DNA from: Planctomycetota bacterium
GTDB taxonomy: Bacteria > Planctomycetota > Phycisphaerae > Phycisphaerales > SM1A02
Reading direction: 5' to 3'
Assembly (NCBI GenBank): GCA_022574595.1
Contig: JACZRS010000011.1
Span: 1 to 64,000 of the forward strand
DNA length: 64,000 nucleotides
Made by a program: the position numbers and the translations under genes. Below the pieces are notes generated by a model. The model was not told the origin of the DNA. It saw nothing but the letters and a program-made list of their open reading frames with translations, and ran no database searches. Numbering within the stretch: the stretch's first letter is position 1; each line of letters starts with the position of its first letter. Below, piece after piece: positions 1 to 64,000 of this stretch.

Positions 1-2441
1 ATGTCTACTTTGCCGATCGCGATAACAACGTCATTCGCAAAGTGGATGCAGCGACCGGTGACATCTCAACCGTGGCTGGGGGCGGGTCACTTCAAACCGG
101 GGATGGCGCCCTGGCGACGGCCGCGTGGACCAACACACCCTACGACGTCGCGGTTGATGCCGCCGGCAACATCTACATCGCCGACACGTTCAATCATCGT
201 ATTCGCAAAGTAGATATCGGCACCGGACTCATCTCCACGATTGGGGGCACCGGCGTGCAAGGCTACGGTGGTGATGGAGGCGCGGCCACGGCCGCCTTGC
301 TCGACACGCCAAGCGGAATAGCCGTTGACTCTGGCGGAAACGTCATCTTCTCAGATACCGTCAATCAGCGCATCAGAAAGATCACACCCGGCGGCACCAT
401 CAGCACGGTGGCCGGTACCGGGGCGGGAGGCTTCGCCGGCGACGACGGACCAGCCACGGACGCCAAGATCAAGAGTCCGCACGGGATCGCCATCGACGAC
501 TCCGACAACATCTACTTCGCCGACACCGACAATTCCCGGATACGCAAGTTCACGGACGGAGGAACGATTACCACTGTCGCGGGCATCGGCCAGGCCGGCT
601 ATAGCGGCGACGGTGGCTTCGCCACCAGCGCCAAGATCAACAAGCCCAAGGGCCTCTGGGTCGTTGACAATGGCGCATCCACCGGCCCGGTCGGTTTTGA
701 CACGATCTTCGGCTCGACCCAGAGCGGCGTTCATCAGAAGCAGATCGCCACGCAGGTCACGGTGCCCCAGGGCGGCTTCGTCGACAGCATCACCGCGTAT
801 CAGGCTGGCGGGAACAACAAGAAGGTGCGCTACGCGATCTACACCGATTCCGCAGGGGAGCCGGATGCGCTCATTGCGGAGACTGCTACTGCGCAGCGCT
901 CGAGCGCTGCGGCCTGGCTAACTATCGACCTGCCAGTTACGTCGATCACTTCAGGCACGTATTGGCTGGCACTCGCCTTTAATGCTTCGACCGAGAAGTA
1001 CTACTACGATGGCGCCGGAGGCCAAACCCGCTACAGCGACGACGATGCTATAAGCAATGGCTACACAGTGAACTGGGGCGTTACCACCACCACCAATACA
1101 CGTAAGATCTCAATCTATGCCACGATTCACACCGATCCCAACGATATCTACATCGCCGATACCGGAAACAATCGCATCCGCAAGTTCACTGAATATTCCA
1201 CGATCGCCACCATCGCCGGGACGGCGTCGGCGGGATTCAGCGGCGACGGTGGGCCAGCCACAGCCGCCCAGATCGATACTCCCGAGCACGTGGTCGTTGA
1301 CTCGGCCGGAGATGTGTTTATTGCCGACACACTAAATCATCGGATCCGCAAGATCGACGTCGCCACCGGCGACATCAGTACCTATGGCGGCACTGGCACC
1401 GCGGCCTACTCCGGCGACGGAGGGCCTGCGACCTCGGCAGCAATGAACGAGCCGCGCGGGCTCTTCGTGGATGGTTCCGATGACCTATTCCTGGCGGACA
1501 GCCAGAATCACTTGATCCGTAAGATCGCATCAGCAACTGGGGTGATCACCGTCGTAGCCGGGACACCCCGGGACCCAGGCATGGGTGATGGCGGGCTGGC
1601 AACCATAGCCGTCCTCCAGCAGACGGACGATGTTGCCGTTGACGCCGCCGGCAATCTTTACATCGCCTGTCTGACTCAGGGCCGGGTCCGAAAGGTCGAT
1701 GTGGGGACCGGGATCATTACGACAATTATCGGCAGGGGCACTGAGTTGGATCCTGCTGATCCAAATGACGACGTCTGGCTCCTCAGCCCCAGCGGCGTTG
1801 CCGTGGATAGCTTGGGTAACGTATATGTAGCCGACCGTGATGCGTCAAACAGCCGAATCGTTAAATATAATGTAGCTGGTCCAACGTACGAAACCTTCGC
1901 GGGCAATGGCACACCTGGTAACAGCGGTGATGGGGGGTTGGCCACAGCCGCCAAAGTCAATAAGCCTCAAGGTGTGGCTGTGGACTCCAACGATGACGTT
2001 TACATCGCCGATACCGGTAGTGCTTCCATTCGCAAAGTCGTGGTGGCCACCGGCATTATCACCCGGGTCGCGGGCAGCACCACAGTCGGTTATGCAGGCG
2101 ATGGTGGGCTCGCTACGGCGGCTGATATGAATACACCCACAAGAGTTGTCGTAGATGCCACCGGCAAGTTATATATTGCCGATTCCGGTAACAGTGTTAT
2201 CCGCAGGGTCACCGCCAGCGGTTACATCTCGACCATTGCCGGTAACGCGATTGCCGGCTATAGCGGTGATGGCGGAGATGCCACGCTGGCGCAACTAAAC
2301 TTAGCGGTCGGAGTCGGTTTCAAGGACGGCGACCCCGGCGTCCTATATATCGGCGACACCGTGAATCACCGAATCCGAGATGTGGACGTGCCCCTCTTCA
2401 CAACTCCACGCATCGCTAGTTGGCAGGAAGTCGAGCCTTAA
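1..2441 (+). CDS. Secreted NHL-repeat protein with an inserted beta-sandwich-like domain (5' end outside window)
   Basis: The reading frame is open from base 3, before the first possible start (GTG at 42), so the gene begins upstream of the window. The visible ~810 residues are mostly NHL-type beta-propeller repeats with the recurring pattern (I/V)YIADTxNxRIRK(V/F) followed by (S/T)T(V/I)AG and GYSGDGGxAT. Such repeats usually build propellers for ligand or protein binding; no catalytic residues are evident. Around nt 690-1125 the repeats are interrupted by ~140 residues of different character (aromatic, Thr/Ser-rich, GFDTIFGS...YAIYTD), resembling a carbohydrate-binding beta-sandwich (inference). 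The propeller then resumes at once with DIYIADTGNNRIRKF. The protein ends at a TAA without an anchor. Its position ahead of three secreted fibro-slime proteins suggests an extracellular or envelope role. Confidence 0.85.
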   Translation, partial: VYFADRDNNVIRKVDAATGDISTVAGGGSLQTGDGALATAAWTNTPYDVAVDAAGNIYIADTFNHRIRKVDIGTGLISTIGGTGVQGYGGDGGAATAALLDTPSGIAVDSGGNVIFSDTVNQRIRKITPGGTISTVAGTGAGGFAGDDGPATDAKIKSPHGIAIDDSDNIYFADTDNSRIRKFTDGGTITTVAGIGQAGYSGDGGFATSAKINKPKGLWVVDNGASTGPVGFDTIFGSTQSGVHQKQIATQVTVPQGGFVDSITAYQAGGNNKKVRYAIYTDSAGEPDALIAETATAQRSSAAAWLTIDLPVTSITSGTYWLALAFNASTEKYYYDGAGGQTRYSDDDAISNGYTVNWGVTTTTNTRKISIYATIHTDPNDIYIADTGNNRIRKFTEYSTIATIAGTASAGFSGDGGPATAAQIDTPEHVVVDSAGDVFIADTLNHRIRKIDVATGDISTYGGTGTAAYSGDGGPATSAAMNEPRGLFVDGSDDLFLADSQNHLIRKIASATGVITVVAGTPRDPGMGDGGLATIAVLQQTDDVAVDAAGNLYIACLTQGRVRKVDVGTGIITTIIGRGTELDPADPNDDVWLLSPSGVAVDSLGNVYVADRDASNSRIVKYNVAGPTYETFAGNGTPGNSGDGGLATAAKVNKPQGVAVDSNDDVYIADTGSASIRKVVVATGIITRVAGSTTVGYAGDGGLATAADMNTPTRVVVDATGKLYIADSGNSVIRRVTASGYISTIAGNAIAGYSGDGGDATLAQLNLAVGVGFKDGDPGVLYIGDTVNHRIRDVDVPLFTTPRIASWQEVEP

Positions 2442-2651
2442 CGAGTGAGCCATGCTGTGTTGTTACAAATAACACAGGCCGCATAATCCGCAACCTAACC
2501 CTGAATCAGCCGAGAGCAACCAGACACTACTTCAAGTTCATTTCCCATTGCAGCGGACTTGGAGGCAAGCCGACGAATCGTAAGGTCTTCTTTCACATGA
2601 ACACTTTATTGCGTGTTCGAACTGAGACTAACTGAAGATTAGGAGTCTGAT

Positions 2652-4163
2652 ATGAGTTCACAACGAGTAACTACTGTATTAACATATGGCGTTCTTTCGC
2701 TGGTGGGAATCTTTTCGTTCTCGTTACCGGACTCGCTCCTGCCGAAAGCTCAAGGCCTGCTCCAGGCGCCGCCGCCGGATACCATCGACCTGGCCGGCAT
2801 TATCAACGATTTCACGAAGGGGCATGCCGACTTTGACGTTATTCCTGCGGAAGGTTTGGGTCATTATGCGGGCAACATTGCCCTGGCTCTGGGCGCGAAT
2901 GAGCGTCCTGTCTTTGTGGGTGGCGGCTTTCGGGTCGATACCCAGTGGAAAGACGCCGCCAGTCGTGCGATTGCCCCGCACATCTATCAATCTGGAGCTA
3001 TGGTCTTTGTAGTGAGCGCGCCGACGATTAATAATGGGGCATACACGGATACGTACCAGTCCTCTCTTGGCATCTACGGCGGGGCCAACGTCGGTGCTGA
3101 GCCGACGTTCGTTACCGGTTCAACCATGCCGGTGCTCACTGAGCCTGTGGGTTTACCACCCCTGATCGATCAGATCATCTACTCGGGCGCGGGTACCACG
3201 GTCATCAGCGGCGACATCCACTGCAACACGTTTGAGATAGGCGGGCAGAGGCATATCCAGATTGACGGCAACATCACCATCCTGTGCGAGGTGGCTTTCA
3301 CGGTTCAGAACCAAGGGACAGTATTTGAACTACTTTCCGGCTCCTCGGTGAGCTTGTACGTGAAGGGGAACACACACTTCAAGGATAAAGCGGAAGTGAA
3401 TTTCAACGGCGACCCTGCCGACTTTACTATCTATAACCTGGGTACGAAGCACATCGACATACAGGACGGCGCTATTCTCTGTGCGAGAGTGTTTTCGCCC
3501 GACGGGTTGTTTCACCTGCGCAACAGTGCTGAGTTCTACGGTACATACGTGGGCGGAACGGTTGATATGTCCAACACGGCCGAATTCCACCTCGACCGCA
3601 GCAGTACTTCCTTTGACAGCTGCGGCAGTGGTTTGGCAGACACGGAAGGTGTCGCCGGTTCCATCAGTAGCGGCGGAGTTCTTTCCGTGGCCACGTTCGA
3701 CGAGTGGTTTAGCTATGTAGCGGGGGTGAACCTCTCCGGCTTGCATCGGATCACCATGACGCGCGATGGCTTAGGCGTCTACTCTTTCCTGAGCTCTGAC
3801 TTCCATCCGATCGATGGGCTGTTGTTGGGTAACCAAGCGGATAGCAACAACCACTACTTTACCTACGCCATCGACGCCGAGTTCGTCTATGAGCAGTGTA
3901 ACGGCCAGTTTGTTGAGTTCAACGGAACCGATGACATGTGGCTTTTCATCGACGGGAAGCTGGTGTTGGACATCGGCGGCATCGGGGACAACACGTCCCA
4001 GCATATCGCATTGGACCGCCTGAGCCTTGTGGACGCTGAGACCTATCACTTCCAGTTGTTTTACGCCCAGCGGCAGTCATCCCAGGCGATCTTCAATCTG
4101 CGAACCAACCTTGTCCTTTCGTCAGATAATGTGATCCCCTCAATTACTGCAGCATTCGACTAA
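2652..4163 (+). CDS. Secreted fibro-slime domain protein, long form
   Basis: 503 aa; ATG preceded by AGGAG. Residues 1-34 form a signal peptide (MSSxRVTT then a hydrophobic stretch). A fibro-slime-type domain starts near residue 53 (DFTKGHADFDV) and resumes near 330 with FDEWFSYVAGVN, FxPIDGLLLGNQ, NHYFTYAIDAEF and DDMWLFIDGKLVLDIGG. This fold occurs in adhesive or extracellular proteins. Between the two halves (about residues 120-325) lies a beta-rich segment (GNITILCE, SVSLYVKGN, AEFYGTYVGGTVDMSN, FHLD) that resembles DUF7305-type beta-solenoids found in pilus-like exported proteins. It is the first of three tandem paralogues; the next gene shares its N-terminus and lacks the inserted segment. 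The last residues, TAAFD, match the tails of the other two. Function as an adhesin or matrix protein is inferred. Confidence 0.85.
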   Translation: MSSQRVTTVLTYGVLSLVGIFSFSLPDSLLPKAQGLLQAPPPDTIDLAGIINDFTKGHADFDVIPAEGLGHYAGNIALALGANERPVFVGGGFRVDTQWKDAASRAIAPHIYQSGAMVFVVSAPTINNGAYTDTYQSSLGIYGGANVGAEPTFVTGSTMPVLTEPVGLPPLIDQIIYSGAGTTVISGDIHCNTFEIGGQRHIQIDGNITILCEVAFTVQNQGTVFELLSGSSVSLYVKGNTHFKDKAEVNFNGDPADFTIYNLGTKHIDIQDGAILCARVFSPDGLFHLRNSAEFYGTYVGGTVDMSNTAEFHLDRSSTSFDSCGSGLADTEGVAGSISSGGVLSVATFDEWFSYVAGVNLSGLHRITMTRDGLGVYSFLSSDFHPIDGLLLGNQADSNNHYFTYAIDAEFVYEQCNGQFVEFNGTDDMWLFIDGKLVLDIGGIGDNTSQHIALDRLSLVDAETYHFQLFYAQRQSSQAIFNLRTNLVLSSDNVIPSITAAFD

Positions 4164-4233
4164 GTGACCATTGTGGCCTTACAAAGACTGTTTACTTATT
4201 TTCTGTGAACCAACAAAAGACTAGGAAGCCAAC

Positions 4234-5109
4234 ATGAGTTCACGACGAGTCACAACTATTTTAACGTATAGCGTGCTTATATTCGCCTGTATGGTCTCGT
4301 TTTCACTGCCACAATTTCTGCCCAGCATTTCAAGTGCAGCAACACAAAAGGGCGGCAAACCGGCTGTTATATTGGTTGCAGGTATTGTTCGTGATTTTAG
4401 CGCTGATCACCCTGATTTTGATGTAACGCCCGGGAATGGTTACGGCCACGTAATGGGAAATATACGTCGTTTTCTTGATAAAGATGGCAAGCCTGTCTTT
4501 AGGGGCGGTGGTTTTAGGGTAAGCAAGGAATGGCGCGATAAAGATTCCAACAAGATTTGCTATTCGCTCTTTGACCTGTCGCGGGGAGACTCTGCCGGTT
4601 CAACAGGCAAAATGGACAGGGGCGCTATTACCTCTACAGAAACATTCTCTCAGTGGTTCAGGGATGTACCAGGTGTGAATATCTCAAAGACCTATGCTTT
4701 TAATGCTCACCTCAATAAGGATGGTACATACGTTTATGAGACCAATGACTTTTTCCCGATTGATGGTGCACTAAACGGAAACGGCCCGGATAATCACAAC
4801 TACTACTTCACCTTTGAGGTTGCTGGAACTTTCGTCCATGATGAAAGTGCTGACCACATGTTTGAGTTTAAGGGTGATGATGATGTCTGGGTGTTTATCG
4901 ATGGAAAGCTTGTTGCGGATCTTGGCGGTATCGCCGGAAATGAGGAGCAATTCGTTGAGCTCAATCGCCTGGGCCTGGTTGATGGAAAGACTTATACCTT
5001 AAAGTTCTTCATGGGTGAGCGTCACCAGCCACAATCAAACTTCCGCTTTTCGACTACGGTAGAACTGGCAACTTACGTCTTACCTACTGTTACTGCTTCT
5101 TATGACTAA
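4234..5109 (+). CDS. Secreted fibro-slime domain protein, short form
   Basis: 291 aa; ATG preceded by AGGAAG. The N-terminus MSSRRVTTILTYSVL is nearly the same as in the gene upstream, so the two are recent tandem duplicates at least in their signal peptides. The fibro-slime module is uninterrupted: DFSADHPDFDV near residue 54, FRGGGFRVSKEWRD, FSQWFRDVPGVN, FFPIDGALNGNG, NYYFTFEVAGTF, DDDVWVFIDGKLVADLGGI and a final TASYD. It is about 210 residues shorter than its neighbours because the DUF7305-like middle segment is absent. This may be the ancestral domain arrangement, or it may have lost the insert. It lies 70 bp after the previous stop and probably shares its transcript; a strong terminator hairpin follows. 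Confidence 0.85.
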   Translation: MSSRRVTTILTYSVLIFACMVSFSLPQFLPSISSAATQKGGKPAVILVAGIVRDFSADHPDFDVTPGNGYGHVMGNIRRFLDKDGKPVFRGGGFRVSKEWRDKDSNKICYSLFDLSRGDSAGSTGKMDRGAITSTETFSQWFRDVPGVNISKTYAFNAHLNKDGTYVYETNDFFPIDGALNGNGPDNHNYYFTFEVAGTFVHDESADHMFEFKGDDDVWVFIDGKLVADLGGIAGNEEQFVELNRLGLVDGKTYTLKFFMGERHQPQSNFRFSTTVELATYVLPTVTASYD

Positions 5110-5196
5110 GTAACTATTAGCGGTCCTATAAGACCGTCTATATCCGATACCTCAGTTTCTTCTCCTTCTCCTTCTTTCATTTCTAACCATTAGTTA

Positions 5197-5235
5197 CCGG
5201 CCTGAGTTCTATGAACTCAGGCCGGCCCACTTTTT
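5197..5235 (+). terminator. Rho-independent terminator after the short fibro-slime gene
   Basis: Inverted arms CCGGCCTGAGTTC (5197-5209) and GAACTCAGGCCGG (5213-5225) give a 13-bp stem with a 3-nt loop, followed after GCCCAC-type bases by TTTTT (5231-5235). It separates the first two fibro-slime genes from the third. Confidence 0.8.
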
Positions 5236-5393
5236 GCAAAGTATGAGCGATAACAATTCATTCTTACCAGATAGCACAGATCAACCTCAGATCATCTACT
5301 AGCTCATATACGATTTGGCCTCTTGCACATGAATCGTACTGTTTTCTTAACCAGCTTAATGAGGCATGGTGCCTCTTGTGGGAGGATATAAGT

Positions 5394-6932
5394 ATGCATT
5401 TATCACGATCCGATAACAATTGTACGTCTCGACAGCGCCTGGCAAAAGTGCTGACATGGTCTGGAATTACCATGGTAGCCGCTGCAGCAATTATATTGCC
5501 GCAAACAATTGCCTTTGGCTTTGTCCAAGCAGCTCCGCCGGATGTCGTAAGTATTACCGGCAATATGCGCGACTTTAAGAAGAACCACACCGACTTTAAC
5601 GTCGTTCCCGCAGGTGGCTCGGGCCACTACGCAATGAACGTCGCACTGGACTTGCCAGTGAGTGGTCGGCCGGAATTTCGCGGTACGGGTTTTCAAGTAA
5701 GCTCACAGTGGCGTGATGGCGCATCCAATCCAATCGCTCCACACCTATATGGTGGTGGTGTTGGTTTGATCAAACTTGCTAGTGCGCCAACCATCAGCGG
5801 AGGAACAACCGTTGACACCTGGGATTCGTCTGACGGACCTTATGGTGGTGGCAACGTAGGCCCAGCGCCTGGATTTTATGAGGGTGCAGAGATGCCCGTC
5901 ATTACCGTGCCCCCTGATCTTATAGCCTTACCCAACCTTGGGAATCTCCCGTACAGCGGTGCCGGCACCGTGACGCTCGGCGGCAGCGTCGATTTACACT
6001 GTGATACGCTCAGTATCAAAGACGGCTGCACCTTGGAGATCGACGGTAACGTCAAGATCCTGTGCGAAACGATGTTTGAAATGAAGGACGATGCAAGCAT
6101 CTCCTTCACGGCCGGTTCGACTCTTGAGATCTATACCATGGGCGATGTGTCTTTGGCTGATGCAACGATTAACTCGAATGGCTTTGATCCGAGTGCCTTT
6201 ACGATCTATCACCTCGGATCCAATCCGATGATAATTGGCGACGGTGCCGATGTGATCGCGTCGATCATCGCGCCAAATGGTGGGTTGCTTGTGGCAGATG
6301 ACGGCGAGTTCTTCGGAACTTATACCGGTAGCACACTGACGCTTGCCAACGAAGCAGGTTTCCACATCGACGAGACCATGCCTCTCGATGCGTGTGGCAA
6401 TCAACTTGCCGATACCAAGGGAACAGCAGGCGCTGTAAGTGCTGGGGGTATTACCTCCGCAGAATCGTATGATGAGTGGTACCGTGACAAGATGGGTACA
6501 AACCTGTCAATGCCACACACTATTGATCTTATTCGAGACGGTACTGGTATCTATGAATTCACATCCAATGAGTTCTACCCAATTGATGGTATGCTCTTTG
6601 GCAACCAAGGTGATGCACACAACAACTACTTCACCTTTACATTCACTGCTTATTTTACTTATGAGCAGTGCGTCGATCAGTACTTTGAGTTTATGGGTGC
6701 TGATGATGCGTGGTTATTCGTTGATAGTTCACTTGCGATAGATCTGGGCGGAATTATCCCAGGTACTAATCAGCGAGTGGATATGGACCGCCTTGAGCTG
6801 GTAGATGGACAGGTATATCCAATCCAGTTCTTCTATGCCCATCGTAATCCATCGCAGGCGATATTCTCAGTTAAGACAAATATTCCACTTATCGGTACTG
6901 AAACTCAATCGGTCAACGCTGCCTTTGATTAA
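5394..6932 (+). CDS. Secreted fibro-slime domain protein, long form, third paralogue
   Basis: ATG at 5394 is chosen because GGAGG lies just upstream and the hydrophobic signal sequence (about residues 18-45) follows. Domain order matches the first long paralogue: MRDFKKNHTDFNV, a DUF7305-like middle (VKILCETMF, LEIYTMGDVSLADATI, GEFFGTYTGSTLTLANEAGFHID), then FDEW-equivalent YDEWYRDKMGTN, FYPIDGMLFGNQ, NNYFTFTFTAYF and DDAWLFVDSSLAIDLGG. It ends NAAFD. It has its own long upstream region after a terminator, so it may be expressed separately. The N-terminal leader differs from that of the other two. A role as exported adhesive protein is inferred from the family. Confidence 0.85.
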   Translation: MHLSRSDNNCTSRQRLAKVLTWSGITMVAAAAIILPQTIAFGFVQAAPPDVVSITGNMRDFKKNHTDFNVVPAGGSGHYAMNVALDLPVSGRPEFRGTGFQVSSQWRDGASNPIAPHLYGGGVGLIKLASAPTISGGTTVDTWDSSDGPYGGGNVGPAPGFYEGAEMPVITVPPDLIALPNLGNLPYSGAGTVTLGGSVDLHCDTLSIKDGCTLEIDGNVKILCETMFEMKDDASISFTAGSTLEIYTMGDVSLADATINSNGFDPSAFTIYHLGSNPMIIGDGADVIASIIAPNGGLLVADDGEFFGTYTGSTLTLANEAGFHIDETMPLDACGNQLADTKGTAGAVSAGGITSAESYDEWYRDKMGTNLSMPHTIDLIRDGTGIYEFTSNEFYPIDGMLFGNQGDAHNNYFTFTFTAYFTYEQCVDQYFEFMGADDAWLFVDSSLAIDLGGIIPGTNQRVDMDRLELVDGQVYPIQFFYAHRNPSQAIFSVKTNIPLIGTETQSVNAAFD

Positions 6933-6951
6933 CTCAGTTAATCAACGCCAC

Positions 6952-7025
6952 GGCTAGCCCCTGTGAGGGCTAGAAAGACCTTCCACTGCGCTCGTGATCG
7001 GCCGGGGATTTAGAATCCTCGGCCG
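6952..7025 (+). terminator. Two hairpins downstream of the third fibro-slime gene
   Basis: CTAGCCC (6954-6960) pairs with GGGCTAG (6967-6973), and CGGCCGGGGATT (6999 on) pairs with AATCCTCGGCCG (to 7025). Neither is followed by a clear T-run. They lie between the fibro-slime gene and the pilus operon and may act as a transcription boundary. Confidence 0.4.
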
Positions 7026-7096
7026 TCGCTTTGCGCTAATGACCTTCTATTTGTTTAGGAAGATACTGTGCCTATAACCTGAGAAAAATAGCTTTA

Positions 7097-8866
7097 ATGA
7101 TCGCTTCTGATCGCATAAAGGGCATCCCTGCAATGTCCGAAGATCATTATGTGAATCCAGATATCCGTCAAGGCACGACAGGTTTCGGGCTGCGCTCGAG
7201 ATCCGTTGCGGTCGCGCTGTTGCCAGACCGCATTGATATTATTGCGCGCAATGGTCAAAGCATCGAAGTTGCACAAAGGATTCCTATTAAGCTTGACACA
7301 GACCCGGTAGCTTGGATCAAAGATCTACGCGGCATTGGCGAACTTTTAAAAGAAGTAGTACAAGAAAACAACCTTGAGGGAACCCCAACTTATGTAGTTT
7401 ACGATAGTCCAACACAAGTTGTTGATTTAGTCGAACTGAATATCAGTTCACCGAGCCAAGCTCGTGAAGCAGCGATCATTAGCTGTGCTGAAGCCATTCC
7501 TTATTCCCTTGATGCAGCAGTTACCGAAGCAATCGTTATCGGGCGCGATCCATCAGATGATGATCCTCAAACGCATGTTCTTTTAGTCGCAGATCGGCAG
7601 GATATTGCAACTGCTATTGTTGATATGATCGAAGAGGCCGGGCTTGATTTTCAAACCGCAACCCCATTGCAGGCAACTGTTATCGCAAAGCTTGCGGGAG
7701 CTTCACTTCGCAATTCACAAACTTACCAAGGATGGCTTTATGTAGGCAACAACAGTTCATTCTTTATTGTGGCAGGCCAAGGTAAATTACGCTTTGGGCG
7801 AAACATCAATATTGGTTTGGAAACATTGGTTGAAAGTCTTACAAGACCCATATTTTCAACCGGCCAAACGCCAACCGTCGAATTGGACTTAGCTACAGCA
7901 CGCAAAATATTGCATACACATGGCGTTGCTTATGGAGATGATGTTGTAATTATGCAACCGAGGTTAACGCAAAATCAGATAGTTCCATTGATGCAACCTA
8001 TCTTGCAGCGACTTGTCGTTGAACTTCGCCAATCTCTGCGCTTCGGGTTACCTCAATCTCAAGACGAACCAATCACGCTCGCAATAACCGGGCCTGGTTG
8101 CAATGTTCCAGGCTTTGCTTCACTATTAGGCCAAGAGCTTAACATGCCTGTTACGGTAGATTCTTGCTATGCGGATTATGATTACAGTTGTCCATCATCA
8201 CCGGGCAATGATGCAGTTATAGCAACAAACAACCGACCATTCCTTGAGCGCATGAGCCTGCAACCCCCAGATGTGGCTCAGCAACAAACCACCACACATA
8301 TACGCAGATGGTTGTCGGTTAGTCTCGTTGTGGCACTGGCGATTGTTGTTATGGACACTCTATCAATGGAACTACGGCTCAATGGATTGCGCGCTCAAGA
8401 ATCAGCAATTGCGGGACAAGTTGCAATCATTGATTCACTGCGAAAAACCAAAATGCAACTAGCCAGCGCAGTTGAAGATATGGCCAAGCTCAACACCACA
8501 ATCGCTGACCAAATCGGCTCTTACTATGATTTTAAATCCATATTACAAGATATTAGTCTACTTACACCTCAATCAATTCAACTAATGAATCTTGCGCTTA
8601 GGCGTGGTAGCGATGGCCTAATCGTAACTATTGATGGTTTTGCTATTGCTGACGATGTTTCTGAACAAAAATCAGAATTGGAAGCCTACATCGAATCGCT
8701 CAAGCAAAGCCCGCTGTTTGCAGATGTCCTCTTAAAGAATGTACAAGTTGCTGTAGTAAATGGAAGTAGTGGGGATAGATTTGAAGCCAGCTTCCATGCT
8801 ATCGAATTGCCTACTTCTTATGTTTCAGTAAATGCCTCTCCTGATAATGGAGAGCTCAAGCCATGA
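7097..8866 (+). CDS. Type IV pilus PilM-PilN fusion protein
   Basis: 589 aa. The first ~390 residues resemble the actin-like ATPase PilM (SVAVALLPDRIDIIAR near the start, VVYDSPTQV, REAAIISCAEAIPY, LYVGNNSSFFIV, LAITGPGCNVPGFASLLG). A membrane segment follows near residues 403-422 (WLSVSLVVALAIVVM), then a coiled coil and a periplasmic C-terminal domain typical of PilN. PilM and PilN are usually separate genes. The stop overlaps the next start (ATGA), and PilO-like and PilP-like genes follow, so this is the inner-membrane alignment subcomplex of a type IV pilus. Start is uncertain: ATG at 7133 (upstream AAGGG) would remove 12 residues. Confidence 0.75.
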   Translation: MIASDRIKGIPAMSEDHYVNPDIRQGTTGFGLRSRSVAVALLPDRIDIIARNGQSIEVAQRIPIKLDTDPVAWIKDLRGIGELLKEVVQENNLEGTPTYVVYDSPTQVVDLVELNISSPSQAREAAIISCAEAIPYSLDAAVTEAIVIGRDPSDDDPQTHVLLVADRQDIATAIVDMIEEAGLDFQTATPLQATVIAKLAGASLRNSQTYQGWLYVGNNSSFFIVAGQGKLRFGRNINIGLETLVESLTRPIFSTGQTPTVELDLATARKILHTHGVAYGDDVVIMQPRLTQNQIVPLMQPILQRLVVELRQSLRFGLPQSQDEPITLAITGPGCNVPGFASLLGQELNMPVTVDSCYADYDYSCPSSPGNDAVIATNNRPFLERMSLQPPDVAQQQTTTHIRRWLSVSLVVALAIVVMDTLSMELRLNGLRAQESAIAGQVAIIDSLRKTKMQLASAVEDMAKLNTTIADQIGSYYDFKSILQDISLLTPQSIQLMNLALRRGSDGLIVTIDGFAIADDVSEQKSELEAYIESLKQSPLFADVLLKNVQVAVVNGSSGDRFEASFHAIELPTSYVSVNASPDNGELKP

Positions 8867-9450
8867 TGTTCCGCTTTGATAGAGACCTAGTCATTCGATT
8901 TATAATTGGCTTTAGCCTGACATTAGGTGCATGGATATTTTTCGCACAACCTCGCGCAGCTGAACTGAGTCGTTTGGAAAAGACAGTTAGTGAATTCCAT
9001 AAGCAGACCTCCTCACTTGGAATTGCAGCTAGCGAACAGATTGCTCGCGACGTTCAAGCAATGCTCTGGCAACTTGATCAGATAAGTGCGCGCAATTCTG
9101 TGTCCAGGGACTCTGCGAGACTATATGGCCATATTAAGGAGCTTGCTAATCGCCACGATGTGCATGTGCAGAAGTTGCAGCCTACTCCGGAACCGCCTAA
9201 TAGACGTAATGACATGTTTACTAATTCCAAGGTTCATATGACAATTCAAGGCGAATACGCAGCAATCGCAGCATTCATAGATTCGCTTCAAGAATTTGGA
9301 GGACATGTGCGCCCCAATTCATTATACTTGGGGACTTTGCCATCACAGTCTCAGGAAATAGTCAATGTAAGATTGGCGTGTGATGTGATTAGCTTCGAGT
9401 TGCCAGAAACTCTTGTTCAAATGCAGGAGGAAACCCATGGTGACTCGTAA
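8863..9450 (+). CDS. Type IV pilus inner-membrane protein PilO-like
   Basis: 195 aa, with one N-terminal membrane helix (about residues 9-28, VIRFIIGFSLTLGAWIFFA), then a coiled coil (ELSRLEKTVSEFHKQ) and a ferredoxin-like periplasmic region (KVHMTIQGEYAAIAAFIDSLQ). That last motif is typical of PilO/GspM-type proteins. Its start overlaps the PilM-PilN stop by 4 bp (ATGA) and its end overlaps the next gene by 14 bp, showing translational coupling. It would dimerise with the PilN part of the upstream fusion. Confidence 0.75.
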   Translation: MMFRFDRDLVIRFIIGFSLTLGAWIFFAQPRAAELSRLEKTVSEFHKQTSSLGIAASEQIARDVQAMLWQLDQISARNSVSRDSARLYGHIKELANRHDVHVQKLQPTPEPPNRRNDMFTNSKVHMTIQGEYAAIAAFIDSLQEFGGHVRPNSLYLGTLPSQSQEIVNVRLACDVISFELPETLVQMQEETHGDS

Positions 9451-9955
9451 AACAAAACAATCACTGATAGCCGCTGTGACTTTTGCGATATTGCCATTAT
9501 TGGTAATAATTAAATCCGCAGGTACTCTCTTTGGTAGTGGACCCGAAATTGCCCGAGCTTCGTATGAAACATTGCCCTTTATTGTGCCTGATGATGCTGG
9601 AAATGATGAACTATCATTAACTGATCAGCAGAGCCAAGCAGTCGATTATATTGCAATTCTCCAGTCAAAGCAGTTTGGTCCGTCACCGCTTCACCGTGGA
9701 GCAAAAACTATCATAGGTGATAAGAATCCGTTTCCTCCACCTAAGTTACCTTCACTACAAATTACCGTACAGATGATTATGTCCTCTTCTGCGGGTAATA
9801 CCGTTTTGATTGACGGCAAACCGTATAAGGTAGGCCAAAAACTCAAAGACTCAGCATGGATCGTAAGTGAAATTGATGGAGAAGCGCGCAGTGTGACTGT
9901 AGAAAATAAACGAACCGGCCAGTCCATGGTATTCGTAGTGCAAACTCCCGGCTGA
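9437..9955 (+). CDS. PilP/GspC-like pilus assembly protein
   Basis: 172 aa from ATG 9437; AGGAGG sits 6 bases upstream, which decides the start. There is an N-terminal hydrophobic segment (about residues 8-26, SLIAAVTFAILPLLVIIKSAG), a linker, and a C-terminal small beta domain: VLIDGKPYKVGQKL, WIVSEIDGEARSVTVENKRTGQSMVFV. This pattern is typical of PilP and the HR domain of GspC, which link the inner-membrane subcomplex to the secretin. It overlaps the end of the PilO-like gene. No secretin gene is present in the window. Confidence 0.65.
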   Translation: MVTRKTKQSLIAAVTFAILPLLVIIKSAGTLFGSGPEIARASYETLPFIVPDDAGNDELSLTDQQSQAVDYIAILQSKQFGPSPLHRGAKTIIGDKNPFPPPKLPSLQITVQMIMSSSAGNTVLIDGKPYKVGQKLKDSAWIVSEIDGEARSVTVENKRTGQSMVFVVQTPG

Positions 9956-10083
9956 TGTGAATGGCTTTTCTTGTAGCCTTTACATAAACCTAATACATGC
10001 TCAGCACACGCTCACCGATAGCAAATGGTGGTTTTTTTTATATCAAGCGCCACGAGCTTTAATTATTCACTATCCTAATACAC

Positions 10084-11631
10084 ATGACTGAAATACTTCT
10101 TAATGAACTTAATCTCTTTAGTGATCCTCGTGTAATCGATCCCAGCGCAGCCGATGATTCTATGGCGATCTCTGAAAATCCCGCAACTTCTAAACCCCTA
10201 GCAGCAATAAAGCTGCAATCAGAAAGTGAGTACAACGAGATTGTTGAGCGTGCAGTGGATGCACAAAGGCAATGGCACCAAATCCCAGCTCCGATGCGTG
10301 GTGAGATTGTTCGTTTGCTAGGCAACGCGATGCGCCATCAGAAAAAAGCGCTGGGTGAACTAGTCAGCCTCGAATCAGGTAAAATCAAAGCGGAAGGCGA
10401 AGGCGAGATTCAAGAGTGTATTGATATTGCGGATTTCGCGGTTGGTTTGTCACGTCAACTCTATGGCTTAACCATGCACTCAGAGCGGCCACAACACCGT
10501 ATGTACGAACAGTGGCATCCATTGGGAACGATTGGAATAATTAGTGCGTTTAATTTTCCCGCAGCTGTATGGGCGTGGAACGCGATGATCGCAGCCGTTT
10601 GTGGCAATGCCATGGTTTGGAAACCAAGTCTTGCTTCACCGCTTGTTGCGATTGCTATGACTAAGCTGGTTCACGATGTGATGCGTGAGCAGGATATTTT
10701 TAAGCCAGATGGCATTGATCCTTGCGATATATTTGGCCTAATCATTGGGACAGATGATGAGGTTGGTAGTGCAATGATTTCAGATAGGCGTTTGCCGCTG
10801 ATTAGCGCAACTGGTTCGTGTCGTATGGGTAAAGTGGTGGGGCAGGTTGTTGCTCAGCGTTTAGGTCGTAGCTTGCTAGAGCTTGGCGGTAATAATGCGA
10901 TCATCGTAATGCCCGATGCGGATTTGGAAATGACCGTTCGCGGAGTCGTCTTTGGCGCAGTTGGAACGGCTGGCCAACGATGTACTTCAACAAGAAGATT
11001 AATTTGCCATAGTGATATTGTTAACGAGCTAAGCGATCGGCTTGTTTCGGCATATAAACAGGTCTGCATAGGCGATCCTCTTGATTCATCAACTTTGATG
11101 GGCCCACTAATTAGTCAACAAGCGATCGATGAAATGCATGCTTCATTATTTCAAGCACAGGCTGAAGGCTGCAAAGTCCTTTGTGGTGGTAGAGAAGGCA
11201 TTCAGCGATTTGCAGATTCGCCCGGATACTTTGTCGAACCCACGATCGTCCGTGTGCCGGCGGGCTCAACTCCGCTTGTTACTCGTGAAGAAACCTTTGC
11301 ACCTATCCTTTATATATTTGAGTTTGAAAATCTTGAGAAAGCTATCGAGCAGCATAACAGTGTTTCGCAAGGATTAAGTTCAGCAATCTTTACTGATTCG
11401 GTAAGGTCGGCTGAGCGCTTCTTATCAGTTGATGGTTCAGACTGTGGCATTGCAAATGTAAACATCGGAACCAGCGGAGCAGAGATCGGCGGAGCCTTCG
11501 GCGGAGAAAAAGATACCGGCGGCGGACGTGAATCAGGGTCCGATGCCTGGAAAGCCTACATGCGCAGGCAAACCTGTACGATAAATTGGGGGACAGATTT
11601 ACCGTTAGCGCAGGGGATTACGTTTGGTTAA
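10084..11631 (+). CDS. Aldehyde dehydrogenase, ALDH7 type (2-aminoadipate semialdehyde dehydrogenase-like)
   Basis: 515 aa, the usual length for ALDH7/AmaB proteins. It shows the NAD-binding core (IGIISAFNFPAAVWAWN, WKPS), the catalytic Glu in LLELGGNN (about residue 266) and the catalytic Cys in GQRCTSTRR (about residue 299). The C-terminal GGAFGGEKDTGGGRESGSDAWKAYMRR pattern is typical of the ALDH7 branch, which oxidises 2-aminoadipate 6-semialdehyde (in equilibrium with piperideine-6-carboxylate) with NAD. A lysine 6-dehydrogenase-like gene, which would make this substrate, lies at 52252-53397. Monocistronic; a palindrome overlaps its stop codon. Confidence 0.85.
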   Translation: MTEILLNELNLFSDPRVIDPSAADDSMAISENPATSKPLAAIKLQSESEYNEIVERAVDAQRQWHQIPAPMRGEIVRLLGNAMRHQKKALGELVSLESGKIKAEGEGEIQECIDIADFAVGLSRQLYGLTMHSERPQHRMYEQWHPLGTIGIISAFNFPAAVWAWNAMIAAVCGNAMVWKPSLASPLVAIAMTKLVHDVMREQDIFKPDGIDPCDIFGLIIGTDDEVGSAMISDRRLPLISATGSCRMGKVVGQVVAQRLGRSLLELGGNNAIIVMPDADLEMTVRGVVFGAVGTAGQRCTSTRRLICHSDIVNELSDRLVSAYKQVCIGDPLDSSTLMGPLISQQAIDEMHASLFQAQAEGCKVLCGGREGIQRFADSPGYFVEPTIVRVPAGSTPLVTREETFAPILYIFEFENLEKAIEQHNSVSQGLSSAIFTDSVRSAERFLSVDGSDCGIANVNIGTSGAEIGGAFGGEKDTGGGRESGSDAWKAYMRRQTCTINWGTDLPLAQGITFG

Positions 11632-11690
11632 ACCAAACGTGGTCACTGAAGTGACCACGCCTTACTAGGACTGGTCACTTCAGTGACCAG
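11620..11690. repeat. REP pair (BIME copy 1) plus 21-bp palindrome
   Basis: Two related palindromes of 20 bp in opposite orientation, GTGGTCACTGAAGTGACCAC (11639-11658) and CTGGTCACTTCAGTGACCAG (11671-11690), with conserved flanks (ACGCCT and AGGA inside, TTTCCTGGCG outside). A separate perfect 21-bp palindrome (11620-11640) spans the stop codon of the aldehyde dehydrogenase gene and abuts the first REP. The pair lies between convergent genes and could also stop transcription from both sides. Two more copies flank the transposase at 12899-13480. Confidence 0.85.
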
Positions 11691-11722
11691 TTTCCTGGCG
11701 AACGGAGATTTGTACAGTTACG

Positions 11723-12814
11723 TTACTCCCGGGCATGCCATTCCGCTAGAACTTCCGCTTCCCGTTGCGCTGAGATTCCCCTGCGTAAAATTCGCTGATC
11801 CTCGGGCTTAGATAAGTACCAATCCAATGTATCACGAGCAGTTACCGCCAGTGGCCTAAACTTCAAACCGTTGGCCACAGCTTTCTCACGATTAACGGGG
11901 CTGCGCGTTTCACCCTTGATCTTTGGTGAAATCCAAAGCGGCATGCCACGCCTGGGCTGAACATTATGTTCAGCAAGAAAATCAGCGGGCACCCAAGTAA
12001 AGCGCACATTCGCAGATGTTATGGCGCGACATCCATACAAAAACTCAGCTATAGAAAGATCCGCCTCCGGACCTGCTGCATTAAAAGTTCCAGGCGTGTC
12101 ATTTTCGAGTAGATGAATCATGAATTCTGCCAAGTCGCGTACATCAATATATTGAATCGGATCGGTATAGTCGCCCGGCGCTAGAACTTCTCCACCTAGG
12201 TTGATCCGCACAGGCCAATACGTGAAACGATCACTGCGATCATTAGGGCCGGCAACAGCAGTGGGGCGGACGATGGTTGCGAAGTCACCATAAATCTCAT
12301 TTACCGCTTGTTCACACAGCACCTTCAAAGGACCGTAATGCCGCCCTACGTCCTCCGAAGTTGGGTCATCAATCGTCGCCTTGGGCGCATCCTCTTTTTT
12401 ATCCGGTGCACGGAAATCTGCAAACACTTGGCGCGTTGAAGTAAATAGGTATCGGCCGACGGAACCCTTCAGAAGCTGCGCCGAGTCGCGGACAAGGCGA
12501 GGTTTATAACCGGTGTTGTCCAGCACAACGTCCCATGTTCGATTCTTGAGCGCGCCGAGTTGACCATTCCGGTCGCCAACTAGTTTTTCAACCTCCGGAA
12601 ATAAATGTGTATTTGTGCGTCCACGGTTAAACAGTGTGACTGTGTGGCCACGCTCGATTGCATAGCGCACGACATTAGGACCAATGAACCCGGTTCCGCC
12701 AAGGATCAATATGCTAAGATTGTTAGTCTTGGGTGTTGCAAACACCTTAGACGCAAACGGTCCAAGGGAGAGCATTCCAGTCGCAAGCATGAATTCTCGT
12801 CGTGAGTGGGGCAT
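11723..12814 (-). CDS. Tat-exported NAD-dependent epimerase/dehydratase-like protein
   Basis: 363 aa; ATG preceded by GGAG. The N-terminus has a twin-arginine signal, SRREFMLATGMLSLG, ending near residue 26. A Rossmann fold follows: LSILILGGTGFIGPNVVRYAIERGHTVTLFNRG with the extended-SDR GxxGxxG motif, then YLFTSTRQVF and YGPLKVLCEQ (the YxxxK signature). The C-terminal part (PVNREKAVANGLKFRPLAVTARDTLDWY) matches atypical SDRs related to isoflavone reductase/epimerases. The substrate is unknown. A Tat signal implies export with cofactor bound. It lies between BIME copies 1 and 2 and converges on the aldehyde dehydrogenase gene. Confidence 0.75.
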   Translation of the reverse strand: MPHSRREFMLATGMLSLGPFASKVFATPKTNNLSILILGGTGFIGPNVVRYAIERGHTVTLFNRGRTNTHLFPEVEKLVGDRNGQLGALKNRTWDVVLDNTGYKPRLVRDSAQLLKGSVGRYLFTSTRQVFADFRAPDKKEDAPKATIDDPTSEDVGRHYGPLKVLCEQAVNEIYGDFATIVRPTAVAGPNDRSDRFTYWPVRINLGGEVLAPGDYTDPIQYIDVRDLAEFMIHLLENDTPGTFNAAGPEADLSIAEFLYGCRAITSANVRFTWVPADFLAEHNVQPRRGMPLWISPKIKGETRSPVNREKAVANGLKFRPLAVTARDTLDWYLSKPEDQRILRRGISAQREAEVLAEWHARE

Positions 12815-12841
12815 TTCTATTTCTCCGTTTGTACTAGTTCA

Positions 12842-12898
12842 AGAACGTGGTCACTGAAGCGACCACGCCTCTAGGACTGGTCACTTTAGTGACCAGTT
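12842..12898. repeat. REP pair (BIME copy 2)
   Basis: GTGGTCACTGAAGCGACCAC (12847-12866, one mispair relative to the other copies) and CTGGTCACTTTAGTGACCAG (12877-12896), with the same flanks AAGAAC and ACGCCT/AGGA as the other copies. It ends exactly where the transposase reading frame ends (stop at 12899-12901), so the repeat is fused to the 3' end of that gene. Confidence 0.85.
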
Positions 12899-13480
12899 TT
12901 ATTGTCCGTACCGCTTGTACGGCACGCCCTCCAGGAACGCGCCCAATTCGAATGATCGCTTCACCCCACGATCAAGATCTATCAATACTTGTGTATTGGA
13001 GTAATTACGCCAATCACTACATATCCCGTGCCTGACACTTTGTGTTAGGACATATCGGTACGCGCGTCGACACTGTTTTTCATCACGAATACAACCATCA
13101 AAATAATCACGATGGCCTGCATCAACCCAAAATGGAACTCGACGTTCAGGCAAAAGATCGTTAACCAGCTTGGCAATTGAACCATGAATTTTTCGCATCA
13201 TTGGGCCGAGTTTATCACCGTTTTTGCAATATCCTAGTATGTGATAGTGATTATCCAGCAGTGAAACAATCCAAGGCGTGAAGTTAGCTTGTTTTGTATA
13301 TTCCGTTAAGCGATCCCAAAATATGTTCTTAGCAGGCATTGATTTAAAAGCGGGGTAGCGCGCTCGACATCTTGCGGTTATGAAATATACCTGGTTGTCG
13401 CGGTACCAATGCTCGAAACGGTGGTGGCCCTTGTAGGTCTTCATTGAAGAAGAGGAACTTTTGCGCGTCCAGGTGGTCAT
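12899..13480 (-). CDS. REP-associated tyrosine transposase (RAYT)
   Basis: 193 aa from ATG 13480, chosen because AAGGA precedes it. It belongs to the Y1/HUH transposase group of IS200/IS605-like enzymes: the HUH motif is in SLLDNHYHILGYCKN, and the candidate nucleophilic Tyr is in EKQCRRAYRYVLTQSVRHG. FITARCRARYPAF in the N-terminal part is also typical. Family members cut and move REP sequences as single strands. Here both flanks carry a REP pair and a third copy lies 1.2 kb away, which is the classic REPtron arrangement. The gene is single-copy in the window and appears intact. Confidence 0.85.
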   Translation of the reverse strand: MTTWTRKSSSSSMKTYKGHHRFEHWYRDNQVYFITARCRARYPAFKSMPAKNIFWDRLTEYTKQANFTPWIVSLLDNHYHILGYCKNGDKLGPMMRKIHGSIAKLVNDLLPERRVPFWVDAGHRDYFDGCIRDEKQCRRAYRYVLTQSVRHGICSDWRNYSNTQVLIDLDRGVKRSFELGAFLEGVPYKRYGQ

Positions 13481-13493
13481 GTTTAATTCCTTA

Positions 13494-13577
13494 AGAACGT
13501 GGTCACTGAAGTGACCACGCCTCAATATAGTACCACAATCCCATAGGACTGGTCACTTCAGTGACCAGTTTCTTGGC
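13494..13577. repeat. REP pair (BIME copy 3)
   Basis: GTGGTCACTGAAGTGACCAC (13499-13518) and CTGGTCACTTCAGTGACCAG (13549-13568) separated by 30 bp, which is longer than in the other copies (10-12 bp). The flanks AAGAAC, ACGCCT, AGGA and TTTCTTGGCG are shared with copy 1. It lies directly upstream of the transposase gene and may overlap its promoter. Confidence 0.85.
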
Positions 13578-13592
13578 GTACTATCATACCAC

Positions 13593-14240
13593 ATGCCCGC
13601 TCACTTGATACACCTTCGCCGCCCGCCTGTTCTGCAAGTGCAGGATGAACCGTTTGTACCAGATGGTAATATCTTAGAAGAAGTTGATCAGCGCTGGGCG
13701 GAACTTTGTGATTCAAACCCCGCATACTTTGATGGACGGATGTATCACGTGCTAGGCGTACACCGCAATGGCTACGGCGGTGCGGTAATTCACGTTATCG
13801 AATGCGCGTATCGTTTCTATGCAGTACAGCGAAAAAGCTTCGATCTAGGCGTGCGCGGTTTAGGTGTCAAAGGTTTTACTATGCGAAACCAAAATGCACT
13901 ATTAGGAAAGCGCTCTGCAAGTGTTGGCGTGTACCGCAACAAGTGGGAGTTTGCGCCCGGCGGCGTAGTTGAGCCAGGCAATCTGCCAACTGAAACCATC
14001 GTTACAGAACTTCATGAAGAAACAGGTCTTGTAGAGCGTAACGAACCTATTCCCATTGCTATGATTTGTGATTCAGTCGCTCATACCTGGGAGATCATTT
14101 ACACAATTAACGATCCGCAAGGTAAAGCTAAGCCAACGCCGGAGTACACCGAGCTAAGATGGTGCGCGCCTGATCATTTGCCGGATGATCTTTCACCAAT
14201 TGCTACTTCCATGATTCCGCTTTGGCCCAAACAACCTTAA
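13593..14240 (+). CDS. Nudix-like hydrolase with a degenerate Nudix box
   Basis: 215 aa from ATG 13593; no clear ribosome binding site is visible. The centre of the protein has FAPGGVVEPGN followed by TELHEETGL, which fits the Nudix box end (ExxEExGU). The family Arg is Thr, and the first Glu of the box is Asn. The catalytic EEx metal ligands are retained. Nudix proteins hydrolyse nucleoside diphosphates linked to another group; the substrate cannot be told. It lies just downstream of BIME copy 3 and is convergent with the FecR-like gene, leaving a 1-bp gap. Confidence 0.6.
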   Translation: MPAHLIHLRRPPVLQVQDEPFVPDGNILEEVDQRWAELCDSNPAYFDGRMYHVLGVHRNGYGGAVIHVIECAYRFYAVQRKSFDLGVRGLGVKGFTMRNQNALLGKRSASVGVYRNKWEFAPGGVVEPGNLPTETIVTELHEETGLVERNEPIPIAMICDSVAHTWEIIYTINDPQGKAKPTPEYTELRWCAPDHLPDDLSPIATSMIPLWPKQP

Positions 14241-14241
14241 C

Positions 14242-15195
14242 TTACCAACTGCTTTTTAGAACATCCCACCATTCATACAGCATCTTCTGTTCAAGATCGA
14301 CCACACCTTTGCGCGTTACGGACTTTGGCATTGGTGCATTTAGCGATTTCATACGATCAAAGATTTTACCGCGCTGCTGCTCATCATCACGCATTAACAA
14401 ATGCCAAAGCGTTAACGAATCGTGCGATTGCGCTTCATCGAGAAGCGTTTGCAATGCCTCATCGCCCGCACCATTAAAATCAAGCTTGTTTAGCGCATCT
14501 AAAAACGATTGGGTTGCATCATTAAAATACGGCGTGCCCGGCCCAAAATCCGCTCGTATTTGACAATAACCATTCATAGGCACTCTAGACTGACGACCAT
14601 CGCGTTCAAGAGAGACCCATCCAAGCTTAACCTCTAATTCGCCGTTGCCATATTCATCAACCTCCAGAATGTATTCGCATCCATAATCGACTGCAAGGGC
14701 CGAAGGAGTGTCAACGAAAAACAACCGAGGCGGTGCGATAATAAAAGCTTTGATTTTCCCATGGTCCAGCTTGAGGCGATGTTCCTTTTGCTCCATTGAA
14801 ACTAACAGGCCTAGTCGCGAGTTTGGATAAACTGTTACATCACCAATGCTGGAGACATTTAGTTTAGCTGTGGAATTCTTATCCGTTTCAAGCCATTGTC
14901 CGATTCCTAATTGGCCGGCTTCATGTAGTGGCTTTGAATCAATTGTTGCTATTCCTGTTAGCGCAACAACATCCCAGCCTGACATAGAACTGTCCGTTGG
15001 TTGATATGCAATTAGCCAGACTCCAATGGCTAAGATAATAGATGCTGCTATTGCAAGTCTTGCGAATTTCCAGAGGTGTATTTGCTTGGGCGCTTCACCC
15101 TTATAGCGAAGTGCGCTAAGAGTTTCTTCTAGCTTTAGAATCTCTTTATCTACTGGTTGGGATTTGTCCCAAAGGTAATTTTCTTGGTTTGTCAT
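14242..15195 (-). CDS. FecR-like anti-sigma/signal-transducing membrane protein
   Basis: 317 aa with a short cytoplasmic N-terminus, one membrane helix near residues 46-64 (ARLAIAASIILAIGVWLIA) and a periplasmic FecR-type beta domain (IGQWLETDKNSTAKLNVSSIGDVTVYPNSRLGLL, KLDHGKIKAFI). Such proteins hold or modulate an ECF sigma factor. Its ATG overlaps the stop of the sigma gene (ATGA), so they are coexpressed and most likely partners. Confidence 0.75.
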   Translation of the reverse strand: MTNQENYLWDKSQPVDKEILKLEETLSALRYKGEAPKQIHLWKFARLAIAASIILAIGVWLIAYQPTDSSMSGWDVVALTGIATIDSKPLHEAGQLGIGQWLETDKNSTAKLNVSSIGDVTVYPNSRLGLLVSMEQKEHRLKLDHGKIKAFIIAPPRLFFVDTPSALAVDYGCEYILEVDEYGNGELEVKLGWVSLERDGRQSRVPMNGYCQIRADFGPGTPYFNDATQSFLDALNKLDFNGAGDEALQTLLDEAQSHDSLTLWHLLMRDDEQQRGKIFDRMKSLNAPMPKSVTRKGVVDLEQKMLYEWWDVLKSSW

Positions 15196-15791
15196 TGGCT
15201 TTCCTCCGAGCGAGCCTCAATTCCTAACTTCTCGCGGAGCATTTTCATTCCCCGATGTAAATTTATTCGAACAGAGCCCAGCGAAAGTCCGGTGCATGTT
15301 GCGATCTGCGGGCCTGTAAGGCCTTCAACTAAACGTAAGATCAATGTCTCTTGATATGCATCCGGCAACTCGCGCAGAACTTCTAAAATCCTCAGTGCAT
15401 CATCACGAACTGCAGCTTTTTCTCCTTTGCTTGTTGATTTTGCAATTGTTTTAACTTTAAGATTATCTCGGCGACTGCGATCTCTATAGAACTGCAAGGC
15501 AAAGTTGCGGGTTATTGTTGCTAGCCAAGGTCCGAACGCATGGTTATCATTTAGAGTTATTAGTTTTTTCATTGCATGCAGAAACACATCTTGCACTAAA
15601 TCTTCTGCATCGTTAACTGGAACTCTTGCAAGCAACATGCCGTGCACCATTGTAGCGTAGCGATCATGCAAGGCAGCAAAGGCTGCACGATCCCCATTCC
15701 GAGCAGCCTGTACATGCGCACTTTGTGAATCCGTTATAGAGCGGGTCTCATCTATGTGCATACTTGCTGTCAAGTTAATCGCCACGGCCAT
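15192..15791 (-). CDS. ECF-type RNA polymerase sigma-70 factor
   Basis: About 199 aa from ATG 15791, chosen because GGGGG lies 8 bases upstream; ATG at 15761 is another option. Region 2 is visible as FAALHDRYATMVHGMLLARVPVNDAEDLVQDVFLHAMKKL and FGPWLATITRNFALQFYRDRSRR. Region 4 is ELPDAYQETLILRLVEGLTGPQIATCTGLSLGSVRINLHRGMKMLREKLG, containing the DNA-binding helix-turn-helix. It is followed with a 4-bp overlap by a FecR-like protein, so its activity is probably controlled by that membrane partner. The regulon is unknown. Confidence 0.9.
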   Translation of the reverse strand: MAVAINLTASMHIDETRSITDSQSAHVQAARNGDRAAFAALHDRYATMVHGMLLARVPVNDAEDLVQDVFLHAMKKLITLNDNHAFGPWLATITRNFALQFYRDRSRRDNLKVKTIAKSTSKGEKAAVRDDALRILEVLRELPDAYQETLILRLVEGLTGPQIATCTGLSLGSVRINLHRGMKMLREKLGIEARSEESQ

Positions 15792-15821
15792 AATCATAGC
15801 CCCCAATATTCCATAGAGACC

Positions 15822-16505
15822 TTATTTTCCTTTTCCGTGTGCGTGCGTCCAAATCCCTTTGGAATGGGTTTCAAGATTCTTCATTACCAGGGAATCTGCC
15901 TTGGCAAGCTGTTTAACGCGGGTTGAGTGTTCATGGTGTTCTTTAATACCTGATAATACTGTCACCATTGCTGCCCCGAATTGGAGCTGGGCATCGTTTT
16001 CGTTTATAGCGATGGCTTTCTTGATCCAGGCGTAACCAATAACACCCTGATCTTTTCCGCAGATTACATCTGTATCGATACCTAATTGATCGTAGCATTG
16101 AGCTAAGTAACCAGCATCAAACCACGCAAGCGCATTAGCATTTTGCTTTGTTTCGCTATCGAGCGTTTTAGCCATGAGCTTTGCCAGCAATGTTGTTGCC
16201 TGCTTGGTGTTTCGGTCAAGATAAAGTGTGGCTCTGCGAAGTGTTTCCATATGTACCAGCGCGCTATGGCTATTATTTAAAATATTGACAGTGTCATCGA
16301 TAACCTCACTTTTTGAATATCCACGCTTTTTATCAAATGCGCTATCTCCCCAAGGAATAGATTTAGCGTTACCGATGTCAACCGGATGACAAATCGCAGG
16401 CGGGCCTGCATATGTGCTGCTTATCGCCACAATAAAACCAACTAGGAAGATAATTCCAAACGCGGCAAGTGAACTTTTCTTTCGTGTGATATTTGTATAA
16501 TTCAT
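15822..16505 (-). CDS. Exported hypothetical protein with TPR-like helices
   Basis: 227 aa from ATG 16505, with CAGGAG just upstream. The N-terminus has a membrane/signal segment (SLAAFGIIFLVGFIVAISSTYA). The rest is largely alpha-helical with a TPR-like look (NALAWFDAGYLAQCYDQLG, YAWIKKAIAINENDAQLQFGAAMVTVL). Similar helical proteins sometimes count or relay signals, but I do not recognise a family. It lies 30 bp upstream of the ECF sigma gene on the same strand and may be cotranscribed with it. Confidence 0.65.
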   Translation of the reverse strand: MNYTNITRKKSSLAAFGIIFLVGFIVAISSTYAGPPAICHPVDIGNAKSIPWGDSAFDKKRGYSKSEVIDDTVNILNNSHSALVHMETLRRATLYLDRNTKQATTLLAKLMAKTLDSETKQNANALAWFDAGYLAQCYDQLGIDTDVICGKDQGVIGYAWIKKAIAINENDAQLQFGAAMVTVLSGIKEHHEHSTRVKQLAKADSLVMKNLETHSKGIWTHAHGKGK

Positions 16506-16664
16506 CGCTAATGCTCCTGAAAGTAGTTTTCCATTTTTCCATTCGATATAACCACAACTACAGATGCCCACGGAGGCGCAGGTGTTAGCAACAATTTATG
16601 AAGTTTTGAGGGATAACTTCCATGCCTCGTAGCGTCAAGCCCTGCGGCTAAACTTCCATCACCT

Positions 16665-17201
16665 CTACATCTTCACAACTGTTACGCGTTTGACGCTCGG
16701 TCTGGCTTTGATCTTCTTCGTTTTAACAAGTTGTAGTAGCGATTTAATTTGGCCGGTGTGGTAGGCATCGTGGCTGACAATGGCCACCACAAGCTGTGCA
16801 TAGCTGTGTTTCTTGCCACCTTGTGGAATCAGATCCCAGCGCTTGGGTGGCAGCTTTGCTACAGCTTCGCGGAGTTTACGATGTTCATCGCGCCAAAGTG
16901 ATTGGTCCTTTATCCAATCTTCTTCATCCGGATTCTTTGGCAGATCAAACCAATCTTCACCGGATCGCTCAAACTTGCCTGATTCTTCATGCTCGAAATA
17001 GTTGCGAACAACGTATTTCCAGTATGAGCTGTGCAGCACCAACCCCCAAACACTGTGAGCATCAGGCGAAGGTTTCCAAATCGCTTCAGCAGCTGTAACG
17101 CCACGCACAGCTTGTATAAGTGAAGGTCCGCCGTGCAGTACATCAGTTCCAGGTGGCGGGCCAAGAATATCTACAAAGAATAAATTACGCGCATCAAGCA
17201 T
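16665..17201 (-). CDS. DinB-like four-helix metal-binding protein
   Basis: 178 aa. Histidines occur in the positions expected of DinB/YfiT-type proteins: WGLVLHSSYWKYVVRNY in helix 2 and VSHDAYHTGQIKSLLQL in the last helix (HxxxH). The family includes thiol transferases and uncharacterised stress proteins; the reaction here is unknown. The C-terminal tail is basic (KTKKIKARPSVKRV). No strong ribosome binding site is visible. Confidence 0.75.
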   Translation of the reverse strand: MLDARNLFFVDILGPPPGTDVLHGGPSLIQAVRGVTAAEAIWKPSPDAHSVWGLVLHSSYWKYVVRNYFEHEESGKFERSGEDWFDLPKNPDEEDWIKDQSLWRDEHRKLREAVAKLPPKRWDLIPQGGKKHSYAQLVVAIVSHDAYHTGQIKSLLQLVKTKKIKARPSVKRVTVVKM

Positions 17202-17272
17202 GAGATTGTGTTTCCTATGTTGGCTATAGGGTCCACGCTGGAGCGCGATTGGTCAAGTAGCATCCATCGACG

Positions 17273-17294
17273 CCTATGGATAGCAATCCATAGG
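17273..17294. repeat. Perfect 9-bp inverted repeat
   Basis: CCTATGGAT (17273-17281) and ATCCATAGG (17286-17294) separated by AGCA, in the gap between two minus-strand genes. There is no T-run on either side, so it is more likely an operator or RNA hairpin than a terminator. Confidence 0.5.
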
Positions 17295-17328
17295 GTTCAT
17301 ATAAGAAACTATTTAATTCACTAATGTG

Positions 17329-17652
17329 TTACTTAGCCGCTTTGGCGGTCAGGAACTTTTCGACACTCTTGATATCGGGAATGATCTGAGGAGTGACTAA
17401 TAGTGTAAAGGTTTCGCCTGGCTGAACCGGCGTCAGCTTTGTGACTTTCTTTCTATTAGTCCATGGCCGACCTGCTCGGATGGTCGTTACGTTATCCACT
17501 TGTCGCCTTCGGATGGCCAGGCGTCGAAGTCCTTGCTGTATATGGACCTGCATCCTCATCAGACGCTGAATAGTCTTGATCTGGGCATCGCGCTTGGGCA
17601 CCGAGGTGACGGTGAAGGTGATATTCTTTTTTGGTGCGATGACACTGCTCAT
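17329..17652 (-). CDS. Small basic protein of unknown function
   Basis: 107 aa from ATG 17652, with GGAG 7 bases upstream. Lys/Arg-rich: MSSVIAPKKNITFTVTSVPKRD, LRRLAIRRRQVDNVTTIRAGRPW, then LTPVQPGETFTLLVTPQI. I do not recognise a family. A helical middle section and flanking beta strands can be suggested, and the charge is compatible with nucleic-acid binding, but this is inference. It lies between the DinB-like gene and the FHA-ATPase gene on the same strand. Confidence 0.55.
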   Translation of the reverse strand: MSSVIAPKKNITFTVTSVPKRDAQIKTIQRLMRMQVHIQQGLRRLAIRRRQVDNVTTIRAGRPWTNRKKVTKLTPVQPGETFTLLVTPQIIPDIKSVEKFLTAKAAK

Positions 17653-17755
17653 CTGGTAACTCCAATAGCTCCGGCTAGCCGGCAACTGCAATAAAATCAG
17701 GCCGGTACTTTAGCAGCCACATTGCCTGCGGCAACTATTTAAGCGGTGGAAATGG

Positions 17756-19489
17756 CTATTGTGTACCTGAGACGCGATCGACCTCTTCCATGCTGGTTTC
17801 ACCCTCACAAACCATCTGGAAACCACTTTGCTGAAGCGTTGTAAACAGCCCTTGGTTGGCAATTTCGCGGATTCCGTGGATTGTGGGTTTTTTCAAGACG
17901 ACGTCGCGCATTGCTTCATTGAACTGTAGCAACTCGAAAATAGCTCGTCTGCCTATGAATCCTGTCTTGAGGCATCGCTTGCAAGCGGTGGGGGCATAGA
18001 TCCGTTTGACACCTTCAAGGAGCCGTCCCATCTTCATATTCTGTGATGGTGTGGGCTTGATGGGTTTCTTGCAGGTTGGGCAAAGACGCCTTACCAAGCG
18101 TTGAGCCAGGATCACGTCAAGAGCGTTACCTACAAGATAGTTTTCAACACCCAGATCCAAAAGACGGAAGATCGCACCGATCGAATCCTTAGCATGGACA
18201 GTTGTATAAACCAGATGCCCCGTCATCGCAGCCTGCATGCCTACTGTAGCCGTTTCTGTATCACGTATTTCACCTACGAAAATAACATCCGGATCTTGCC
18301 TCATTACTGAACGGAGGATGTTAGCGAAGGTGTTGTTTTGCTTGTGATCTATAGGGATTTGTGTGCACCCCTCAAGGTAATATTCAACAGGATCTTCGAT
18401 TGTGATGGCATTTCGCTGCTCGACATCAAGTTCGCGCAGACAGGAATATAGCGTAGTGGTCTTGCCGCAACCGGTCGGTCCGCAGGCTAGCAATAGTCCC
18501 GCATCTTTGGTTGCGATAGTTCGAAGCCGCTCGTACATCCAGGGACTAAGCCCAAGTTCGTGTAAGCGACTGGGTGCATTTGACGAATCCAGTACCCGGA
18601 TAACGACCTTTTGGCCGTTCATAGCAGGCGTAAAACTCACTCGGTAGTCAACGCGCCTTCCCTTAACGGACACGGAAAAGTGGCCGTCCTGAACCACGTT
18701 TTTTCTACTGGTATCGATTTGGCAAAGTATTTTTACCACGCCGATGACGCGGTGGAAGACAGCCATACTTAGCTCAACCGCACTGAGCATATATCCATCA
18801 ACGCGGAGGCGAACGGCTGCATTTTCGATTCTCGGTTCGATATGCAGATCGGTTGCCCTTGCTCTAAAGCACGCCAGCAGCATAAGTTTGAATGCTCGTA
18901 TGCCCTCGCCATCATCATCATCAGATCCACTATCAAGCCCAGCAGACGTAGCTTGGTGAATCGTCACGCCTTTAGTATCCACAAGGCTGATATCTGACTC
19001 ATCGAAGGGTTTTTTCTCAGCCGTATTTATGATATCCCGAAGTTTGCGTTCATAAGAGGTTGCTGCATCTTCAACTGCCGTGTTCAGATCCAAATCCACT
19101 GTGACCTGATCCTGGAAGTTAAATTCCTCAGATTTAGCGGCTGCAGCATCAGCAGCTTCAGCAGCGTAATCTGGTGTTTCACGTCTTTTATGTGAGAATT
19201 TTTGATCCGGATCTATGTAGTGAAGTTCTGTTGAACCAATGCACACTACGTCACCATTATCCAGCGACTCTGTCTTGATTTTTGTCTGGTTTAGTTTGGT
19301 TCCATTTCGTGAACCAAGGTCGCGGACACGAAATCCACCTTCCCACGGCTCGATCACGCAATGATGGCGACTGGAAAGCTCATCGGTCAGGACAAGCGTA
19401 TTGTCGTTTAGACGTCCGATTGTGATAGACGAATCACTGAGTTTCAGCCTCTTTGTGCCATGAGGCGATTTTACTTCTAAGTAAGCCAT
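17756..19489 (-). CDS. FHA domain fused to a PilB/GspE-type secretion ATPase
   Basis: 577 aa from ATG 19489 (MAYLEVKSP); GTG/ATG codons further upstream would only add residues without a recognisable domain. Residues 1-90 are an FHA phosphothreonine-binding domain (ITIGRLNDNTLVLTDELSSRHHCVIEP, RDLGSRNGTKLN). An acidic linker leads to a type II/IV secretion ATPase: Walker A GPTGCGKTTT, Walker B region DPDVIFVGEIRD, and zinc-binding CPTC/CKRC near the C-terminus. PilB/GspE normally begin with an MshEN or related domain, so the FHA replaces the usual N-terminus. It should power pilus or pseudopilus assembly, possibly for the PilMNOP set at 7-10 kb, under Ser/Thr kinase control (inference). Confidence 0.85.
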   Translation of the reverse strand: MAYLEVKSPHGTKRLKLSDSSITIGRLNDNTLVLTDELSSRHHCVIEPWEGGFRVRDLGSRNGTKLNQTKIKTESLDNGDVVCIGSTELHYIDPDQKFSHKRRETPDYAAEAADAAAAKSEEFNFQDQVTVDLDLNTAVEDAATSYERKLRDIINTAEKKPFDESDISLVDTKGVTIHQATSAGLDSGSDDDDGEGIRAFKLMLLACFRARATDLHIEPRIENAAVRLRVDGYMLSAVELSMAVFHRVIGVVKILCQIDTSRKNVVQDGHFSVSVKGRRVDYRVSFTPAMNGQKVVIRVLDSSNAPSRLHELGLSPWMYERLRTIATKDAGLLLACGPTGCGKTTTLYSCLRELDVEQRNAITIEDPVEYYLEGCTQIPIDHKQNNTFANILRSVMRQDPDVIFVGEIRDTETATVGMQAAMTGHLVYTTVHAKDSIGAIFRLLDLGVENYLVGNALDVILAQRLVRRLCPTCKKPIKPTPSQNMKMGRLLEGVKRIYAPTACKRCLKTGFIGRRAIFELLQFNEAMRDVVLKKPTIHGIREIANQGLFTTLQQSGFQMVCEGETSMEEVDRVSGTQ

Positions 19490-19735
19490 AGTTAAATGAG
19501 CCCCCATAGTCCATTTACATATATTGTAACCCGCCGGAGCCCTCCGCTCCATGGGCTAGATCCGCTGATCCTGCAAGTTAGTTCGCCTCTTTCTAAGAAA
19601 ATAGAGTACAAAGCTGTCATTTGTCGTGACAAGAGGCTCCAATTCGCTAGTCTATCTGCCCCAGCTTGAAGTTTGGTGGCCTATGAGCCTTCCCGGGCAA
19701 GCTGGATTATCTCTCCCAATACAGGTGAGGCAGCA

Positions 19736-20926
19736 ATGATTGTTGGTGTAGTAAAGGAATCGTATTCAGGTGAAAGGCGAGTAGCGCTAACGCCTGATGT
19801 TTTGCCGATCTTGGCAAGGAACGGTATCGAAGTGCTGGTCGAATCGGGTGCAGGCGATTCTGCGGGCTTCCCTATTAGCGAGTACACAGAAAAGGGTGCC
19901 AAGATCGCAGCGGATCGAGCTGAGATATTTCGCTCTGCCGACATCGTCTGCCAAGTACGAACTTATGGGGCCAACACAGGCGCTGGCCAAAGCGACCTTC
20001 AAATGATGCGCTCGGGGCAGGTGATCATCGGTTTATCCGAGCCGTTATCTGATGTCGAGCCTATCAAGAAAATCGCAGCGACCGGTGCAAGACTTTTCGC
20101 ACTGGAACTTATCCCGCGAACAACACGTGGGCAGGCGATGGATGTACTTTCATCTCAAGCGACAATAGCTGGATATAAAGCTGTTACGCTGGCGATGGAT
20201 ACGCTTTCCAAAATGTTCCCAATGATGATGACTGCTGCAGGAACAATCAAACCTGTAAAATTGTTTGTTATTGGGGCAGGAGTTGCCGGCTTACAATGTA
20301 TTGCTTCTGCAAAGAAAGCTGGGGCAATCGTTCAAGCGTTTGATGTGAGGCCAGAGGTTAAAGAACAAATTGAATCGTTGGGCGCGAAGTTTGTTGAAAT
20401 TGAAGTAGCTGATGCAAGCGGTGAAGGCGGATATGCACGTGAATTAACTGAAGATGAAAAGAAAAAGCAACAGTCTCTGATGGCTGACACAATCGCACAA
20501 AGTGATGTGGTGATTACTACCGCAGCTGTGCCGGGCAAGAAAGCGCCGATACTCATTTCAGCTGAAGTCGTACACCGTATGACAGCGGGTTCGCTTATTG
20601 TCGATATCGCAGCAGAACGTGGAGGCAATTGTGAATTAACCAAGCCCGATGAAACTGTCGTCGAAAACGGCGTGATAATCCTTGGACCAACAAATATGGC
20701 TTCGACTATTCCTTATCACGCAAGTCAAATGTTCTCTAAAAATGTTACAAGCCTTCTAAACCTCATTGTTAAGGATGGGGAGCTTGTAATTGATATGGAA
20801 GATGAAATTATTGTGGGAACGCTGGAAACGGATGGTGGGGAGATTATTCATCCGTTTGCCCGGGAGATTTACTTACTACCTAAACTTGAAACTACGGCTG
20901 CTACTAGTGAAGGGAGTGACGCTTAA
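19736..20926 (+). CDS. pntAA: NAD(P) transhydrogenase subunit alpha part 1
   Basis: 396 aa from ATG 19736 (MIVGVVKESYSGERRVALTPD). The AlaDH/PNT N-terminal domain is followed by an NAD-binding Rossmann fold (VIGAGVAGLQCIASAKKAGAIVQAFDVRPEVKEQIESLGA), the mobile-loop region and AERGGNCELTKPDE. It binds NAD(H) in the proton-translocating transhydrogenase that makes NADPH from NADH. In this split form the membrane part is a separate gene, which starts on this gene's last base. Operon of three. Confidence 0.93.
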   Translation: MIVGVVKESYSGERRVALTPDVLPILARNGIEVLVESGAGDSAGFPISEYTEKGAKIAADRAEIFRSADIVCQVRTYGANTGAGQSDLQMMRSGQVIIGLSEPLSDVEPIKKIAATGARLFALELIPRTTRGQAMDVLSSQATIAGYKAVTLAMDTLSKMFPMMMTAAGTIKPVKLFVIGAGVAGLQCIASAKKAGAIVQAFDVRPEVKEQIESLGAKFVEIEVADASGEGGYARELTEDEKKKQQSLMADTIAQSDVVITTAAVPGKKAPILISAEVVHRMTAGSLIVDIAAERGGNCELTKPDETVVENGVIILGPTNMASTIPYHASQMFSKNVTSLLNLIVKDGELVIDMEDEIIVGTLETDGGEIIHPFAREIYLLPKLETTAATSEGSDA

Positions 20927-21222
20927 TGTTCGCGTTTTATTTAACAATATTTGCATTAGCCATATTTCTTGGCTTTGAGATCATTACCAAAGTTCCACCT
21001 ACATTGCACACACCTCTAATGTCCGGGGCAAATGCGATTTCCGGAATTACCATTGTCGGAGCACTAATCGTGGCTGGACTTAACCCGGTAGGGGAGGGCA
21101 GCACATTACCCGGCGCTATCGGATGCTTAGCCGTCATCTTTGCCATGATCAATGTTGTGGGTGGGTTTGCCGTGACGCACCGCATGCTTGAAATGTTCCA
21201 GAAGAAGCGTAAAGGCAATTAA
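20926..21222 (+). CDS. pntAB: NAD(P) transhydrogenase subunit alpha part 2
   Basis: 98 aa with three to four membrane helices: YLTIFALAIFLGFEII, ISGITIVGALIVAGL and LPGAIGCLAVIFAMINVVGGFAVTHRML. This is the small membrane subunit of split transhydrogenases. Its start overlaps the upstream stop by one base (TAATG), and pntB follows with no gap. Confidence 0.92.
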   Translation: MFAFYLTIFALAIFLGFEIITKVPPTLHTPLMSGANAISGITIVGALIVAGLNPVGEGSTLPGAIGCLAVIFAMINVVGGFAVTHRMLEMFQKKRKGN

Positions 21223-22698
21223 GTGAATATCCTGGACATTCAAAACCTTCTGTACATTGTTGCTGCGTTCCTTTTTTATCTTGGAATCAAGGGCTTAACT
21301 CACCCTCGCACTGCAGTAGCGGGCAATCTTAAAGGCCTGGCAGGGATGTTGCTGGCAATGACAATTGCCATGCTGGCTTTTCAAGGAGACAAAAGCGTTT
21401 GGCAAGGCTGGTATTGGATAGGTGGTGGCGTATTCATCGGGTCACTGATCGGATGGATTGCAGCTAAAAAGGTGCAGATGACAGCGATGCCTGAAATGGT
21501 GGCGCTGTTTAACGGTTCCGGGGGACTAGCATCTATGCTTGTTGCAGGTGCAGTGTTTCATCATCTAACACACATTGCTGGATTACAAGAAACGATCAAT
21601 GCTGCCATCACTGATGGCATTAGCCCTATGTCACAAGCTGCTATCTTAGATAAGGGGCAACCGCTGCAGACCTTCATAGCAACTGTTGCATCTGGCATCA
21701 TTGGGGCCATCACTTTTACGGGATCAATACTTGCTTATTATAAACTTCAAGGCAAGTTTGGTAATTCGAGCACTAATCCGCTTCTAAAGATTGGTAACAT
21801 TCTCTTCCTTGCAATATCACTTGGTCTAGGTGTATTGCTGGTAATCAAACCGGAATTAACCTGGGTGTTTTGGGCTGTTGTAGCAGCAGCAATGCTATGT
21901 GGTGTGTTCTTCGTCATGCCCATTGGTGGTGCGGATATGCCTGTGGTGCTCGCACTACTCAATTCATATTCAGGAATCGCCGCCTGCGCAACTGGATTCG
22001 TAATCAACAACACTGTGCTGATCGTTGCAGGCGCGTTTGTTGGTGCTTCGGGGTTAATCCTCACTAAAATTATGTGCGTGGCCATGAACCGATCGCTTAC
22101 CAATGTGTTATTTGGGGTTATGGCTGAAGTCGGCGTTGGACCATCTGCGGATGAGGTTTATGCAGGAAAAATCAAGTCCACTAGTCCCGATGAAGTAGCA
22201 ATGATTATGGATGGTGTACAGCGCGTTTGTATCGTACCTGGGTACGGAATGGCGGTATCGCAAAGCCAACATGTGGTTCGTGATATTTCAGATTTTCTGA
22301 CAGAAAAGGACGTCGAGGTAACTTTCGGTATTCATCCAGTCGCAGGCCGTATGCCTGGGCATATGAATGTGCTGCTGGCCGAGGCAGATGTTTCCTACGA
22401 TCAGCTACATGAAATGGACACAGTCAATCAATACATCAGCCAGGTTGATGTCTGTATTGTGCTTGGGGCAAATGATGTTGTAAACCCCGAAGCGCGCACT
22501 AACCCAAAAAGCGCTATTGCGGGCATGCCTATCATTGATGTCGATAAAGCCCACACAGTAGTTGTTGTGAAGCGATCCCTAAGCCCGGGCTTTGCGGGAA
22601 TTCCCAACCCACTGTTTGCCATGGATAATACCTTGATGATGTTTGGCGATGGTAAAAAGGTAATGCTGGAGCTTCTTAAGGCTCTAAAGGAAAATTAA
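21223..22698 (+). CDS. pntB: NAD(P) transhydrogenase subunit beta
   Basis: 491 aa from GTG 21223, with AAAGG upstream. The first ~290 residues form many membrane helices carrying the proton channel. The C-terminal domain binds NADP(H): VCIVPGYGMAVSQSQHVVRDI, FGIHPVAGRMPGHMNVLLAEADVSYD, VCIVLGANDVVNPEARTNPKSAIAGMPI and KRSLSPGFAGIPNPLF. With pntAA and pntAB it makes a full complex. NADPH supply next to korAB suggests a shared role in redox balance. Confidence 0.93.
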   Translation: MNILDIQNLLYIVAAFLFYLGIKGLTHPRTAVAGNLKGLAGMLLAMTIAMLAFQGDKSVWQGWYWIGGGVFIGSLIGWIAAKKVQMTAMPEMVALFNGSGGLASMLVAGAVFHHLTHIAGLQETINAAITDGISPMSQAAILDKGQPLQTFIATVASGIIGAITFTGSILAYYKLQGKFGNSSTNPLLKIGNILFLAISLGLGVLLVIKPELTWVFWAVVAAAMLCGVFFVMPIGGADMPVVLALLNSYSGIAACATGFVINNTVLIVAGAFVGASGLILTKIMCVAMNRSLTNVLFGVMAEVGVGPSADEVYAGKIKSTSPDEVAMIMDGVQRVCIVPGYGMAVSQSQHVVRDISDFLTEKDVEVTFGIHPVAGRMPGHMNVLLAEADVSYDQLHEMDTVNQYISQVDVCIVLGANDVVNPEARTNPKSAIAGMPIIDVDKAHTVVVVKRSLSPGFAGIPNPLFAMDNTLMMFGDGKKVMLELLKALKEN

Positions 22699-22880
22699 GC
22701 TTTTGCTTGAACCACGTCCTGATAACTAAATAGTCCTACTTGGACGAAGCGCTAATTCAGCCTTATATAAATCAATGGATTTATTCAGGATTGGATAGTG
22801 CCAGGTAGTTAAATGTCGACTATAATGTGGTTACTATGACCTATTCAAAGGGCCTTTAGTGCTATTGGAGCTTGTCTCAA

Positions 22881-24770
22881 GTGACAACTACTACTGATAC
22901 CAACCATGCACGAATCGACGCCACACCCTTAGATGCTGTTGCCATACGCTTCTGCGGTGATTCAGGCGACGGAATGCAGCTAACGGGTGGCCTATTTACC
23001 AATACATCTGCCCTTTTCGGTAACGATATTGCCACCTTCCCTGACTTTCCCGCAGAGATCAGAGCCCCGCGCGGAACCACGTTTGGCGTCTCAGGTTTCC
23101 AGGTGCAGTTTGCCAACACAGACATCTACACACCTGGTGATTCAGTCAACGCATTGGTGGCCATGAACCCTGCTGGTTTCAAGACCAACATCGCTGATGT
23201 CGAGCCTGGCGGAATCGTCATTGTCAATGAAGATGAGTTTAATAAGATCAACTTCAAGAAGTGTGGATACCAAGAAGGTTACAACCCGCTTGATGATGAT
23301 GAACTGAATCGACGCTATCAGATATTCAAGGTTCCCATGAGCCGATTAACCCGCGAATCGCTTGTCGATTCGACAATGGGCACGAAGGATATTGATCGAT
23401 GTAGGAATATGTACGCACTTGGAATTGTGTGCTGGCTCTACGATCGGCCGCTGGAGCCTACCATTCGCTTCCTTGATAACTTCTTCGGCAAGGAAAAACA
23501 AAAGCCCGAAGTCGCCAAGGCGAATATCGGAGCATTGAAATCTGGATTTTACTTTGGTGAAACAGCGGAGTTGTTCCCGGTTCGTTACCAAGTTGCTAAA
23601 GCCAAACTAAAGCCCGGCAAATATCGAAAAATCAGCGGCAACGAAGCCACCGCACTAGGCTTTGTAACCGCAGCAGCCAAAGCTAATAAACAACTTGTCT
23701 ATGCAAGCTATCCCATCACGCCGGCATCGGATGTGTTGCACACATTAGCTAGACTTAAGCAATTTGGTGTGACAACCTTCCAGGCAGAAGATGAAATAGG
23801 TGCAGTTTGCGCAGCAATCGGAGCGTCTTATGCAGGTAGCTTCGGAATGACCGGAACGTCCGGTCCGGGGCTTGCGCTAAAAGGCGAAGCCATCGGTCTG
23901 GCGGTTATGCTTGAGCTTCCTTTGGTGATTATAAATGTGCAAAGGGCAGGACCTTCAACTGGTTTGCCAACCAAAACCGAGCAGGCGGATCTACTTTTTG
24001 CACTATACGGCAGACCCAGCGAGTGTCCTTGCATTGTCGTTGCCCCACGCAGCCCATCAGATTGCTTTGAGATGGCATATGAAGCGTTTCGCCTTGCGGT
24101 ACGACATATGTGTCCTGTTATCTTTCTGTCCGATGGCTATATAGCAAACGGTGCAGAGCCTTGGCTGCTGCCGGATCTTGCTGCCATTAAACCTATTGAA
24201 ATTAACCATCCAACCGAACCCAATGGCCCCGATGGCACTTTCCTGCCCTATAAGCGTGATCCCGAAACTCTAGCTCGCCCATGGGCTATTCCCGGTATTG
24301 CGGGATTAGAACACCGAGTTGGAGGCTTGGAAAAAGATGCATCCACCGGAAACGTTTCTTATGATCCAGAAAATCACGACAAGATGATTAGAACAAGAGC
24401 GGCCAAAATCCTAAAAGCAGCGGATACTATTCCACCACTTGAAGTTAGAGGACCTGTCTCAGGCGAGGCCCTGCTGTTAGGTTGGGGTGGAACCTATGGC
24501 ACAATTACTACCGCAGGTGATGAACTCCGCGAAAAAGGCCATAGCGTCAGCACCGCGCATCTTCGTTACTTAAATCCCATGCCCAAGAATCTTGGTGAAG
24601 TACTTGGCAATTTCAAAACCATCATCGTTCCCGAAATAAACCTCGGCCAACTTGTCAAGCTCATACGCTGTGAATTCCTTATTGATGCAATTGGAATCAA
24701 CGAGGTTCGTGGTCAACCGTTCCGTATAGATACATTAGTTCGCAAGACTCTTGAGATTATGAATCGATAA
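22881..24770 (+). CDS. korA: 2-oxoacid:ferredoxin oxidoreductase, fused gamma-alpha subunit (KorA type)
   Basis: About 629 aa. GTG 22881 is preferred over TTG 22872 because GGAG (22867-22870) is 10 bases before the GTG and only one before the TTG. The gamma part is N-terminal (IRFCGDSGDGMQLTGGLF, NPAGFKTNIADVEPGG); the alpha part begins near residue 250 (ASYPITPASDVLHTLA, AEDEIGAVCAAIGASYAGSFGMTGTSGPGLALKGEA, PTKTEQADLLFALYGRPSECP). With KorB it oxidises 2-oxoglutarate (or a similar 2-oxoacid) with CoA and ferredoxin. The fusion is typical of aerobic bacteria that use it in the TCA cycle. korB begins 6 bp downstream. Confidence 0.9.
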   Translation: MTTTTDTNHARIDATPLDAVAIRFCGDSGDGMQLTGGLFTNTSALFGNDIATFPDFPAEIRAPRGTTFGVSGFQVQFANTDIYTPGDSVNALVAMNPAGFKTNIADVEPGGIVIVNEDEFNKINFKKCGYQEGYNPLDDDELNRRYQIFKVPMSRLTRESLVDSTMGTKDIDRCRNMYALGIVCWLYDRPLEPTIRFLDNFFGKEKQKPEVAKANIGALKSGFYFGETAELFPVRYQVAKAKLKPGKYRKISGNEATALGFVTAAAKANKQLVYASYPITPASDVLHTLARLKQFGVTTFQAEDEIGAVCAAIGASYAGSFGMTGTSGPGLALKGEAIGLAVMLELPLVIINVQRAGPSTGLPTKTEQADLLFALYGRPSECPCIVVAPRSPSDCFEMAYEAFRLAVRHMCPVIFLSDGYIANGAEPWLLPDLAAIKPIEINHPTEPNGPDGTFLPYKRDPETLARPWAIPGIAGLEHRVGGLEKDASTGNVSYDPENHDKMIRTRAAKILKAADTIPPLEVRGPVSGEALLLGWGGTYGTITTAGDELREKGHSVSTAHLRYLNPMPKNLGEVLGNFKTIIVPEINLGQLVKLIRCEFLIDAIGINEVRGQPFRIDTLVRKTLEIMNR

Positions 24771-24776
24771 TTTCTA

Positions 24777-25799
24777 ATGCATGACACACAATTACCAACA
24801 CTAAAAGCCAAGGACTTCTCTTCTGACCAGGATATTCGTTGGTGCCCGGGATGCGGGGACTATGCGATTCTCAAGGCGGTGCAAAAGACACTACCGAATC
24901 TGGATAAGGCCAAGGAAGACTATGTCTTCGTGTCGGGAATCGGCTGTGCTGCACGCTTTCCTTATTACATGAATACCTACGGCCTGCATTCGATCCATGG
25001 TCGAGCACCTGCGTTTGCCACCGGCATCAAACTGGCAAATCCCGAGCTTGATGTGTGGCTGGTTTCCGGTGATGGTGATCTATTATCCATCGGCGGCAAC
25101 CACACCATGCACACCATGCGCCGCAATGTTGATATCAACATTCTATTGTTAAACAATAGGATTTACGGTCTTACAAAAGGACAATACTCGCCAACAAGTG
25201 AGTTTGGCAAGAAAACCAAATCCACACCTCTGGGCTCGCCGGATTATCCGGTGAATCCGCTGATTTGGTCTATCGGTGCCGGCTGCACATTTGTTGCACG
25301 CTGCATTGATATTGATGTCAAGCACATTGAGCAACTTATGACACGAGCTGCTGCTCATCGAGGTACCTCGTTTGTTGAGATCTATCAGGACTGCAATATC
25401 TTTAATCACCAGACATGGTTTTATGCATCACAAAAGGATGGGAAAAAAACTAACACCCTGCTGTTAGAACACGGCAAACCCATGATCTTTGGTGAAGATA
25501 GCGAAAAAGGCTTACGCATGAACGGCACAAAGCTTGAAGTTATCGAGCTTGGAAACGGCGTAACCGAAAGTGATGTCTTGCTCCACGATGAAACCGATCG
25601 TGGCCTGGCATTTATGTTATCGCAGCTATTATACCCCGACTTCCCCGAACCTTTAGGCGTGATTTATTGTTCAGATGAGCAAGATACGTATGACAATGTT
25701 GTGCATAAGCAGATCCGCCAGGCTATTGAAGAGCGTGGCGTTGGCGATCTCGAAAAGCTGATAAACGAAGGCGATACCTGGGTGGTTGAGGACGATTGA
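24777..25799 (+). CDS. korB: 2-oxoacid:ferredoxin oxidoreductase beta subunit (KorB type)
   Basis: 340 aa. It has the thiamine diphosphate-binding beta subunit pattern: DIRWCPGCGDYAILKAVQ near residue 20, GIGCAARFPYYMNTYGLHSIHGRAPAFATGIKLANP, VSGDGDLLSIGGNH and LLLNNRIYGLTKGQYSPTSEFG. The GDGD...NNxIYGLTKGQ run binds Mg-ThDP. The cysteines in CPGCGDY match the cluster-binding positions of the family. Coupled to korA upstream. 2-Oxoglutarate as substrate is the usual reading of this subfamily, but pyruvate or branched-chain acids cannot be excluded from sequence alone. Confidence 0.9.
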   Translation: MHDTQLPTLKAKDFSSDQDIRWCPGCGDYAILKAVQKTLPNLDKAKEDYVFVSGIGCAARFPYYMNTYGLHSIHGRAPAFATGIKLANPELDVWLVSGDGDLLSIGGNHTMHTMRRNVDINILLLNNRIYGLTKGQYSPTSEFGKKTKSTPLGSPDYPVNPLIWSIGAGCTFVARCIDIDVKHIEQLMTRAAAHRGTSFVEIYQDCNIFNHQTWFYASQKDGKKTNTLLLEHGKPMIFGEDSEKGLRMNGTKLEVIELGNGVTESDVLLHDETDRGLAFMLSQLLYPDFPEPLGVIYCSDEQDTYDNVVHKQIRQAIEERGVGDLEKLINEGDTWVVEDD

Positions 25800-25894
25800 T
25801 CGCCAATAGAGTTGGCCGGATATGGGCTTATGCTCGATCCATTGTAATACTCTTATTACTTTGATTGATTTATCCTGCCTATCCTTGAGTCAAT

Positions 25895-27898
25895 ATGCGT
25901 GATAGATACGATGTCATTGTGATTGGTGGTGGCCATGCGGGCGTTGAGGCGGCATGGGCGGCGGCGGCGGCGCTGAGTTCGCACGGGCGAGACGCCCATT
26001 CCACGGCTGAAAATAGTGGATGGGTTGCGCTTATCACAATGGATCCATCACGAATTGGCCAAATGAGCTGTAATCCCGCAATCGGCGGCTTGGGGAAGGG
26101 CCAGATCGTTCGTGAAATTGATGCGCTTGGCGGATTGATGGGTCTTGCTATCGACGCAACGGGCATCATGTTCAAAATGCTCAACACCTCCAAAGGTGCA
26201 GCAGTACACGGCCCACGCGCTCAAGCAGATAAGTACGCATACGCAGCTGAAGTGCAAAGATTGATTTCAACACGAAATAACATCGATGTCATTGCAGGCA
26301 CAGTTGATGATTTAGTAGTTCATAACGGAAAAATAATCAGTGTGGTCTTACCTGGCGGCTGCGGAATTGTTAAGCCCAACTATCAGAATATCCAACACAA
26401 TCTTGCTTGTGATAAATTAGCCGAGATGGTTTATCCAGCTCAGCCAAGCGAAGAATCGCGAAGCCTCAAGCAGCAGACAATTTCAAGCAGCGCTGTTGTG
26501 CTGACCACCGGCACATTCATGCGCGCTTTAATGCACACCGGCACTAAAAAAACCCAAGGCGGGCGCATCAACGAAGGCGCAGCAGTAGGAATTTCCGCAA
26601 CATTAAAACGTCTGGGCTTTGAACTTGGACGACTAAAAACAGGCACACCGCCTCGCCTTGCTAAGGAATCTCTCGATTGGGATTCACTAGATAAACAAAT
26701 TGGCGATGATCTTCCCGTGGCGTTTTCTGATCTATCTCCACAGGCGTTAAGCGCAAATCGCTTTCCCGTTTTAGAACAAACGCAGTGTCGCCTTACCTCT
26801 ACAACCGCAAAAATACACGAACTAATTCGTGCAAACTTGCACCAAGCGCCTATGTACTCCGGCCAAATCGAAGCGGACAGCGGCCCGCGCTATTGTCCTT
26901 CCATTGAAGATAAAATCGTGCGCTTTGCCCAGCGAGAATCGCATCACGTGTTTCTCGAACCCGAATCGCTTTTTACCAATGAAATCTATTGCAACGGTAT
27001 AAGCACATCTCTGCCTGTTGATATTCAGGAGAAGTTTGTGCGTATGATGCCGGGTTGTGAGCAGGCTGAGATACTCAGGTTCGGTTATGCAGTTGAGTAT
27101 GACATGGTTTGGCCGCACCAGATTGATTCGACTTGTATGACCAAGTCGGTACATGGGCTATTCTTTGCGGGTCAAATTAATTGCACAACTGGTTATGAGG
27201 AAGCGGGGGGGCAGGGTTTAGTTGCCGGCCTGAATGCAGCAAGACTTGTTAATAATCAAGATCCTATTCGTCTTAGGCGCGATCAAGCGTACATCGGCGT
27301 GATGCTTGATGATCTAGTTACGAAAACCCCGCGTGAGCCGTATCGTATGTTTACAAGTCGGGCTGAGCATCGATTATTGTTGCGCGCAGATAACGCGGAT
27401 GAGCGATTGACAGGTCTTGGTCGTGAATTGGGGCTTGTTGATGATCAGCGATTTAATGCGTTTGAAAATCGCCAGATAGAATTAGAACAAATCCGCAAGC
27501 AATTTGATCAGGTGCTGGTTGAAGGTAAATCGTTAAAGCAGCTAGTGCGTCGTCCCGATTTCCTAATCGAGCAAGTTGCAGACTATCTTAATGGTGAGCA
27601 TAAACGGCTTCTAATTGCGCGAGTTGTAAACGAATCCCGTTATGAGGGGTATATTGTTCGCCAGCACGCTGAGATAAAGCGTCAGCAAAAAGCTGAGGGT
27701 AGATCGATACCTGATTGGCTGGACTTCCAGTCGATAGATGGTCTTCGAGCCGAGGCCAGCTTAACGCTTGCTCGCTTTATGCCAACCACCATGGGTCAGG
27801 CATCAAGACTTTCGGGCGTAAATCCTGCCGATTTGACTCTAGTTGCTGTGGCGATACGCAGAGGCCCAAAGCAGCTTCCATCACCGGCAGTTTATTAG
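25895..27898 (+). CDS. mnmG: tRNA uridine-5-carboxymethylaminomethyl modification enzyme MnmG with an N-terminal insertion
   Basis: 667 aa, somewhat longer than the usual ~620-630. Core motifs are present: FAD-binding YDVIVIGGGHAGVEAAWAAA, GQMSCNPAIGGLGKGQIVREIDALGG, KGAAVHGPRAQADK, RLKTGTPPRL, GPRYCPSIEDKI and GYEEAGGQGLVAGLNAAR. With MnmE it modifies the wobble uridine (cmnm5U) of several tRNAs. Residues ~27-44 contain extra sequence (LSSHGRDAHSTAENSGW) between the first helix and second strand of the FAD fold, encoded by a palindrome-like repeat in frame. Homologues run directly from AAAA to VALIT. The tRNA-Thr gene lies 77 bp downstream. Confidence 0.92.
   Translation: MRDRYDVIVIGGGHAGVEAAWAAAAALSSHGRDAHSTAENSGWVALITMDPSRIGQMSCNPAIGGLGKGQIVREIDALGGLMGLAIDATGIMFKMLNTSKGAAVHGPRAQADKYAYAAEVQRLISTRNNIDVIAGTVDDLVVHNGKIISVVLPGGCGIVKPNYQNIQHNLACDKLAEMVYPAQPSEESRSLKQQTISSSAVVLTTGTFMRALMHTGTKKTQGGRINEGAAVGISATLKRLGFELGRLKTGTPPRLAKESLDWDSLDKQIGDDLPVAFSDLSPQALSANRFPVLEQTQCRLTSTTAKIHELIRANLHQAPMYSGQIEADSGPRYCPSIEDKIVRFAQRESHHVFLEPESLFTNEIYCNGISTSLPVDIQEKFVRMMPGCEQAEILRFGYAVEYDMVWPHQIDSTCMTKSVHGLFFAGQINCTTGYEEAGGQGLVAGLNAARLVNNQDPIRLRRDQAYIGVMLDDLVTKTPREPYRMFTSRAEHRLLLRADNADERLTGLGRELGLVDDQRFNAFENRQIELEQIRKQFDQVLVEGKSLKQLVRRPDFLIEQVADYLNGEHKRLLIARVVNESRYEGYIVRQHAEIKRQQKAEGRSIPDWLDFQSIDGLRAEASLTLARFMPTTMGQASRLSGVNPADLTLVAVAIRRGPKQLPSPAVY
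25971..26022 (+). repeat. Short repeat-like insertion inside mnmG
   Basis: About 51 bp in frame. It contains GGGCGAGACGCCC (25985-25997), a 5-bp inverted repeat with AGA loop, within GCACGGGCGAGACGCCCATT. The encoded GRDAHST string resembles translated intergenic palindromes seen in some bacteria. Boundaries are inferred from the usual MnmG sequence rather than from a second copy in the window. Confidence 0.55.
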
Positions 27899-27974
27899 CC
27901 CAAAGCCCATTTTCTTTTGATAGTAAGCGTTGTAGTTGCGATAGCTTTTATGCCGACCTAGGCTCACTGGCGAC

Positions 27975-28046
27975 GCCACCGTAGCTCAATGGTAGAGCAG
28001 CGGTTTTGTAAACCGCAGGTTGTGAGTTCGAGTCTCTCCGGTGGCT
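27975..28046 (+). tRNA. tRNA-Thr (TGT)
   Basis: 72 nt. Acceptor stem GCCACCG/CGGTGGC with discriminator T; anticodon stem GCGGT/ACCGC with loop TTTGTAA, anticodon TGT. T-arm has GTTCGAGT-type bases. It is the integration site of the 9.1-kb element downstream: its 3' 45 bases recur at 37085-37129. The 3' half present here is probably supplied by the element. Confidence 0.95.
28002..28046 (+). repeat. attL: 3' half of tRNA-Thr
   Basis: 45-bp segment from the anticodon stem to the discriminator base. It matches 37085-37129 at 42 of 45 positions (differences at CCG[C/T]AGG, GTG[A/G]GTT and GTC[T/C]CTCC). It marks the left boundary of the integrated element. Confidence 0.9.
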
Positions 28047-28082
28047 ATCTTAAAGGGGGTTTTTCACCAACTTGGTGCAATA

Positions 28083-28102
28083 CTTAGCAAGCACTTGCCA
28101 AA
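28083..28102 (+). repeat. Arm-like site, copy 1
   Basis: CTTAGCAAGCACTTGCCAAA, 37 bp inside the left attachment site. An exact inverted copy is at 28504-28523 and two close variants are at 35451-35470 and 36943-36962. Confidence 0.75.
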
Positions 28103-28148
28103 GTTGCCATCATTCTATGTAGCGTGCCATCATAGGCATACAGCCTAA

Positions 28149-28332
28149 TTTGTGTCACCCTACTTTATACTAGGGATATTTGGGATTTTTTAACGGGTAG
28201 CGATATATAGATAGCACACAATAAAAAAAAGTCTGGGCATATACCGGTAACGTGGTGACACAAACGCTAAGTCCAGTATTGACAAAGGTTTTTATGTCAC
28301 CACGCCATTAGGTGACACAAAGGTGACACAAT
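28149..28332 (+). repeat. Iteron-like repeat cluster, left
   Basis: GGTGACACAAA occurs at 28254-28264 and 28311-28321, with GGTGACACAAT directly next to the latter at 28322-28332, and inverted at 28149-28159. A partial copy (ATGTCACC) is at 28294-28301. The same motif recurs downstream of the Prim-pol gene. Tandem and inverted copies of an 11-bp motif fit replication-initiator binding sites. Confidence 0.7.
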
Positions 28333-28503
28333 GCCATACTGCTAGCTGCTAAGGGATAGGGAATAGTGGTGAGTTAACCCCACTCGCGCACTACAACTAC
28401 AATATCGCACGCACGCGAGGCAGCCAGCACGGTTATTTAACTAACGATATGCACCTGCACACTATTAAGTTTCAAGCCTGAGATAATGCGAATAACTACA
28501 ACG

Positions 28504-28523
28504 TTTGGCAAGTGCTTGCTAAG
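28504..28523 (-). repeat. Arm-like site, copy 2 (inverted)
   Basis: On the minus strand this reads CTTAGCAAGCACTTGCCAAA, identical over 20 bp to copy 1 and inverted relative to it. Confidence 0.75.
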
Positions 28524-29049
28524 TTTTAGAGTAAGTGAGCAAATATCAGCGTTTGAATAGCAGTAATGCTGTTCGGCGCAGGTTGACTTAACCTATGCTC
28601 GACCTTGAACGCTATTCACTACTCAAAGTACGACCACGTTAATATCAAGCTCATTGCATTGGAATGGACGCAGCAGAATCACTTGTGCTGGCGTTCAGTT
28701 GAGTAAGTGCTATCTATGTGCATTGAAAACAGACGGCAGCACAAAAGCTACCAGGCGTTGTCTTGGTTGCTGATATACCGACTCGCTCCCAAATCCTTCC
28801 CAGACGACCCGGCTTTTATTTAAAACGTTTAAAGTTAACCCTCCCCTTACGCACTACCACTATTGTTTATCACACAACGCAATAACGTTAAGGAGCTTCA
28901 TTATATAAACGCTGCTGAAAAGTTGGGGGGGAAATTGACGGTCGTTACGACACGGCACGAATACTTATAATTCCCGTGGAATTTGACAACCAAGCTATGC
29001 GTCTTATTATTAGCGGGGACAATTGATGTATTTGGGTAAAGGATGGAAA

Positions 29050-29259
29050 ATGAACGATTACGATTTGCAAACACAAAGTGAACTAGCTATTTCAATGGAT
29101 ATACACGCATGGCGGATTTCTTATGTTGTTATTTCTCGCAAGATTAAGCCAACTGCCATAATCGGCGGTACGCGATTTTATAACACAGAAGCGCGTCAGG
29201 AGATTATTGACAAACTTTCGACGGTTCAAGCCAAGCGTTCGAGGGTTGAGATTAGATAA
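29050..29259 (+). CDS. Small MerR-like helix-turn-helix protein of the element
   Basis: 69 aa from ATG 29050, preceded by AAGGATGGAAA; starts at 29023 or 29026 would add nine or eight residues. The body reads SELAISMDIHAWRISYVVISRKIKPTAIIGGTRFY, the pattern of a short MerR/excisionase winged helix (helix-turn-helix followed by a wing with G-x-R-x-Y). It is the first gene of the element and could control excision or replication copy control. Function is inferred from fold only. Confidence 0.6.
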   Translation: MNDYDLQTQSELAISMDIHAWRISYVVISRKIKPTAIIGGTRFYNTEARQEIIDKLSTVQAKRSRVEIR

Positions 29260-29425
29260 GCTGTACAAGCGGAAAGGTCAGGGATGACACACAAGAAAAT
29301 ACCGTACAGATATAAACGCAAGTACATACCAAAAAGAGGAAACTTAGGGTTTTCATATAGGCAATTTGCCGAAATTCTTAGGCCAGGTCTACTAAACAAA
29401 TTATCACTAGGAAAGGATACAAACA

Positions 29426-30364
29426 ATGATTCTCCAAATCGAAATAACGGATAAGGAACAGGCCCAGGCTTGGACAGATTTACAATTGCTGATGCGGAAA
29501 ATGGCTGAGGGCAATATGAAATTCTCAAGTCAGCAAGATGCAATAAAACAATTGTGTGCGGTTTTAAGATGTTATAGCAAACAGGCCGAGGGTTCGCCAC
29601 AACGATGGTTTAAGTGTATAAAAAAAGGTATTGCTGTTGAAGTTGAATTGCGAGCGTCGAAGTTCCAGCAGTTAAGAGAAAAAGCGTTGCAAGATTCCAG
29701 AGCTGCCAATTCTAAAGTAGACAAGTTCAAGCAAGCAAACGAAACTAAACTGCAGCAAATTAACGCAGCCGATAGCAAGTCGGCACTCTTAAAAAGTGAA
29801 TTGTTGGCTTTGCAAGATACCGCACGAAAAGCTGAAGACGTTAAAAGTTCGCTGGAAGATCGGGCAACCTCTTTTTATAATGTCTGCGTCGAATTTCCAA
29901 GTGCCTTTATTCCCTATAAGCCCTGGCATGAAGCTGAACCACCAAGGCCAGCCAAGGTGGTTGAAACGCGACTGGTTCCAACGTTCAATAACCTGCCTAT
30001 ATTCTACACCATCATGCATATTTCACAGCGGTTGGTCGGGGACAGGTACGGTAGTTTGGGGCCTTTGACATTCTTGTCACTGAAGCCTGCTGAGGCATAT
30101 GCAACTAGCCTGGGTGATAATTATATCGCGTTCAAGAGCGTACTTACTGCTGTGTCGCTTGTTGAGTTTACTGTCGAATCTTGCCGCCCCGCGTTTCTGG
30201 ATTTGAAACCCAACGTGCCACTAGGTGAGGGAATGTGCCTGTTCGATAGGCCCGTATTCAAACAATTCTCGCCTAATATCAAGGACGAGACAGACCAGGA
30301 AGAATGGCGCGATGCAATTATGCGAGAAAAAACCAATCAATTGATAACCACAACAGAAAGGTGA
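29426..30364 (+). CDS. Element ORFan with coiled coil
   Basis: 312 aa; ATG preceded by AGGAAAGG. I do not recognise a family. Residues ~70-150 are strongly helical and charged (LREKALQDSRAANSKVDKFKQANETKLQQINAADSKSALLKSELLALQDTARK, written here only as a pattern of heptads), so a coiled coil is likely. The remaining C-terminal ~160 residues look globular, with Trp/Pro-rich FIPYKPWHEAEPPRPAK and SLKPAEAYATSLGDNY. The stop is 6 bp before the next start, so it is in an operon with the acidic protein that follows. Confidence 0.6.
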   Translation: MILQIEITDKEQAQAWTDLQLLMRKMAEGNMKFSSQQDAIKQLCAVLRCYSKQAEGSPQRWFKCIKKGIAVEVELRASKFQQLREKALQDSRAANSKVDKFKQANETKLQQINAADSKSALLKSELLALQDTARKAEDVKSSLEDRATSFYNVCVEFPSAFIPYKPWHEAEPPRPAKVVETRLVPTFNNLPIFYTIMHISQRLVGDRYGSLGPLTFLSLKPAEAYATSLGDNYIAFKSVLTAVSLVEFTVESCRPAFLDLKPNVPLGEGMCLFDRPVFKQFSPNIKDETDQEEWRDAIMREKTNQLITTTER

Positions 30365-30370
30365 ATAACA

Positions 30371-30769
30371 ATGACACAAGATACCTTAAATAATGAATCA
30401 GAACTCGACTTGCTCGCTGAGGAAGCTGCTACGCAAACTAGCGAACCAAACCCTGCTGTTAACAGGCTGGATGATGATGACGAGATTGAAGCTAACGAAG
30501 AACGTCAAGCACTTGTTGACGAGATTGATGGACTCCTTGAGGAAAAGGAGTACGATGCGGAAGCTGACTCAGAGGAAGAAGAAGCAATTGCACAAACTGA
30601 TTTGGAATGGCAACGTGAACAAGCTGCAGTTCACCCCATGGATGGCATAAGCGAAAACAGTGCTAGATGCCCTAGTGAAAAGGCGACAATTCAAGCTCTC
30701 GCCGATATGTTGCCGAGCGACGCACAGCGACAAGAATTTGACGACGAAAGTTTGAAAATGTTAGACTGA
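30371..30769 (+). CDS. Small highly acidic element protein
   Basis: 132 aa, very rich in Asp and Glu (LDDDDEIEANEERQALVDEIDG, DAEADSEEEEAIAQTD). ATG at 30371 follows GAAAGG. There is no hydrophobic segment or known motif. Acidic proteins of this size in mobile elements often mimic DNA or bind basic partners, but that is inference. It lies between two ORFans with tight spacing. Confidence 0.55.
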   Translation: MTQDTLNNESELDLLAEEAATQTSEPNPAVNRLDDDDEIEANEERQALVDEIDGLLEEKEYDAEADSEEEEAIAQTDLEWQREQAAVHPMDGISENSARCPSEKATIQALADMLPSDAQRQEFDDESLKMLD

Positions 30770-30811
30770 ATTATGCTTACAGCGTATTGGATTGCGCGGA
30801 AAGGAACAGTG

Positions 30812-31441
30812 ATGGCGGGACAACCGATACGCAAGGCTAATGAGTTGAGTTTGCTAGCGGATGCCGCATTTGAAGCCTTAAAAATGGCCTGCGATATTTG
30901 TCCTGAACACTACTTATCGGATAAAGAATTTCCCCCGAACAACGCGATTGCATGGGGATGGCGTGGCACTGTCACACAAGCACGCAATTTGTTGATTGAT
31001 GCCGAGAATTTAGAGTCGTTGCTGTACGCCAAAGCAGAATTGCCGAGTCCTGCTGTGCGCGACGAATCGGTTTATGAAGATGATGCACTTAACTTTCCAG
31101 CGGTTCAGCAGGCGGCTACTTTGCAAGCCGAACTATCGCCGACAGAGGACGATGATGTGCTTATCACTACTACCTGTTCGGACGTGGACTCGATTCGCTG
31201 GGTAATTGAGAATTTGGAAAAACCAAATGTCAATAAACAGGATTGCCCCAGTAATACCGCTTGGACATTGTTCAAATGGGCTTTGTCGAATCCCGTCAGC
31301 AAGGCCGAATTTATCAACAAGTCGTGGTCTAAATTACTACCCACTGGAAAACAAATGGACGACATGGTGCGAATGCAGGACGATGGTACAAGTACATTAG
31401 AATTGATAGCGAGGATACAGGAAGCAACGAAAGGCGACTAA
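30812..31441 (+). CDS. Element ORFan
   Basis: 209 aa from ATG 30812, preferred because AAGGA lies 7 bases upstream; ATG 30773 has no such site. The protein is soluble and mixed helical (LSLLADAAFEALKMACDICPEHYLS, VTQARNLLIDAENLESLLYAKAELP, CPSNTAWTLFKWALSNPVSKAEFINKSW). I do not recognise a family. It ends the first gene block of the element. A TATAAT (31448-31453) just after the stop could belong to the next transcript. Confidence 0.55.
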   Translation: MAGQPIRKANELSLLADAAFEALKMACDICPEHYLSDKEFPPNNAIAWGWRGTVTQARNLLIDAENLESLLYAKAELPSPAVRDESVYEDDALNFPAVQQAATLQAELSPTEDDDVLITTTCSDVDSIRWVIENLEKPNVNKQDCPSNTAWTLFKWALSNPVSKAEFINKSWSKLLPTGKQMDDMVRMQDDGTSTLELIARIQEATKGD

Positions 31442-31510
31442 ATTTGGTATAATTTTTCACTGGGTAGCTAGATAGCTTCTAGCGTGCGGAAGGGTTTGCT
31501 AGTGTTGATT

Positions 31511-31554
31511 GCGTATCCCACTAGCCAGCCTAACCGGCCCACAAAGGGATACGC
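31511..31554 (+). promoter_or_regulatory. Inverted repeat covering the ribosome binding region of the next gene
   Basis: GCGTATCCC (31511-31519) pairs perfectly with GGGATACGC (31546-31554). The right arm contains the AAGGG-like ribosome binding region, 2 bases before the ATG at 31557. In RNA this 9-bp stem would hide the site; in DNA it could be an operator. Confidence 0.5.
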
Positions 31555-31556
31555 AG

Positions 31557-32180
31557 ATGAACACAACGGATAATCAAAAGAAGAACGCAGCCGAAGTGCT
31601 TAATGCCTTGCGCACGTTTCATAAGACTCAGAACACTTGGGACAAGTTAAACCTATCTAAAGCTCCAAACGAGCTTCGGGAGCCAGCCTGGAAAGACCTT
31701 AAATCAGCAGCGAAAGGGCTTGCGACTGATTTAGATATGGATTTGGGTAGTGAAAAACTGCGCGGTGCTATGTATGTGGTTCGCCAGCACGCAATAACCC
31801 AAACCCTTGACAGAAAACTACTCTCTTTTAACGAACAACGGATATTGTCCGATGCCTTGCAGATTGCGGAAGATGAGCTTCGCACAATAGCAGATATAAA
31901 GCAAAAGCCATTCGTCGATAGAGTTGCGGAGATAGTTGCGAGAAATAAGGCAGCAACAATTAAAGAACCAAAAGTAAGCAAAGGCTGGAAGGAACCAGAC
32001 GGTTATGTTTTTGCCGATGCGATTTGGGGACTAGATGGCGAGAAAATATCACGACGAACCGTTGCTGGGTGGGCTAAAACAGATAACCCCGACAGAGTAC
32101 AAGACCCTAAGACAAAAGCGGTTTACTATCGCAAGGTGTGGGTAGATGGACGAGTCAGAAAACACAAACGTAGAACGTAA
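31557..32180 (+). CDS. Element protein with C-terminal helix-turn-helix-like region
   Basis: 207 aa from ATG 31557; a TTG at 31509 lies inside the upstream inverted repeat and is less likely. The N-terminal ~150 residues are helical and uncharacterised. Residues ~165-207 read KISRRTVAGWAKTDNPDRV...VYYRKVWVDGRVRKHKRRT, which looks like a DNA-binding helix-turn-helix followed by a basic tail. A role in element regulation or replication is inferred. The gene is followed by palindromic TACGTATACGTA (32187-32198), a possible operator for this or the next protein. Confidence 0.55.
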   Translation: MNTTDNQKKNAAEVLNALRTFHKTQNTWDKLNLSKAPNELREPAWKDLKSAAKGLATDLDMDLGSEKLRGAMYVVRQHAITQTLDRKLLSFNEQRILSDALQIAEDELRTIADIKQKPFVDRVAEIVARNKAATIKEPKVSKGWKEPDGYVFADAIWGLDGEKISRRTVAGWAKTDNPDRVQDPKTKAVYYRKVWVDGRVRKHKRRT

Positions 32181-32186
32181 CTGAAC

Positions 32187-32198
32187 TACGTATACGTA
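32187..32198. promoter_or_regulatory. Palindromic TACGTATACGTA, possible operator
   Basis: A perfect 12-bp palindrome with a further TTACGTA at 32208-32214, lying upstream of the excisionase-like gene at 32271. Use as an operator is inference. Confidence 0.35.
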
Positions 32199-32270
32199 AC
32201 AGCCACTTACGTATTGCCTATGTACAGGTAAGCAGAATAAGGTTCCTAAACTAACTTTGGAGCCTTTTAT

Positions 32271-32459
32271 ATGCCAGCAAAAACAAAAACAAGAACATTG
32301 CAAACCGCACGGGACGTTGCGGAGCGCTTTGGTGTTTCCGTTACTACGGTACGGCGGTGGGTACGCGCGGGGAGGATACCTTACATCCGCGTTTCCAGGC
32401 GAGTTATCAGATTTGACTTGGACGAAATTGAAAGAGTTGCAGCCTGCGAGGTGGGCTAA
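32271..32459 (+). CDS. Excisionase-type helix-turn-helix protein
   Basis: 62 aa; ATG is 9 bases after a GGAG-containing site (TTTGGAGCC). The protein reads LQTARDVAERFGVSVTTVRRWVRAGRIPYIRVSRRVIRFDLDEIERV: the HTH_17/AlpA-like fold of excisionases and small phage regulators. In such elements this protein usually directs excision or activates the integrase. It is a separate family member from the one at 35162, so the element encodes at least two. Confidence 0.75.
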   Translation: MPAKTKTRTLQTARDVAERFGVSVTTVRRWVRAGRIPYIRVSRRVIRFDLDEIERVAACEVG

Positions 32460-32522
32460 TACTGCGCAAAAGTAAAGCCCGCTGTTGAAGCAACGGGCCA
32501 AGACAAAGATTGGTAGCTGACA

Positions 32523-32738
32523 ATGCTTAATTCAAGAAGTAACTTTAACTCATTCGACGACGGAAGCAAATCTACTCAAGAACATAGTGCAAATATACAT
32601 AGAAATACGCGACAGAGCGGTTCGACTAGCTTTAGCCATAAGCTGCGACTTATCAAATTATGCCACAGCAGCGATGAAGCGGTAGCGCTTGCTGCGACTA
32701 TTGCTTGCCTAGAACTGCAAGCCAGGGGGGTAATGTGA
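32523..32738 (+). CDS. Small element protein overlapping the Prim-pol start
   Basis: 71 aa, Ser-rich at the N-terminus, then helical (LRLIKLCHSSDEAVALAATIACLELQARGVM). Its stop TGA overlaps the first base of the next ATG (GTGATG), suggesting coupling. It has no recognised domain and only a weak ribosome binding site; it could be a translational-coupling leader peptide rather than a working protein. Confidence 0.4.
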   Translation: MLNSRSNFNSFDDGSKSTQEHSANIHRNTRQSGSTSFSHKLRLIKLCHSSDEAVALAATIACLELQARGVM

Positions 32739-35029
32739 TGAGTACCGCAGCAACAGCAGCATCAAACTACTTTCAGCGTGGTTGGCGGCCTGTCCCTATT
32801 CCATATAAACAGAAAGGCCCAAAAGTCAACGGTTGGCAGCGCCTTCATGTCACAGAGGCAAACTTATCGCAATACTTTAACTGCCAGTTGATGAACATTG
32901 GTGTTCTTGTCGGCCCGCCATCTAAACTGATAGATATTGACTTAGACAGTCCCGAAGCCGTACGGCTTGCTGGGCAACTACTTCCCCCAACAGGTTCCAT
33001 ATTTGGGCGTGCCGGTAATAGGAACTCGCATCGTTTATACACCACCGACGAATTTGACGGCGCTGAGTCAGTTAGACACAAAGATAATGAAGGCAAGTCC
33101 ATTGTCGAACTGCGATGCAGTAGTGGGCTGCAAACTGTATTTCCTGATTCCGTGCATCCAAGCGGTGAACGAATTGAATGGGAGTTAGACGAAGAACCCC
33201 AGTCGGTTAATTTACCTCAACTAGCCGGTGCTGTTCGTGAACTTGCAGTAGCCTGCCTATTACTAAGGCACTATCCCAGCGAGGGTTCACGACATGAACT
33301 TGCACTATCACTTGCGGGGTGGTTACTTCGGCTAGGTTGGTTAGTAGCTAAGATAGAATACTTTATCGAAGTTGTTGCAGAAGCAGCGGGCGATGATGAA
33401 ATACAGGATAGAATTAGAGCAGTCGTCGATACTAAAAGTAAAATAGACGGGGGCGAGCTAGCTACAGGCTATCCGAATTTCAGCAAACTGATTGGCGTAG
33501 ATATTGCCAAGACTATTTCAAACTTGTTAAAGTCTGGGGATACAGCACCAACACTGAAATTCAATATCGAACAGACCCCTGGTTTAACAAAGTCAAAAGT
33601 GACAGCAGTTCTTGATGATGAAGTAATTGAAGTTGATACGTTTAACGTAGAAACAAGTGCAAAACGAACAGCCTTTGCAAAGATAGTACACGGACTAGCG
33701 CCTCACTTTGAACCTGCATATATCGAAGGCGAACTGCTAAAGGCAGCAACAACACGGCCAGATACAACGGCTGTTGATAAATCACTATCACGCGCTGAAT
33801 TGCTAGCAGAACGTGACCTTGAAACCGAACAGGCACTAGCAGCAATGCCCGCAGATATTGTTGGCGAGGCCGAGTTGATGCTGCAAGACGAACAACTTAT
33901 CGAGACTATCTACAAAGACATTGGCGCGCTTGGTGTTGTTGGTGAACGTAATACGGCGCTTGCAGTTTATGTCGCAGGTACTTCGAGGCTACTGGATAAA
34001 CCGTTATCAACTGTAACGCAAGGCACGACTTCCAGCGGTAAGAGCCACACAAATAACAGAGTAGCCGAACTATTCCCGCCAGAGTGCAGAATGAATGTAA
34101 CCAGTATGTCGGCGCAGGCTCTTTACTATCTTGAACCTGGAAGTCTTATTCACACTTTTGTAGTACATGGCGAAAAGTGCCGTATTCAAGACGACTCGCA
34201 GGTTGAAATGACGCGCGCACTACGGGAATTACAAAGTGAAAATGTGCTAGATAAAATAGTGACAACTACGCAAGGAGGTATTCCCGTAACCAAGCGTATA
34301 CACCAAGACGGGCCAATTGCATACTGTGATACAACTACTCTAACCGACCTATTTGACGAAGATAGCAACCGAGTCCTTCAACTATCAACCGACGAAGGGC
34401 AAGAACAAACTGCTAAAGTCAAACAGCAAATAGCCGAAGCAGCTCAGTACGGTACGGTTGATACTTCCCGCACTATTTTAATTCACCACGCATTACAAAG
34501 ACTGCTAAAGCGAGTACAAGTCACAATACCGTTTGCGATAAAGTTAAACGCAGCTATCCCCAGTGATAAGACGCAGGCGCGCCGAGCTACTTCGCATATT
34601 TTTGAAGTAATTAAAGCGGTATCATTGCTTCATCAGAGACAGCGATTCGCTGGGGAAATTCAGCACGGGTTTACTATCGAAGCTACTTTGCGAGATTATG
34701 GAATTGCGCGCGACCTACTTATTGGGCCATTAGGTAGAAGTCTTGGCGGTGCAATGCAGCCTGCACTAGTGAACTTATTTCGACGACTGCAAGACCGGTA
34801 TGCCATCAGTGAGGTTTTCACCACAAGCGAGGCGGCTCTTAGCGACCCCAATGTGAAAAGCAAAAAGATGGCTGCAAACTTGCGGACTATTGCTGACACT
34901 GGGGGGGCTATCGAATTAGTCGAAGCAAACAAAGGCTGCAAACCCAGTAAGTGGCGCATTGTTGGTGAACTGCCAGAACAGGCTGAGATATTCTTACCTG
35001 AGGCTGTAGAATTGGGGGATATATCGTGA
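32738..35029 (+). CDS. Prim-pol replication protein with helicase-like C-terminal domain
   Basis: 763 aa from ATG 32738, with GGGGGG upstream. Residues ~1-170 are a bifunctional DNA primase/polymerase domain (YFQRGWRPVPIP, MNIGVLVGPPSKLIDIDLDSPEA; the catalytic acidic pair is D66/D68). The C-terminal half has a Walker A motif, GTTSSGKSH near residue 430, within a region like the helicase/ATPase parts of Prim-pol replication proteins. Family members in plasmids and phage satellites prime and drive replication from iterons. Iteron-like repeats lie both at the element's left end and directly downstream of this gene. This is the strongest sign that the element can replicate outside the chromosome. 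Confidence 0.8.
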   Translation: MSTAATAASNYFQRGWRPVPIPYKQKGPKVNGWQRLHVTEANLSQYFNCQLMNIGVLVGPPSKLIDIDLDSPEAVRLAGQLLPPTGSIFGRAGNRNSHRLYTTDEFDGAESVRHKDNEGKSIVELRCSSGLQTVFPDSVHPSGERIEWELDEEPQSVNLPQLAGAVRELAVACLLLRHYPSEGSRHELALSLAGWLLRLGWLVAKIEYFIEVVAEAAGDDEIQDRIRAVVDTKSKIDGGELATGYPNFSKLIGVDIAKTISNLLKSGDTAPTLKFNIEQTPGLTKSKVTAVLDDEVIEVDTFNVETSAKRTAFAKIVHGLAPHFEPAYIEGELLKAATTRPDTTAVDKSLSRAELLAERDLETEQALAAMPADIVGEAELMLQDEQLIETIYKDIGALGVVGERNTALAVYVAGTSRLLDKPLSTVTQGTTSSGKSHTNNRVAELFPPECRMNVTSMSAQALYYLEPGSLIHTFVVHGEKCRIQDDSQVEMTRALRELQSENVLDKIVTTTQGGIPVTKRIHQDGPIAYCDTTTLTDLFDEDSNRVLQLSTDEGQEQTAKVKQQIAEAAQYGTVDTSRTILIHHALQRLLKRVQVTIPFAIKLNAAIPSDKTQARRATSHIFEVIKAVSLLHQRQRFAGEIQHGFTIEATLRDYGIARDLLIGPLGRSLGGAMQPALVNLFRRLQDRYAISEVFTTSEAALSDPNVKSKKMAANLRTIADTGGAIELVEANKGCKPSKWRIVGELPEQAEIFLPEAVELGDIS

Positions 35030-35108
35030 TTTGTGTCACCATACCGTCACCAAACCGCAAGGTGACACTAAAGTCTTTATGCTGCAAAGACTTACAGTTT
35101 GTGTCACC
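35030..35108 (+). repeat. Iteron-like repeat cluster, right
   Basis: GGTGACACAAA is inverted at 35030-35040 and 35098-35108, and a variant GGTGACACTAA is direct at 35061-35071. A further CGTCACC is at 35045-35051. The first two copies can pair as a hairpin. The cluster starts at the stop codon of the Prim-pol gene. Confidence 0.7.
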
Positions 35109-35161
35109 GCGCAATCAGCATACCTCCAGGTTTTTTTTATTTACGACTCAGCGGGGTAGTG

Positions 35162-35410
35162 ATGGCTGAGTTAAGTCTAATTCAAAGTCCAATAGCAGTC
35201 GGTGCTAAAGGCGCAGCAGGAATGTTCAGTATGAGTGAACGCAACTGGCGCAGGCTTAATTCTAGTGGCCTTATTCCGTCCCCAATACGAATTAACGGGG
35301 CTGTTAGATGGCTGGTTTGTGACTTAAACCTTTGGGCAAAGCGCGATTGTCCGACTCGCGCAGTATTTGAACAGCAACGGTTGCAGGAACCTGAGACAAA
35401 GGCGCTTTAA
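35162..35410 (+). CDS. AlpA-like regulatory protein
   Basis: 82 aa from ATG 35162; the upstream frame would add 21 residues with no support. The protein contains GMFSMSERNWRRLNSSGLIPSPIRINGAVRWLVCDLNLWAKRDCP, typical of AlpA-like winged helices of phages and satellites (Ser/Thr-x-R-x-W-x-R-L, then x-G-x-x-R-W). It lies between the replication gene and the integrase promoter, a usual place for an excision activator. Confidence 0.75.
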   Translation: MAELSLIQSPIAVGAKGAAGMFSMSERNWRRLNSSGLIPSPIRINGAVRWLVCDLNLWAKRDCPTRAVFEQQRLQEPETKAL

Positions 35411-35450
35411 CATACCTTTACGGCTATTTATGGGTGTTTTGATGTTAAAA

Positions 35451-35470
35451 CTTGACAAGCACTTGCCAAA
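35451..35470 (+). repeat. Arm-like site, copy 3, overlapping the integrase promoter
   Basis: CTTGACAAGCACTTGCCAAA; 18 of 20 bases agree with copy 1. It contains the TTGACA box of the promoter at 35452-35479, so a protein bound here would repress the integrase. Confidence 0.75.
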
Positions 35471-35479
35471 CCTTACTAT
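35452..35479 (+). promoter_or_regulatory. Integrase promoter
   Basis: TTGACA (35452-35457), 16-bp spacer and TACTAT (35474-35479). The first start codon of the integrase lies about 100 bp downstream. The -35 box is inside the arm-like repeat. Confidence 0.6.
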
Positions 35480-35488
35480 TTGGTTGTC

Positions 35489-35594
35489 GAAACCCTCACC
35501 TAATTCATTCGACTACAAACTTGGTATCTGCTCGGCTGATTGTTTCCGTGAGGGTTACGACTCGGTTGGGCAGATACCTTATGGAAACCCTCAC
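35489..35594 (+). promoter_or_regulatory. Structured integrase leader with overlapping complementary segments
   Basis: Five segments occur in order: AACCCTCAC (35491-35499), GGTATCTGC (35523-35531), GTGAGGGTT (35548-35556), GCAGATACC (35570-35578), AACCCTCAC (35586-35594). Segments 2 and 4 pair over 9 bp. Segment 3 pairs with either 1 or 5 over 9 bp. Both pairings cross the 2-4 helix, so the RNA could form a pseudoknot, or switch between forms that do or do not include the start-codon region at 35581-35596. Confidence 0.6.
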
Positions 35595-36852
35595 AATGTC
35601 TGACACAACAAAACAAAAACGTAACCGAAAAGAAAACCCACACAGCGGTTTTAGCCTAGCTCGGCCAGTCTACAAAGCCAGTGACGGCAAAAAACGCAAG
35701 AGCGCAATCCACCACGCTCGATTCAAAGATGTCGCGGGCATATGGCGACGGCTGCCACTGTTCACTGATGCCCAAAGCTCTGCCGCATTTGCTCGAAAGT
35801 TAGTGCTGGTTGTTTCACTTCGCGCAGCAGGTGAATCACTAGGTGCTGAGCTATCCAGGTGGACAGACAGCCTTGCACCAAAGTTAAGGGACCGACTGGT
35901 TCTTTGGGGGATAGTTGAACAACTACAAATTGAAGTCGTTAAAACTTTACTTGAGCATATGGACGACTGGAAACAGTCAGTTAAAGACACTGGCAGCGGA
36001 GAAAATAACGCAAAGCTGCGATACACAAGAGTTAAAAAAGTCTTATTATACGGTTGCGGATACATTCGGTTTACTGATATTGATAGTCTTCACGTGACTG
36101 CGTATCTAGCTGCAATGAACTGTGCTACTAGGACAAGAAACCACTTTAACGGCGCATTAAGACAATTTTGCAAATTCATGGTAAAGAATAAGTTTGCAAC
36201 TCATTCGCCACTGGAAACGCTAACAAACGTAAAAATAACAGACGAAAAACGCCGTCGTTCGCTAACTGCCAAAGAATTTACCAAGTTATTGCAAACAACT
36301 CTAAACGGCCCTAAAGACGGAGTAGATAGTCCAATAGTCGGGGGTATGAGTGGTTTTGAACGTTCAACACTTTACTGGTTAGCAAGCGAAACCGGATACC
36401 GCAGAAACGAAATTGCGTCACTTACTAAAAGCAGTATCAACTTGGACAGCGTACCAGCAACGGTTGAGGTTCTAGCAAACGCAACAAAGAACAAACGAGA
36501 CAGCAAACTATCAATTACAGGCGAACTAGGGCAAAGGCTAAAAACACTCTTACGGGGTAAGTCGCCAGCAGCACCGGCGTTCAAAATGCCAGAAAAGACT
36601 GCACAAATGATAAAACAAGACTTGGAACAGGCTGGTATCCCATTTATTACTCAAGACGGGCGGTTCGATTTTCATTCTTTAAGAGTGCAACTCGCGGCTA
36701 CTTTGATACGAGCAAATTGCAATATCAAAGTGGTTCAAAGCAGACTACGCCACCAAGACTCTAAACTTACTTTGGATATTTATTCAAGGTTAGGCCAGTC
36801 AGAAGTAGACGCTGCCGCTGTTGCAGCACTGCCAAGAATGAACATTGCGTAA
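35581..36852 (+). CDS. Tyrosine recombinase (integrase) of the element
   Basis: 423 aa from ATG 35581 (ATG 35596 would give 418); a TTG at 35452 overlaps the promoter and is rejected. The N-terminal ~130 residues are basic and likely bind arm-type DNA. The catalytic domain shows Arg in ETGYRRNEIASL, the His-x-x-Arg pair in FHSLRVQLAATLI, a His in RLRHQDSKLTLDIYSRL and the nucleophilic Tyr in DIYSRL. It would recombine the 3' end of tRNA-Thr with a site on the circular element. The gene ends 232 bp before attR. A terminator follows. Confidence 0.88.
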   Translation: METLTMSDTTKQKRNRKENPHSGFSLARPVYKASDGKKRKSAIHHARFKDVAGIWRRLPLFTDAQSSAAFARKLVLVVSLRAAGESLGAELSRWTDSLAPKLRDRLVLWGIVEQLQIEVVKTLLEHMDDWKQSVKDTGSGENNAKLRYTRVKKVLLYGCGYIRFTDIDSLHVTAYLAAMNCATRTRNHFNGALRQFCKFMVKNKFATHSPLETLTNVKITDEKRRRSLTAKEFTKLLQTTLNGPKDGVDSPIVGGMSGFERSTLYWLASETGYRRNEIASLTKSSINLDSVPATVEVLANATKNKRDSKLSITGELGQRLKTLLRGKSPAAPAFKMPEKTAQMIKQDLEQAGIPFITQDGRFDFHSLRVQLAATLIRANCNIKVVQSRLRHQDSKLTLDIYSRLGQSEVDAAAVAALPRMNIA

Positions 36853-36914
36853 TGACGCTGGGGGGGGCTGAGATAACCCTGTCCACGTACACTCAAAACA
36901 CACTTCGCGTAACT

Positions 36915-36938
36915 ACCCGCCTAACCAGCGGGTTTTTT
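36915..36938 (+). terminator. Rho-independent terminator of the integrase gene
   Basis: ACCCGC (36915-36920), a 7-nt loop and GCGGGT (36928-36933), running into TTTTTT. It stops transcription from the element before the right attachment site. Confidence 0.75.
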
Positions 36939-36942
36939 AATA

Positions 36943-36962
36943 CTTGACACACACTTGCCAAA
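36943..36962 (+). repeat. Arm-like site, copy 4
   Basis: CTTGACACACACTTGCCAAA, about 120 bp inside the right attachment site, the same distance class as the arm sites at the left end. Confidence 0.7.
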
Positions 36963-37084
36963 CAGTAGTCCTTTTATGTCCGTAATTGGCCGTGCATGGC
37001 AGTTTGTGTTTTGTAGTAATACGTGAATAACAGCAATAAACGGCTATTTAACGTTATTAGACGACTTTTCTATTTACTTAATTT

Positions 37085-37129
37085 GGTTTTGTAAACCGTA
37101 GGTTGTGGGTTCGAGTCCCTCCGGTGGCT
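37085..37129 (+). repeat. attR: duplicated 3' end of tRNA-Thr
   Basis: 45 bp matching the last 45 bases of the tRNA-Thr gene with three differences, each a transition. The displaced original 3' end of the tRNA is expected here. It marks the right boundary of the element. Confidence 0.9.
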
Positions 37130-37140
37130 TAGAGAGGGGT

Positions 37141-37163
37141 GAGTCTTGAGTCCTGAGTCTTGA
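37141..37163 (+). repeat. Heptamer tandem repeat (GAGTCYT)
   Basis: Three heptamers, GAGTCTT, GAGTCCT and GAGTCTT, directly downstream of attR. They resemble the heptamers at 37388-37463 in length but not in sequence. Confidence 0.5.
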
Positions 37164-37288
37164 AGGATGTAGTTACGCCGGACCTGAGGCTTTGCGAAGT
37201 CGTAGATCCGCATATGGCGGGGTCCGGGTCTTTCCTTATCTGTCTTGCTCGACTGCTTTGAGGGCGATACAGTATGCCCCTTGATTTT

Positions 37289-37371
37289 GGGCGGGTGCCG
37301 GAGTGGTCAATCGGGACGGGCTGTAAACCCGTTGGCTTACGCCTTCACAGGTTCGAATCCTGTTCCGCCCA
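37289..37371 (+). tRNA. tRNA-Tyr (GTA)
   Basis: 83 nt, acceptor stem GGGCGGG/TCCGCCC with one G-T pair, discriminator A. Anticodon stem ACGGG/CCCGT with loop CTGTAAA, anticodon GTA. The long variable arm expected of tRNA-Tyr is present (TGGCTTACGCCTTCA). Confidence 0.93.
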
Positions 37372-37387
37372 TTGGATAAGAAGAAAA

Positions 37388-37463
37388 GGGACTTGGCACT
37401 TGGCACTAGGCATTAGTAAAGACATTGTCTTCTTCCCTAGTCCCTAGTGCCTAATGCCTAATG
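37388..37463. repeat. Inverted arrays of degenerate heptamers forming a long hairpin
   Basis: The left half carries GGGACTT, GGCACTT, GGCACTA and GGCATTA in tandem (37388-37415). The right half carries the reverse-complement set TAGTCCC, TAGTGCC, TAATGCC, TAATG (37438-37463). AAGACA/TGTCTT closes the centre. The whole can fold into one hairpin between the two tRNA genes. Confidence 0.65.
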
Positions 37464-37464
37464 T

Positions 37465-37492
37465 CGAAGATCCGCCTGTGGCGGGCCTTCTT
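37465..37492. repeat. Hairpin GAAGATCCGCC/GGCGGGCCTTC
   Basis: GAAG-CCGCC and GGCGG-CTTC pair with a short loop directly before the tRNA-Pro gene; a similar AGATCCGC...GGCGGGGTCC lies near 37205-37228 downstream of attR. Confidence 0.4.
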
Positions 37493-37498
37493 CACTCG

Positions 37499-37612
<114 letters not shown>

Positions 37613-37673
37613 GCGGGAGCCGCGCAGCGGCAAAGATGCGCTAGCAGCTTGTGACAGAGATTCCACGAAGTGC

Positions 37674-37690
37674 AATCCTGTCACCCCCGA
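37674..37690 (+). repeat. Fossil copy of the tRNA-Pro 3' end
   Basis: AATCCTGTCACCCCCGA repeats the tRNA-Pro 3' end (AATCCTGTCACCCCGA) with one extra C. The rest of the tRNA is missing. It is followed by ATTGCAGC/GCTGCAAT, a perfect hairpin. It could mark an old integration event at tRNA-Pro. Confidence 0.5.
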
Positions 37691-37884
37691 TTGCAGCGAA
37701 GCTGCAATAGAGCAGTGGAGCATATGAACAGGTGAACAGGTGAAAGATTGTGCAAACTTGATATATTACAATTTTGCACCAACTGCGACACTGCGGTCTC
37801 CTGTTCTCCTGATCATCTTCTTCTGCTTAACAGATTGCAATTTGCTCCGAAAATGCCCAGGTATTAATCGCTACAATTCTCTAC

Positions 37885-38235
37885 ATGCTAATTCGAGCCG
37901 AAAAAAAAAGTGATCGTGATGCGGTGCATGCTGTTAATGTTTCAGCCTTTCCAACACCATCCGTGGCCGATCTTGTTGATGCTCTTCGAGATCAAACGCA
38001 ACCGATCGTTTCACTTGTTGCTGAGGAGGCAGGCGAAGTCGTTGGCCACATCATGTTTTCACCGGTTACACTAGAGGGATCTCCCGGGCTCAAAATGATG
38101 GGTCTGGCCCCCATGGCCGTATCACCCCAACACCAGCGCAAAGGGATAGGCTCCGCACACGCTCAGCACATCTTGAATACGAACGAGGCAGAACAACTCA
38201 TGCACGAAATTCTAAAATTCCTGTCAGATCCATAA
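37885..38235 (+). pseudogene. Truncated GNAT acetyltransferase
   Basis: The first ~95 residues match GNAT N-acetyltransferases (IRAEKKSDRDAVHAVNVSAF, GEVVGHIMFSPV, GLAPMAVSPQHQRKGIGSA, the acetyl-CoA-binding motif A). The expected continuation after motif A (the ~60 residues of the last helices and strand) is absent; instead the frame ends in unrelated sequence (HILNTNEAEQLMHEILKFL). It is therefore probably a degraded or recombined gene. No intact second half was seen in another frame nearby. Confidence 0.6.
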
Positions 38236-38421
38236 ACTCTCCAGTACTCCAAAGCTATCACCGTGTAAAGCTATCTTTGTCTGAAGCCTTATCCAGTGTA
38301 AAGCCGGCGTTTGTTTGACCGGTCGAACGACGCTAAGTGCCGTACTATAATTACATCAACTGCAACAGTTGGCTAGCAACTCCAAAAACTATGAATTTGA
38401 TAAATACTGGAGCGAATTAAC

Positions 38422-39276
38422 ATGAAAACTCTTAATAACAACAAGCAACAAACAAACGATCTTGCTGAGCAAATCTGTTTGATGCAAAGGCAATTGCAAC
38501 GTCAAAAGAACTTTCTTTGGTTGTTAACGATTAGTTTGCTTAGTATGATAGCGATCGGAGCTACATCTCAACAGGATGCGAATGTTATTCGCACCAAGAA
38601 ATTGCAAGTCGTAAACGATAATGGAACAGTTCTTGGAGAATTCAGCTCTAATAAATATGGCGGAACGCTACAGATTTCAAATACACAAGGGCACAAAGTC
38701 GTTCGACTCGAAGCTGATTATTACGGTGGCGCTATGCATACTTTCCATAACGATGGTCGCAAGGGAGCCGCACTCCGTCAGTACCCGATTGCCGATATAG
38801 ATAATAAAACGCTGACCGGAGGAATGGTCGAAGTTTTTGATCATAAAGAAGAATCGGTCGTGGTTTTAGGATCCGGCGTCGATCGTGGCGTCGCAGTTTC
38901 TATGGGTGCAGGCTACAATGGGGGAGCAGTGGTTGTTTTCCGTAATGGCGCTCCCATCCATTTCGCTCGGCCGAAGTTAAACGCTATCAATACATTGCCA
39001 CAAGACTTAAACGGCTTACGCTTTGTCTCCATAGGCAAATACGAAGGCGGACTAGGTCCAAACGGAATGGTTCTTGGATATTGGTTCGTAAAGTTTAAAG
39101 ATGGATATGTGTCCTGGCAACACTCAGATTTTAGTGAGGGCGGCAAGTATACTGTTGCTAAAGATGGAACAATAAAAGCCAAGATAGGAACAAAGCGAAC
39201 TATTGAGGGCTTCATTGATAGAGAAAATAGCAGACTTTTCTGGGCGGGAAAGTGGTACAGGCTGCAAAACAAATAA
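38422..39276 (+). CDS. Membrane-anchored beta-rich hypothetical protein
   Basis: 284 aa; ATG preceded by GGAGCG. An N-terminal coiled coil (LAEQICLMQRQLQRQ) is followed by one membrane helix near residues 32-48 (FLWLLTISLLSMIAIGA). The rest is beta-rich with repeated patterns (VLGEFSSNKYGGTLQISN, GHKVVRLEADYYGGAMHTFHNDG). I do not recognise a family. TATAAT at 38346-38351 may be its -10 box. The next gene overlaps its stop (TAATG). Confidence 0.6.
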   Translation: MKTLNNNKQQTNDLAEQICLMQRQLQRQKNFLWLLTISLLSMIAIGATSQQDANVIRTKKLQVVNDNGTVLGEFSSNKYGGTLQISNTQGHKVVRLEADYYGGAMHTFHNDGRKGAALRQYPIADIDNKTLTGGMVEVFDHKEESVVVLGSGVDRGVAVSMGAGYNGGAVVVFRNGAPIHFARPKLNAINTLPQDLNGLRFVSIGKYEGGLGPNGMVLGYWFVKFKDGYVSWQHSDFSEGGKYTVAKDGTIKAKIGTKRTIEGFIDRENSRLFWAGKWYRLQNK

Positions 39277-39857
39277 TGATAAAATCACAAACACACAGAA
39301 AAGTAATTGGGGGCTTATTCATCGCATTAGCTCTCTATCTGGTAACTACGATATTTGGAATGTATTTTGAGAACCATCCACTTTGGCAGAAAATAATTAT
39401 TTGTGCACTAGTGCCCTTATATCTGTTGGCAGGCTTTTCTCAATTAAAAAATAAATCATGGGGCATATGGGTTTCACTACCAATATCGCTTGCAATGATT
39501 GTTATATTCCCCATAGGTACTTTTCTTTCCGCATACTTATTGTGGGCTCTAATCAAATTGGAAAATGATAGTGAAGAATACAACAATAGATTCTTCAAAA
39601 AATTAGCCTGCCTTAAACTACTTGATTATTTTATTCTTACATTCTTATGTTGTCTAATACCCTACGGAGCTCTTGCCGGCCATACAATTGGTGGCGCTAA
39701 TTTCTTTGCTACGGCAATATCGTTATTATTTTGTTGTGTAGGGGTTATTAGTAAAATTATCTCTAAATCGAAGCTTGCCTGGGTTTATGTATTGCTTGCG
39801 ATAATACCCGTATGCATATTTATTTTTAGAAAATTTGAAGCCGGCTACGGCCCATGA
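39276..39857 (+). CDS. Multi-helix membrane protein of unknown function
   Basis: 193 aa from ATG 39276, which shares a base with the stop of the previous gene (TAATG). About five to six membrane helices are visible: VIGGLFIALALYLVTTIFG, IIICALVPLYLLAGF, WGIWVSLPISLAMIVIFPIG, LLDYFILTFLCCLIPYGAL, FATAISLLFCCVGVI and VYVLLAIIPVCIFIF. There are no recognised functional motifs. The tight coupling suggests a partner role with the anchored beta protein upstream. Confidence 0.65.
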   Translation: MIKSQTHRKVIGGLFIALALYLVTTIFGMYFENHPLWQKIIICALVPLYLLAGFSQLKNKSWGIWVSLPISLAMIVIFPIGTFLSAYLLWALIKLENDSEEYNNRFFKKLACLKLLDYFILTFLCCLIPYGALAGHTIGGANFFATAISLLFCCVGVISKIISKSKLAWVYVLLAIIPVCIFIFRKFEAGYGP

Positions 39858-39907
39858 TGGTAAAATAACAGGCTGGCAGATGATCCCAATATAAGGAAGA
39901 ATTAACC

Positions 39908-40492
39908 ATGAAGAAGTTTCTATTGCTCAGCTTATCGATGTGCTTACTGATCGCGCTTACAATAACTGCTAATCCGCAGGATACAAGAAGTGATAAAGTT
40001 ACAACAAGGCCTGGTAAAATGATTGAACCTAAAGAATTATTTGAATCATTAGTTGGCTCCTGGGAAGGCTCTTGCAAAACATGGTTTGAGCCGGGCAAAC
40101 TTGCTGATGAATCAATGGTTAAAGGTGTAATCAAGCCCATCCTGGGCGGGCATTATTTTAGGCACACATACCAAGGTTCGATGAAGGGTAAACCCCGAAT
40201 CGGCGAGGAAACCTTCGCATTTAATCAAGCCACCAAAAATTTCCAGGTGTCTTGGGTAGAAACTTTCCACACAAGTAAAGCAATAATGCTTTCCCAAGGC
40301 AAACAAACTGAAACTGGTTTTACCGTTAACTGCAAATACGATCTAGGCCCCGATATCCCACAATGGGGCTGGAAGACCGTATATGAATTAATTGATAAGG
40401 ATCACCTGACAATAACCGCCTACAACATCACGCCCGAGGGCGAGGAAGGCAAGGGAGTCGAGACAAAATATAGGCGGGTGAAAGCTAAGTAA
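39908..40492 (+). CDS. Exported DUF1579-like protein
   Basis: 194 aa with a signal peptide (KKFLLLSLSMCLLIALTITA). The mature part fits the DUF1579 pattern: LVGSWEGSCKTWFEPGKLADESMVKGVIKPILGGHYF and TGFTVNCKYDLGPDIPQWGWKTVYELIDKDHLTITAYN. This family is a lipocalin-like barrel of unknown substrate. ATG preceded by AAGGAAG. Confidence 0.75.
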   Translation: MKKFLLLSLSMCLLIALTITANPQDTRSDKVTTRPGKMIEPKELFESLVGSWEGSCKTWFEPGKLADESMVKGVIKPILGGHYFRHTYQGSMKGKPRIGEETFAFNQATKNFQVSWVETFHTSKAIMLSQGKQTETGFTVNCKYDLGPDIPQWGWKTVYELIDKDHLTITAYNITPEGEEGKGVETKYRRVKAK

Positions 40493-40577
40493 TCGCAAAC
40501 TGCATTCTTGCTGGCTCCTGGCGTTTATTGTGGATATCGTTACTTTGCCAGTGATTCAGGGGGTATATCATAGTTCC

Positions 40578-40609
40578 TTGACAAACCCACCCAATTGCAG
40601 AAAATAGAC
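40578..40609 (+). repeat. TTGAC-containing intergenic repeat, copy 1 (divergent)
   Basis: TTGACAAACCCACCCAATTG followed by CAGAAAAT; related to copies at 41640-41670 and 42347-42377 but with more differences. It lies upstream of the FkbM-like gene. Confidence 0.4.
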
Positions 40610-40731
40610 GCTGACCGGGGCTATTCCCGTTTTGCCCAAGCGGCGAGTAGCGTGTGTTTTTCGCGCAGCATGGTATTGGCCCCGCTATACTGAACTGTTG
40701 ATCAGCCGTTAAGCATTGACAAAGGCCGAAC

Positions 40732-41505
40732 ATGATTAAAGCCGTCACAAATATTCTTAGTACAGTAGGATTACATGGTCTTTATTGTGCAGTCAAGGGA
40801 AAAGCATTGAATTCAACTTCTTTATTTGAAGTGAAAAGACACGATATTAAGTTCCCCATTAGTTTGCGAATTCCCTCTTCCGATGTTTCTACTTATCGGC
40901 AAGTTTTTATAAATCAAGAGTACGATTTTCGTGAAGAAACACATCCCAAGGTAATAGTCGATGCGGGCGCGAACATTGGACTTGCCTCAATATATTTTGC
41001 AAACAAGTATCCGAAAGCAAAACTTATTGCTATCGAACCAGAGGAGGGAAACTTCGAACTACTTAAGAAAAATGTGGCACCATACATTACCATTATTCCT
41101 GTTCAAGCTGCACTGTGGAGCCACAATGGGGAAATTGACCTTGTTGATCCAGAGCGAGGGAATTGGGGATTTATGACTGAAGAGGGAAATGCATCGGAGA
41201 ATCAATTGAGAGAGGTCTGTCACAAGGTAAGGGCTATGACGGTTGACAAAATAATTGATGATTATGACCTGGATAAAATTGACATTCTCAAAATCGATAT
41301 TGAAGGGGCTGAAAAAGAAGTATTCAGTGATACCTCATCATGGATTGAAAGGGTAGATGCCTTGATTATTGAACTTCATGAATTTATAAAACATGGATGT
41401 AATCGTAGCTTTTACAATGGCTCAAATGGCTTTGATAGCGAGTGGCAGCAGGGGGAAAATGTGTATCTTTCAAGAGGAACATACCTTACAAGACGTTGCA
41501 CCTGA
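40732..41505 (+). CDS. FkbM-family methyltransferase
   Basis: 257 aa. The SAM-binding region reads VIVDAGANIGLASIYFANKYPKAKLIAIEPEEGNFELLKKN, and the FkbM-typical motif is DKIDILKIDIEGAEKEVF. FkbM proteins methylate hydroxyl groups, often on sugars or polyketide units. A glycan target is possible, but no glycan gene cluster is nearby. It stands alone between two related intergenic repeats, as if part of an accessory cassette. Confidence 0.8.
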   Translation: MIKAVTNILSTVGLHGLYCAVKGKALNSTSLFEVKRHDIKFPISLRIPSSDVSTYRQVFINQEYDFREETHPKVIVDAGANIGLASIYFANKYPKAKLIAIEPEEGNFELLKKNVAPYITIIPVQAALWSHNGEIDLVDPERGNWGFMTEEGNASENQLREVCHKVRAMTVDKIIDDYDLDKIDILKIDIEGAEKEVFSDTSSWIERVDALIIELHEFIKHGCNRSFYNGSNGFDSEWQQGENVYLSRGTYLTRRCT

Positions 41506-41639
41506 TCCCCATTTCCCATCGAACCATACAGGCGGGCGAGCTTGGTCGTTGGGCAGCCAGCAGCTTGCTTTATCACAATGCCCAATAACCAGCAATTCTA
41601 ACGGTTTGATGGGTGTTTGCCACTATTGATAATACCCCA

Positions 41640-41670
41640 TTGACGAACCCCCACAATTCCCGACAATGGC
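41640..41670 (+). repeat. TTGAC-containing intergenic repeat, copy 2
   Basis: 31 bp beginning TTGACGAACCCCCACAATTC; 27 of 31 bases agree with 42347-42377. It lies just upstream of the start of the gene at 41688. Confidence 0.6.
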
Positions 41671-41687
41671 ATGCTGTTCTAGAAGAT

Positions 41688-42242
41688 ATGCAACTTTCAA
41701 CAGTTAAATTCCTCATTTGCTTAAAACTTGCTATGAAAAAATTCGGCAAAAAAAAGGTAGTCATTGGATGCGCTTCAACTTTTGGTATCTCTATATTTGT
41801 CCTATTAGCCGCCATCGGTTTGGCAATAAATCTTGGCTGGCTCCCTGATACTGCTGCACTTCCTGCAAGCAAGATTAATCCGAGACATATCAGTAAGCTA
41901 GCGCAAATGGGAATTATCAAATCGGGAGAAAAGGTATATTATTTCTATTCGGCAGGGATGTTTTCAATAAGCGAAGATGGAAATCTCTTTACCGATGATC
42001 GAGTTATTTCATATCAAAAATTTGAAGGACAGTTTGATGTTTATGAAGCTACTTATGATGAAATTGCATCCATTGATTTAGATACAAGCGGCAGTTGGTT
42101 GGATGACTCCATAATTAACATAACACTAAAAGATGGATCATGGTTTATGCTGCTAGTCAGCAAAGAGGCTGATGGCGATAAGGAGTTTCATAAGAGATTA
42201 ACGGATCTTTGGGAAATTCGTAAAATGCAGGCGCAAGAATAA
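41688..42242 (+). CDS. Membrane-anchored hypothetical protein
   Basis: 184 aa from ATG 41688 (AGAAG upstream); ATG 41733 gives a 169-residue form with the same domains. One membrane helix (VVIGCASTFGISIFVLLAAIGLAINLGWL) is followed by a PH-like beta domain: ISKLAQMGIIKSGEKVYYFYSAGMFSISEDGNLFTDDRVISY, SIDLDTSGSWLDDSIINITLKDGSWFMLLVS. Similar bacterial PH-like domains are common, but function is unknown. Confidence 0.6.
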   Translation: MQLSTVKFLICLKLAMKKFGKKKVVIGCASTFGISIFVLLAAIGLAINLGWLPDTAALPASKINPRHISKLAQMGIIKSGEKVYYFYSAGMFSISEDGNLFTDDRVISYQKFEGQFDVYEATYDEIASIDLDTSGSWLDDSIINITLKDGSWFMLLVSKEADGDKEFHKRLTDLWEIRKMQAQE

Positions 42243-42346
42243 ATTAGACAACACATGTTTAGGGTTTTAGCAGTCTTGCCGGGGTTTCTGCGGCTACCCA
42301 AGTTTTCCAGGCCGTGGCCGCGATATTCAAGCCTACCCCTAATTAC

Positions 42347-42377
42347 TTGACGAACGGCCACAATTGCCGACAATTGC
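42347..42377 (+). repeat. TTGAC-containing intergenic repeat, copy 3
   Basis: 31 bp beginning TTGACGAACGGCCACAATTG. It overlaps the -35 region of the promoter for the DUF262 operon. Confidence 0.6.
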
Positions 42378-42392
42378 GGGATGTACTATAAT
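42364..42392 (+). promoter_or_regulatory. Promoter of the DUF262 operon
   Basis: TTGCCG (42364-42369), 17-bp spacer, TATAAT (42387-42392). The ATG at 42443 lies about 45 bp after the expected start of transcription. Confidence 0.6.
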
Positions 42393-42442
42393 ATATATTC
42401 AATACTCTATTAGGTAGTTCCAAGGGAAAGTAGAATCTTACA

Positions 42443-44533
42443 ATGGAAGAACCACGATCATTTGACAGTCTATTCAAAGAAAAACTTTTTCGTATTCCTG
42501 ACTATCAGCGTGGGTACTCGTGGCAGGTTGAGCATCTCAAAGCTTTCTGGGAGGATCTAATCAATCTGTCAGATGTACGATCACATTACACGGGTGTTCT
42601 AACGCTGAAGCAGATTCCTACGGAAGAAATCGCTGAGAGTGATAAAGAGTATTGGCTAGTTGAAGACCATTCTTACAAGTTGTACCACATAGTAGACGGT
42701 CAGCAGCGTCTCACTACATTTATTATTTTCCTTCAGACTTTTGTGGAGTTATTGGCGGGTCTAGCTGAGAACAGCGGCAAAAAGTATGATGAGATATACA
42801 TCACAGATAGTCTAAGTCTTACTTCTGTATGCAGTAAGTATTTATACAAAACCAAGCCCATTGGTGACATGTTTCGCACTTACAAATTTGGTTATTCCAC
42901 AGACAATCCAAGTGATAAATACTTGAGGTATAAGATTCTTGGCGAAGAAGGTGGAGGTGACGTTGCAGAGACATTTTATACTCTGAATTTGAATAACGCC
43001 AAGCATTTCTTTGCTCAACAACTTAGTAATCTCTATCAACAAGAAGGCATGTCTGCGATTCGGGTTGTTTATAAAAAACTGACAAAGAAGTTTATCTTTA
43101 ATGAATATATCATTAAGGATGAGTTCGATGTGTTCGTTGCATTTGAAACGATGAATAATCGCGGCAAGAAGCTTTCGGATCTGGAATTGCTGAAGAATCG
43201 ATTAATCTACCTCACAACACTTTATAGTGATCAGGAATTGGATGCTGCGGAGCGTAAGAGTCTACGCGATACAATTAATGAGGCTTGGAAGATGGTTTAT
43301 CATCAACTTGGTCGCAACAAGTTCAAGCCGCTAAATGATGATGATTTCCTACGAGCACACTGGACAATGTACTTCAAGTATTCACGACAGACTGGACGCG
43401 ATTACATTAAGTTTCTACTCGAAGAGCAATTTACGCCACAGAAGGTGCATGAAAAAATAATACACGAAGTTTCGCTTGAGACTGCTCAAGAGCAAGTATC
43501 TGATATTGACATTGAAGATGAGGACATTGATAATGGCGAGATTGAAAATGGTCTATCGCCAATACCATCAGCACAGCTAAGTCCGACGGAAATCCAAGAT
43601 TTTGTACTGAGTCTGAAGGAATCCTCCGTTCACTGGTTTAGCTCATTCTATCCGCATATGGAAGATAATATTTCTAACGAAGAGCAGCAATGGATTGAAC
43701 GGCTTAACCGAATCGGGATGGTATATTTCAGGCCACTTGTGATGGCGATCCTAAAGAGCAATTCAAGTGCGAAGAAGAGGATCAAGATATTCAAGCAGAT
43801 CGAACGGTTTATCTTTATCGTTTTTCGAATATCTAGGGCGCGAGCAAATTACCGAAGTAGTGAATTCTATAACGCAGCTCGCGAGTTGGATCGAGATGAG
43901 ATTGACTTCAAAGCAATAACAAATAGTCTAAATGAAAAAATGGAGTGGACTTTTCACGAGGATGGATTGTTTCGAATTGATGATTTTCATAATTTCTTGC
44001 ACAAGAAATTCGAATCTAGGGATGGCTACTATTCTTGGGCAGGATTGCGATACTTCCTCTTTGAGTACGAATTGAGTCTGCTATCAGAAGCAGTTCATAA
44101 AAAAGTTGAGTGGAACGACTTGTTGAAGACTTCAAAAGATAAAGTATCGATTGAACATATATACCCTCAAACAGAAACCACTGATTGGGCAATTGCGTTT
44201 AAGAAAGTAAAGAATAAATATAGGTCGAATTATAAGGGCAGCCTTGGCAATCTGTTACTGCTTTCACTTTCGATCAATTCTTCATTACAAAATGATAGTT
44301 TTGCCAAAAAGAAAAAACCACAATACACAGAGGGTAAAAAAATACGCAATGGCTACGCTGACGGATCACATTCTGAGATTGAAGTATCAAGTCAGGACAC
44401 ATGGGGGCCAGATCAGATTCGTGAGCGAGGCTTGAAGCTGCTCGAATTTATGGAGCAGCGATGGGATTTTAAGTTTCAGAGTCAAGAGGATCGCGAAGAA
44501 TTGCTCTTACTTCCTGTAGAGAAAGAAGAATAA
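42443..44533 (+). CDS. DUF262/DUF1524 (GmrSD-like) nuclease
   Basis: 696 aa. The N-terminal DUF262 domain has FRIPDYQRGYSWQVEHLKAFWEDL and YHIVDGQQRLTTFIIFL (residues ~88-105), the ParB/Srx-like NTPase motif. The C-terminal DUF1524 domain has VSIEHIYPQTETTDW near residue 568 and SLGNLLLLSLSINSSLQNDSFAKKK, the His-Me finger nuclease pattern (HxxP and Asn). An acidic linker (IDIEDEDIDNGEIENG) separates the two regions. Fused proteins of this type include Type IV restriction enzymes such as GmrSD, which cut modified phage DNA. Its stop overlaps the start of the next gene (TAATG), making a two-gene operon with its own promoter. Confidence 0.85.
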   Translation: MEEPRSFDSLFKEKLFRIPDYQRGYSWQVEHLKAFWEDLINLSDVRSHYTGVLTLKQIPTEEIAESDKEYWLVEDHSYKLYHIVDGQQRLTTFIIFLQTFVELLAGLAENSGKKYDEIYITDSLSLTSVCSKYLYKTKPIGDMFRTYKFGYSTDNPSDKYLRYKILGEEGGGDVAETFYTLNLNNAKHFFAQQLSNLYQQEGMSAIRVVYKKLTKKFIFNEYIIKDEFDVFVAFETMNNRGKKLSDLELLKNRLIYLTTLYSDQELDAAERKSLRDTINEAWKMVYHQLGRNKFKPLNDDDFLRAHWTMYFKYSRQTGRDYIKFLLEEQFTPQKVHEKIIHEVSLETAQEQVSDIDIEDEDIDNGEIENGLSPIPSAQLSPTEIQDFVLSLKESSVHWFSSFYPHMEDNISNEEQQWIERLNRIGMVYFRPLVMAILKSNSSAKKRIKIFKQIERFIFIVFRISRARANYRSSEFYNAARELDRDEIDFKAITNSLNEKMEWTFHEDGLFRIDDFHNFLHKKFESRDGYYSWAGLRYFLFEYELSLLSEAVHKKVEWNDLLKTSKDKVSIEHIYPQTETTDWAIAFKKVKNKYRSNYKGSLGNLLLLSLSINSSLQNDSFAKKKKPQYTEGKKIRNGYADGSHSEIEVSSQDTWGPDQIRERGLKLLEFMEQRWDFKFQSQEDREELLLLPVEKEE

Positions 44534-45183
44534 TGGCTACTGCGAGATTGCCATCGCCTCTTCGTGAATTCATAGATTCCGAAGAATGGACATTCGCAAA
44601 AACTATGCCAGAGTGGCCTCACGAATATTTGGTTCGAGATCGGGTTGATACAAAGCTTTTTGAATCACTCATGCGACATATTCGTGAACATGGAATTGAA
44701 GGGCATTTTTACAATAGTGTTCTTACTTACTTTGCGGAAGATGGCTTGCTCTACTGGACAATGGGAGATCCAATTGAGGAAACGATAATCATTAACCGTT
44801 GCAGCGAAGAAGAATCGTATGAGAACCGTCTTAAGAATGGAACGCTCCCGGATGACAATCATTCTCAGAAAACGAAAATAACAGATGATGAGTTGATCCA
44901 GGAATTTACGCGCAAAATGCGATCCAAAGATAAGATATCTATTCAAGTCATGTCAATAACTTGGTCGGGTCCGCAAAACCCAAAATCTCATTGGCATACC
45001 GAACTGAATTTACCTTTAGAAACTAATTCCGAAACCATTAGGATGGAGCGAAAGAAGCTTCTTAGTAATCCAAAATATTTCGCTACCTGTGAAGAATGCC
45101 ATCAGAGAAATCCGATTGGATGGATGCATGGCGAAGATGGAATTTGCCAATCGTGCGCTGAAAACCACGGAGTTGTATATTAG
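44533..45183 (+). CDS. Zinc-ribbon partner protein of the DUF262 nuclease
   Basis: 216 aa; start overlaps the nuclease stop by one base. The first ~110 residues (EEWTFAKTMPEWPHEYLVRDRVD, YNSVLTYFAEDGLLYWTMGDPIEETIIINR) belong to a type I have seen in many bacteria without a firm function. The C-terminus has a zinc ribbon, CEECHQRNPIGWMHGEDGICQSC, with four Cys. The overlap implies translation coupled to the nuclease, so it may be a regulatory or targeting subunit. A role in defence is inferred only from the partner. Confidence 0.7.
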   Translation: MATARLPSPLREFIDSEEWTFAKTMPEWPHEYLVRDRVDTKLFESLMRHIREHGIEGHFYNSVLTYFAEDGLLYWTMGDPIEETIIINRCSEEESYENRLKNGTLPDDNHSQKTKITDDELIQEFTRKMRSKDKISIQVMSITWSGPQNPKSHWHTELNLPLETNSETIRMERKKLLSNPKYFATCEECHQRNPIGWMHGEDGICQSCAENHGVVY

Positions 45184-45232
45184 AAATTATGTTGATAAAT
45201 ATACAGTAGTGATCTACAGCTTTGCTTTACAC

Positions 45233-46624
45233 CTATTCCCCATCCCCATCCTCGAACAGATGTTCGAGGATTATTTCTTTTACTGCTTGGCTGGGGAGTT
45301 GGGGTTCTTGGCGGGCTTGGCCTAGTGTGCCTATTAGCACTGGTTGGAGTTCGGGGAGTTGGTCGACTCGGCCGTGGGAGCCTTTTACTAATCCTGGGTC
45401 AAGGGGGATTACATCCATTAGTGTTCTAAAGCCCAGCTTCTTTTGGATTAGCTTTCTTGCGATGCGCAACTTGGGGGCGAAGAGTTTTGGGTCTATGAAT
45501 AGCTCGCAGGGGTCGTAGCCGGGCTTGCGGTGGATGTCTACTGTGCGGGCAAAGTCGGGGGCTCGTTTATCATCAAGCCAATAGTCATAGCTGAACCAGC
45601 GGCGAGACTTTGCTATCAGCAGCAAATCGCCTGCCCGTTGATGATCTACCGAATGTAAAACCTGTTCATGGCGATCCATAACGGTTTCCACGCCATCCAT
45701 CTCCATGCACATTAACTTGACGCGCTCAAACTGATCGGGATCGTTTATATATACATGGGCAGCTTGATGATCGACAACCGCAAACGCCTGCGATGCATCG
45801 GTATCTAATAATTCCAGTTCATCTTCCATGCGGACTTCCAGCAAACCAGCTTGGCGCAGTTGACGGTTAATGTGAATTGAATCATCAACCGCTTCTATGC
45901 CATATTCACTTAGCAGAATAATTCTTGCACCTTCTGCGTCGAAGTAATTTATAAGTTGGCCGACGATTGCATCTATTTGTGTAACGTGATGGGGGATCTC
46001 AGGATGGTCAGGCCCCAATCTTTGCAGCGCATAATCCAAGTGTGGCAAATAAATCAGAGTAAGCGTGGGGTAGTGGCGTTGATGCACAAGAATACTGGCA
46101 TCGGCAATCCATTGGCTGGATTTAATAGAAGTAGCAGGCCCCCAGAAATGAAACAGCGGGAATCGGCCTAGCTCTTCCTGCAAGATACCGCGTAGATCGT
46201 TGGGCTTAGCGTATATATCGGGAATCTTCCGCCCATCAGCTTTATAGATGGGGCGAGGTGTTACTGCATACTCAGCGGTTGAGTACATGTTATACCACCA
46301 GAACATATTGCAGGTGGTAATAGAGGGGTGACGGAATCGTGCAGTTTCCCAGACTTTTTCACCTGATACTAGACGATTTGATTGTTTCCAGAAGGCGACT
46401 TCGCCGCGCTCACGATCAAACCAACCATTAGCGACAATACCATGATCGCCGGGGTCGAGTCCGGTTAACATACTTGATTGGACGGTGCAGGTTACAGCGG
46501 GAAGTGGGGGGATCAAGCGGCAAAGATTCCCACGCCGAGCAAACGCAGAGATATTCGGCGAATGTTCGCTAATCAGCGAAGTGCTGAGGCCCGCTATATT
46601 TATGACAACGGTTGGGTGCGGCAT
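45233..46624 (-). CDS. eboF: EboF-like alkaline phosphatase/phosphodiesterase-superfamily protein
   Basis: 463 aa from ATG 46624; a TTG four codons upstream overlaps eboC. It has the nucleotide pyrophosphatase/phosphodiesterase-type fold: PTVVINIAGLSTSLI, LPAVTCTVQSSMLTGLDPGDHGIVANGW (catalytic Thr region), IILLSEYGIEAVDD and VVDHQAAHVY. It is the last gene of the ebo cluster, and its start is 1 bp after the eboC stop. In cyanobacteria the ebo cluster is linked to moving scytonemin precursors to the periplasm; the chemistry is unresolved. The leaving group or substrate here is unknown. Confidence 0.8.
   Translation of the reverse strand: MPHPTVVINIAGLSTSLISEHSPNISAFARRGNLCRLIPPLPAVTCTVQSSMLTGLDPGDHGIVANGWFDRERGEVAFWKQSNRLVSGEKVWETARFRHPSITTCNMFWWYNMYSTAEYAVTPRPIYKADGRKIPDIYAKPNDLRGILQEELGRFPLFHFWGPATSIKSSQWIADASILVHQRHYPTLTLIYLPHLDYALQRLGPDHPEIPHHVTQIDAIVGQLINYFDAEGARIILLSEYGIEAVDDSIHINRQLRQAGLLEVRMEDELELLDTDASQAFAVVDHQAAHVYINDPDQFERVKLMCMEMDGVETVMDRHEQVLHSVDHQRAGDLLLIAKSRRWFSYDYWLDDKRAPDFARTVDIHRKPGYDPCELFIDPKLFAPKLRIARKLIQKKLGFRTLMDVIPLDPGLVKGSHGRVDQLPELQPVLIGTLGQARQEPQLPSQAVKEIILEHLFEDGDGE
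45248..45271 (+). terminator. Perfect hairpin in the 3' end of eboF
   Basis: ATCCTCGAACA (45248-45258), GA loop, and its exact complement (45261-45271), then TATTTCTTTT on the plus strand. It lies within the last codons of eboF on the minus strand. It could terminate the DUF262 operon coming from the left. Confidence 0.5.
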
Positions 46625-46625
46625 A

Positions 46626-47528
46626 CTAAGTGCCAAGGATATACCGATGACCGATCGCCGTCAGGCCGAAGCAGGCAATGGCGACTAAAGCGAGGATTGG
46701 TTGATCTAATAGCGAAAGGTAAAAAGCGTCGAGAAGGCAGATGCCGGAGAGGTAGCCAAGGATTGCGTTTTTCATGCGTGGTGGTGTTGTGATTGTGTTG
46801 CGTAAAGCTAGTAATAGCCAACAGATAACGAAAGTTGCTGCGATTGCTAACATTGGCCAAGAATTGGGTTGAATCGCTATAGCCGGTGCTAAAGCAACTA
46901 CAGGCAGAGCGATAGCAAGCCATTTACGTAGGCCGAAGGACTTGGCGGTTTCTGGGTGGGTATCAGTTTGGGTTTCGTTTTGGGCGATGATGGTGACGAT
47001 TGTGATATAGATAATTATGGCCCCGGCGAGGATGGCGATGGTTTGCCAATCGAGCGGCCAGGTTATCGCTGCGGCGGCGGTAATATAAACAAGTCCACGG
47101 CAAGCGCCCATGAGTAACGCCGAAGCTGCGATATGTTTATGAATATAATCGTAGAGGATGATTGTTGTGGCCAGGATTAAGCCGCAGATTAGTGCGGGAA
47201 TGGTGACGCTAGCCAGGATTGCCAAGGCGAGGGCGAAGCAAATAAAGGCAAATGTATATGCAGCGGGTAATGTGATTCGGCCTGAGGGTATGGGGCGGCT
47301 AGGTCGCTGCTGTTTATCTATTTTATGATCGACCGCATCATTAAGGGCCATGCCTGCAATGTAGAGTAAAGCGATTGCGATTGTTGTTAAGGTGATTATT
47401 GACCAATTTAGTGAATAACCTAAGCCAGCGATGGCGCAGCCGACTAATACGTTGCTAATGCAAGTTGGGATGTTAGATATGCGGGCTAGCTCAGTGTATG
47501 CGCGAATTGTTTGATGCAAGCTGCTCAT
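46626..47528 (-). CDS. eboC: EboC-like UbiA-family prenyltransferase
   Basis: 300 aa with about eight to nine membrane helices. The two Asp-rich motifs of UbiA enzymes are visible: ALNDAVDHKIDKQQRPSRPIPSG and a second region near TIILYDYIHKH. Its start overlaps the eboE stop (TAATG), and eboF follows. It probably transfers an isoprenoid chain to a small soluble acceptor made by other Ebo proteins; acceptor unknown. Confidence 0.85.
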   Translation of the reverse strand: MSSLHQTIRAYTELARISNIPTCISNVLVGCAIAGLGYSLNWSIITLTTIAIALLYIAGMALNDAVDHKIDKQQRPSRPIPSGRITLPAAYTFAFICFALALAILASVTIPALICGLILATTIILYDYIHKHIAASALLMGACRGLVYITAAAAITWPLDWQTIAILAGAIIIYITIVTIIAQNETQTDTHPETAKSFGLRKWLAIALPVVALAPAIAIQPNSWPMLAIAATFVICWLLLALRNTITTPPRMKNAILGYLSGICLLDAFYLSLLDQPILALVAIACFGLTAIGHRYILGT

Positions 47529-48733
47529 TACGATTGCTCATGGGGCATATGATCTTTAAGCCAGTTTATTTCTTGTGCGATCCCTTGAGCTAGATCATCA
47601 GTTTGCAGATCCTTAGGCAGGACATTCCACGCATAAGTTTCTACTTCATAGTGTAAAATATCGTCATCGTTTTTAATCGTTTGCAAACATTTGATGATAT
47701 CTTGCTGCGTTGTGTGAATAAGTTCAAAGCGATCGAGGAAGATCGGCACGTGAAAATGCACGCGCCACTCACCGATATGCTTCTGAGCAAATTCGCAATT
47801 AAGCGCAAGCGGTAGGTCTTCAAAGAATTTCATCTTACCATCAGCTAAACGAATCATAGTTTGATGAAGGTAGCGATCTTCTGCGAAAGCTTGCAGTTGC
47901 TTTAACGCTTGTTCCTTATCAATTGTTGATAAATCATCGAGTTGGATCTTAATTGCGGATGAAACCTGCACTTTACCAATGCGTATTCCCGCTTGGTTGT
48001 AGCGATTTATTACGGTTTGTTGATCTTCAAACATCACCGCAGCGTGACAGATATCGTGGCAGATGCGGATGTGGCCGAGTACGGTTTCAGCGGGTATTTT
48101 AAGTTGCCGAGCATTGGGCAGAAGGTAATTTTCAAAGAACTCAACGACATCTGTGCTTCGCTGGAGAATACAGCCTGGTTCGGGCTCGAGATCAATATGT
48201 ATAAACACGCCGGTTGAGTCTGCGATTTCGCGCAGGGATTTTGCAAGTTCAAGCAAGTTAATCGCAGCAGTATCAACATCAACATTGGCACAAGGTTGGC
48301 CAGGCCAACCTATGGGGAGTGTGGAAATACTGCGGTGCGAAAAGTTAGACGATATCTCGGTAAGGATGGCAATTAATGCGTGTGTATAACCAACGCGCTC
48401 GGATGTACTCCAACTCGGTTCATAAACGTTGTGCTTTACTTTGGTTTCATGAAAGTCGCCATAGGGAAAGCCGTTACAGGTAAATGGGATTAGGCCTAGC
48501 TGCTTGAACCAATCTTTAAGCTGAGGTAAACCCTCTGCGCCAAGAGTGAACAGTTCGGTCACTGCTTGACGTGATAGCCACCAACCGATCCCCATCGGCT
48601 CATCTGGCGAGACGATTTGTTTAACTTTGGTAGCGTAATTTTCTATGTTGGCTTTGGTCTGCGCCAAGGATGTGCCGGCATGCACGTTTGTGCAATAACC
48701 GATGGTTCGATCTACCTTTGTTTGGTTATCCAT
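47528..48733 (-). CDS. eboE: EboE-like TIM-barrel (xylose isomerase-like) protein
   Basis: 401 aa from ATG 48733 (a TTG three codons earlier is unlikely). It has the AP-endonuclease/xylose isomerase-like barrel: IGYCTNVHAGTSLAQTKANIE, LGLIPFTCNGFPYGDFH, SLREIADSTGVFIHIDLEPEPGCIL, HIRICHDICHAAVMFEDQ (metal-binding His/Asp) and HFHVPIFLDRFELI. The final barrel histidines and glutamates are typical metal ligands. The start overlaps the eboB stop region, and eboC follows directly. Confidence 0.8.
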   Translation of the reverse strand: MDNQTKVDRTIGYCTNVHAGTSLAQTKANIENYATKVKQIVSPDEPMGIGWWLSRQAVTELFTLGAEGLPQLKDWFKQLGLIPFTCNGFPYGDFHETKVKHNVYEPSWSTSERVGYTHALIAILTEISSNFSHRSISTLPIGWPGQPCANVDVDTAAINLLELAKSLREIADSTGVFIHIDLEPEPGCILQRSTDVVEFFENYLLPNARQLKIPAETVLGHIRICHDICHAAVMFEDQQTVINRYNQAGIRIGKVQVSSAIKIQLDDLSTIDKEQALKQLQAFAEDRYLHQTMIRLADGKMKFFEDLPLALNCEFAQKHIGEWRVHFHVPIFLDRFELIHTTQQDIIKCLQTIKNDDDILHYEVETYAWNVLPKDLQTDDLAQGIAQEINWLKDHMPHEQS

Positions 48734-49532
48734 CAATAACAAACTTCGGGCATTGGCCTAGGAATGTCTTGGGATTATCAAAGGAAATTTTGCTGATGGT
48801 TTGTTGGTTATGACCTCTACGACGCATCTCTACCTGAGCTTTCGGTACTGCAAGAGGATCGCTCGGCCCCCAATCGCCTGCGGAATTCATCCATATCCGC
48901 TCGGTTCCCCACATCTCAACGATGTCCGCAGCCCGTTGTGGTGTGCATTTTGAATCGGGATATAGCGTCATACCCGCCCAGAAACCTTCATCAAGAACCG
49001 CTCCGACAGTGTGTTCTTCAACGTGATCAATTAAAACGCGGCCTGGATCTATCTCTTGATTATTCTTAACCGCATCAATAATAAGCTTGGTGCCCTTTAA
49101 TTTATCTTCAAGGTGAGGTGTATGGATGAGAACGAGTTGATTGTGTTCAGCGGCTAACGCAAGATGCTCTTCGAAGATTATTAATTCGTTTTTGGAGTTT
49201 TTATTCAGGCCGATCTCGCCGATTCCTAAAACGGTTGGCTTATCGAGAAATTCTGGGATGATTGACATTACTTCGCGGGCAAAGCCGGGGTCTTCCGCTT
49301 CTTTGGGGTTAATGCAAAGCCAGGTGAAGTGTTTTATTCCATATTGGGCTGCTCTGCTTGGTTCATATTGTGTTAGCTGGCGAAAGTAGTCGTAAAAACC
49401 TTGAGCGCTACTTCGATCAAAGCCCGCCCAGAATGCTGGTTCGGTAATTGCGACGCAGCCAGCTTGGGCCATGCGCTGATAATCATCAGTTGTGCGCGAG
49501 ACCATGTGAATATGTGGGTCGATATAGGTCAT
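48726..49532 (-). CDS. eboB: EboB-like TatD-family metal-dependent hydrolase
   Basis: 268 aa. The first metal motif is YIDPHIHMVSRTTDDY (HxH). Others: GIGEIGLNKNSKNELIIFEEHLALAAEHNQLVLIHTPH and RVLIDHVEEHTVGAVLDEGFWAGMTLYPDSKCTP. These fit the TatD-like amidohydrolase superfamily. Its start overlaps the stop of the small gene upstream (ATGA), and eboE follows with an overlap. Substrate unknown. Confidence 0.8.
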   Translation of the reverse strand: MTYIDPHIHMVSRTTDDYQRMAQAGCVAITEPAFWAGFDRSSAQGFYDYFRQLTQYEPSRAAQYGIKHFTWLCINPKEAEDPGFAREVMSIIPEFLDKPTVLGIGEIGLNKNSKNELIIFEEHLALAAEHNQLVLIHTPHLEDKLKGTKLIIDAVKNNQEIDPGRVLIDHVEEHTVGAVLDEGFWAGMTLYPDSKCTPQRAADIVEMWGTERIWMNSAGDWGPSDPLAVPKAQVEMRRRGHNQQTISKISFDNPKTFLGQCPKFVIDG

Positions 49533-49849
49533 GCGTTAGGCTCTTGATCTGTCTGATTAGGATTTGCACCAAACGCACCTTGCATTCCAGCAACTGTAAC
49601 AGGTTCGCTTGAGTGGTCGCTTAGAAGTTCGAGTATCCGCTTTGCGCGATTTTGTTTATTATCGCCAAGAATTTCTATTGCTTTTCTAATAGCTTCAATT
49701 CTAAAATCGTCATCGGCAGTATCTGCTTCCGCTCGATCATAGCGATCTAAAAACGCAGCAATATCTATAAGTTTGGCGCGATGTTCCATGAAATACAGAT
49801 CGACGATCTTTGATCGCGCAGCTGGGCAGGTAGGTTGAGTCGAACTCAT
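49529..49849 (-). CDS. Small helical protein at the EboA position
   Basis: 106 aa, mostly helical (YFMEHRAKLIDIAAFLDRYDRA, DFRIEAIRKAIEILGDNKQNRAKRILELLSD). The ebo clusters I know include EboA, a larger protein of about 200 residues or more. This gene sits where it could substitute for EboA, but I do not claim homology. The overlaps with eboB on one side and the 45-bp gap to eboD on the other indicate it is part of the operon. An ATG is preceded by GGGAAC. Confidence 0.6.
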   Translation of the reverse strand: MSSTQPTCPAARSKIVDLYFMEHRAKLIDIAAFLDRYDRAEADTADDDFRIEAIRKAIEILGDNKQNRAKRILELLSDHSSEPVTVAGMQGAFGANPNQTDQEPNA

Positions 49850-49894
49850 GTGTCAGTTCCCATCCTAAATAGTGTTGAGTCTGTATATCGTAGT

Positions 49895-51106
49895 CTATGA
49901 TCGCTTTTGTGCAGCAATCGTCGCCAGATGTGATATGGCGTCTGACATACGTTCTCGGTTGATTTCATGCACATCTATCGGCCGACCTATGCCATCGAGC
50001 AGCGTAATTGTGAGTTGACCGCCTAAATGCTCGCGGAATTCTTCCAAGCCATCAAACAAAGCAGGATCCTCAAGAACCTGGTCGTAAAGGTCAAAGCCCA
50101 AATCTTCCAGAAGCCCAACGATTCGTTCCGCATCTGATGCGACTAATCTACCAGCCAATGCTGAATACAGAACGTCGATAGCCAGGCCGATGGCAACTGC
50201 TTCGCCATGTTTGATCCTAAAATCTGTTAGCTGCTCGATTTTGTGAGCAGACCAATGTCCGAAATCCAGCGGCCTCGCTCCTTTAAGTTCAAATGGATCT
50301 CCACTTGTAACGATATGCTGCAAGTGAAGTTCGGCTGAGCGCTTCACGATGGGACAAAGGGCTGCGGGATCACGGTTGTTTAGTTGAGGGCAACTCGATT
50401 CTATTTGGTCTAAGAACATGGGGTCCTTTAGAAGCGCAACCTTAACTGCTTCGGATAATCCGCAGCGCCAATCGCGATCACTTAGGGTCGTTAGAAATTG
50501 CTTATCGTTGATAACTGCCCAGGGAACTGCAAATGTACCTATGAAGTTCTTTTTCCCAAAGCTATTGATACCATTTTTTACGCCGATGCCTGCATCACCT
50601 TGAGCTAAGGTAGTGGTGGGTAAGCGCACAAGTCGCACGCCACGATGAGCAGTTGCTGCTGCGAAACCCAATACATCCAGCATAGCGCCTCCGCCGATGG
50701 CTAAGACATAAGAGTGTCTGCAAATTGCAGCTTCATGGATTGTCCTTAAAACAGATTCATACACCGACCAATCGTTTTTAGATTGTTCGCCTCCACATAC
50801 AACCTGTACCGGTGCTGCAAGCGTCATCCAATCAAGCGCTTGGCTTATGAATTCTTCGATACGCTCAGCAAGTCCTGGCCAATTGTCCGCTACACCTTGG
50901 TCTACAAAGACAACCAAGCGCCCCGGCGAATCCCCACATGGAGCAAGCACCTGTGGAAGTACGGGGTTATTTGTGTCAAATACATTAGAGGTAAAGCGCA
51001 GACGGTGAACAAAATCAAGCGAAAACGCGCCATCGACGGGCACTATCACGTGCTTCTTGCCGTTTCCGCTATGACCGTTTAGAGGGCCTTTTATGGGCCT
51101 ATCCAC
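49895..51106 (-). CDS. eboD: EboD-like 3-dehydroquinate synthase/sugar phosphate cyclase homologue
   Basis: 403 aa from GTG 51106, preceded by GGGAG. It belongs to the 3-dehydroquinate synthase superfamily: VVFVDQGVADNWPGL, CGGEQSKNDWSVYESVLRTIHEAAICRHSYVLAIGGGAMLDVLGFAAATAHRGVRLVRLPTTTLAQGDAGIGVKNGINSFGKKNFIGTF (in family terms the NAD-binding GGG and substrate region), and KHGEAVAIGLAID. The sequence and neighbourhood favour EboD over the housekeeping shikimate enzyme. It is the first gene of the cluster. Its promoter would lie in the gap to the divergent tryptophan dioxygenase gene. Confidence 0.8.
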   Translation of the reverse strand: MDRPIKGPLNGHSGNGKKHVIVPVDGAFSLDFVHRLRFTSNVFDTNNPVLPQVLAPCGDSPGRLVVFVDQGVADNWPGLAERIEEFISQALDWMTLAAPVQVVCGGEQSKNDWSVYESVLRTIHEAAICRHSYVLAIGGGAMLDVLGFAAATAHRGVRLVRLPTTTLAQGDAGIGVKNGINSFGKKNFIGTFAVPWAVINDKQFLTTLSDRDWRCGLSEAVKVALLKDPMFLDQIESSCPQLNNRDPAALCPIVKRSAELHLQHIVTSGDPFELKGARPLDFGHWSAHKIEQLTDFRIKHGEAVAIGLAIDVLYSALAGRLVASDAERIVGLLEDLGFDLYDQVLEDPALFDGLEEFREHLGGQLTITLLDGIGRPIDVHEINRERMSDAISHLATIAAQKRS

Positions 51107-51436
51107 TATCTCGCTCCCTTACAAAAAAAGTCACTTGGTCCCCCATATCGTCTCTACTAACTCTAATGTCGAGCAACCTCAAGCATATAGCGTTAATTCG
51201 TGCAATTCGATATTTTCTGCCTAAGTTTTTGGCTAATTATGGGTGTAAGTCCTTCAAGCGGGGCAAAGGTCCGATTATCAGCCTTCTATCGCATCACCAT
51301 CAGTCATAGCTTTGTGCGACTGTTACGATAATCAGCCATACATGATCGCCTTATTAGTGGGCCAGGAATATTGATCGCACTTGACCGCGGCTGGATGTGC
51401 AGATAGTTTCGCGCCCAGTTTCTTTGGAGTAATCGC
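51107..51436. other. Divergent intergenic region between eboD and the tryptophan dioxygenase gene
   Basis: 330 bp without a gene. It must contain promoters for both directions. Two direct repeats, GATTATCAGCC (about 51273) and GATAATCAGCC (about 51329), are visible and could be regulator sites. No convincing -10/-35 pair or riboswitch was recognised. Confidence 0.4.
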
Positions 51437-52219
51437 GTGACACTGACCTATTTAACCTACCTGAAAATCCCTGAGCTTCTTAAGCTGCAAAAGCGCCAAT
51501 CAGATCCGCCTGAACACGATGAAATGCTGTTCATCATAATTCATCAGGTTTATGAGCTGTGGTTTAAGGTAACAATACATGAGCTGGAAAAACTTGGTGA
51601 ATGTTTAAGAGCCAATCAGCACGCACAGGCTACATCAACGTTTCGGCGAATCCTTACCATATTAAAGACTCTTGTAGCGCAAATCGATGTGCTGGAAACC
51701 ATGACGCCGGTTTCGTTTCTCTCGTTTCGTGACCGCTTGGAAGCTGGCAGCGGATTCCAGTCCGTTCAGTTCCGTGAGTTTGAATTTCTTTGCGGCAATA
51801 AACATGTGCAGATATTGGATGTTCACAGCACTGGAACCGAAGGGCGTAAACAGCTTGAACGTCGTTTTGGTGAGCCGACACTGTTTGATGCATTCCTGCG
51901 CTACTTGGTTGCCAATGGTTATGATGTACCAAAAGATGCCTTAGAGCGAGATGTCACCGCCTTGCCGCAGGAATGGCCGGACCTTCAGCCTATCTTGATC
52001 GATATTTACCACAACAACCCAACAATACGGGAGATGTGCGAATTGCTGGTCGACTTCGATGAGGGATTACAAGAATGGCGCTATCGACACGTGAAAATGG
52101 TTGAACGAACCATCGGCACCAAGACGGGAACTGGCGGTTCAAGTGGGGCACAATACCTAAGAGCAACATTGTTCCAGCCGTTATTTCCTGATCTGTGGGC
52201 TATTCGCAGTGACTTGTAA
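51437..52219 (+). CDS. kynA: Tryptophan 2,3-dioxygenase
   Basis: 260 aa from GTG 51437, with TGGAG upstream. Family signatures: TYLKIPELLKLQ near the start, HDEMLFIIIHQVYELWFK, SFLSFRDRLEAGSGFQSVQFREFEFLCGN, and a C-terminal WRYRHVKMVERTIGTKTGTGGSSGAQYLRATLFQPLFPDLW with the heme-ligand His and substrate loop. It opens the indole ring of Trp with O2 to N-formylkynurenine. No other kynurenine-pathway gene is in the window. Confidence 0.93.
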   Translation: MTLTYLTYLKIPELLKLQKRQSDPPEHDEMLFIIIHQVYELWFKVTIHELEKLGECLRANQHAQATSTFRRILTILKTLVAQIDVLETMTPVSFLSFRDRLEAGSGFQSVQFREFEFLCGNKHVQILDVHSTGTEGRKQLERRFGEPTLFDAFLRYLVANGYDVPKDALERDVTALPQEWPDLQPILIDIYHNNPTIREMCELLVDFDEGLQEWRYRHVKMVERTIGTKTGTGGSSGAQYLRATLFQPLFPDLWAIRSDL

Positions 52220-52251
52220 TAATTAGTGAAGCGTTGAAAGAAAGGTTATTC

Positions 52252-53397
52252 ATGCCTCGGGCGATCGTACTCGGTGGGGGGTTGGTAGGGTCTGTCATGG
52301 CGGCCGACCTGGCCCAAGACAACGACTTTGATGTTGTTGTTGCGGATTCTAATTCTAATGCTCTTAAGGCTGCGGAAAATAGATCGATGAACAAGATTTC
52401 TACGATTCAGGTTGATCTGGCAAACGCGCAAGCAACGAAAAAATTAGTTGCCAACTTTGACATAGTGCTTGGTGCTTTAGCCAGCCCCATTGGTTTTCAA
52501 ACACTTCGAGCGGTAATAGAAGCGGGCAAGAACTATTGTGATATTTGCTTCATGCCGGAAGATGCAATGGAGCTAGATGAACTTGCAAAGAATCAAGGCG
52601 TAACCGCAGTAGTAGATTGTGGAGTAGCACCTGGGATGAGCAATTTGCTGGCAGGCTACGGTTCATCTTTACTAGACAAATGTGAGAATATCGAAATATA
52701 TGTGGGAGGCATTCCCCGAGATCCCAAACCGCCGTTCTTGTATAAAGCTGCGTTTTCCCCACATGATGTTATCGAGGAATACACTCGTCCTGCACGCTTG
52801 GTTGAAAACGGCAAAGTCGTGATTCGTGAAGCGTTAAGTGAGATTGAAACTATCAATCTGCCGGGCATTGGTGATCTTGATGCGTTTAATACTGATGGTT
52901 TGCGCAGTCTTGCCTACACAATGGATGCTCCATCGATGAAAGAGAAAACGCTGCGGCATCCTGGGCATATTCAATTGATGTGCAATCTGCGCCATGCAGG
53001 TTTCTTTAGTAGTGAACCAATAAAGGTTGGCGAAAGTGAGATTCGCCCTTTGGATGTGACTAGCGAATTAATGTATAGAGAGTGGTCGTACGCTCCAGGC
53101 GAAGAGGATTTAACGGTAATGCGCATCATCGTTGAAGGCTTGAAAGATGATTGTAAGCTTCGTTATACGTGGGATCTTCTTGATTATTACGATAAGCCAA
53201 GTCAAACGACAAGCATGTCGCGCACAACTGCTTTTCCATGTGCCATTATCGCTCGACTTATAGCTAAGGGTAAAGTTAAACAACTAGGTGTATTGCCGCC
53301 CGAACTATTGGGCTCTGACGCAGAACTTGTTTCACATGTTTTAAGTGAATTAGAAGTACGCGGCATAAAGTACACGCAGACTAAAAAAACTCTTTAA
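52252..53397 (+). CDS. Lysine 6-dehydrogenase-like saccharopine dehydrogenase-family protein
   Basis: 381 aa from ATG 52252, with AAAGG upstream. NAD-binding fold at the N-terminus (RAIVLGGGLVGSVMAADLAQ), then CGVAPGMSNLLAGYGSSLLD and the conserved block KAAFSPHDVIEEYTRPARLVENGK, followed by FNTDGLRSLAYTMDAPSMKEKTLRHPGHI. These fit L-lysine 6-dehydrogenase better than saccharopine reductase (my reading of the family). The product would be aminoadipate semialdehyde, in equilibrium with piperideine-6-carboxylate, the substrate of the ALDH7-type enzyme at 10084. It lies 33 bp after the dioxygenase gene, perhaps in one operon. Confidence 0.8.
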   Translation: MPRAIVLGGGLVGSVMAADLAQDNDFDVVVADSNSNALKAAENRSMNKISTIQVDLANAQATKKLVANFDIVLGALASPIGFQTLRAVIEAGKNYCDICFMPEDAMELDELAKNQGVTAVVDCGVAPGMSNLLAGYGSSLLDKCENIEIYVGGIPRDPKPPFLYKAAFSPHDVIEEYTRPARLVENGKVVIREALSEIETINLPGIGDLDAFNTDGLRSLAYTMDAPSMKEKTLRHPGHIQLMCNLRHAGFFSSEPIKVGESEIRPLDVTSELMYREWSYAPGEEDLTVMRIIVEGLKDDCKLRYTWDLLDYYDKPSQTTSMSRTTAFPCAIIARLIAKGKVKQLGVLPPELLGSDAELVSHVLSELEVRGIKYTQTKKTL

Positions 53398-53408
53398 CAA
53401 AGATTTTT

Positions 53409-56036
53409 TTACGCTACGCTGCGAATGCCATCATCAGATTCATCAAAGCTATCGCGCAAATCGCTTTGAGAATCACAAGCATCCGCAAACTGCTTTAGGC
53501 AATTCATAAACGCATCTACAATTACAGGATCAAAGTGCGTGCCGGATCGCTCTCGTATTAAGGCAATCGCTTGTTTGTGTGATGATGGATCTTTGTAAAC
53601 ACGCTTACTAACAAGTGCATCATAAACATCAGCAAGTGCTGCGATACGCGCTGCTAGAGGAATCTGATCTCCTTCTAACCCCTGTGGGTAACCAGTGCCA
53701 TCGTACCACTCATGATGTGAGTGTGCGACTTCCTCAGCCATACGTAGAAAACCCACTCCCGGGACTTTTTTACGTAGCGAACGGATGGTGTCTCGTCCGA
53801 TTTCTACGTGGCGGCGCATTACCTGAGTTTCATCATCACCGTGTTTTCCTTGTTTTAACAGTACATCATCGGGTATGCCGACTTTGCCTATGTCATGAAG
53901 TGGTACGGCGCGACTCAGATTATGCAAAAATTGATCAGTAATCTGATCCGCATATGGACTATCTGTTTTTAATTCCTTAGCAAGTATAGAGCATAATTGA
54001 GACACACGATCCAAATGCCTGCCGGTGTTGCCATCACGTTGCTCTGCAAGTTTGGCCATGGCTGTGACTGCTCCATCGCGAGCTTGCTCTCTCGTATTGC
54101 GCAGTTGTATTTCGTAAATTGCCCCCGCAGCCATACTGCTTATTAGATCTAAAAATTCTAATTCACCAGGATCAAACACTCTGCTAGAATGGCGCTCAGT
54201 TACACTTAGCACTCCAACAATGGATTCTGTCCTGTCGGTACTCCTACAAATCATTGGAAGACAGGCAAAGAATTCAGATTGGTATCTCTCAGATGACCTG
54301 TGATTGTGTCCTTCGCTGTTAACCACAACGGATTTGCCGGTTGAATAAACTTTGCCAGCCACCCCGCTACCGATCTTCACGCGAATTTGTGATTTCAATT
54401 CATTGGGCACACCTATTGATTTAGCAATTACAAGATATTCTTGTTCAATATCCGGGAGCATGATCGATGCACGACGACTGCTAGTTAGTTCAGCAATTGT
54501 CGAAAGTGTATGATCGATTATCGTCCTCTGATCTGCTGCGCTCACCAATGCTCGTGAATATTCAATTAATAATGTCAGCATTCGTGCCTGCTCGCCTCGA
54601 TGCTCAGTGCTTGAGGCGAGTTCATTTCGACTTCGACTTAGCGCGATCAAATTACGAAGTCGCATTGCAGTCTCGCCTTGCTCGAAGGGTACACTTATAT
54701 AATCATCTACGTCAGCAGCAAGAATGGTTCGTAGAGCTTCTTCGCTAGGCTTTGTCCCAAGCATTGCGATTGATATGCCATGTGTAGTCATATTCGCACG
54801 TATCTTTCGTACGATTTCCATTGTTTCCGCAGTCAATGGATCAACATTAATTACCACAATGTCAACAGGAGTTTTTATAAGAGATTCAATTGTGTTAGAT
54901 GAAATGTCATCATGAGAAATTTGATAACCCGCTGCCTTTACACAGGTTTCAAATTGCTTTGCGGAACTGGAGGGTTTACCAAGGAGTAGCACCGCACCGG
55001 CTGATTTTATGTTAGGTAGGTGGCAAGTCGTACCAAGCATGGCCTCCAAATTACTCCGTGCATCAGTATCTGATAGTCGCACACAGTTGCGTCCTGCAAT
55101 CTTGGCATCATACATTGCTCTATCAGCAGCCTTTAGCAGCTCTTCGGGATTAGTCATATTGCTATGTTGTTCAGCCACGCCAACACTAATTGTGATTTTT
55201 AATTCTCGGCCATGATGCTTTACAACAAGCGCTTCAATTGCGCGGCGCAATCGTTCTGCACCGATTGCAGCTTCCTTTGCGGAAGAGTGGGGGCAAATGA
55301 TAAGAAACTCTTCACCACCTACACGAGAAACCGTATCTTCGCATCGCGCTGTTGCTTGGAGTGTTTTAGCTACTTCTTTAAGAACTAAATCACCTATCAA
55401 ATGGCCATAAGTATCGTTAAACAACTTGAAGCGATCAATATCAATGACAATGCAGGATAATGGATAATTATGCCTTGTGCTGAACGACCAACATTCTCGC
55501 AAGCGCGACATAGCTGCACGACGATTGGGAAGCCTTGTCAATTCATCCGTTCGCACTGCATGGCTGAGTTTGCGATTGGCTAAAGATAATTCTTGATTGG
55601 CTACTGCCATTTCAGCGTTAGCTCTTGTTACTTCTAGAGCTTTATGCTCCAGATCTTGTTCCATTGCCAACATTCGTTCGCCAGTGCGCATTCGCGCGAT
55701 AAGAACAGAATCATCAATTGGCCTGCGCAGACAATCAGCTGCTCCCGCAGAAAATGCTTCTTGCAATCTATTTTCATCTGATTTTTCAGTCAGTAAAATT
55801 GTATAGGTAATACCCACACCTTCATGGCTTGCAATCGTCTTTGCAAGCGCTACGCCGTCCATATCAGGTAAATTAAATGAAGCTACAACAAGTGCAACAC
55901 CCTGGCTGAGCAATACATCAATAACTTGGCGCGCCGTATCAACAGCAATCACCTCGTAGCCCGCCTTGGTAAGCGTCTGGCTTAGATGAGCTTGTGAAGT
56001 TTCATCGTGATCTGCTAAGACGACGATCCTGCCCAT
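53409..56036 (-). CDS. REC-GGDEF-pseudoREC-GAF-HD-GYP cyclic-di-GMP regulator
   Basis: 875 aa from ATG 56036; GGGAG lies 12 bases upstream and a TTG further upstream is rejected. Domain order: response-regulator receiver (IVVLADHDETSQAHL, DMDGVALAKTI); GGDEF domain with GGEEF near residue 239; a second receiver-like domain that lacks the usual phospho-Asp context (VDIVVINVDPLTAETMEIVRKIR); a GAF domain (about 480-640); and an HD-GYP domain with HDIGKVGIPD (about 710) and HHEWYDGTGYP (about 780). The protein can thus make c-di-GMP and also break it down; which activity prevails is not visible. It is relevant to a switch between motile and attached life, as for pilus and fibro-slime genes. Confidence 0.88.
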   Translation of the reverse strand: MGRIVVLADHDETSQAHLSQTLTKAGYEVIAVDTARQVIDVLLSQGVALVVASFNLPDMDGVALAKTIASHEGVGITYTILLTEKSDENRLQEAFSAGAADCLRRPIDDSVLIARMRTGERMLAMEQDLEHKALEVTRANAEMAVANQELSLANRKLSHAVRTDELTRLPNRRAAMSRLRECWSFSTRHNYPLSCIVIDIDRFKLFNDTYGHLIGDLVLKEVAKTLQATARCEDTVSRVGGEEFLIICPHSSAKEAAIGAERLRRAIEALVVKHHGRELKITISVGVAEQHSNMTNPEELLKAADRAMYDAKIAGRNCVRLSDTDARSNLEAMLGTTCHLPNIKSAGAVLLLGKPSSSAKQFETCVKAAGYQISHDDISSNTIESLIKTPVDIVVINVDPLTAETMEIVRKIRANMTTHGISIAMLGTKPSEEALRTILAADVDDYISVPFEQGETAMRLRNLIALSRSRNELASSTEHRGEQARMLTLLIEYSRALVSAADQRTIIDHTLSTIAELTSSRRASIMLPDIEQEYLVIAKSIGVPNELKSQIRVKIGSGVAGKVYSTGKSVVVNSEGHNHRSSERYQSEFFACLPMICRSTDRTESIVGVLSVTERHSSRVFDPGELEFLDLISSMAAGAIYEIQLRNTREQARDGAVTAMAKLAEQRDGNTGRHLDRVSQLCSILAKELKTDSPYADQITDQFLHNLSRAVPLHDIGKVGIPDDVLLKQGKHGDDETQVMRRHVEIGRDTIRSLRKKVPGVGFLRMAEEVAHSHHEWYDGTGYPQGLEGDQIPLAARIAALADVYDALVSKRVYKDPSSHKQAIALIRERSGTHFDPVIVDAFMNCLKQFADACDSQSDLRDSFDESDDGIRSVA

Positions 56037-56252
56037 TACAATAAAAATCTCCCGTACCAATCGTAGCTATACAACAACAATCGCATTAGCGATTGCAGCG
56101 CGAACCTTGCGCGCACGTTCCCTACATCTAGCCATAGATTATCGGTCGCCAACGCATCGCACTTAAGATGCCATGCCCATGATACCACGCATAACTAGTA
56201 GTAATTCCACCAATAAAAAAAGCGCAAAAACAGCGCGGGAGTGTTGCAATAT

Positions 56253-56288
56253 AAAGCGGGTAACCGGATTCGAACCGGCGACGTTCAG
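56253..56288 (-). repeat. Duplicated 3' end of tRNA-Gly (fossil attachment site)
   Basis: 36 bp identical except for one base to the 3' end of tRNA-Gly at 57243-57278, in the same orientation. The anticodon stem and 5' half are missing (sequence diverges after GTTCAG). It marks the far end of the small island that carries the gene at 56306-57181. Confidence 0.8.
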
Positions 56289-56305
56289 AGTGGGAATATA
56301 TGCCA

Positions 56306-57181
56306 TTAACCCTCGAATTCCTTAACCGTATCAACGATCATATCGCGGAGTAGATCCTGGTGTGTTGTGAAATCCTTTGGCGTTAGCGAAATACGGAAGC
56401 GCTTGCCACGTGGGTATGTTCGAACCGAAACTCCTGCCTCTTCGAACCGATCGCTCCAAGAACTGCCCCTGGAATTCAGGAACGAAACATGGACTATATT
56501 CTTGGTTCGCTTCGGGCTGAGTGAAACGAAGTTTTTCACAACACCATTAGATCGCAGCCCCATGTAGCTCTGCATGTAATTCAGCTCCTGCGGTTGCCGC
56601 GTTTCTTCGTTGATCAACTCCATAACTTGATCACACAACTGCATCAACGGCTGGCCTGCCATCTTTTCCCAGTATGGTCGATCTTTCTGCTCTATATCTA
56701 CGATTGTGTCATCTACACGGAGATCGGTTTGATCAAGCACCTGTACAAAGTTCAGAACGATTTGTTCACCAACTTGCAGTGCGTCCAGTTGGATCGCAAT
56801 CAGAGGTATACTTCCTGAAAACAGGCTCATGACATTGAGAAAGCGGGCGGTTACGTCCTCGGCGATCAGCACAGCAATATGTTCGTAAGCGGGATAGCGC
56901 CTTCTTTCAATATCCCAGTACTCGATTGTGCGGATCATGTGGCTAGGATCCGTAGCTCCGAGCATGACTTCTACCTCGTAGCGCCGTTCGTTGTCCTCGT
57001 CCAAGAGAAGTAGATCAAGGCGTCCGCCACCCGAGCATGATCGCTCGCGATCAAGTAATCGGATCTCTCCGAGGCCAAGTATTGATGGATCTTCGCAGAT
57101 TCGTTCGTGGAGCCACGCTTCGTTGTAATCAGGGTGTTTCCTTAGCGAAATCTTTTTATGCTGCACAAAGGTTAGGGCCAT
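56306..57181 (-). CDS. PDDEXK-nuclease-like protein on a tRNA-Gly island
   Basis: 291 aa. The N-terminal half has a nuclease-like signature: CSGGGRLDLLLLDEDNERRYEVEVMLG (the GRLDL...EVEV pattern gives D and E-x-E/K-like residues), preceded by ILGLGEIRLLDRE. Further on, YWDIERRRYPAYEHIAVLIAEDVTARFLNVMSLFSG also fits a restriction-endonuclease-like core. The C-terminal half has no recognised motif. It is the only gene between the tRNA-Gly gene and the duplicated tRNA end, so it is probably mobile-element cargo and perhaps a defence gene. There is no integrase left. Confidence 0.65.
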   Translation of the reverse strand: MALTFVQHKKISLRKHPDYNEAWLHERICEDPSILGLGEIRLLDRERSCSGGGRLDLLLLDEDNERRYEVEVMLGATDPSHMIRTIEYWDIERRRYPAYEHIAVLIAEDVTARFLNVMSLFSGSIPLIAIQLDALQVGEQIVLNFVQVLDQTDLRVDDTIVDIEQKDRPYWEKMAGQPLMQLCDQVMELINEETRQPQELNYMQSYMGLRSNGVVKNFVSLSPKRTKNIVHVSFLNSRGSSWSDRFEEAGVSVRTYPRGKRFRISLTPKDFTTHQDLLRDMIVDTVKEFEG

Positions 57182-57244
57182 ATCATTCTTCCTTCATAAT
57201 TGAGACATTTTCCTCGTTCTACTTTCACCAAATCTTCCGTCTAA

Positions 57245-57316
57245 AGCGGGTGACCGGATTCGAACCGGCGACGTTCAGCTTGGGAAGCTGACATTCTACC
57301 ACTGAATTACACCCGC
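57245..57316 (-). tRNA. tRNA-Gly (CCC)
   Basis: 72 nt, acceptor GCGGGTG/CACCCGC with discriminator T, anticodon stem TCAGC/GCTGA with loop TTCCCAA, anticodon CCC. Its 3' end is duplicated at 56253-56288, and its promoter is duplicated at 58812-58845. Confidence 0.93.
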
Positions 57317-57324
57317 TTGATCAC

Positions 57325-57358
57325 ATTAGTCTCCGCCACATCTTGTCACATGTCAAGA
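57325..57358 (-). promoter_or_regulatory. tRNA-Gly promoter (repeat copy A)
   Basis: On the minus strand TTGACA (57356-57351), an 18-bp spacer and AGACTA (57332-57327) lie 10 bp before the tRNA's first base. The segment repeats at 58812-58845 with four or five differences in 34 bp. Confidence 0.65.
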
Positions 57359-57686
57359 ATGTATACAATGTAATCACGCTATGAGAGTAAATGGAGAATC
57401 GGACGGTTCTTCTCACCTGTCCGTTGTCCCTGGACATTGCGCAACCAAGTACCAAAAGCGGCGGGGCTTGGCCAATCTACGCTCGGCATGATGCAGAACT
57501 GTCGGTCTCGGTGGTGCCTGATCGTCCCTATGACTTTGCACGACGGCCACGCTTAAGCGCCTGACCAGGCGATCCTGGTTCCACTTTAGACCACTGAACT
57601 GAATCATTTGAAATATCTAGAGGGCGTGAGCTGCTCGATTGCATTATCCGAGAACATGTCCCTGCCACCCGGTCGAAAGATTCCTC

Positions 57687-58499
57687 ATGTACGATGCCGC
57701 GGATTGCCGATCTTCAACCGTTATGGATTGCGTTCACCAATGTGTACCGGAGCTGGAACGAATCAAATCAGTCATGACCCCGCTCCTGAGTTCGCGCCGT
57801 GCAGTGGGGGATGATGGCGAGTCGATCGACGTTTCCAAACTGTCAATTTGTCCTGATGCAGCGCGTGTGCTCGAAGACATGGTCGAGACTGTGGCTCCGA
57901 TGCACGCTGTCGAAATTGGCTGCGCAACCGGCGCTTCTACACTTTGCATTGCCAGCGGTATGCTGAAGGCCGGGAGCCTGGGTCCAGCGTCGATCGATGT
58001 CGCCGATCCCAAGCAGTCGAGCCATTGGAAAAATATGGGGAGGCTTCACCTTCAAGCCGCAGGCCTTGAGGAGGCGGTCAGTATTCACGAGGAATGCGCA
58101 CATGAGATGCTGCCTCGACTTCTGTCCCAGGGTGTCAAAATAGGATTTGCGTTTATCGACGGCTGGCATATGCTCGACTATATCATGGTCGAAGCGTTCT
58201 TCTGTGATCAGATGCTCCAGTTGGGCGGGGTGATCGCTCTCCATGACTACTGGATGCCGGCCACTCAACACTTCGCCTCATTCTGGTGCACCAACAGAAA
58301 CTATGAGCCTGTGATCTGCCGTGATGGTCGTATTGTTAACGCGCCCGCGAACTTTACTCCAGCACTGAAGCCGTGTCACTACGAGCATTCGCGCTTCTTT
58401 CGAGATCAACTGGCCCAGTTTGTGGATGAGAAGATACTCTTCCTAAGAAAGACGGCGCACGACGAACGCAAGTGGGACTTCTATTGTGATTACACATAG
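57687..58499 (+). CDS. Class I SAM-dependent methyltransferase
   Basis: 270 aa from ATG 57687; TTG at 57639 and ATG at 57723 are other options. The SAM-binding motif is HAVEIGCATGASTLCIASGML. Later parts (FAFIDGWHMLDYIMVEAFFCDQMLQLGGVIALHDYW) fit Methyltransf_24-type proteins. It ends with a region rich in aromatic residues. The gene lies in the 1.5-kb segment between two copies of the tRNA-Gly promoter, with higher GC than its neighbours, and is therefore probably acquired. Substrate unknown. Confidence 0.7.
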   Translation: MYDAADCRSSTVMDCVHQCVPELERIKSVMTPLLSSRRAVGDDGESIDVSKLSICPDAARVLEDMVETVAPMHAVEIGCATGASTLCIASGMLKAGSLGPASIDVADPKQSSHWKNMGRLHLQAAGLEEAVSIHEECAHEMLPRLLSQGVKIGFAFIDGWHMLDYIMVEAFFCDQMLQLGGVIALHDYWMPATQHFASFWCTNRNYEPVICRDGRIVNAPANFTPALKPCHYEHSRFFRDQLAQFVDEKILFLRKTAHDERKWDFYCDYT

Positions 58500-58855
58500 T
58501 CCGGACCTCGGTCTTGACCGCTTCCGATAGCTCTTGCAACCCGCGCGTTGATCTGACGCTTTAGAACGATGTAAGCGTTCCAGAGAACAGGGGACTTTGG
58601 GCGAGACAGTGCCGAATCGTCTTTGCGTCCCGCATCAGGAGCTAGGGATCGTGTTTTGATGCCGCAGGCGGAGATCTGGGGAACTATTCCAGGTGTGAAT
58701 CTACCACGACGTCGCCTCGGGTGGCGTTTCGCGAAGCACTGTCACTTTGATCTCTCCGCAGAATGTCATCTGTTCTACAACAGATGTATCGATGCGCCGC
58801 GGGATTTAAGTATTAGTCTCCGCCACTTCTTGCCATTTGTCAAGATTTATAATAA
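58500..58855. other. Gene-free segment ending in a duplicated tRNA promoter
   Basis: 356 bp with no convincing gene. The last part (58812-58845) is repeat copy B of the tRNA-Gly promoter; nothing else was recognised. Confidence 0.5.
58812..58845 (-). repeat. Duplicated tRNA-Gly promoter without tRNA (copy B)
   Basis: TTGACA (58843-58838), 18-bp spacer, AGACTA (58819-58814) on the minus strand, matching copy A. No tRNA follows; instead the insert with the methyltransferase does. It appears to be the remnant of the split locus. Confidence 0.7.
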
Positions 58856-60136
58856 CTAGTGCACCGCAGTAATACGGTGCCGCTTAGATTGGCGAAATCG
58901 ATCCGCCTTTAGAGCGTGTGGCTCAACGCAAGGCGAATCGCCAAGGATTAACTCGCTGACAAGTTTGCCCGTAGCTGGGCCTAGTGTAAAGCCCATTCTT
59001 GCGTGGCCGGTTGCTAGGAATAATCCTTGTACACCAGGCGCCCAATCAATAACCGGCAAACCATCAGGAGTGCAAGGGCGGAGTCCACACCATTCGGAAA
59101 TTATCTCAGTTTGCTCCATACCCTCTAAAAATTCACTAGCGCCTTGCGTTAACATCTCAAGGCGTTTGCTATTAAGGCGATGATTTATGCCGGATAGCTC
59201 TACGGTTCCGGAAAGTCGGAGGTAGCCCGACATTGGAGCTGCAGCGGTATAGCTTTCAGCTAAAACACAAGTATTAGTCAAACACAATTCGGGGCAAGTT
59301 ACATTGCGATGATAACCTTTGCCTGCTTGCATAGGCACATTCACTCCCACAGATTTAGCTAACTGTGTCGACCAAACACCGGCTGCGAGAATCACAGTGT
59401 CCGCTTCAATTACACCTTGCTCTTTAGTTACTACACCAACGCATTCACCACTGCGCAGTTTGAGGCTGGTAACAGAAGTATTAGTGAGCAGATTTACACC
59501 CTTATTAACAGCTGCATCAGCTAAGCCAACGAGAAATCTTTGTGGATCTGCCAGTGCACTTTGCACATAGTGAATCGCACCAACCACACCCGGCTTTAGC
59601 ATTGGTTCGGAATCGCGCATTTCCTGGCCGCCTAGAACATCAACATCAATGTTATATTTACCCAGAAGCTGTGCATCTGCGTGGCCTTGCTTCATACCAT
59701 TAGTAGTGCGATAGACTTCGTACCAGCCTTCGGTTCGATAATCGCAGTCTATGTTTTCTTCATTAACAATTGAGTCGAAGCACTCTTTACTGATCAGGCC
59801 AAGCGTTGATAGAATATCCATGCAGTGGGCTTCATGCTTTGCATTACAAGCCCCTCGGAATTGCCACAGCCACTTCGCGAGTTCTAAGCTCAATCGAGGT
59901 TTGATTTGAATTGGACTGGTCTTATCAACCATCCATTTAAGAGTTTGGCTTACAAGGCCAGGGCGAGGCATTGTTGGGTGGCCGACCGCTATGATCCCTG
60001 CGCTACCAAACGAAGCGCCATTTCCGATTTCGCCTCTTTCGATGACAGTGACTTGATAACCGCGCTTGGCCAGGTAGTAGGCTGAGCTTATGCCGATGAT
60101 TCCAGCTCCTATCACTACACAATGTTCTCGATTCAC
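58856..60136 (-). CDS. FAD-dependent D-amino-acid dehydrogenase-like oxidoreductase
   Basis: 426 aa. It has the DAO fold: CVVIGAGIIGISSAYYLAKRGYQVTVIERGEIGNGASFGSAGIIAVGHPTMPRPG at the N-terminus (Rossmann GxGxxG), VILAAGVWSTQLAKSVGVNVPMQAGKGYH, and GLRPCTPDGLPVIDWAPGVQGLFLATGHARMGFTLGPATGKLV at the C-terminus. This is the pattern of DadA-type dehydrogenases for D-amino acids or D-hydroxyproline. The next gene (Gfo/Idh/MocA) is divergent. Substrate not visible. Confidence 0.85.
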   Translation of the reverse strand: MNREHCVVIGAGIIGISSAYYLAKRGYQVTVIERGEIGNGASFGSAGIIAVGHPTMPRPGLVSQTLKWMVDKTSPIQIKPRLSLELAKWLWQFRGACNAKHEAHCMDILSTLGLISKECFDSIVNEENIDCDYRTEGWYEVYRTTNGMKQGHADAQLLGKYNIDVDVLGGQEMRDSEPMLKPGVVGAIHYVQSALADPQRFLVGLADAAVNKGVNLLTNTSVTSLKLRSGECVGVVTKEQGVIEADTVILAAGVWSTQLAKSVGVNVPMQAGKGYHRNVTCPELCLTNTCVLAESYTAAAPMSGYLRLSGTVELSGINHRLNSKRLEMLTQGASEFLEGMEQTEIISEWCGLRPCTPDGLPVIDWAPGVQGLFLATGHARMGFTLGPATGKLVSELILGDSPCVEPHALKADRFRQSKRHRITAVH

Positions 60137-60235
60137 AGAAGTTAGCTCCCGTTGCTAGTGTTGAATGAATAAGCCAACATTGTATAGGCTGGGCCGATTC
60201 GTTATTGTTTGCTCACTAAACGCAGGAGGATTTTA

Positions 60236-61312
60236 ATGCCGGTCAAACTAGGATTAATCGGAGCGGGGGGGATTGCTAATTTTCATGCTGAAATTGCATC
60301 GAAGGTAGGGCTGAAAATAGTCGCAGTTTGTGATATAGACGAAAAACGAGCTAACTCGCTCGTGGATACTTATCAGGGCGCAATTGCAACAACCAACGTC
60401 GATGAATTACTAGCAAATTCTAATGTGCAGGCGGTTGCCATTACAACTCCTAATGCGACGCACAAACCGTTGGCAATAGCTGCACTTGAAGCTGGCAAAG
60501 ATGTACTTGTAGAAAAGCCCATGGCCATCAATAGCGCTGAGGCGGATGAATTAGTTGAAGCTGCGAAGAACTCCAAACAGATATTGCAAATAGGCTTTGT
60601 TTGTAGATATGCGCCCGCATCAATTGCGGCCAAGAAATACGTAGATTCGGGAATGCTGGGAAAAATCTATCATGTAAAAGCTAACCTAAATAGAAGGCGT
60701 GGCATACCCGGGCTCGGCCGTTGGTTTACAAACAAAAGTCAATCCGGTGGCGGGGTGTTGATGGATCTCGGCGTACACCTGTTAGATTTAGCATTACATA
60801 TAACAGGCCACCCCAAGCCTGAGCGTGTATCTGCTTCTTGTACAAGTACGTTTGGTTCACCTATTTCAAGCTACTGCTACAACGAGATGTGGGCGGGGCC
60901 ACCTAACGCCAAAGGTGTATTTGACGTAGAAGATGCGGTTACTGCCTTATTAAGATTTCATGGGGGGATGACGCTTGAACTTAATACTTCATGGGCTGCG
61001 GAAATCCCCAGCGGCGTTATTAAGGATGGATTATTACTGCTTGGCGATAAAGGTGGATGCTTTTTTGACTTGTGGGCTAACGAATTGACTTTGGCGCACG
61101 AAATACAAGGCCAACTCGTTGAAACAAAACAGCAGTTTCCATCGGATGATGCTTGGGAAGCATCTTGGAAGCGGCAATACGAAGTATTCCTGGATAACAT
61201 CACCAAGCGCAAAGCCCCAACAGCATCAGTTGAAGATGGGCGGGCAGTTCAATTGCTTCTTGATGCGCTTTATGCATCATCGGAGCAAGGCTGCGAGATT
61301 GCTGTTGGCTAA
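60236..61312 (+). CDS. Gfo/Idh/MocA-family oxidoreductase
   Basis: 358 aa from ATG 60236, with AGGAGGA upstream. The N-terminal NAD-binding fold (LGLIGAGGIANFHAEIASKVGLKIVAVCDIDEKRA) is followed by VLVEKPMAINSAEADELVEAAKNS, the EKP catalytic motif, and the C-terminal sugar-binding domain (GGGVLMDLGVHLLDLALHITGHP). Such enzymes oxidise or isomerise sugars; the specific substrate is unknown. Confidence 0.88.
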   Translation: MPVKLGLIGAGGIANFHAEIASKVGLKIVAVCDIDEKRANSLVDTYQGAIATTNVDELLANSNVQAVAITTPNATHKPLAIAALEAGKDVLVEKPMAINSAEADELVEAAKNSKQILQIGFVCRYAPASIAAKKYVDSGMLGKIYHVKANLNRRRGIPGLGRWFTNKSQSGGGVLMDLGVHLLDLALHITGHPKPERVSASCTSTFGSPISSYCYNEMWAGPPNAKGVFDVEDAVTALLRFHGGMTLELNTSWAAEIPSGVIKDGLLLLGDKGGCFFDLWANELTLAHEIQGQLVETKQQFPSDDAWEASWKRQYEVFLDNITKRKAPTASVEDGRAVQLLLDALYASSEQGCEIAVG

Positions 61313-61326
61313 GTACGAATGAAGAT

Positions 61327-61353
61327 AAAAAAAGAGCCCGGAAATCTCCGGGC
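61327..61353 (-). terminator. Rho-independent terminator of the thioredoxin-like gene
   Basis: On the minus strand GCCCGG, loop AGATTT and CCGGGC (61353-61336), followed by TTTTTTT (61333-61327). It lies just after the gene at 61393-62424. Confidence 0.85.
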
Positions 61354-61392
61354 CCCTTACAGAAAGGAGTATTATTAAGATCTTACAAGCGT

Positions 61393-62424
61393 TTATGCGT
61401 CTGAGCCTGCTTCCTTTACGTACTTTTTCAAATATTCGAGGATTCCATCAGCCATTGGACTTCCTTCTAGGACAGCTTCGGCAGCCTTACGTTGCCAAAT
61501 TAAAGCTTCTTTAAGATTGCCTGTTTCATAATAAACACGAGCAAGTGTATCGAGATACGCTGCATTCTTCTCTTCGGTGAGTTCATTGGCTCGTTTGGCT
61601 GCCTTTAGTGCAACCTTAAAATCACGGTTCTTGACATCGGCACTATCCGCAATTCTCCAGGCAATGGTATTTAAAGCGTTGGCGTTATCCCAACTCATTT
61701 CAACTGCGGGAGCCCATTCTTCGTCTTTCATGGCTTCGGTGAATTTTTGCCTTTGAGACGTAGCCTTACGTTGTTTTGCCATTGCGGCTTCAAACTTGGT
61801 CTTCGATTCTTCACGATCCCATGTGTCTTTGACAACGGCTTCCAACGCCGCATCGAATTCACCTATTGGATAACCAGGATTCCCGATCCACTCAATCCTA
61901 GTGTCCTTTCCGATGATGAAGGCACTGGGTATTCCCGTTTGTCCCGCAGCCAGGAAGTAGTCCTTCTTTACTGATTTATCTGGGTCGGTAGTTAGTGTGT
62001 AAGCAATACGGTCGTTTTGGATTTTTCCGTCTTTTTTATTCTCTTGGAACAGGAAGCTCACTACCTTTTCCAATGACTCTTCGCTTACGCTGATAAACTT
62101 GACATCGTAATCAGCATACTTTTCTTGCAACTCAGAAAGATGAGGCATTGCTCTAACACATGGTCCACACCAAGTTGCCCAGAATTCGACGACATAGACT
62201 TTGCCGGCTTCAAATTCCTCAACCTTTTCGCCAGCAACCTTAACCCAATGGGTAATGTCAATGGCCGGTGCCTTATCACCGATAGTCAGTGATTTTGCTT
62301 TAGTTTCTTGTTTAACCTGGTTGTCTTGGTAATTGGGTTTGATCTTGATCAATTTATCTTGTGCGACAACTGTTGATGCTGTACATAGAGTAAGTGCCAC
62401 AACTGCGAGTGTGATTGGTTTCAT
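61393..62424 (-). CDS. Exported TlpA-like thioredoxin-domain protein with C-terminal helical repeats
   Basis: 343 aa with signal peptide (ITLAVVALTLCTASTVVAQ). The thioredoxin-like domain has YVVEFWATWCGPCVRAMPHLSELQEKYADYD (CxxC) and GIPSAFIIGKDTRIEWIG. The last ~110 residues are helical and TPR-like (NALNTIAWRIADSADVKNRDFKVALKAAKRANELTEEKNAAYLDTLARVYYETGNLKEALIWQRKAAEAV). It would act on protein disulfides or as a redox sensor in the periplasm. ATG preceded by GGAGAAG. Confidence 0.8.
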   Translation of the reverse strand: MKPITLAVVALTLCTASTVVAQDKLIKIKPNYQDNQVKQETKAKSLTIGDKAPAIDITHWVKVAGEKVEEFEAGKVYVVEFWATWCGPCVRAMPHLSELQEKYADYDVKFISVSEESLEKVVSFLFQENKKDGKIQNDRIAYTLTTDPDKSVKKDYFLAAGQTGIPSAFIIGKDTRIEWIGNPGYPIGEFDAALEAVVKDTWDREESKTKFEAAMAKQRKATSQRQKFTEAMKDEEWAPAVEMSWDNANALNTIAWRIADSADVKNRDFKVALKAAKRANELTEEKNAAYLDTLARVYYETGNLKEALIWQRKAAEAVLEGSPMADGILEYLKKYVKEAGSDA

Positions 62425-62657
62425 GCTGGCTTCTCCTTTGGAATGCCCGTTGATTTAGGTTTAAGCAATTATACTTGATCCTGAGCGTGCTAAATATTGC
62501 CTCAAAACCGCCTTGCCCACCATAATGAGAGAGCATACCAGCACAGCCGTCTATTCTCCAACCCTTCAATAGGCTTGTTTTATTCTCTAGATGCCCTTGC
62601 AAGCTGGAAATTGCACTTAAATTGAGTTATTTCCTCCTCAATTTATCGCAATAGGGA

Positions 62658-63446
62658 TCATAAGGTGCTACTTGGCAACATTGACACCATGATGATGTCA
62701 TAAACCGCATGAACGCCAACTACTATTCCAAATCCCCTGACAATGTATACGGATCCAAAATATAGCCCAGCCAGGAAGTAAAATACCACACTACCAATCC
62801 CATCAAAAGGATGATAAATCGTAAATGCCATGGCTGAAATGATTACCGCAATGATTGCTCCGCTGCTGGCACTTATTTTTACAACATCAACAAGAAGAGT
62901 GTGAATAACCGCAATCAGCAACATGCGAAAAAGCAGCTCCTCGTAAAGACCTGCTCCAACACTAATCGCTAGCCTAGACCAAATACTAAGCTCTCCAAGC
63001 TGCGGAGCAGCCGTTGCCAAACTTGTAGCAACTGCCTCGGAGCTAACACTACTTGGCTGGATCACTTGTGCTAAAACAATTAACGGTATGGTGAGTACAA
63101 TTGACTCCGCCAACATGATTCCCAAAGCCGTTCCGTCAAGCTTCCACTTGTTTTTGGTTAGAACATGCCAAATTAGAAGTACTACAACTAAAGCTACACC
63201 TCCAAGATATAGCCCGCCGCCAGCGGAGATCCCAAATGTGTCAAAGAATCCTAATAAGGTTTTGTGAGCTTTGTTGGTAAGAACGCCTTCGCCAGTAGAT
63301 AGCAAAAACGCTAAGCCAATCTCATAGGCAATCACCAAAGGCAGCAAGAATACCAGTATTTGTAGCGGTTTCTTGGATGCGTCAAAGTAAGCATTTGCCG
63401 CTGCCCTTCGGTCCAAGGCAGATACCTTTGCACGCTTACTAGTCAT
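62658..63446 (-). CDS. CPBP-family intramembrane metalloprotease
   Basis: 262 aa with about seven membrane helices. Catalytic motifs: GLYEELLFRMLLIAVIH (EExxxR) and AFTIYHPFDGIG (second His motif). Members cleave or mature small proteins at the membrane; the substrate is unknown. The gene is next to rpsT. Confidence 0.8.
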   Translation of the reverse strand: MTSKRAKVSALDRRAAANAYFDASKKPLQILVFLLPLVIAYEIGLAFLLSTGEGVLTNKAHKTLLGFFDTFGISAGGGLYLGGVALVVVLLIWHVLTKNKWKLDGTALGIMLAESIVLTIPLIVLAQVIQPSSVSSEAVATSLATAAPQLGELSIWSRLAISVGAGLYEELLFRMLLIAVIHTLLVDVVKISASSGAIIAVIISAMAFTIYHPFDGIGSVVFYFLAGLYFGSVYIVRGFGIVVGVHAVYDIIMVSMLPSSTL

Positions 63447-63506
63447 ATTGTTTTGCTTTGTCCCGGGTGATAATGATATCCCCGGTTAAGTTCAAAAAGA
63501 GTTAGA

Positions 63507-63779
63507 TCAGCCAGCCGTTTTAAGAGCAGTAAGCCGCTTGGCCAGTCGGCTCTTACGCCGCGCAGCTGTATTTCTATGCATGGTGCTTGTGCATGCGACT
63601 TTGTCCAGGATGCCGCAAGTCTTGCGAAACTCTGTTTCTGCGACTTTTACATCATTATTATGGATAGCGTCAAGGAAGCTCTTAATCTGATTCTTGATGC
63701 GACGCTTACGCCACAGATTCAGTGAATGGCGTTTGGCGCCTTGTCTTACACTCTTCTTAGCTGATGATCGGTTTGGCAC
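63507..63779 (-). CDS. rpsT: 30S ribosomal protein S20
   Basis: 90 aa, a usual length for S20. Lys/Arg-rich with the family pattern: PNRSSAKKSVRQGAKRHSLNLWRKRRIKNQIKSFLDAI and STMHRNTAARRKSRLAKRLTALK. It binds 16S rRNA early in assembly of the small subunit. ATG preceded by AGGAAC. Confidence 0.93.
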   Translation of the reverse strand: MPNRSSAKKSVRQGAKRHSLNLWRKRRIKNQIKSFLDAIHNNDVKVAETEFRKTCGILDKVACTSTMHRNTAARRKSRLAKRLTALKTAG

Positions 63780-63982
63780 TTATTGGGTTCCTAGTCATAG
63801 ATTCAAAGCGACATTATTCATCTTTATAGCGACTAAATCAAATACCTGCATCGAATAGCAGTTTATAGGCCGCCTTAGCCGATCCTTATCTTCACAACCT
63901 AGTCGTACAAGGCCAATTGCCTTGATGTGGTTGAGCCATAGCTGATGGATTGCTAGGCTACCACAATAAGTGAATTGATTTT
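63780..63982. other. Intergenic region upstream of rpsT
   Basis: About 200 bp with no gene. It should contain the rpsT promoter on the minus strand and the tRNA promoter on the plus strand; no convincing boxes were singled out. Confidence 0.4.
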
Positions 63983-64000
63983 GCGGGTGTAGCTCAATTG
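63983..64000 (+). tRNA. tRNA gene, 5' end only (probably Gly)
   Basis: GCGGGTGTAGCTCAATTG is the acceptor 5' strand and start of the D-arm of a tRNA; the gene continues past the window. The acceptor matches that of tRNA-Gly(CCC) at 57245, so Gly is likely, but the anticodon is not visible. Confidence 0.7.

Follow-up and report, generated by a model that had tools for sequence, protein, structure and literature searches.

A small integrative element with a predicted PrimPol-helicase in a planctomycete tRNA-Thr gene

Cryptic integrated elements carrying PrimPol-PV1 primases were described by Kazlauskas et al. (2018; PMC5862659), whose class iii lacks phage and conjugation genes. In those elements the helicase domain that is fused to the AEP PrimPol varies, with MCM and DUF3987 among several kinds, and an integrase is accompanied by direct repeats, mostly in tRNA genes. 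The element described here is like them in both respects, and it combines the features of class iii: a PrimPol gene, an integrase with att repeats, and no phage or conjugation genes. Planctomycetes are not mentioned in the main text of that paper, and no account of PrimPol-helicase integrative elements in Planctomycetota was found in the literature searched, such elements being known elsewhere.

The ground studied was a 64-kb window, the whole stretch of planctomycete DNA that was analyzed, and all element coordinates are positions in this window. We consider it probable, at roughly three chances in four, that the element is a self-replicating, not self-transmissible, integrative plasmid-like member of a Planctomycetota family, for which we infer excision, replication, and transfer.

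Boundaries and integration genes

A tRNA-Thr(TGT) gene at 27975..28046 (+), identified by ARAGORN and Rfam, is rebuilt by attL. The shared att core within it (28002-28046, +) recurs as a 45-bp direct repeat at 37085-37129 (+), which represents attR, the displaced tRNA-Thr 3' end. The two copies are identical at 42/45 positions, while 2,000 mononucleotide shuffles of the region gave no 45-nt match better than 27/45, and a whole-genome search with tRNA-Thr as the query recovered the attR copy with an E value of 5e-13. The element bounded by the tRNA gene and its 3'-end copy is 9,083 bp long. Because attL and attR differ at 3/45 positions, the insertion may be old and its sites worn; attR also has G-C in place of A-T in the T stem, a compensatory change of the sort to be expected if this tRNA end was once functional. 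Composition was rejected as a marker of foreign origin, since GC3 is nearly the same in the element (0.42) and the host (0.43).

All plausible genes of the element lie on the plus strand and encode an integrase, two AlpA/excisionase-type helix-turn-helix (HTH) proteins, a PrimPol protein, and ORFans. The original prediction, of an element integrated in tRNA-Thr and encoding its own Prim-pol/helicase replication protein, an integrase, two or more excisionase- or AlpA-like proteins, and no structural or transfer genes, all in one direction within a 45-bp repeat of the tRNA 3' end, was borne out by the repeats and profile scans. The tyrosine integrase (418 aa; 35596..36852, most likely starting at ATG 35596) matched PF00589 at 3e-13, contains all of the catalytic R, K, HxxR, H, and Y residues, and is 39% identical to the integrase of E3, another element of this genome, in which DUF3987 is also present. 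A terminator-like hairpin lies 3' of int (36915..36933, +). The stronger of the two HTH proteins, HTH62 (32271..32459), matched PF12728 (HTH_17) at 1.9e-12 as well as TIGR01764, and is 82% identical to its counterpart in a second element of the genome, E2; it also matched a terminase-small-subunit profile (4e-7), more weakly than it matched the excisionase profile. The other is an 82-aa AlpA-like protein (35162..35410), a candidate directionality factor, which taken alone is a weak match (PHROG excisionase, 0.0017) and is backed by homologues 31-43% identical to it, including one at locus L049 (43%) that itself matches HTH_17 at 7.5e-6.

Four copies of a 21-bp repeat, with at most 3 mismatches and none expected, were found in the element at 28082..28102 (+), 28504..28524 (-), 35450-35470 (+), and 36942..36962 (+), compared with five in the whole genome, and are candidate integrase arm-type sites. 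The copy at 35450-35470 overlaps the -35 box of a consensus-matching int promoter (TTGACA-16-TACTAT; site and promoter span 35450..35479, +), so that the integrase probably keeps its own expression in check through this site. A promoter-like sequence ahead of the gene set (TTGACA-16-TATTAT, 11/12; 28983..29010, +) was recognized by consensus match only.

Replication protein, cargo, and related elements

The reading frame of the replication protein opens at TTG 32705 (774 aa), and its most likely start is ATG 32738, giving a 763-aa protein (32738..35029). A PrimPol domain in the N-terminal half passed the PF09250 cutoff (4.4e-13) and was the sole Pfam match of the 774-aa protein, in which DUF3987 is absent. 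In an AF2 model (pLDDT 89.6), the C-terminal half aligned with MCM in VIA-align with a Z score of about 23 over ~280 residues (rmsd ~3, 8-13% identity), and Foldseek agreed. An MCM-like AAA+ helicase with a C-terminal winged-helix-like end is predicted for this half, on a list of fold matches that leaves room for other AAA+ families. Where MCM has its Walker B aspartate, this helicase family has a glycine (GE), so the predicted helicase activity is not assured. A sequence search of solved structures returned nothing credible for either half.

The ORFans had been called unrecognized. That description stands for the profile libraries, where no family was matched, and fails for three of the four, which have relatives in other mobile elements; the fourth was weakly matched only. 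In this genome, E5 encodes a relative of orf312 (29426..30364; 27%, E 3e-20) and, next to it, a weak relative of orf132 (30371..30769; E 1e-4). The N-terminal half of orf222 (30773..31441) is 44% identical to an E5 ORF and its C-terminal half recurs in 8 further genomes of the class; the fold predicted for orf222 from its single sequence had too low a pLDDT (48.8) to be used. The C-terminal domain of orf223 (31557..32180) is common to E2 (47-49%). A further small ORF (29050..29259), called as an ORF, had no family in the profile scan. Scans of the main ORFs against PHROGs, Pfam, and NCBIfam revealed no phage or conjugation genes, no virion, lysis, or defense families were found in the scanned element ORFs, no relaxase was among the Pfam matches, and PADLOC, as a search for defense cargo, gave only HTH similarity.

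The helicase was found at 39 loci in the genome collection, 37 titled as planctomycetes and 2 only as "bacterium," and the window element, judged by this protein, belongs to a Planctomycetota-wide family of small elements. Perfect tRNA repeats delimit elements of about 10.1 kb and 5.2 kb at loci L104 and L132, respectively, and E5 was delimited at about 19.7 kb. The far ends of E2, E3, and E4 could not be placed, as the search gave no tRNA repeat for them. A portal protein assignment for an 1861-aa ORF of E5 was not counted, as the match covers residues common to ParB-like profiles. The primase in related elements is often a TOPRIM protein, and all four pairings of primase (PrimPol or TOPRIM) with helicase (MCM-like or DUF3987) exist, three of them in this genome. 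The PrimPol-helicase pairing is not unique to the window, as fusions occur at L097 and L054 and adjacent genes at L119.

A phage satellite like the PICMIs is possible, with the odds against it. A helper phage would induce the AlpA-like protein, leading to excision, replication by the element's own primase, and packaging in helper particles. An integrase, alpA, and a primase form the PICMI core, these three genes are needed for transfer, and capsid genes are absent (PMC10803314). Moreover, E2 combines PrimPol with DUF3987, a primase profile of the PICMI model (PMC10803314). However, the element itself lacks DUF3987 and carries no recognizable packaging, interference, or capsid-remodeling gene, and Terminase_6N, the one terminase family searched, had no match in the genome. 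With an alignment as the query, just one viral contig in 2.9 million carried the helicase, and scans with either protein half alone found no relative there. Between a phage satellite and an integrative plasmid, the replication modules and probable origin repeats favor the plasmid-like element.

Repeat clusters and a candidate origin

The repeat search found two iteron clusters. Putative cluster A (28149..28332), near attL, has TTTGTGTCACC-type repeats at 28149(+), 28254(-), 28291(+), 28311(-), and 28322(-). Cluster B (35030..35138), with copies at 35030(+), 35061(-), and 35098(+) beside a T8 tract, starts directly behind the helicase gene. Exact GTGTCACC occurs 7 times in the window, always within the element (1.16 expected), and 5 of the 6 exact 11-mers of the repeat in the genome are inside it. 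With an array defined as at least four exact 8-mer copies, arrays lay directly behind the helicase gene at 12/34 loci versus 23/1129 other windows (2%); the window has 3 exact copies there, below this threshold. A study of the PrimPol-helicase plasmid pRN1 reports that 166 bp downstream of the replication operon are required (PMC4234260). The GTGTCACC repeats behind the helicase gene are thus a candidate replication origin.

Because cluster A lies by attL and cluster B ahead of the AlpA-like gene, the repeats could instead be regulator operators. The fuller version of this alternative, which we think unlikely, is that they are AlpA/excisionase operators and no origin, the PrimPol-helicase serves repair or defense, and the element does no more than integrate and excise. 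It would fit the placement of cluster B directly ahead of that gene and of cluster A among the integrase arm sites, and a report on Thermus ICETh2 describes replication of that element as unaffected by PrimPol loss (PMC7693054). At L052, L098, and L107, however, the AlpA-like gene precedes the primase and the array is still found behind the helicase gene.

If the element is a self-replicating, plasmid-like one, as we favor, the integrase and AlpA-like directionality factor would excise it as a circle of 9.08 kb. In the PrimPol-helicase, the winged-helix end could recognize the iterons and open the adjoining DNA, and the protein would prime synthesis that a host polymerase completes. Transfer to other cells would require a helper or passive uptake. 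A broader proposal, for which we would give less than even odds by a wide measure, is that the phylum harbors a family of minimal replicating integrative elements with an MCM-like helicase, interchangeable PrimPol or TOPRIM primases, and iteron origins, specific to each element, directly behind the helicase gene, some being planctomycete phage satellites.

Locus occupancy and comparison with known systems

Conjugation frequently mobilizes non-autonomous tRNA islands in this size range, which is the general case for reading the element as integrative and mobilizable, with an oriT on which a conjugative helper would act. We consider this improbable here, as no relaxase or conjugation genes were among the element's Pfam matches and PF03432, the sole relaxase family searched, had no match in the whole genome.

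The interval from tRNA-Thr to tRNA-Tyr is 9,241 bp in the window, or 158 bp without the element. Variation at this locus was confirmed in four same-family genomes, where the window integrase had no match between the two tRNAs: the interval is 543, 2,480, and 6,179 bp in three genomes with the order mnmG-tRNA-Thr-tRNA-Tyr-tRNA-Pro (G008, G023, and G022, respectively) and 1,320 bp in G018, with the order Thr-Tyr-Pro. The 2.5 and 6.2 kb of other DNA in two relatives indicates that the locus is variable for other reasons too. A local tRNA duplication among ordinary chromosomal genes, suggested by a repeat that covers only the tRNA 3' part with 3 differences, can be dismissed given this synteny with its conserved flanks and integrase-free relatives, the integrase itself, related delimited elements in other tRNAs, and the compensatory change in attR.

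This case sets exact boundaries for one PrimPol-helicase element, links it to a helicase family found across the phylum, and shows primase and helicase module exchange between elements of one genome. It predicts the position of the replication origin in many related elements, opens a way to test how MCM-like initiators recognize origins beyond archaea and eukaryotes, and offers a possible replicon for genetic tools in the poorly tractable Planctomycetota.

Unlike the elements of PMC5862659, the helicase family of the window occurs more often with TOPRIM primases, and at a third of the loci its gene is followed by a repeat array. BcMCM of Bacillus cereus (PMC4538821) is likewise an AEP primase joined with an MCM-like helicase and encoded in an integrated element; its context is a prophage, whereas the window protein fits the AEP-MCM arrangement by predicted fold, its helicase being matched at fold level only. 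PICMIs are similarly small, with an integrase, AlpA (HTH_17), a primase, and no capsid genes, but they are inserted next to fis rather than in tRNA-Thr, carry DUF3987/DUF5906 primases rather than PrimPol, and have a demonstrated helper phage (PMC10803314). P4-like satellites also encode an integrase, AlpA, and a primase-helicase; in the element an MCM-like helicase replaces that of P4, and no P4 morphogenesis genes were seen. The two putative iteron regions resemble P4 ori and crr. Finally, related helicases occur on two circular plasmids, near a XerC-type tyrosine recombinase in Shigella (NZ_CP055112, 8.8 kb) and beside a XerC-type recombinase in Lonsdalea (NZ_CP072857, 11.3 kb), where a fused CHC2-TOPRIM primase replaces PrimPol. 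These are free plasmids with SymE-type cargo in other hosts, yet they resemble the element in size (8.8-11.3 kb), in a helicase 31-34% identical, and in its proximity to a tyrosine recombinase.

Boundaries and possible integration control of the tRNA-Thr element

The tRNA-Thr(TGT) gene of the window lies at 27975-28046, and its last 45 bases (attL, 28002-28046) recur at 37085-37129 (attR) with 42/45 identities, upholding the direct repeat on which the original prediction was built. Outside the gene itself, the tRNA matches nowhere in the host genome (31 contigs, 96.4% complete, 3.1% contaminated) as well as at this copy (E 5e-13), and the best match in 2,000 mononucleotide shuffles was at most 27/45, versus 42/45 for the real repeat. 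The predicted gene set of element E1, which lies between the repeats, was also recovered. All genes share one orientation (gene starts are our choice), Pfam identifies the integrase and the PrimPol, and the two AlpA/excisionase-like proteins are an HTH_17 protein (Pfam, with an NCBIfam excisionase-type domain) and an 82-aa protein upstream of int (35162-35410), assigned as AlpA-like via its homologues.

An imperfect repeat of a tRNA end could also be explained by local tRNA duplication, which is disfavoured by conserved flanks, integrase distribution, and base changes. The order mnmG, tRNA-Thr, tRNA-Tyr, tRNA-Pro is kept in three genomes of the host's family (G008, G022, and G023), with Thr-to-Tyr spacings of 543, 6,179, and 2,480 bp; a fourth, G018, has the Thr, Tyr, and Pro genes with 1,320 bp between Thr and Tyr. 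Relatives thus vary at this locus, and none of these four genomes has a match to the window's integrase. If the interior and one repeat (9,083 bp) were removed from the window, 158 bp would remain between Thr and Tyr. attL and attR differ at one anticodon-stem base and at a T-stem pair where the change is compensatory (A-T in attL, G-C in attR); this would better fit two tRNA ends with separate histories in different genomes than a decayed duplicate.

Four copies of a 21-bp motif lie in E1 (28082, 28504, 35450, and 36942), and a fifth lies elsewhere in the genome. Three copies would flank the attachment site in the predicted circle, and the remaining one overlaps the -35 box of the predicted int promoter. 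The KplE1 integrase IntS represses its own promoter through sites of this kind (PMC2951348), suggesting a role in integration control for these candidate arm-type sites. Elsewhere in the host genome, just 5' of a tRNA-Ser(GCT) gene (G000:C3, ~37.76-37.89 kb), a 37-bp stretch (L169:9852-9888) is 92% identical to window 28081-28117, which holds an arm-type site, and a 28-bp stretch (L169:9763-9790) matches 28163-28190; no E1 genes were detected near them, and their sequence could be the scar of a related insertion.

As predicted, the search of the element turned up neither virion nor mobilization genes. The one terminase family and one relaxase family searched (Terminase_6N and PF03432) had no match in the host genome, so movement likely depends on a helper.

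A PrimPol fused to a predicted MCM-like helicase

The replication protein carries a PrimPol domain at residues 19-166 (Pfam). Its last 476 residues had no Pfam or NCBIfam match and no credible PDB match by sequence; they matched one PHROG, of unknown function, weakly (7.8e-4). A confident model from a 34-sequence alignment (pLDDT 89.6, pTM 0.79) matched MCM helicases in Foldseek (E 5e-10) and in VIA-align (Z ~23, ~280 residues, rmsd ~3). The Walker A motif of the window's protein is GTTSSGKS, of which GKS is invariant across the sequences; the Walker B position is GE, and the C-terminal end of the model appears to have a winged-helix pattern.

The helicase alignment, run against 84,980 species genomes, yielded 39 loci, 37 titled planctomycete and two (L121 and L130) titled only "bacterium"; 16 of 298 genomes sampled from the host's class, host included, carry the helicase. 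Neighbours include AlpA-like genes, a TOPRIM-type primase (Toprim_2, 2e-7 and 2.6e-5), and a tyrosine integrase found at tRNA-Leu, Phe, Gly, Asn, Ser, Thr, His, Arg, and others. Perfect repeats delimit related elements of ~10.1 kb at tRNA-Asn (L104) and ~5.2 kb at tRNA-Ser (L132). A related helicase also lies near a XerC-type recombinase on circular plasmids of Shigella (8.8 kb) and Lonsdalea (11.3 kb), fused in the latter to a CHC2-TOPRIM primase. In several tRNA-linked elements (L008:8813-10468, L052:10371-11810, L049:6706-8262, L132:4464-6107, and L120:8256-9875), the integrase frame overruns the tRNA gene, and the C-terminus of the protein may therefore change on integration.

Primase-helicase combinations and islands of the host genome

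PrimPol and the MCM-like helicase are fused in the window, L097, and L054 and encoded by adjacent genes in L119, while many remaining helicase loci pair TOPRIM with the MCM-like protein. In the host genome, E2 at tRNA-Met combines PrimPol with DUF3987, and E3 at tRNA-Leu combines a CHC2-like/TOPRIM-like protein (CHC2 0.0011, Toprim 0.097, both below Pfam cut-offs) with DUF3987.

At least five tRNA-linked islands occur in this genome, and E1 has genes in common with three others. With E2 it shares two DNA blocks, 72% and 67% identical, over the end of orf223, the HTH protein HTH62 (32271-32459), and the PrimPol end, with no further common block detectable; with E3, an integrase (39%) and an AlpA-like protein; and with E5, the ORFans orf312, orf222, and perhaps orf132. 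E5 (G000:C25:64392-84102, L152-L153) spans 19.7 kb between perfect 51-bp tRNA-Arg repeats and encodes an integrase, a DnaB/AAA_25-like protein, a 1861-aa ORF with ParB-like similarity, and the orf312 and orf222 relatives. Besides E1 and E5, three host islands lie at tRNA-Met (L006:4045-9918), tRNA-Leu (L007:8451-14119), and tRNA-Lys (L008:3300-10474), each with only one end set.

Repeat arrays and a candidate origin

All seven copies of GTGTCACC in the window fall inside the element (1.16 expected), as do five of the six copies of the exact 11-mer TTTGTGTCACC in the 4.09-Mb genome. Allowing one mismatch, eight copies form two clusters, A beside attL (28149-28332) and B behind the helicase gene (35030-35108), each bordering an A8 or T8 tract, arranged as mirror images.

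Similar arrays accompany the helicase elsewhere. Using the criterion of an 8-mer occurring at least four times in the 400 bp immediately downstream of the helicase gene, 12 of 34 helicase loci had an array versus 23 of 1,129 other windows (Fisher p 2.5e-11, a guide only, as loci share ancestry, though motifs differ between most). Arrays in L052 and L131 had been seen by eye before the test, leaving ten independent cases. The window is not among the 12 because only three exact copies lie in its 400-bp stretch. In L052, L098, and L107, the primase is preceded by an AlpA-like gene, so it is the helicase gene that the array accompanies. The repeat in L119, GTGTCTCA, is close to GTGTCACC. L123 has, besides the array directly behind the helicase gene, a second one of GGTGAACC/CGGTTCAC ~1.6-2.4 kb behind it (L123:7116-9500). 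The sole IMG/VR viral contig with the helicase (L135:8029-9291) also has an array directly behind the gene.

We take cluster B as the probable replication origin and cluster A as a probable second binding region. Another PrimPol-helicase replicon, pRN1, is reported to depend on DNA downstream of its replication operon (PMC4234260).
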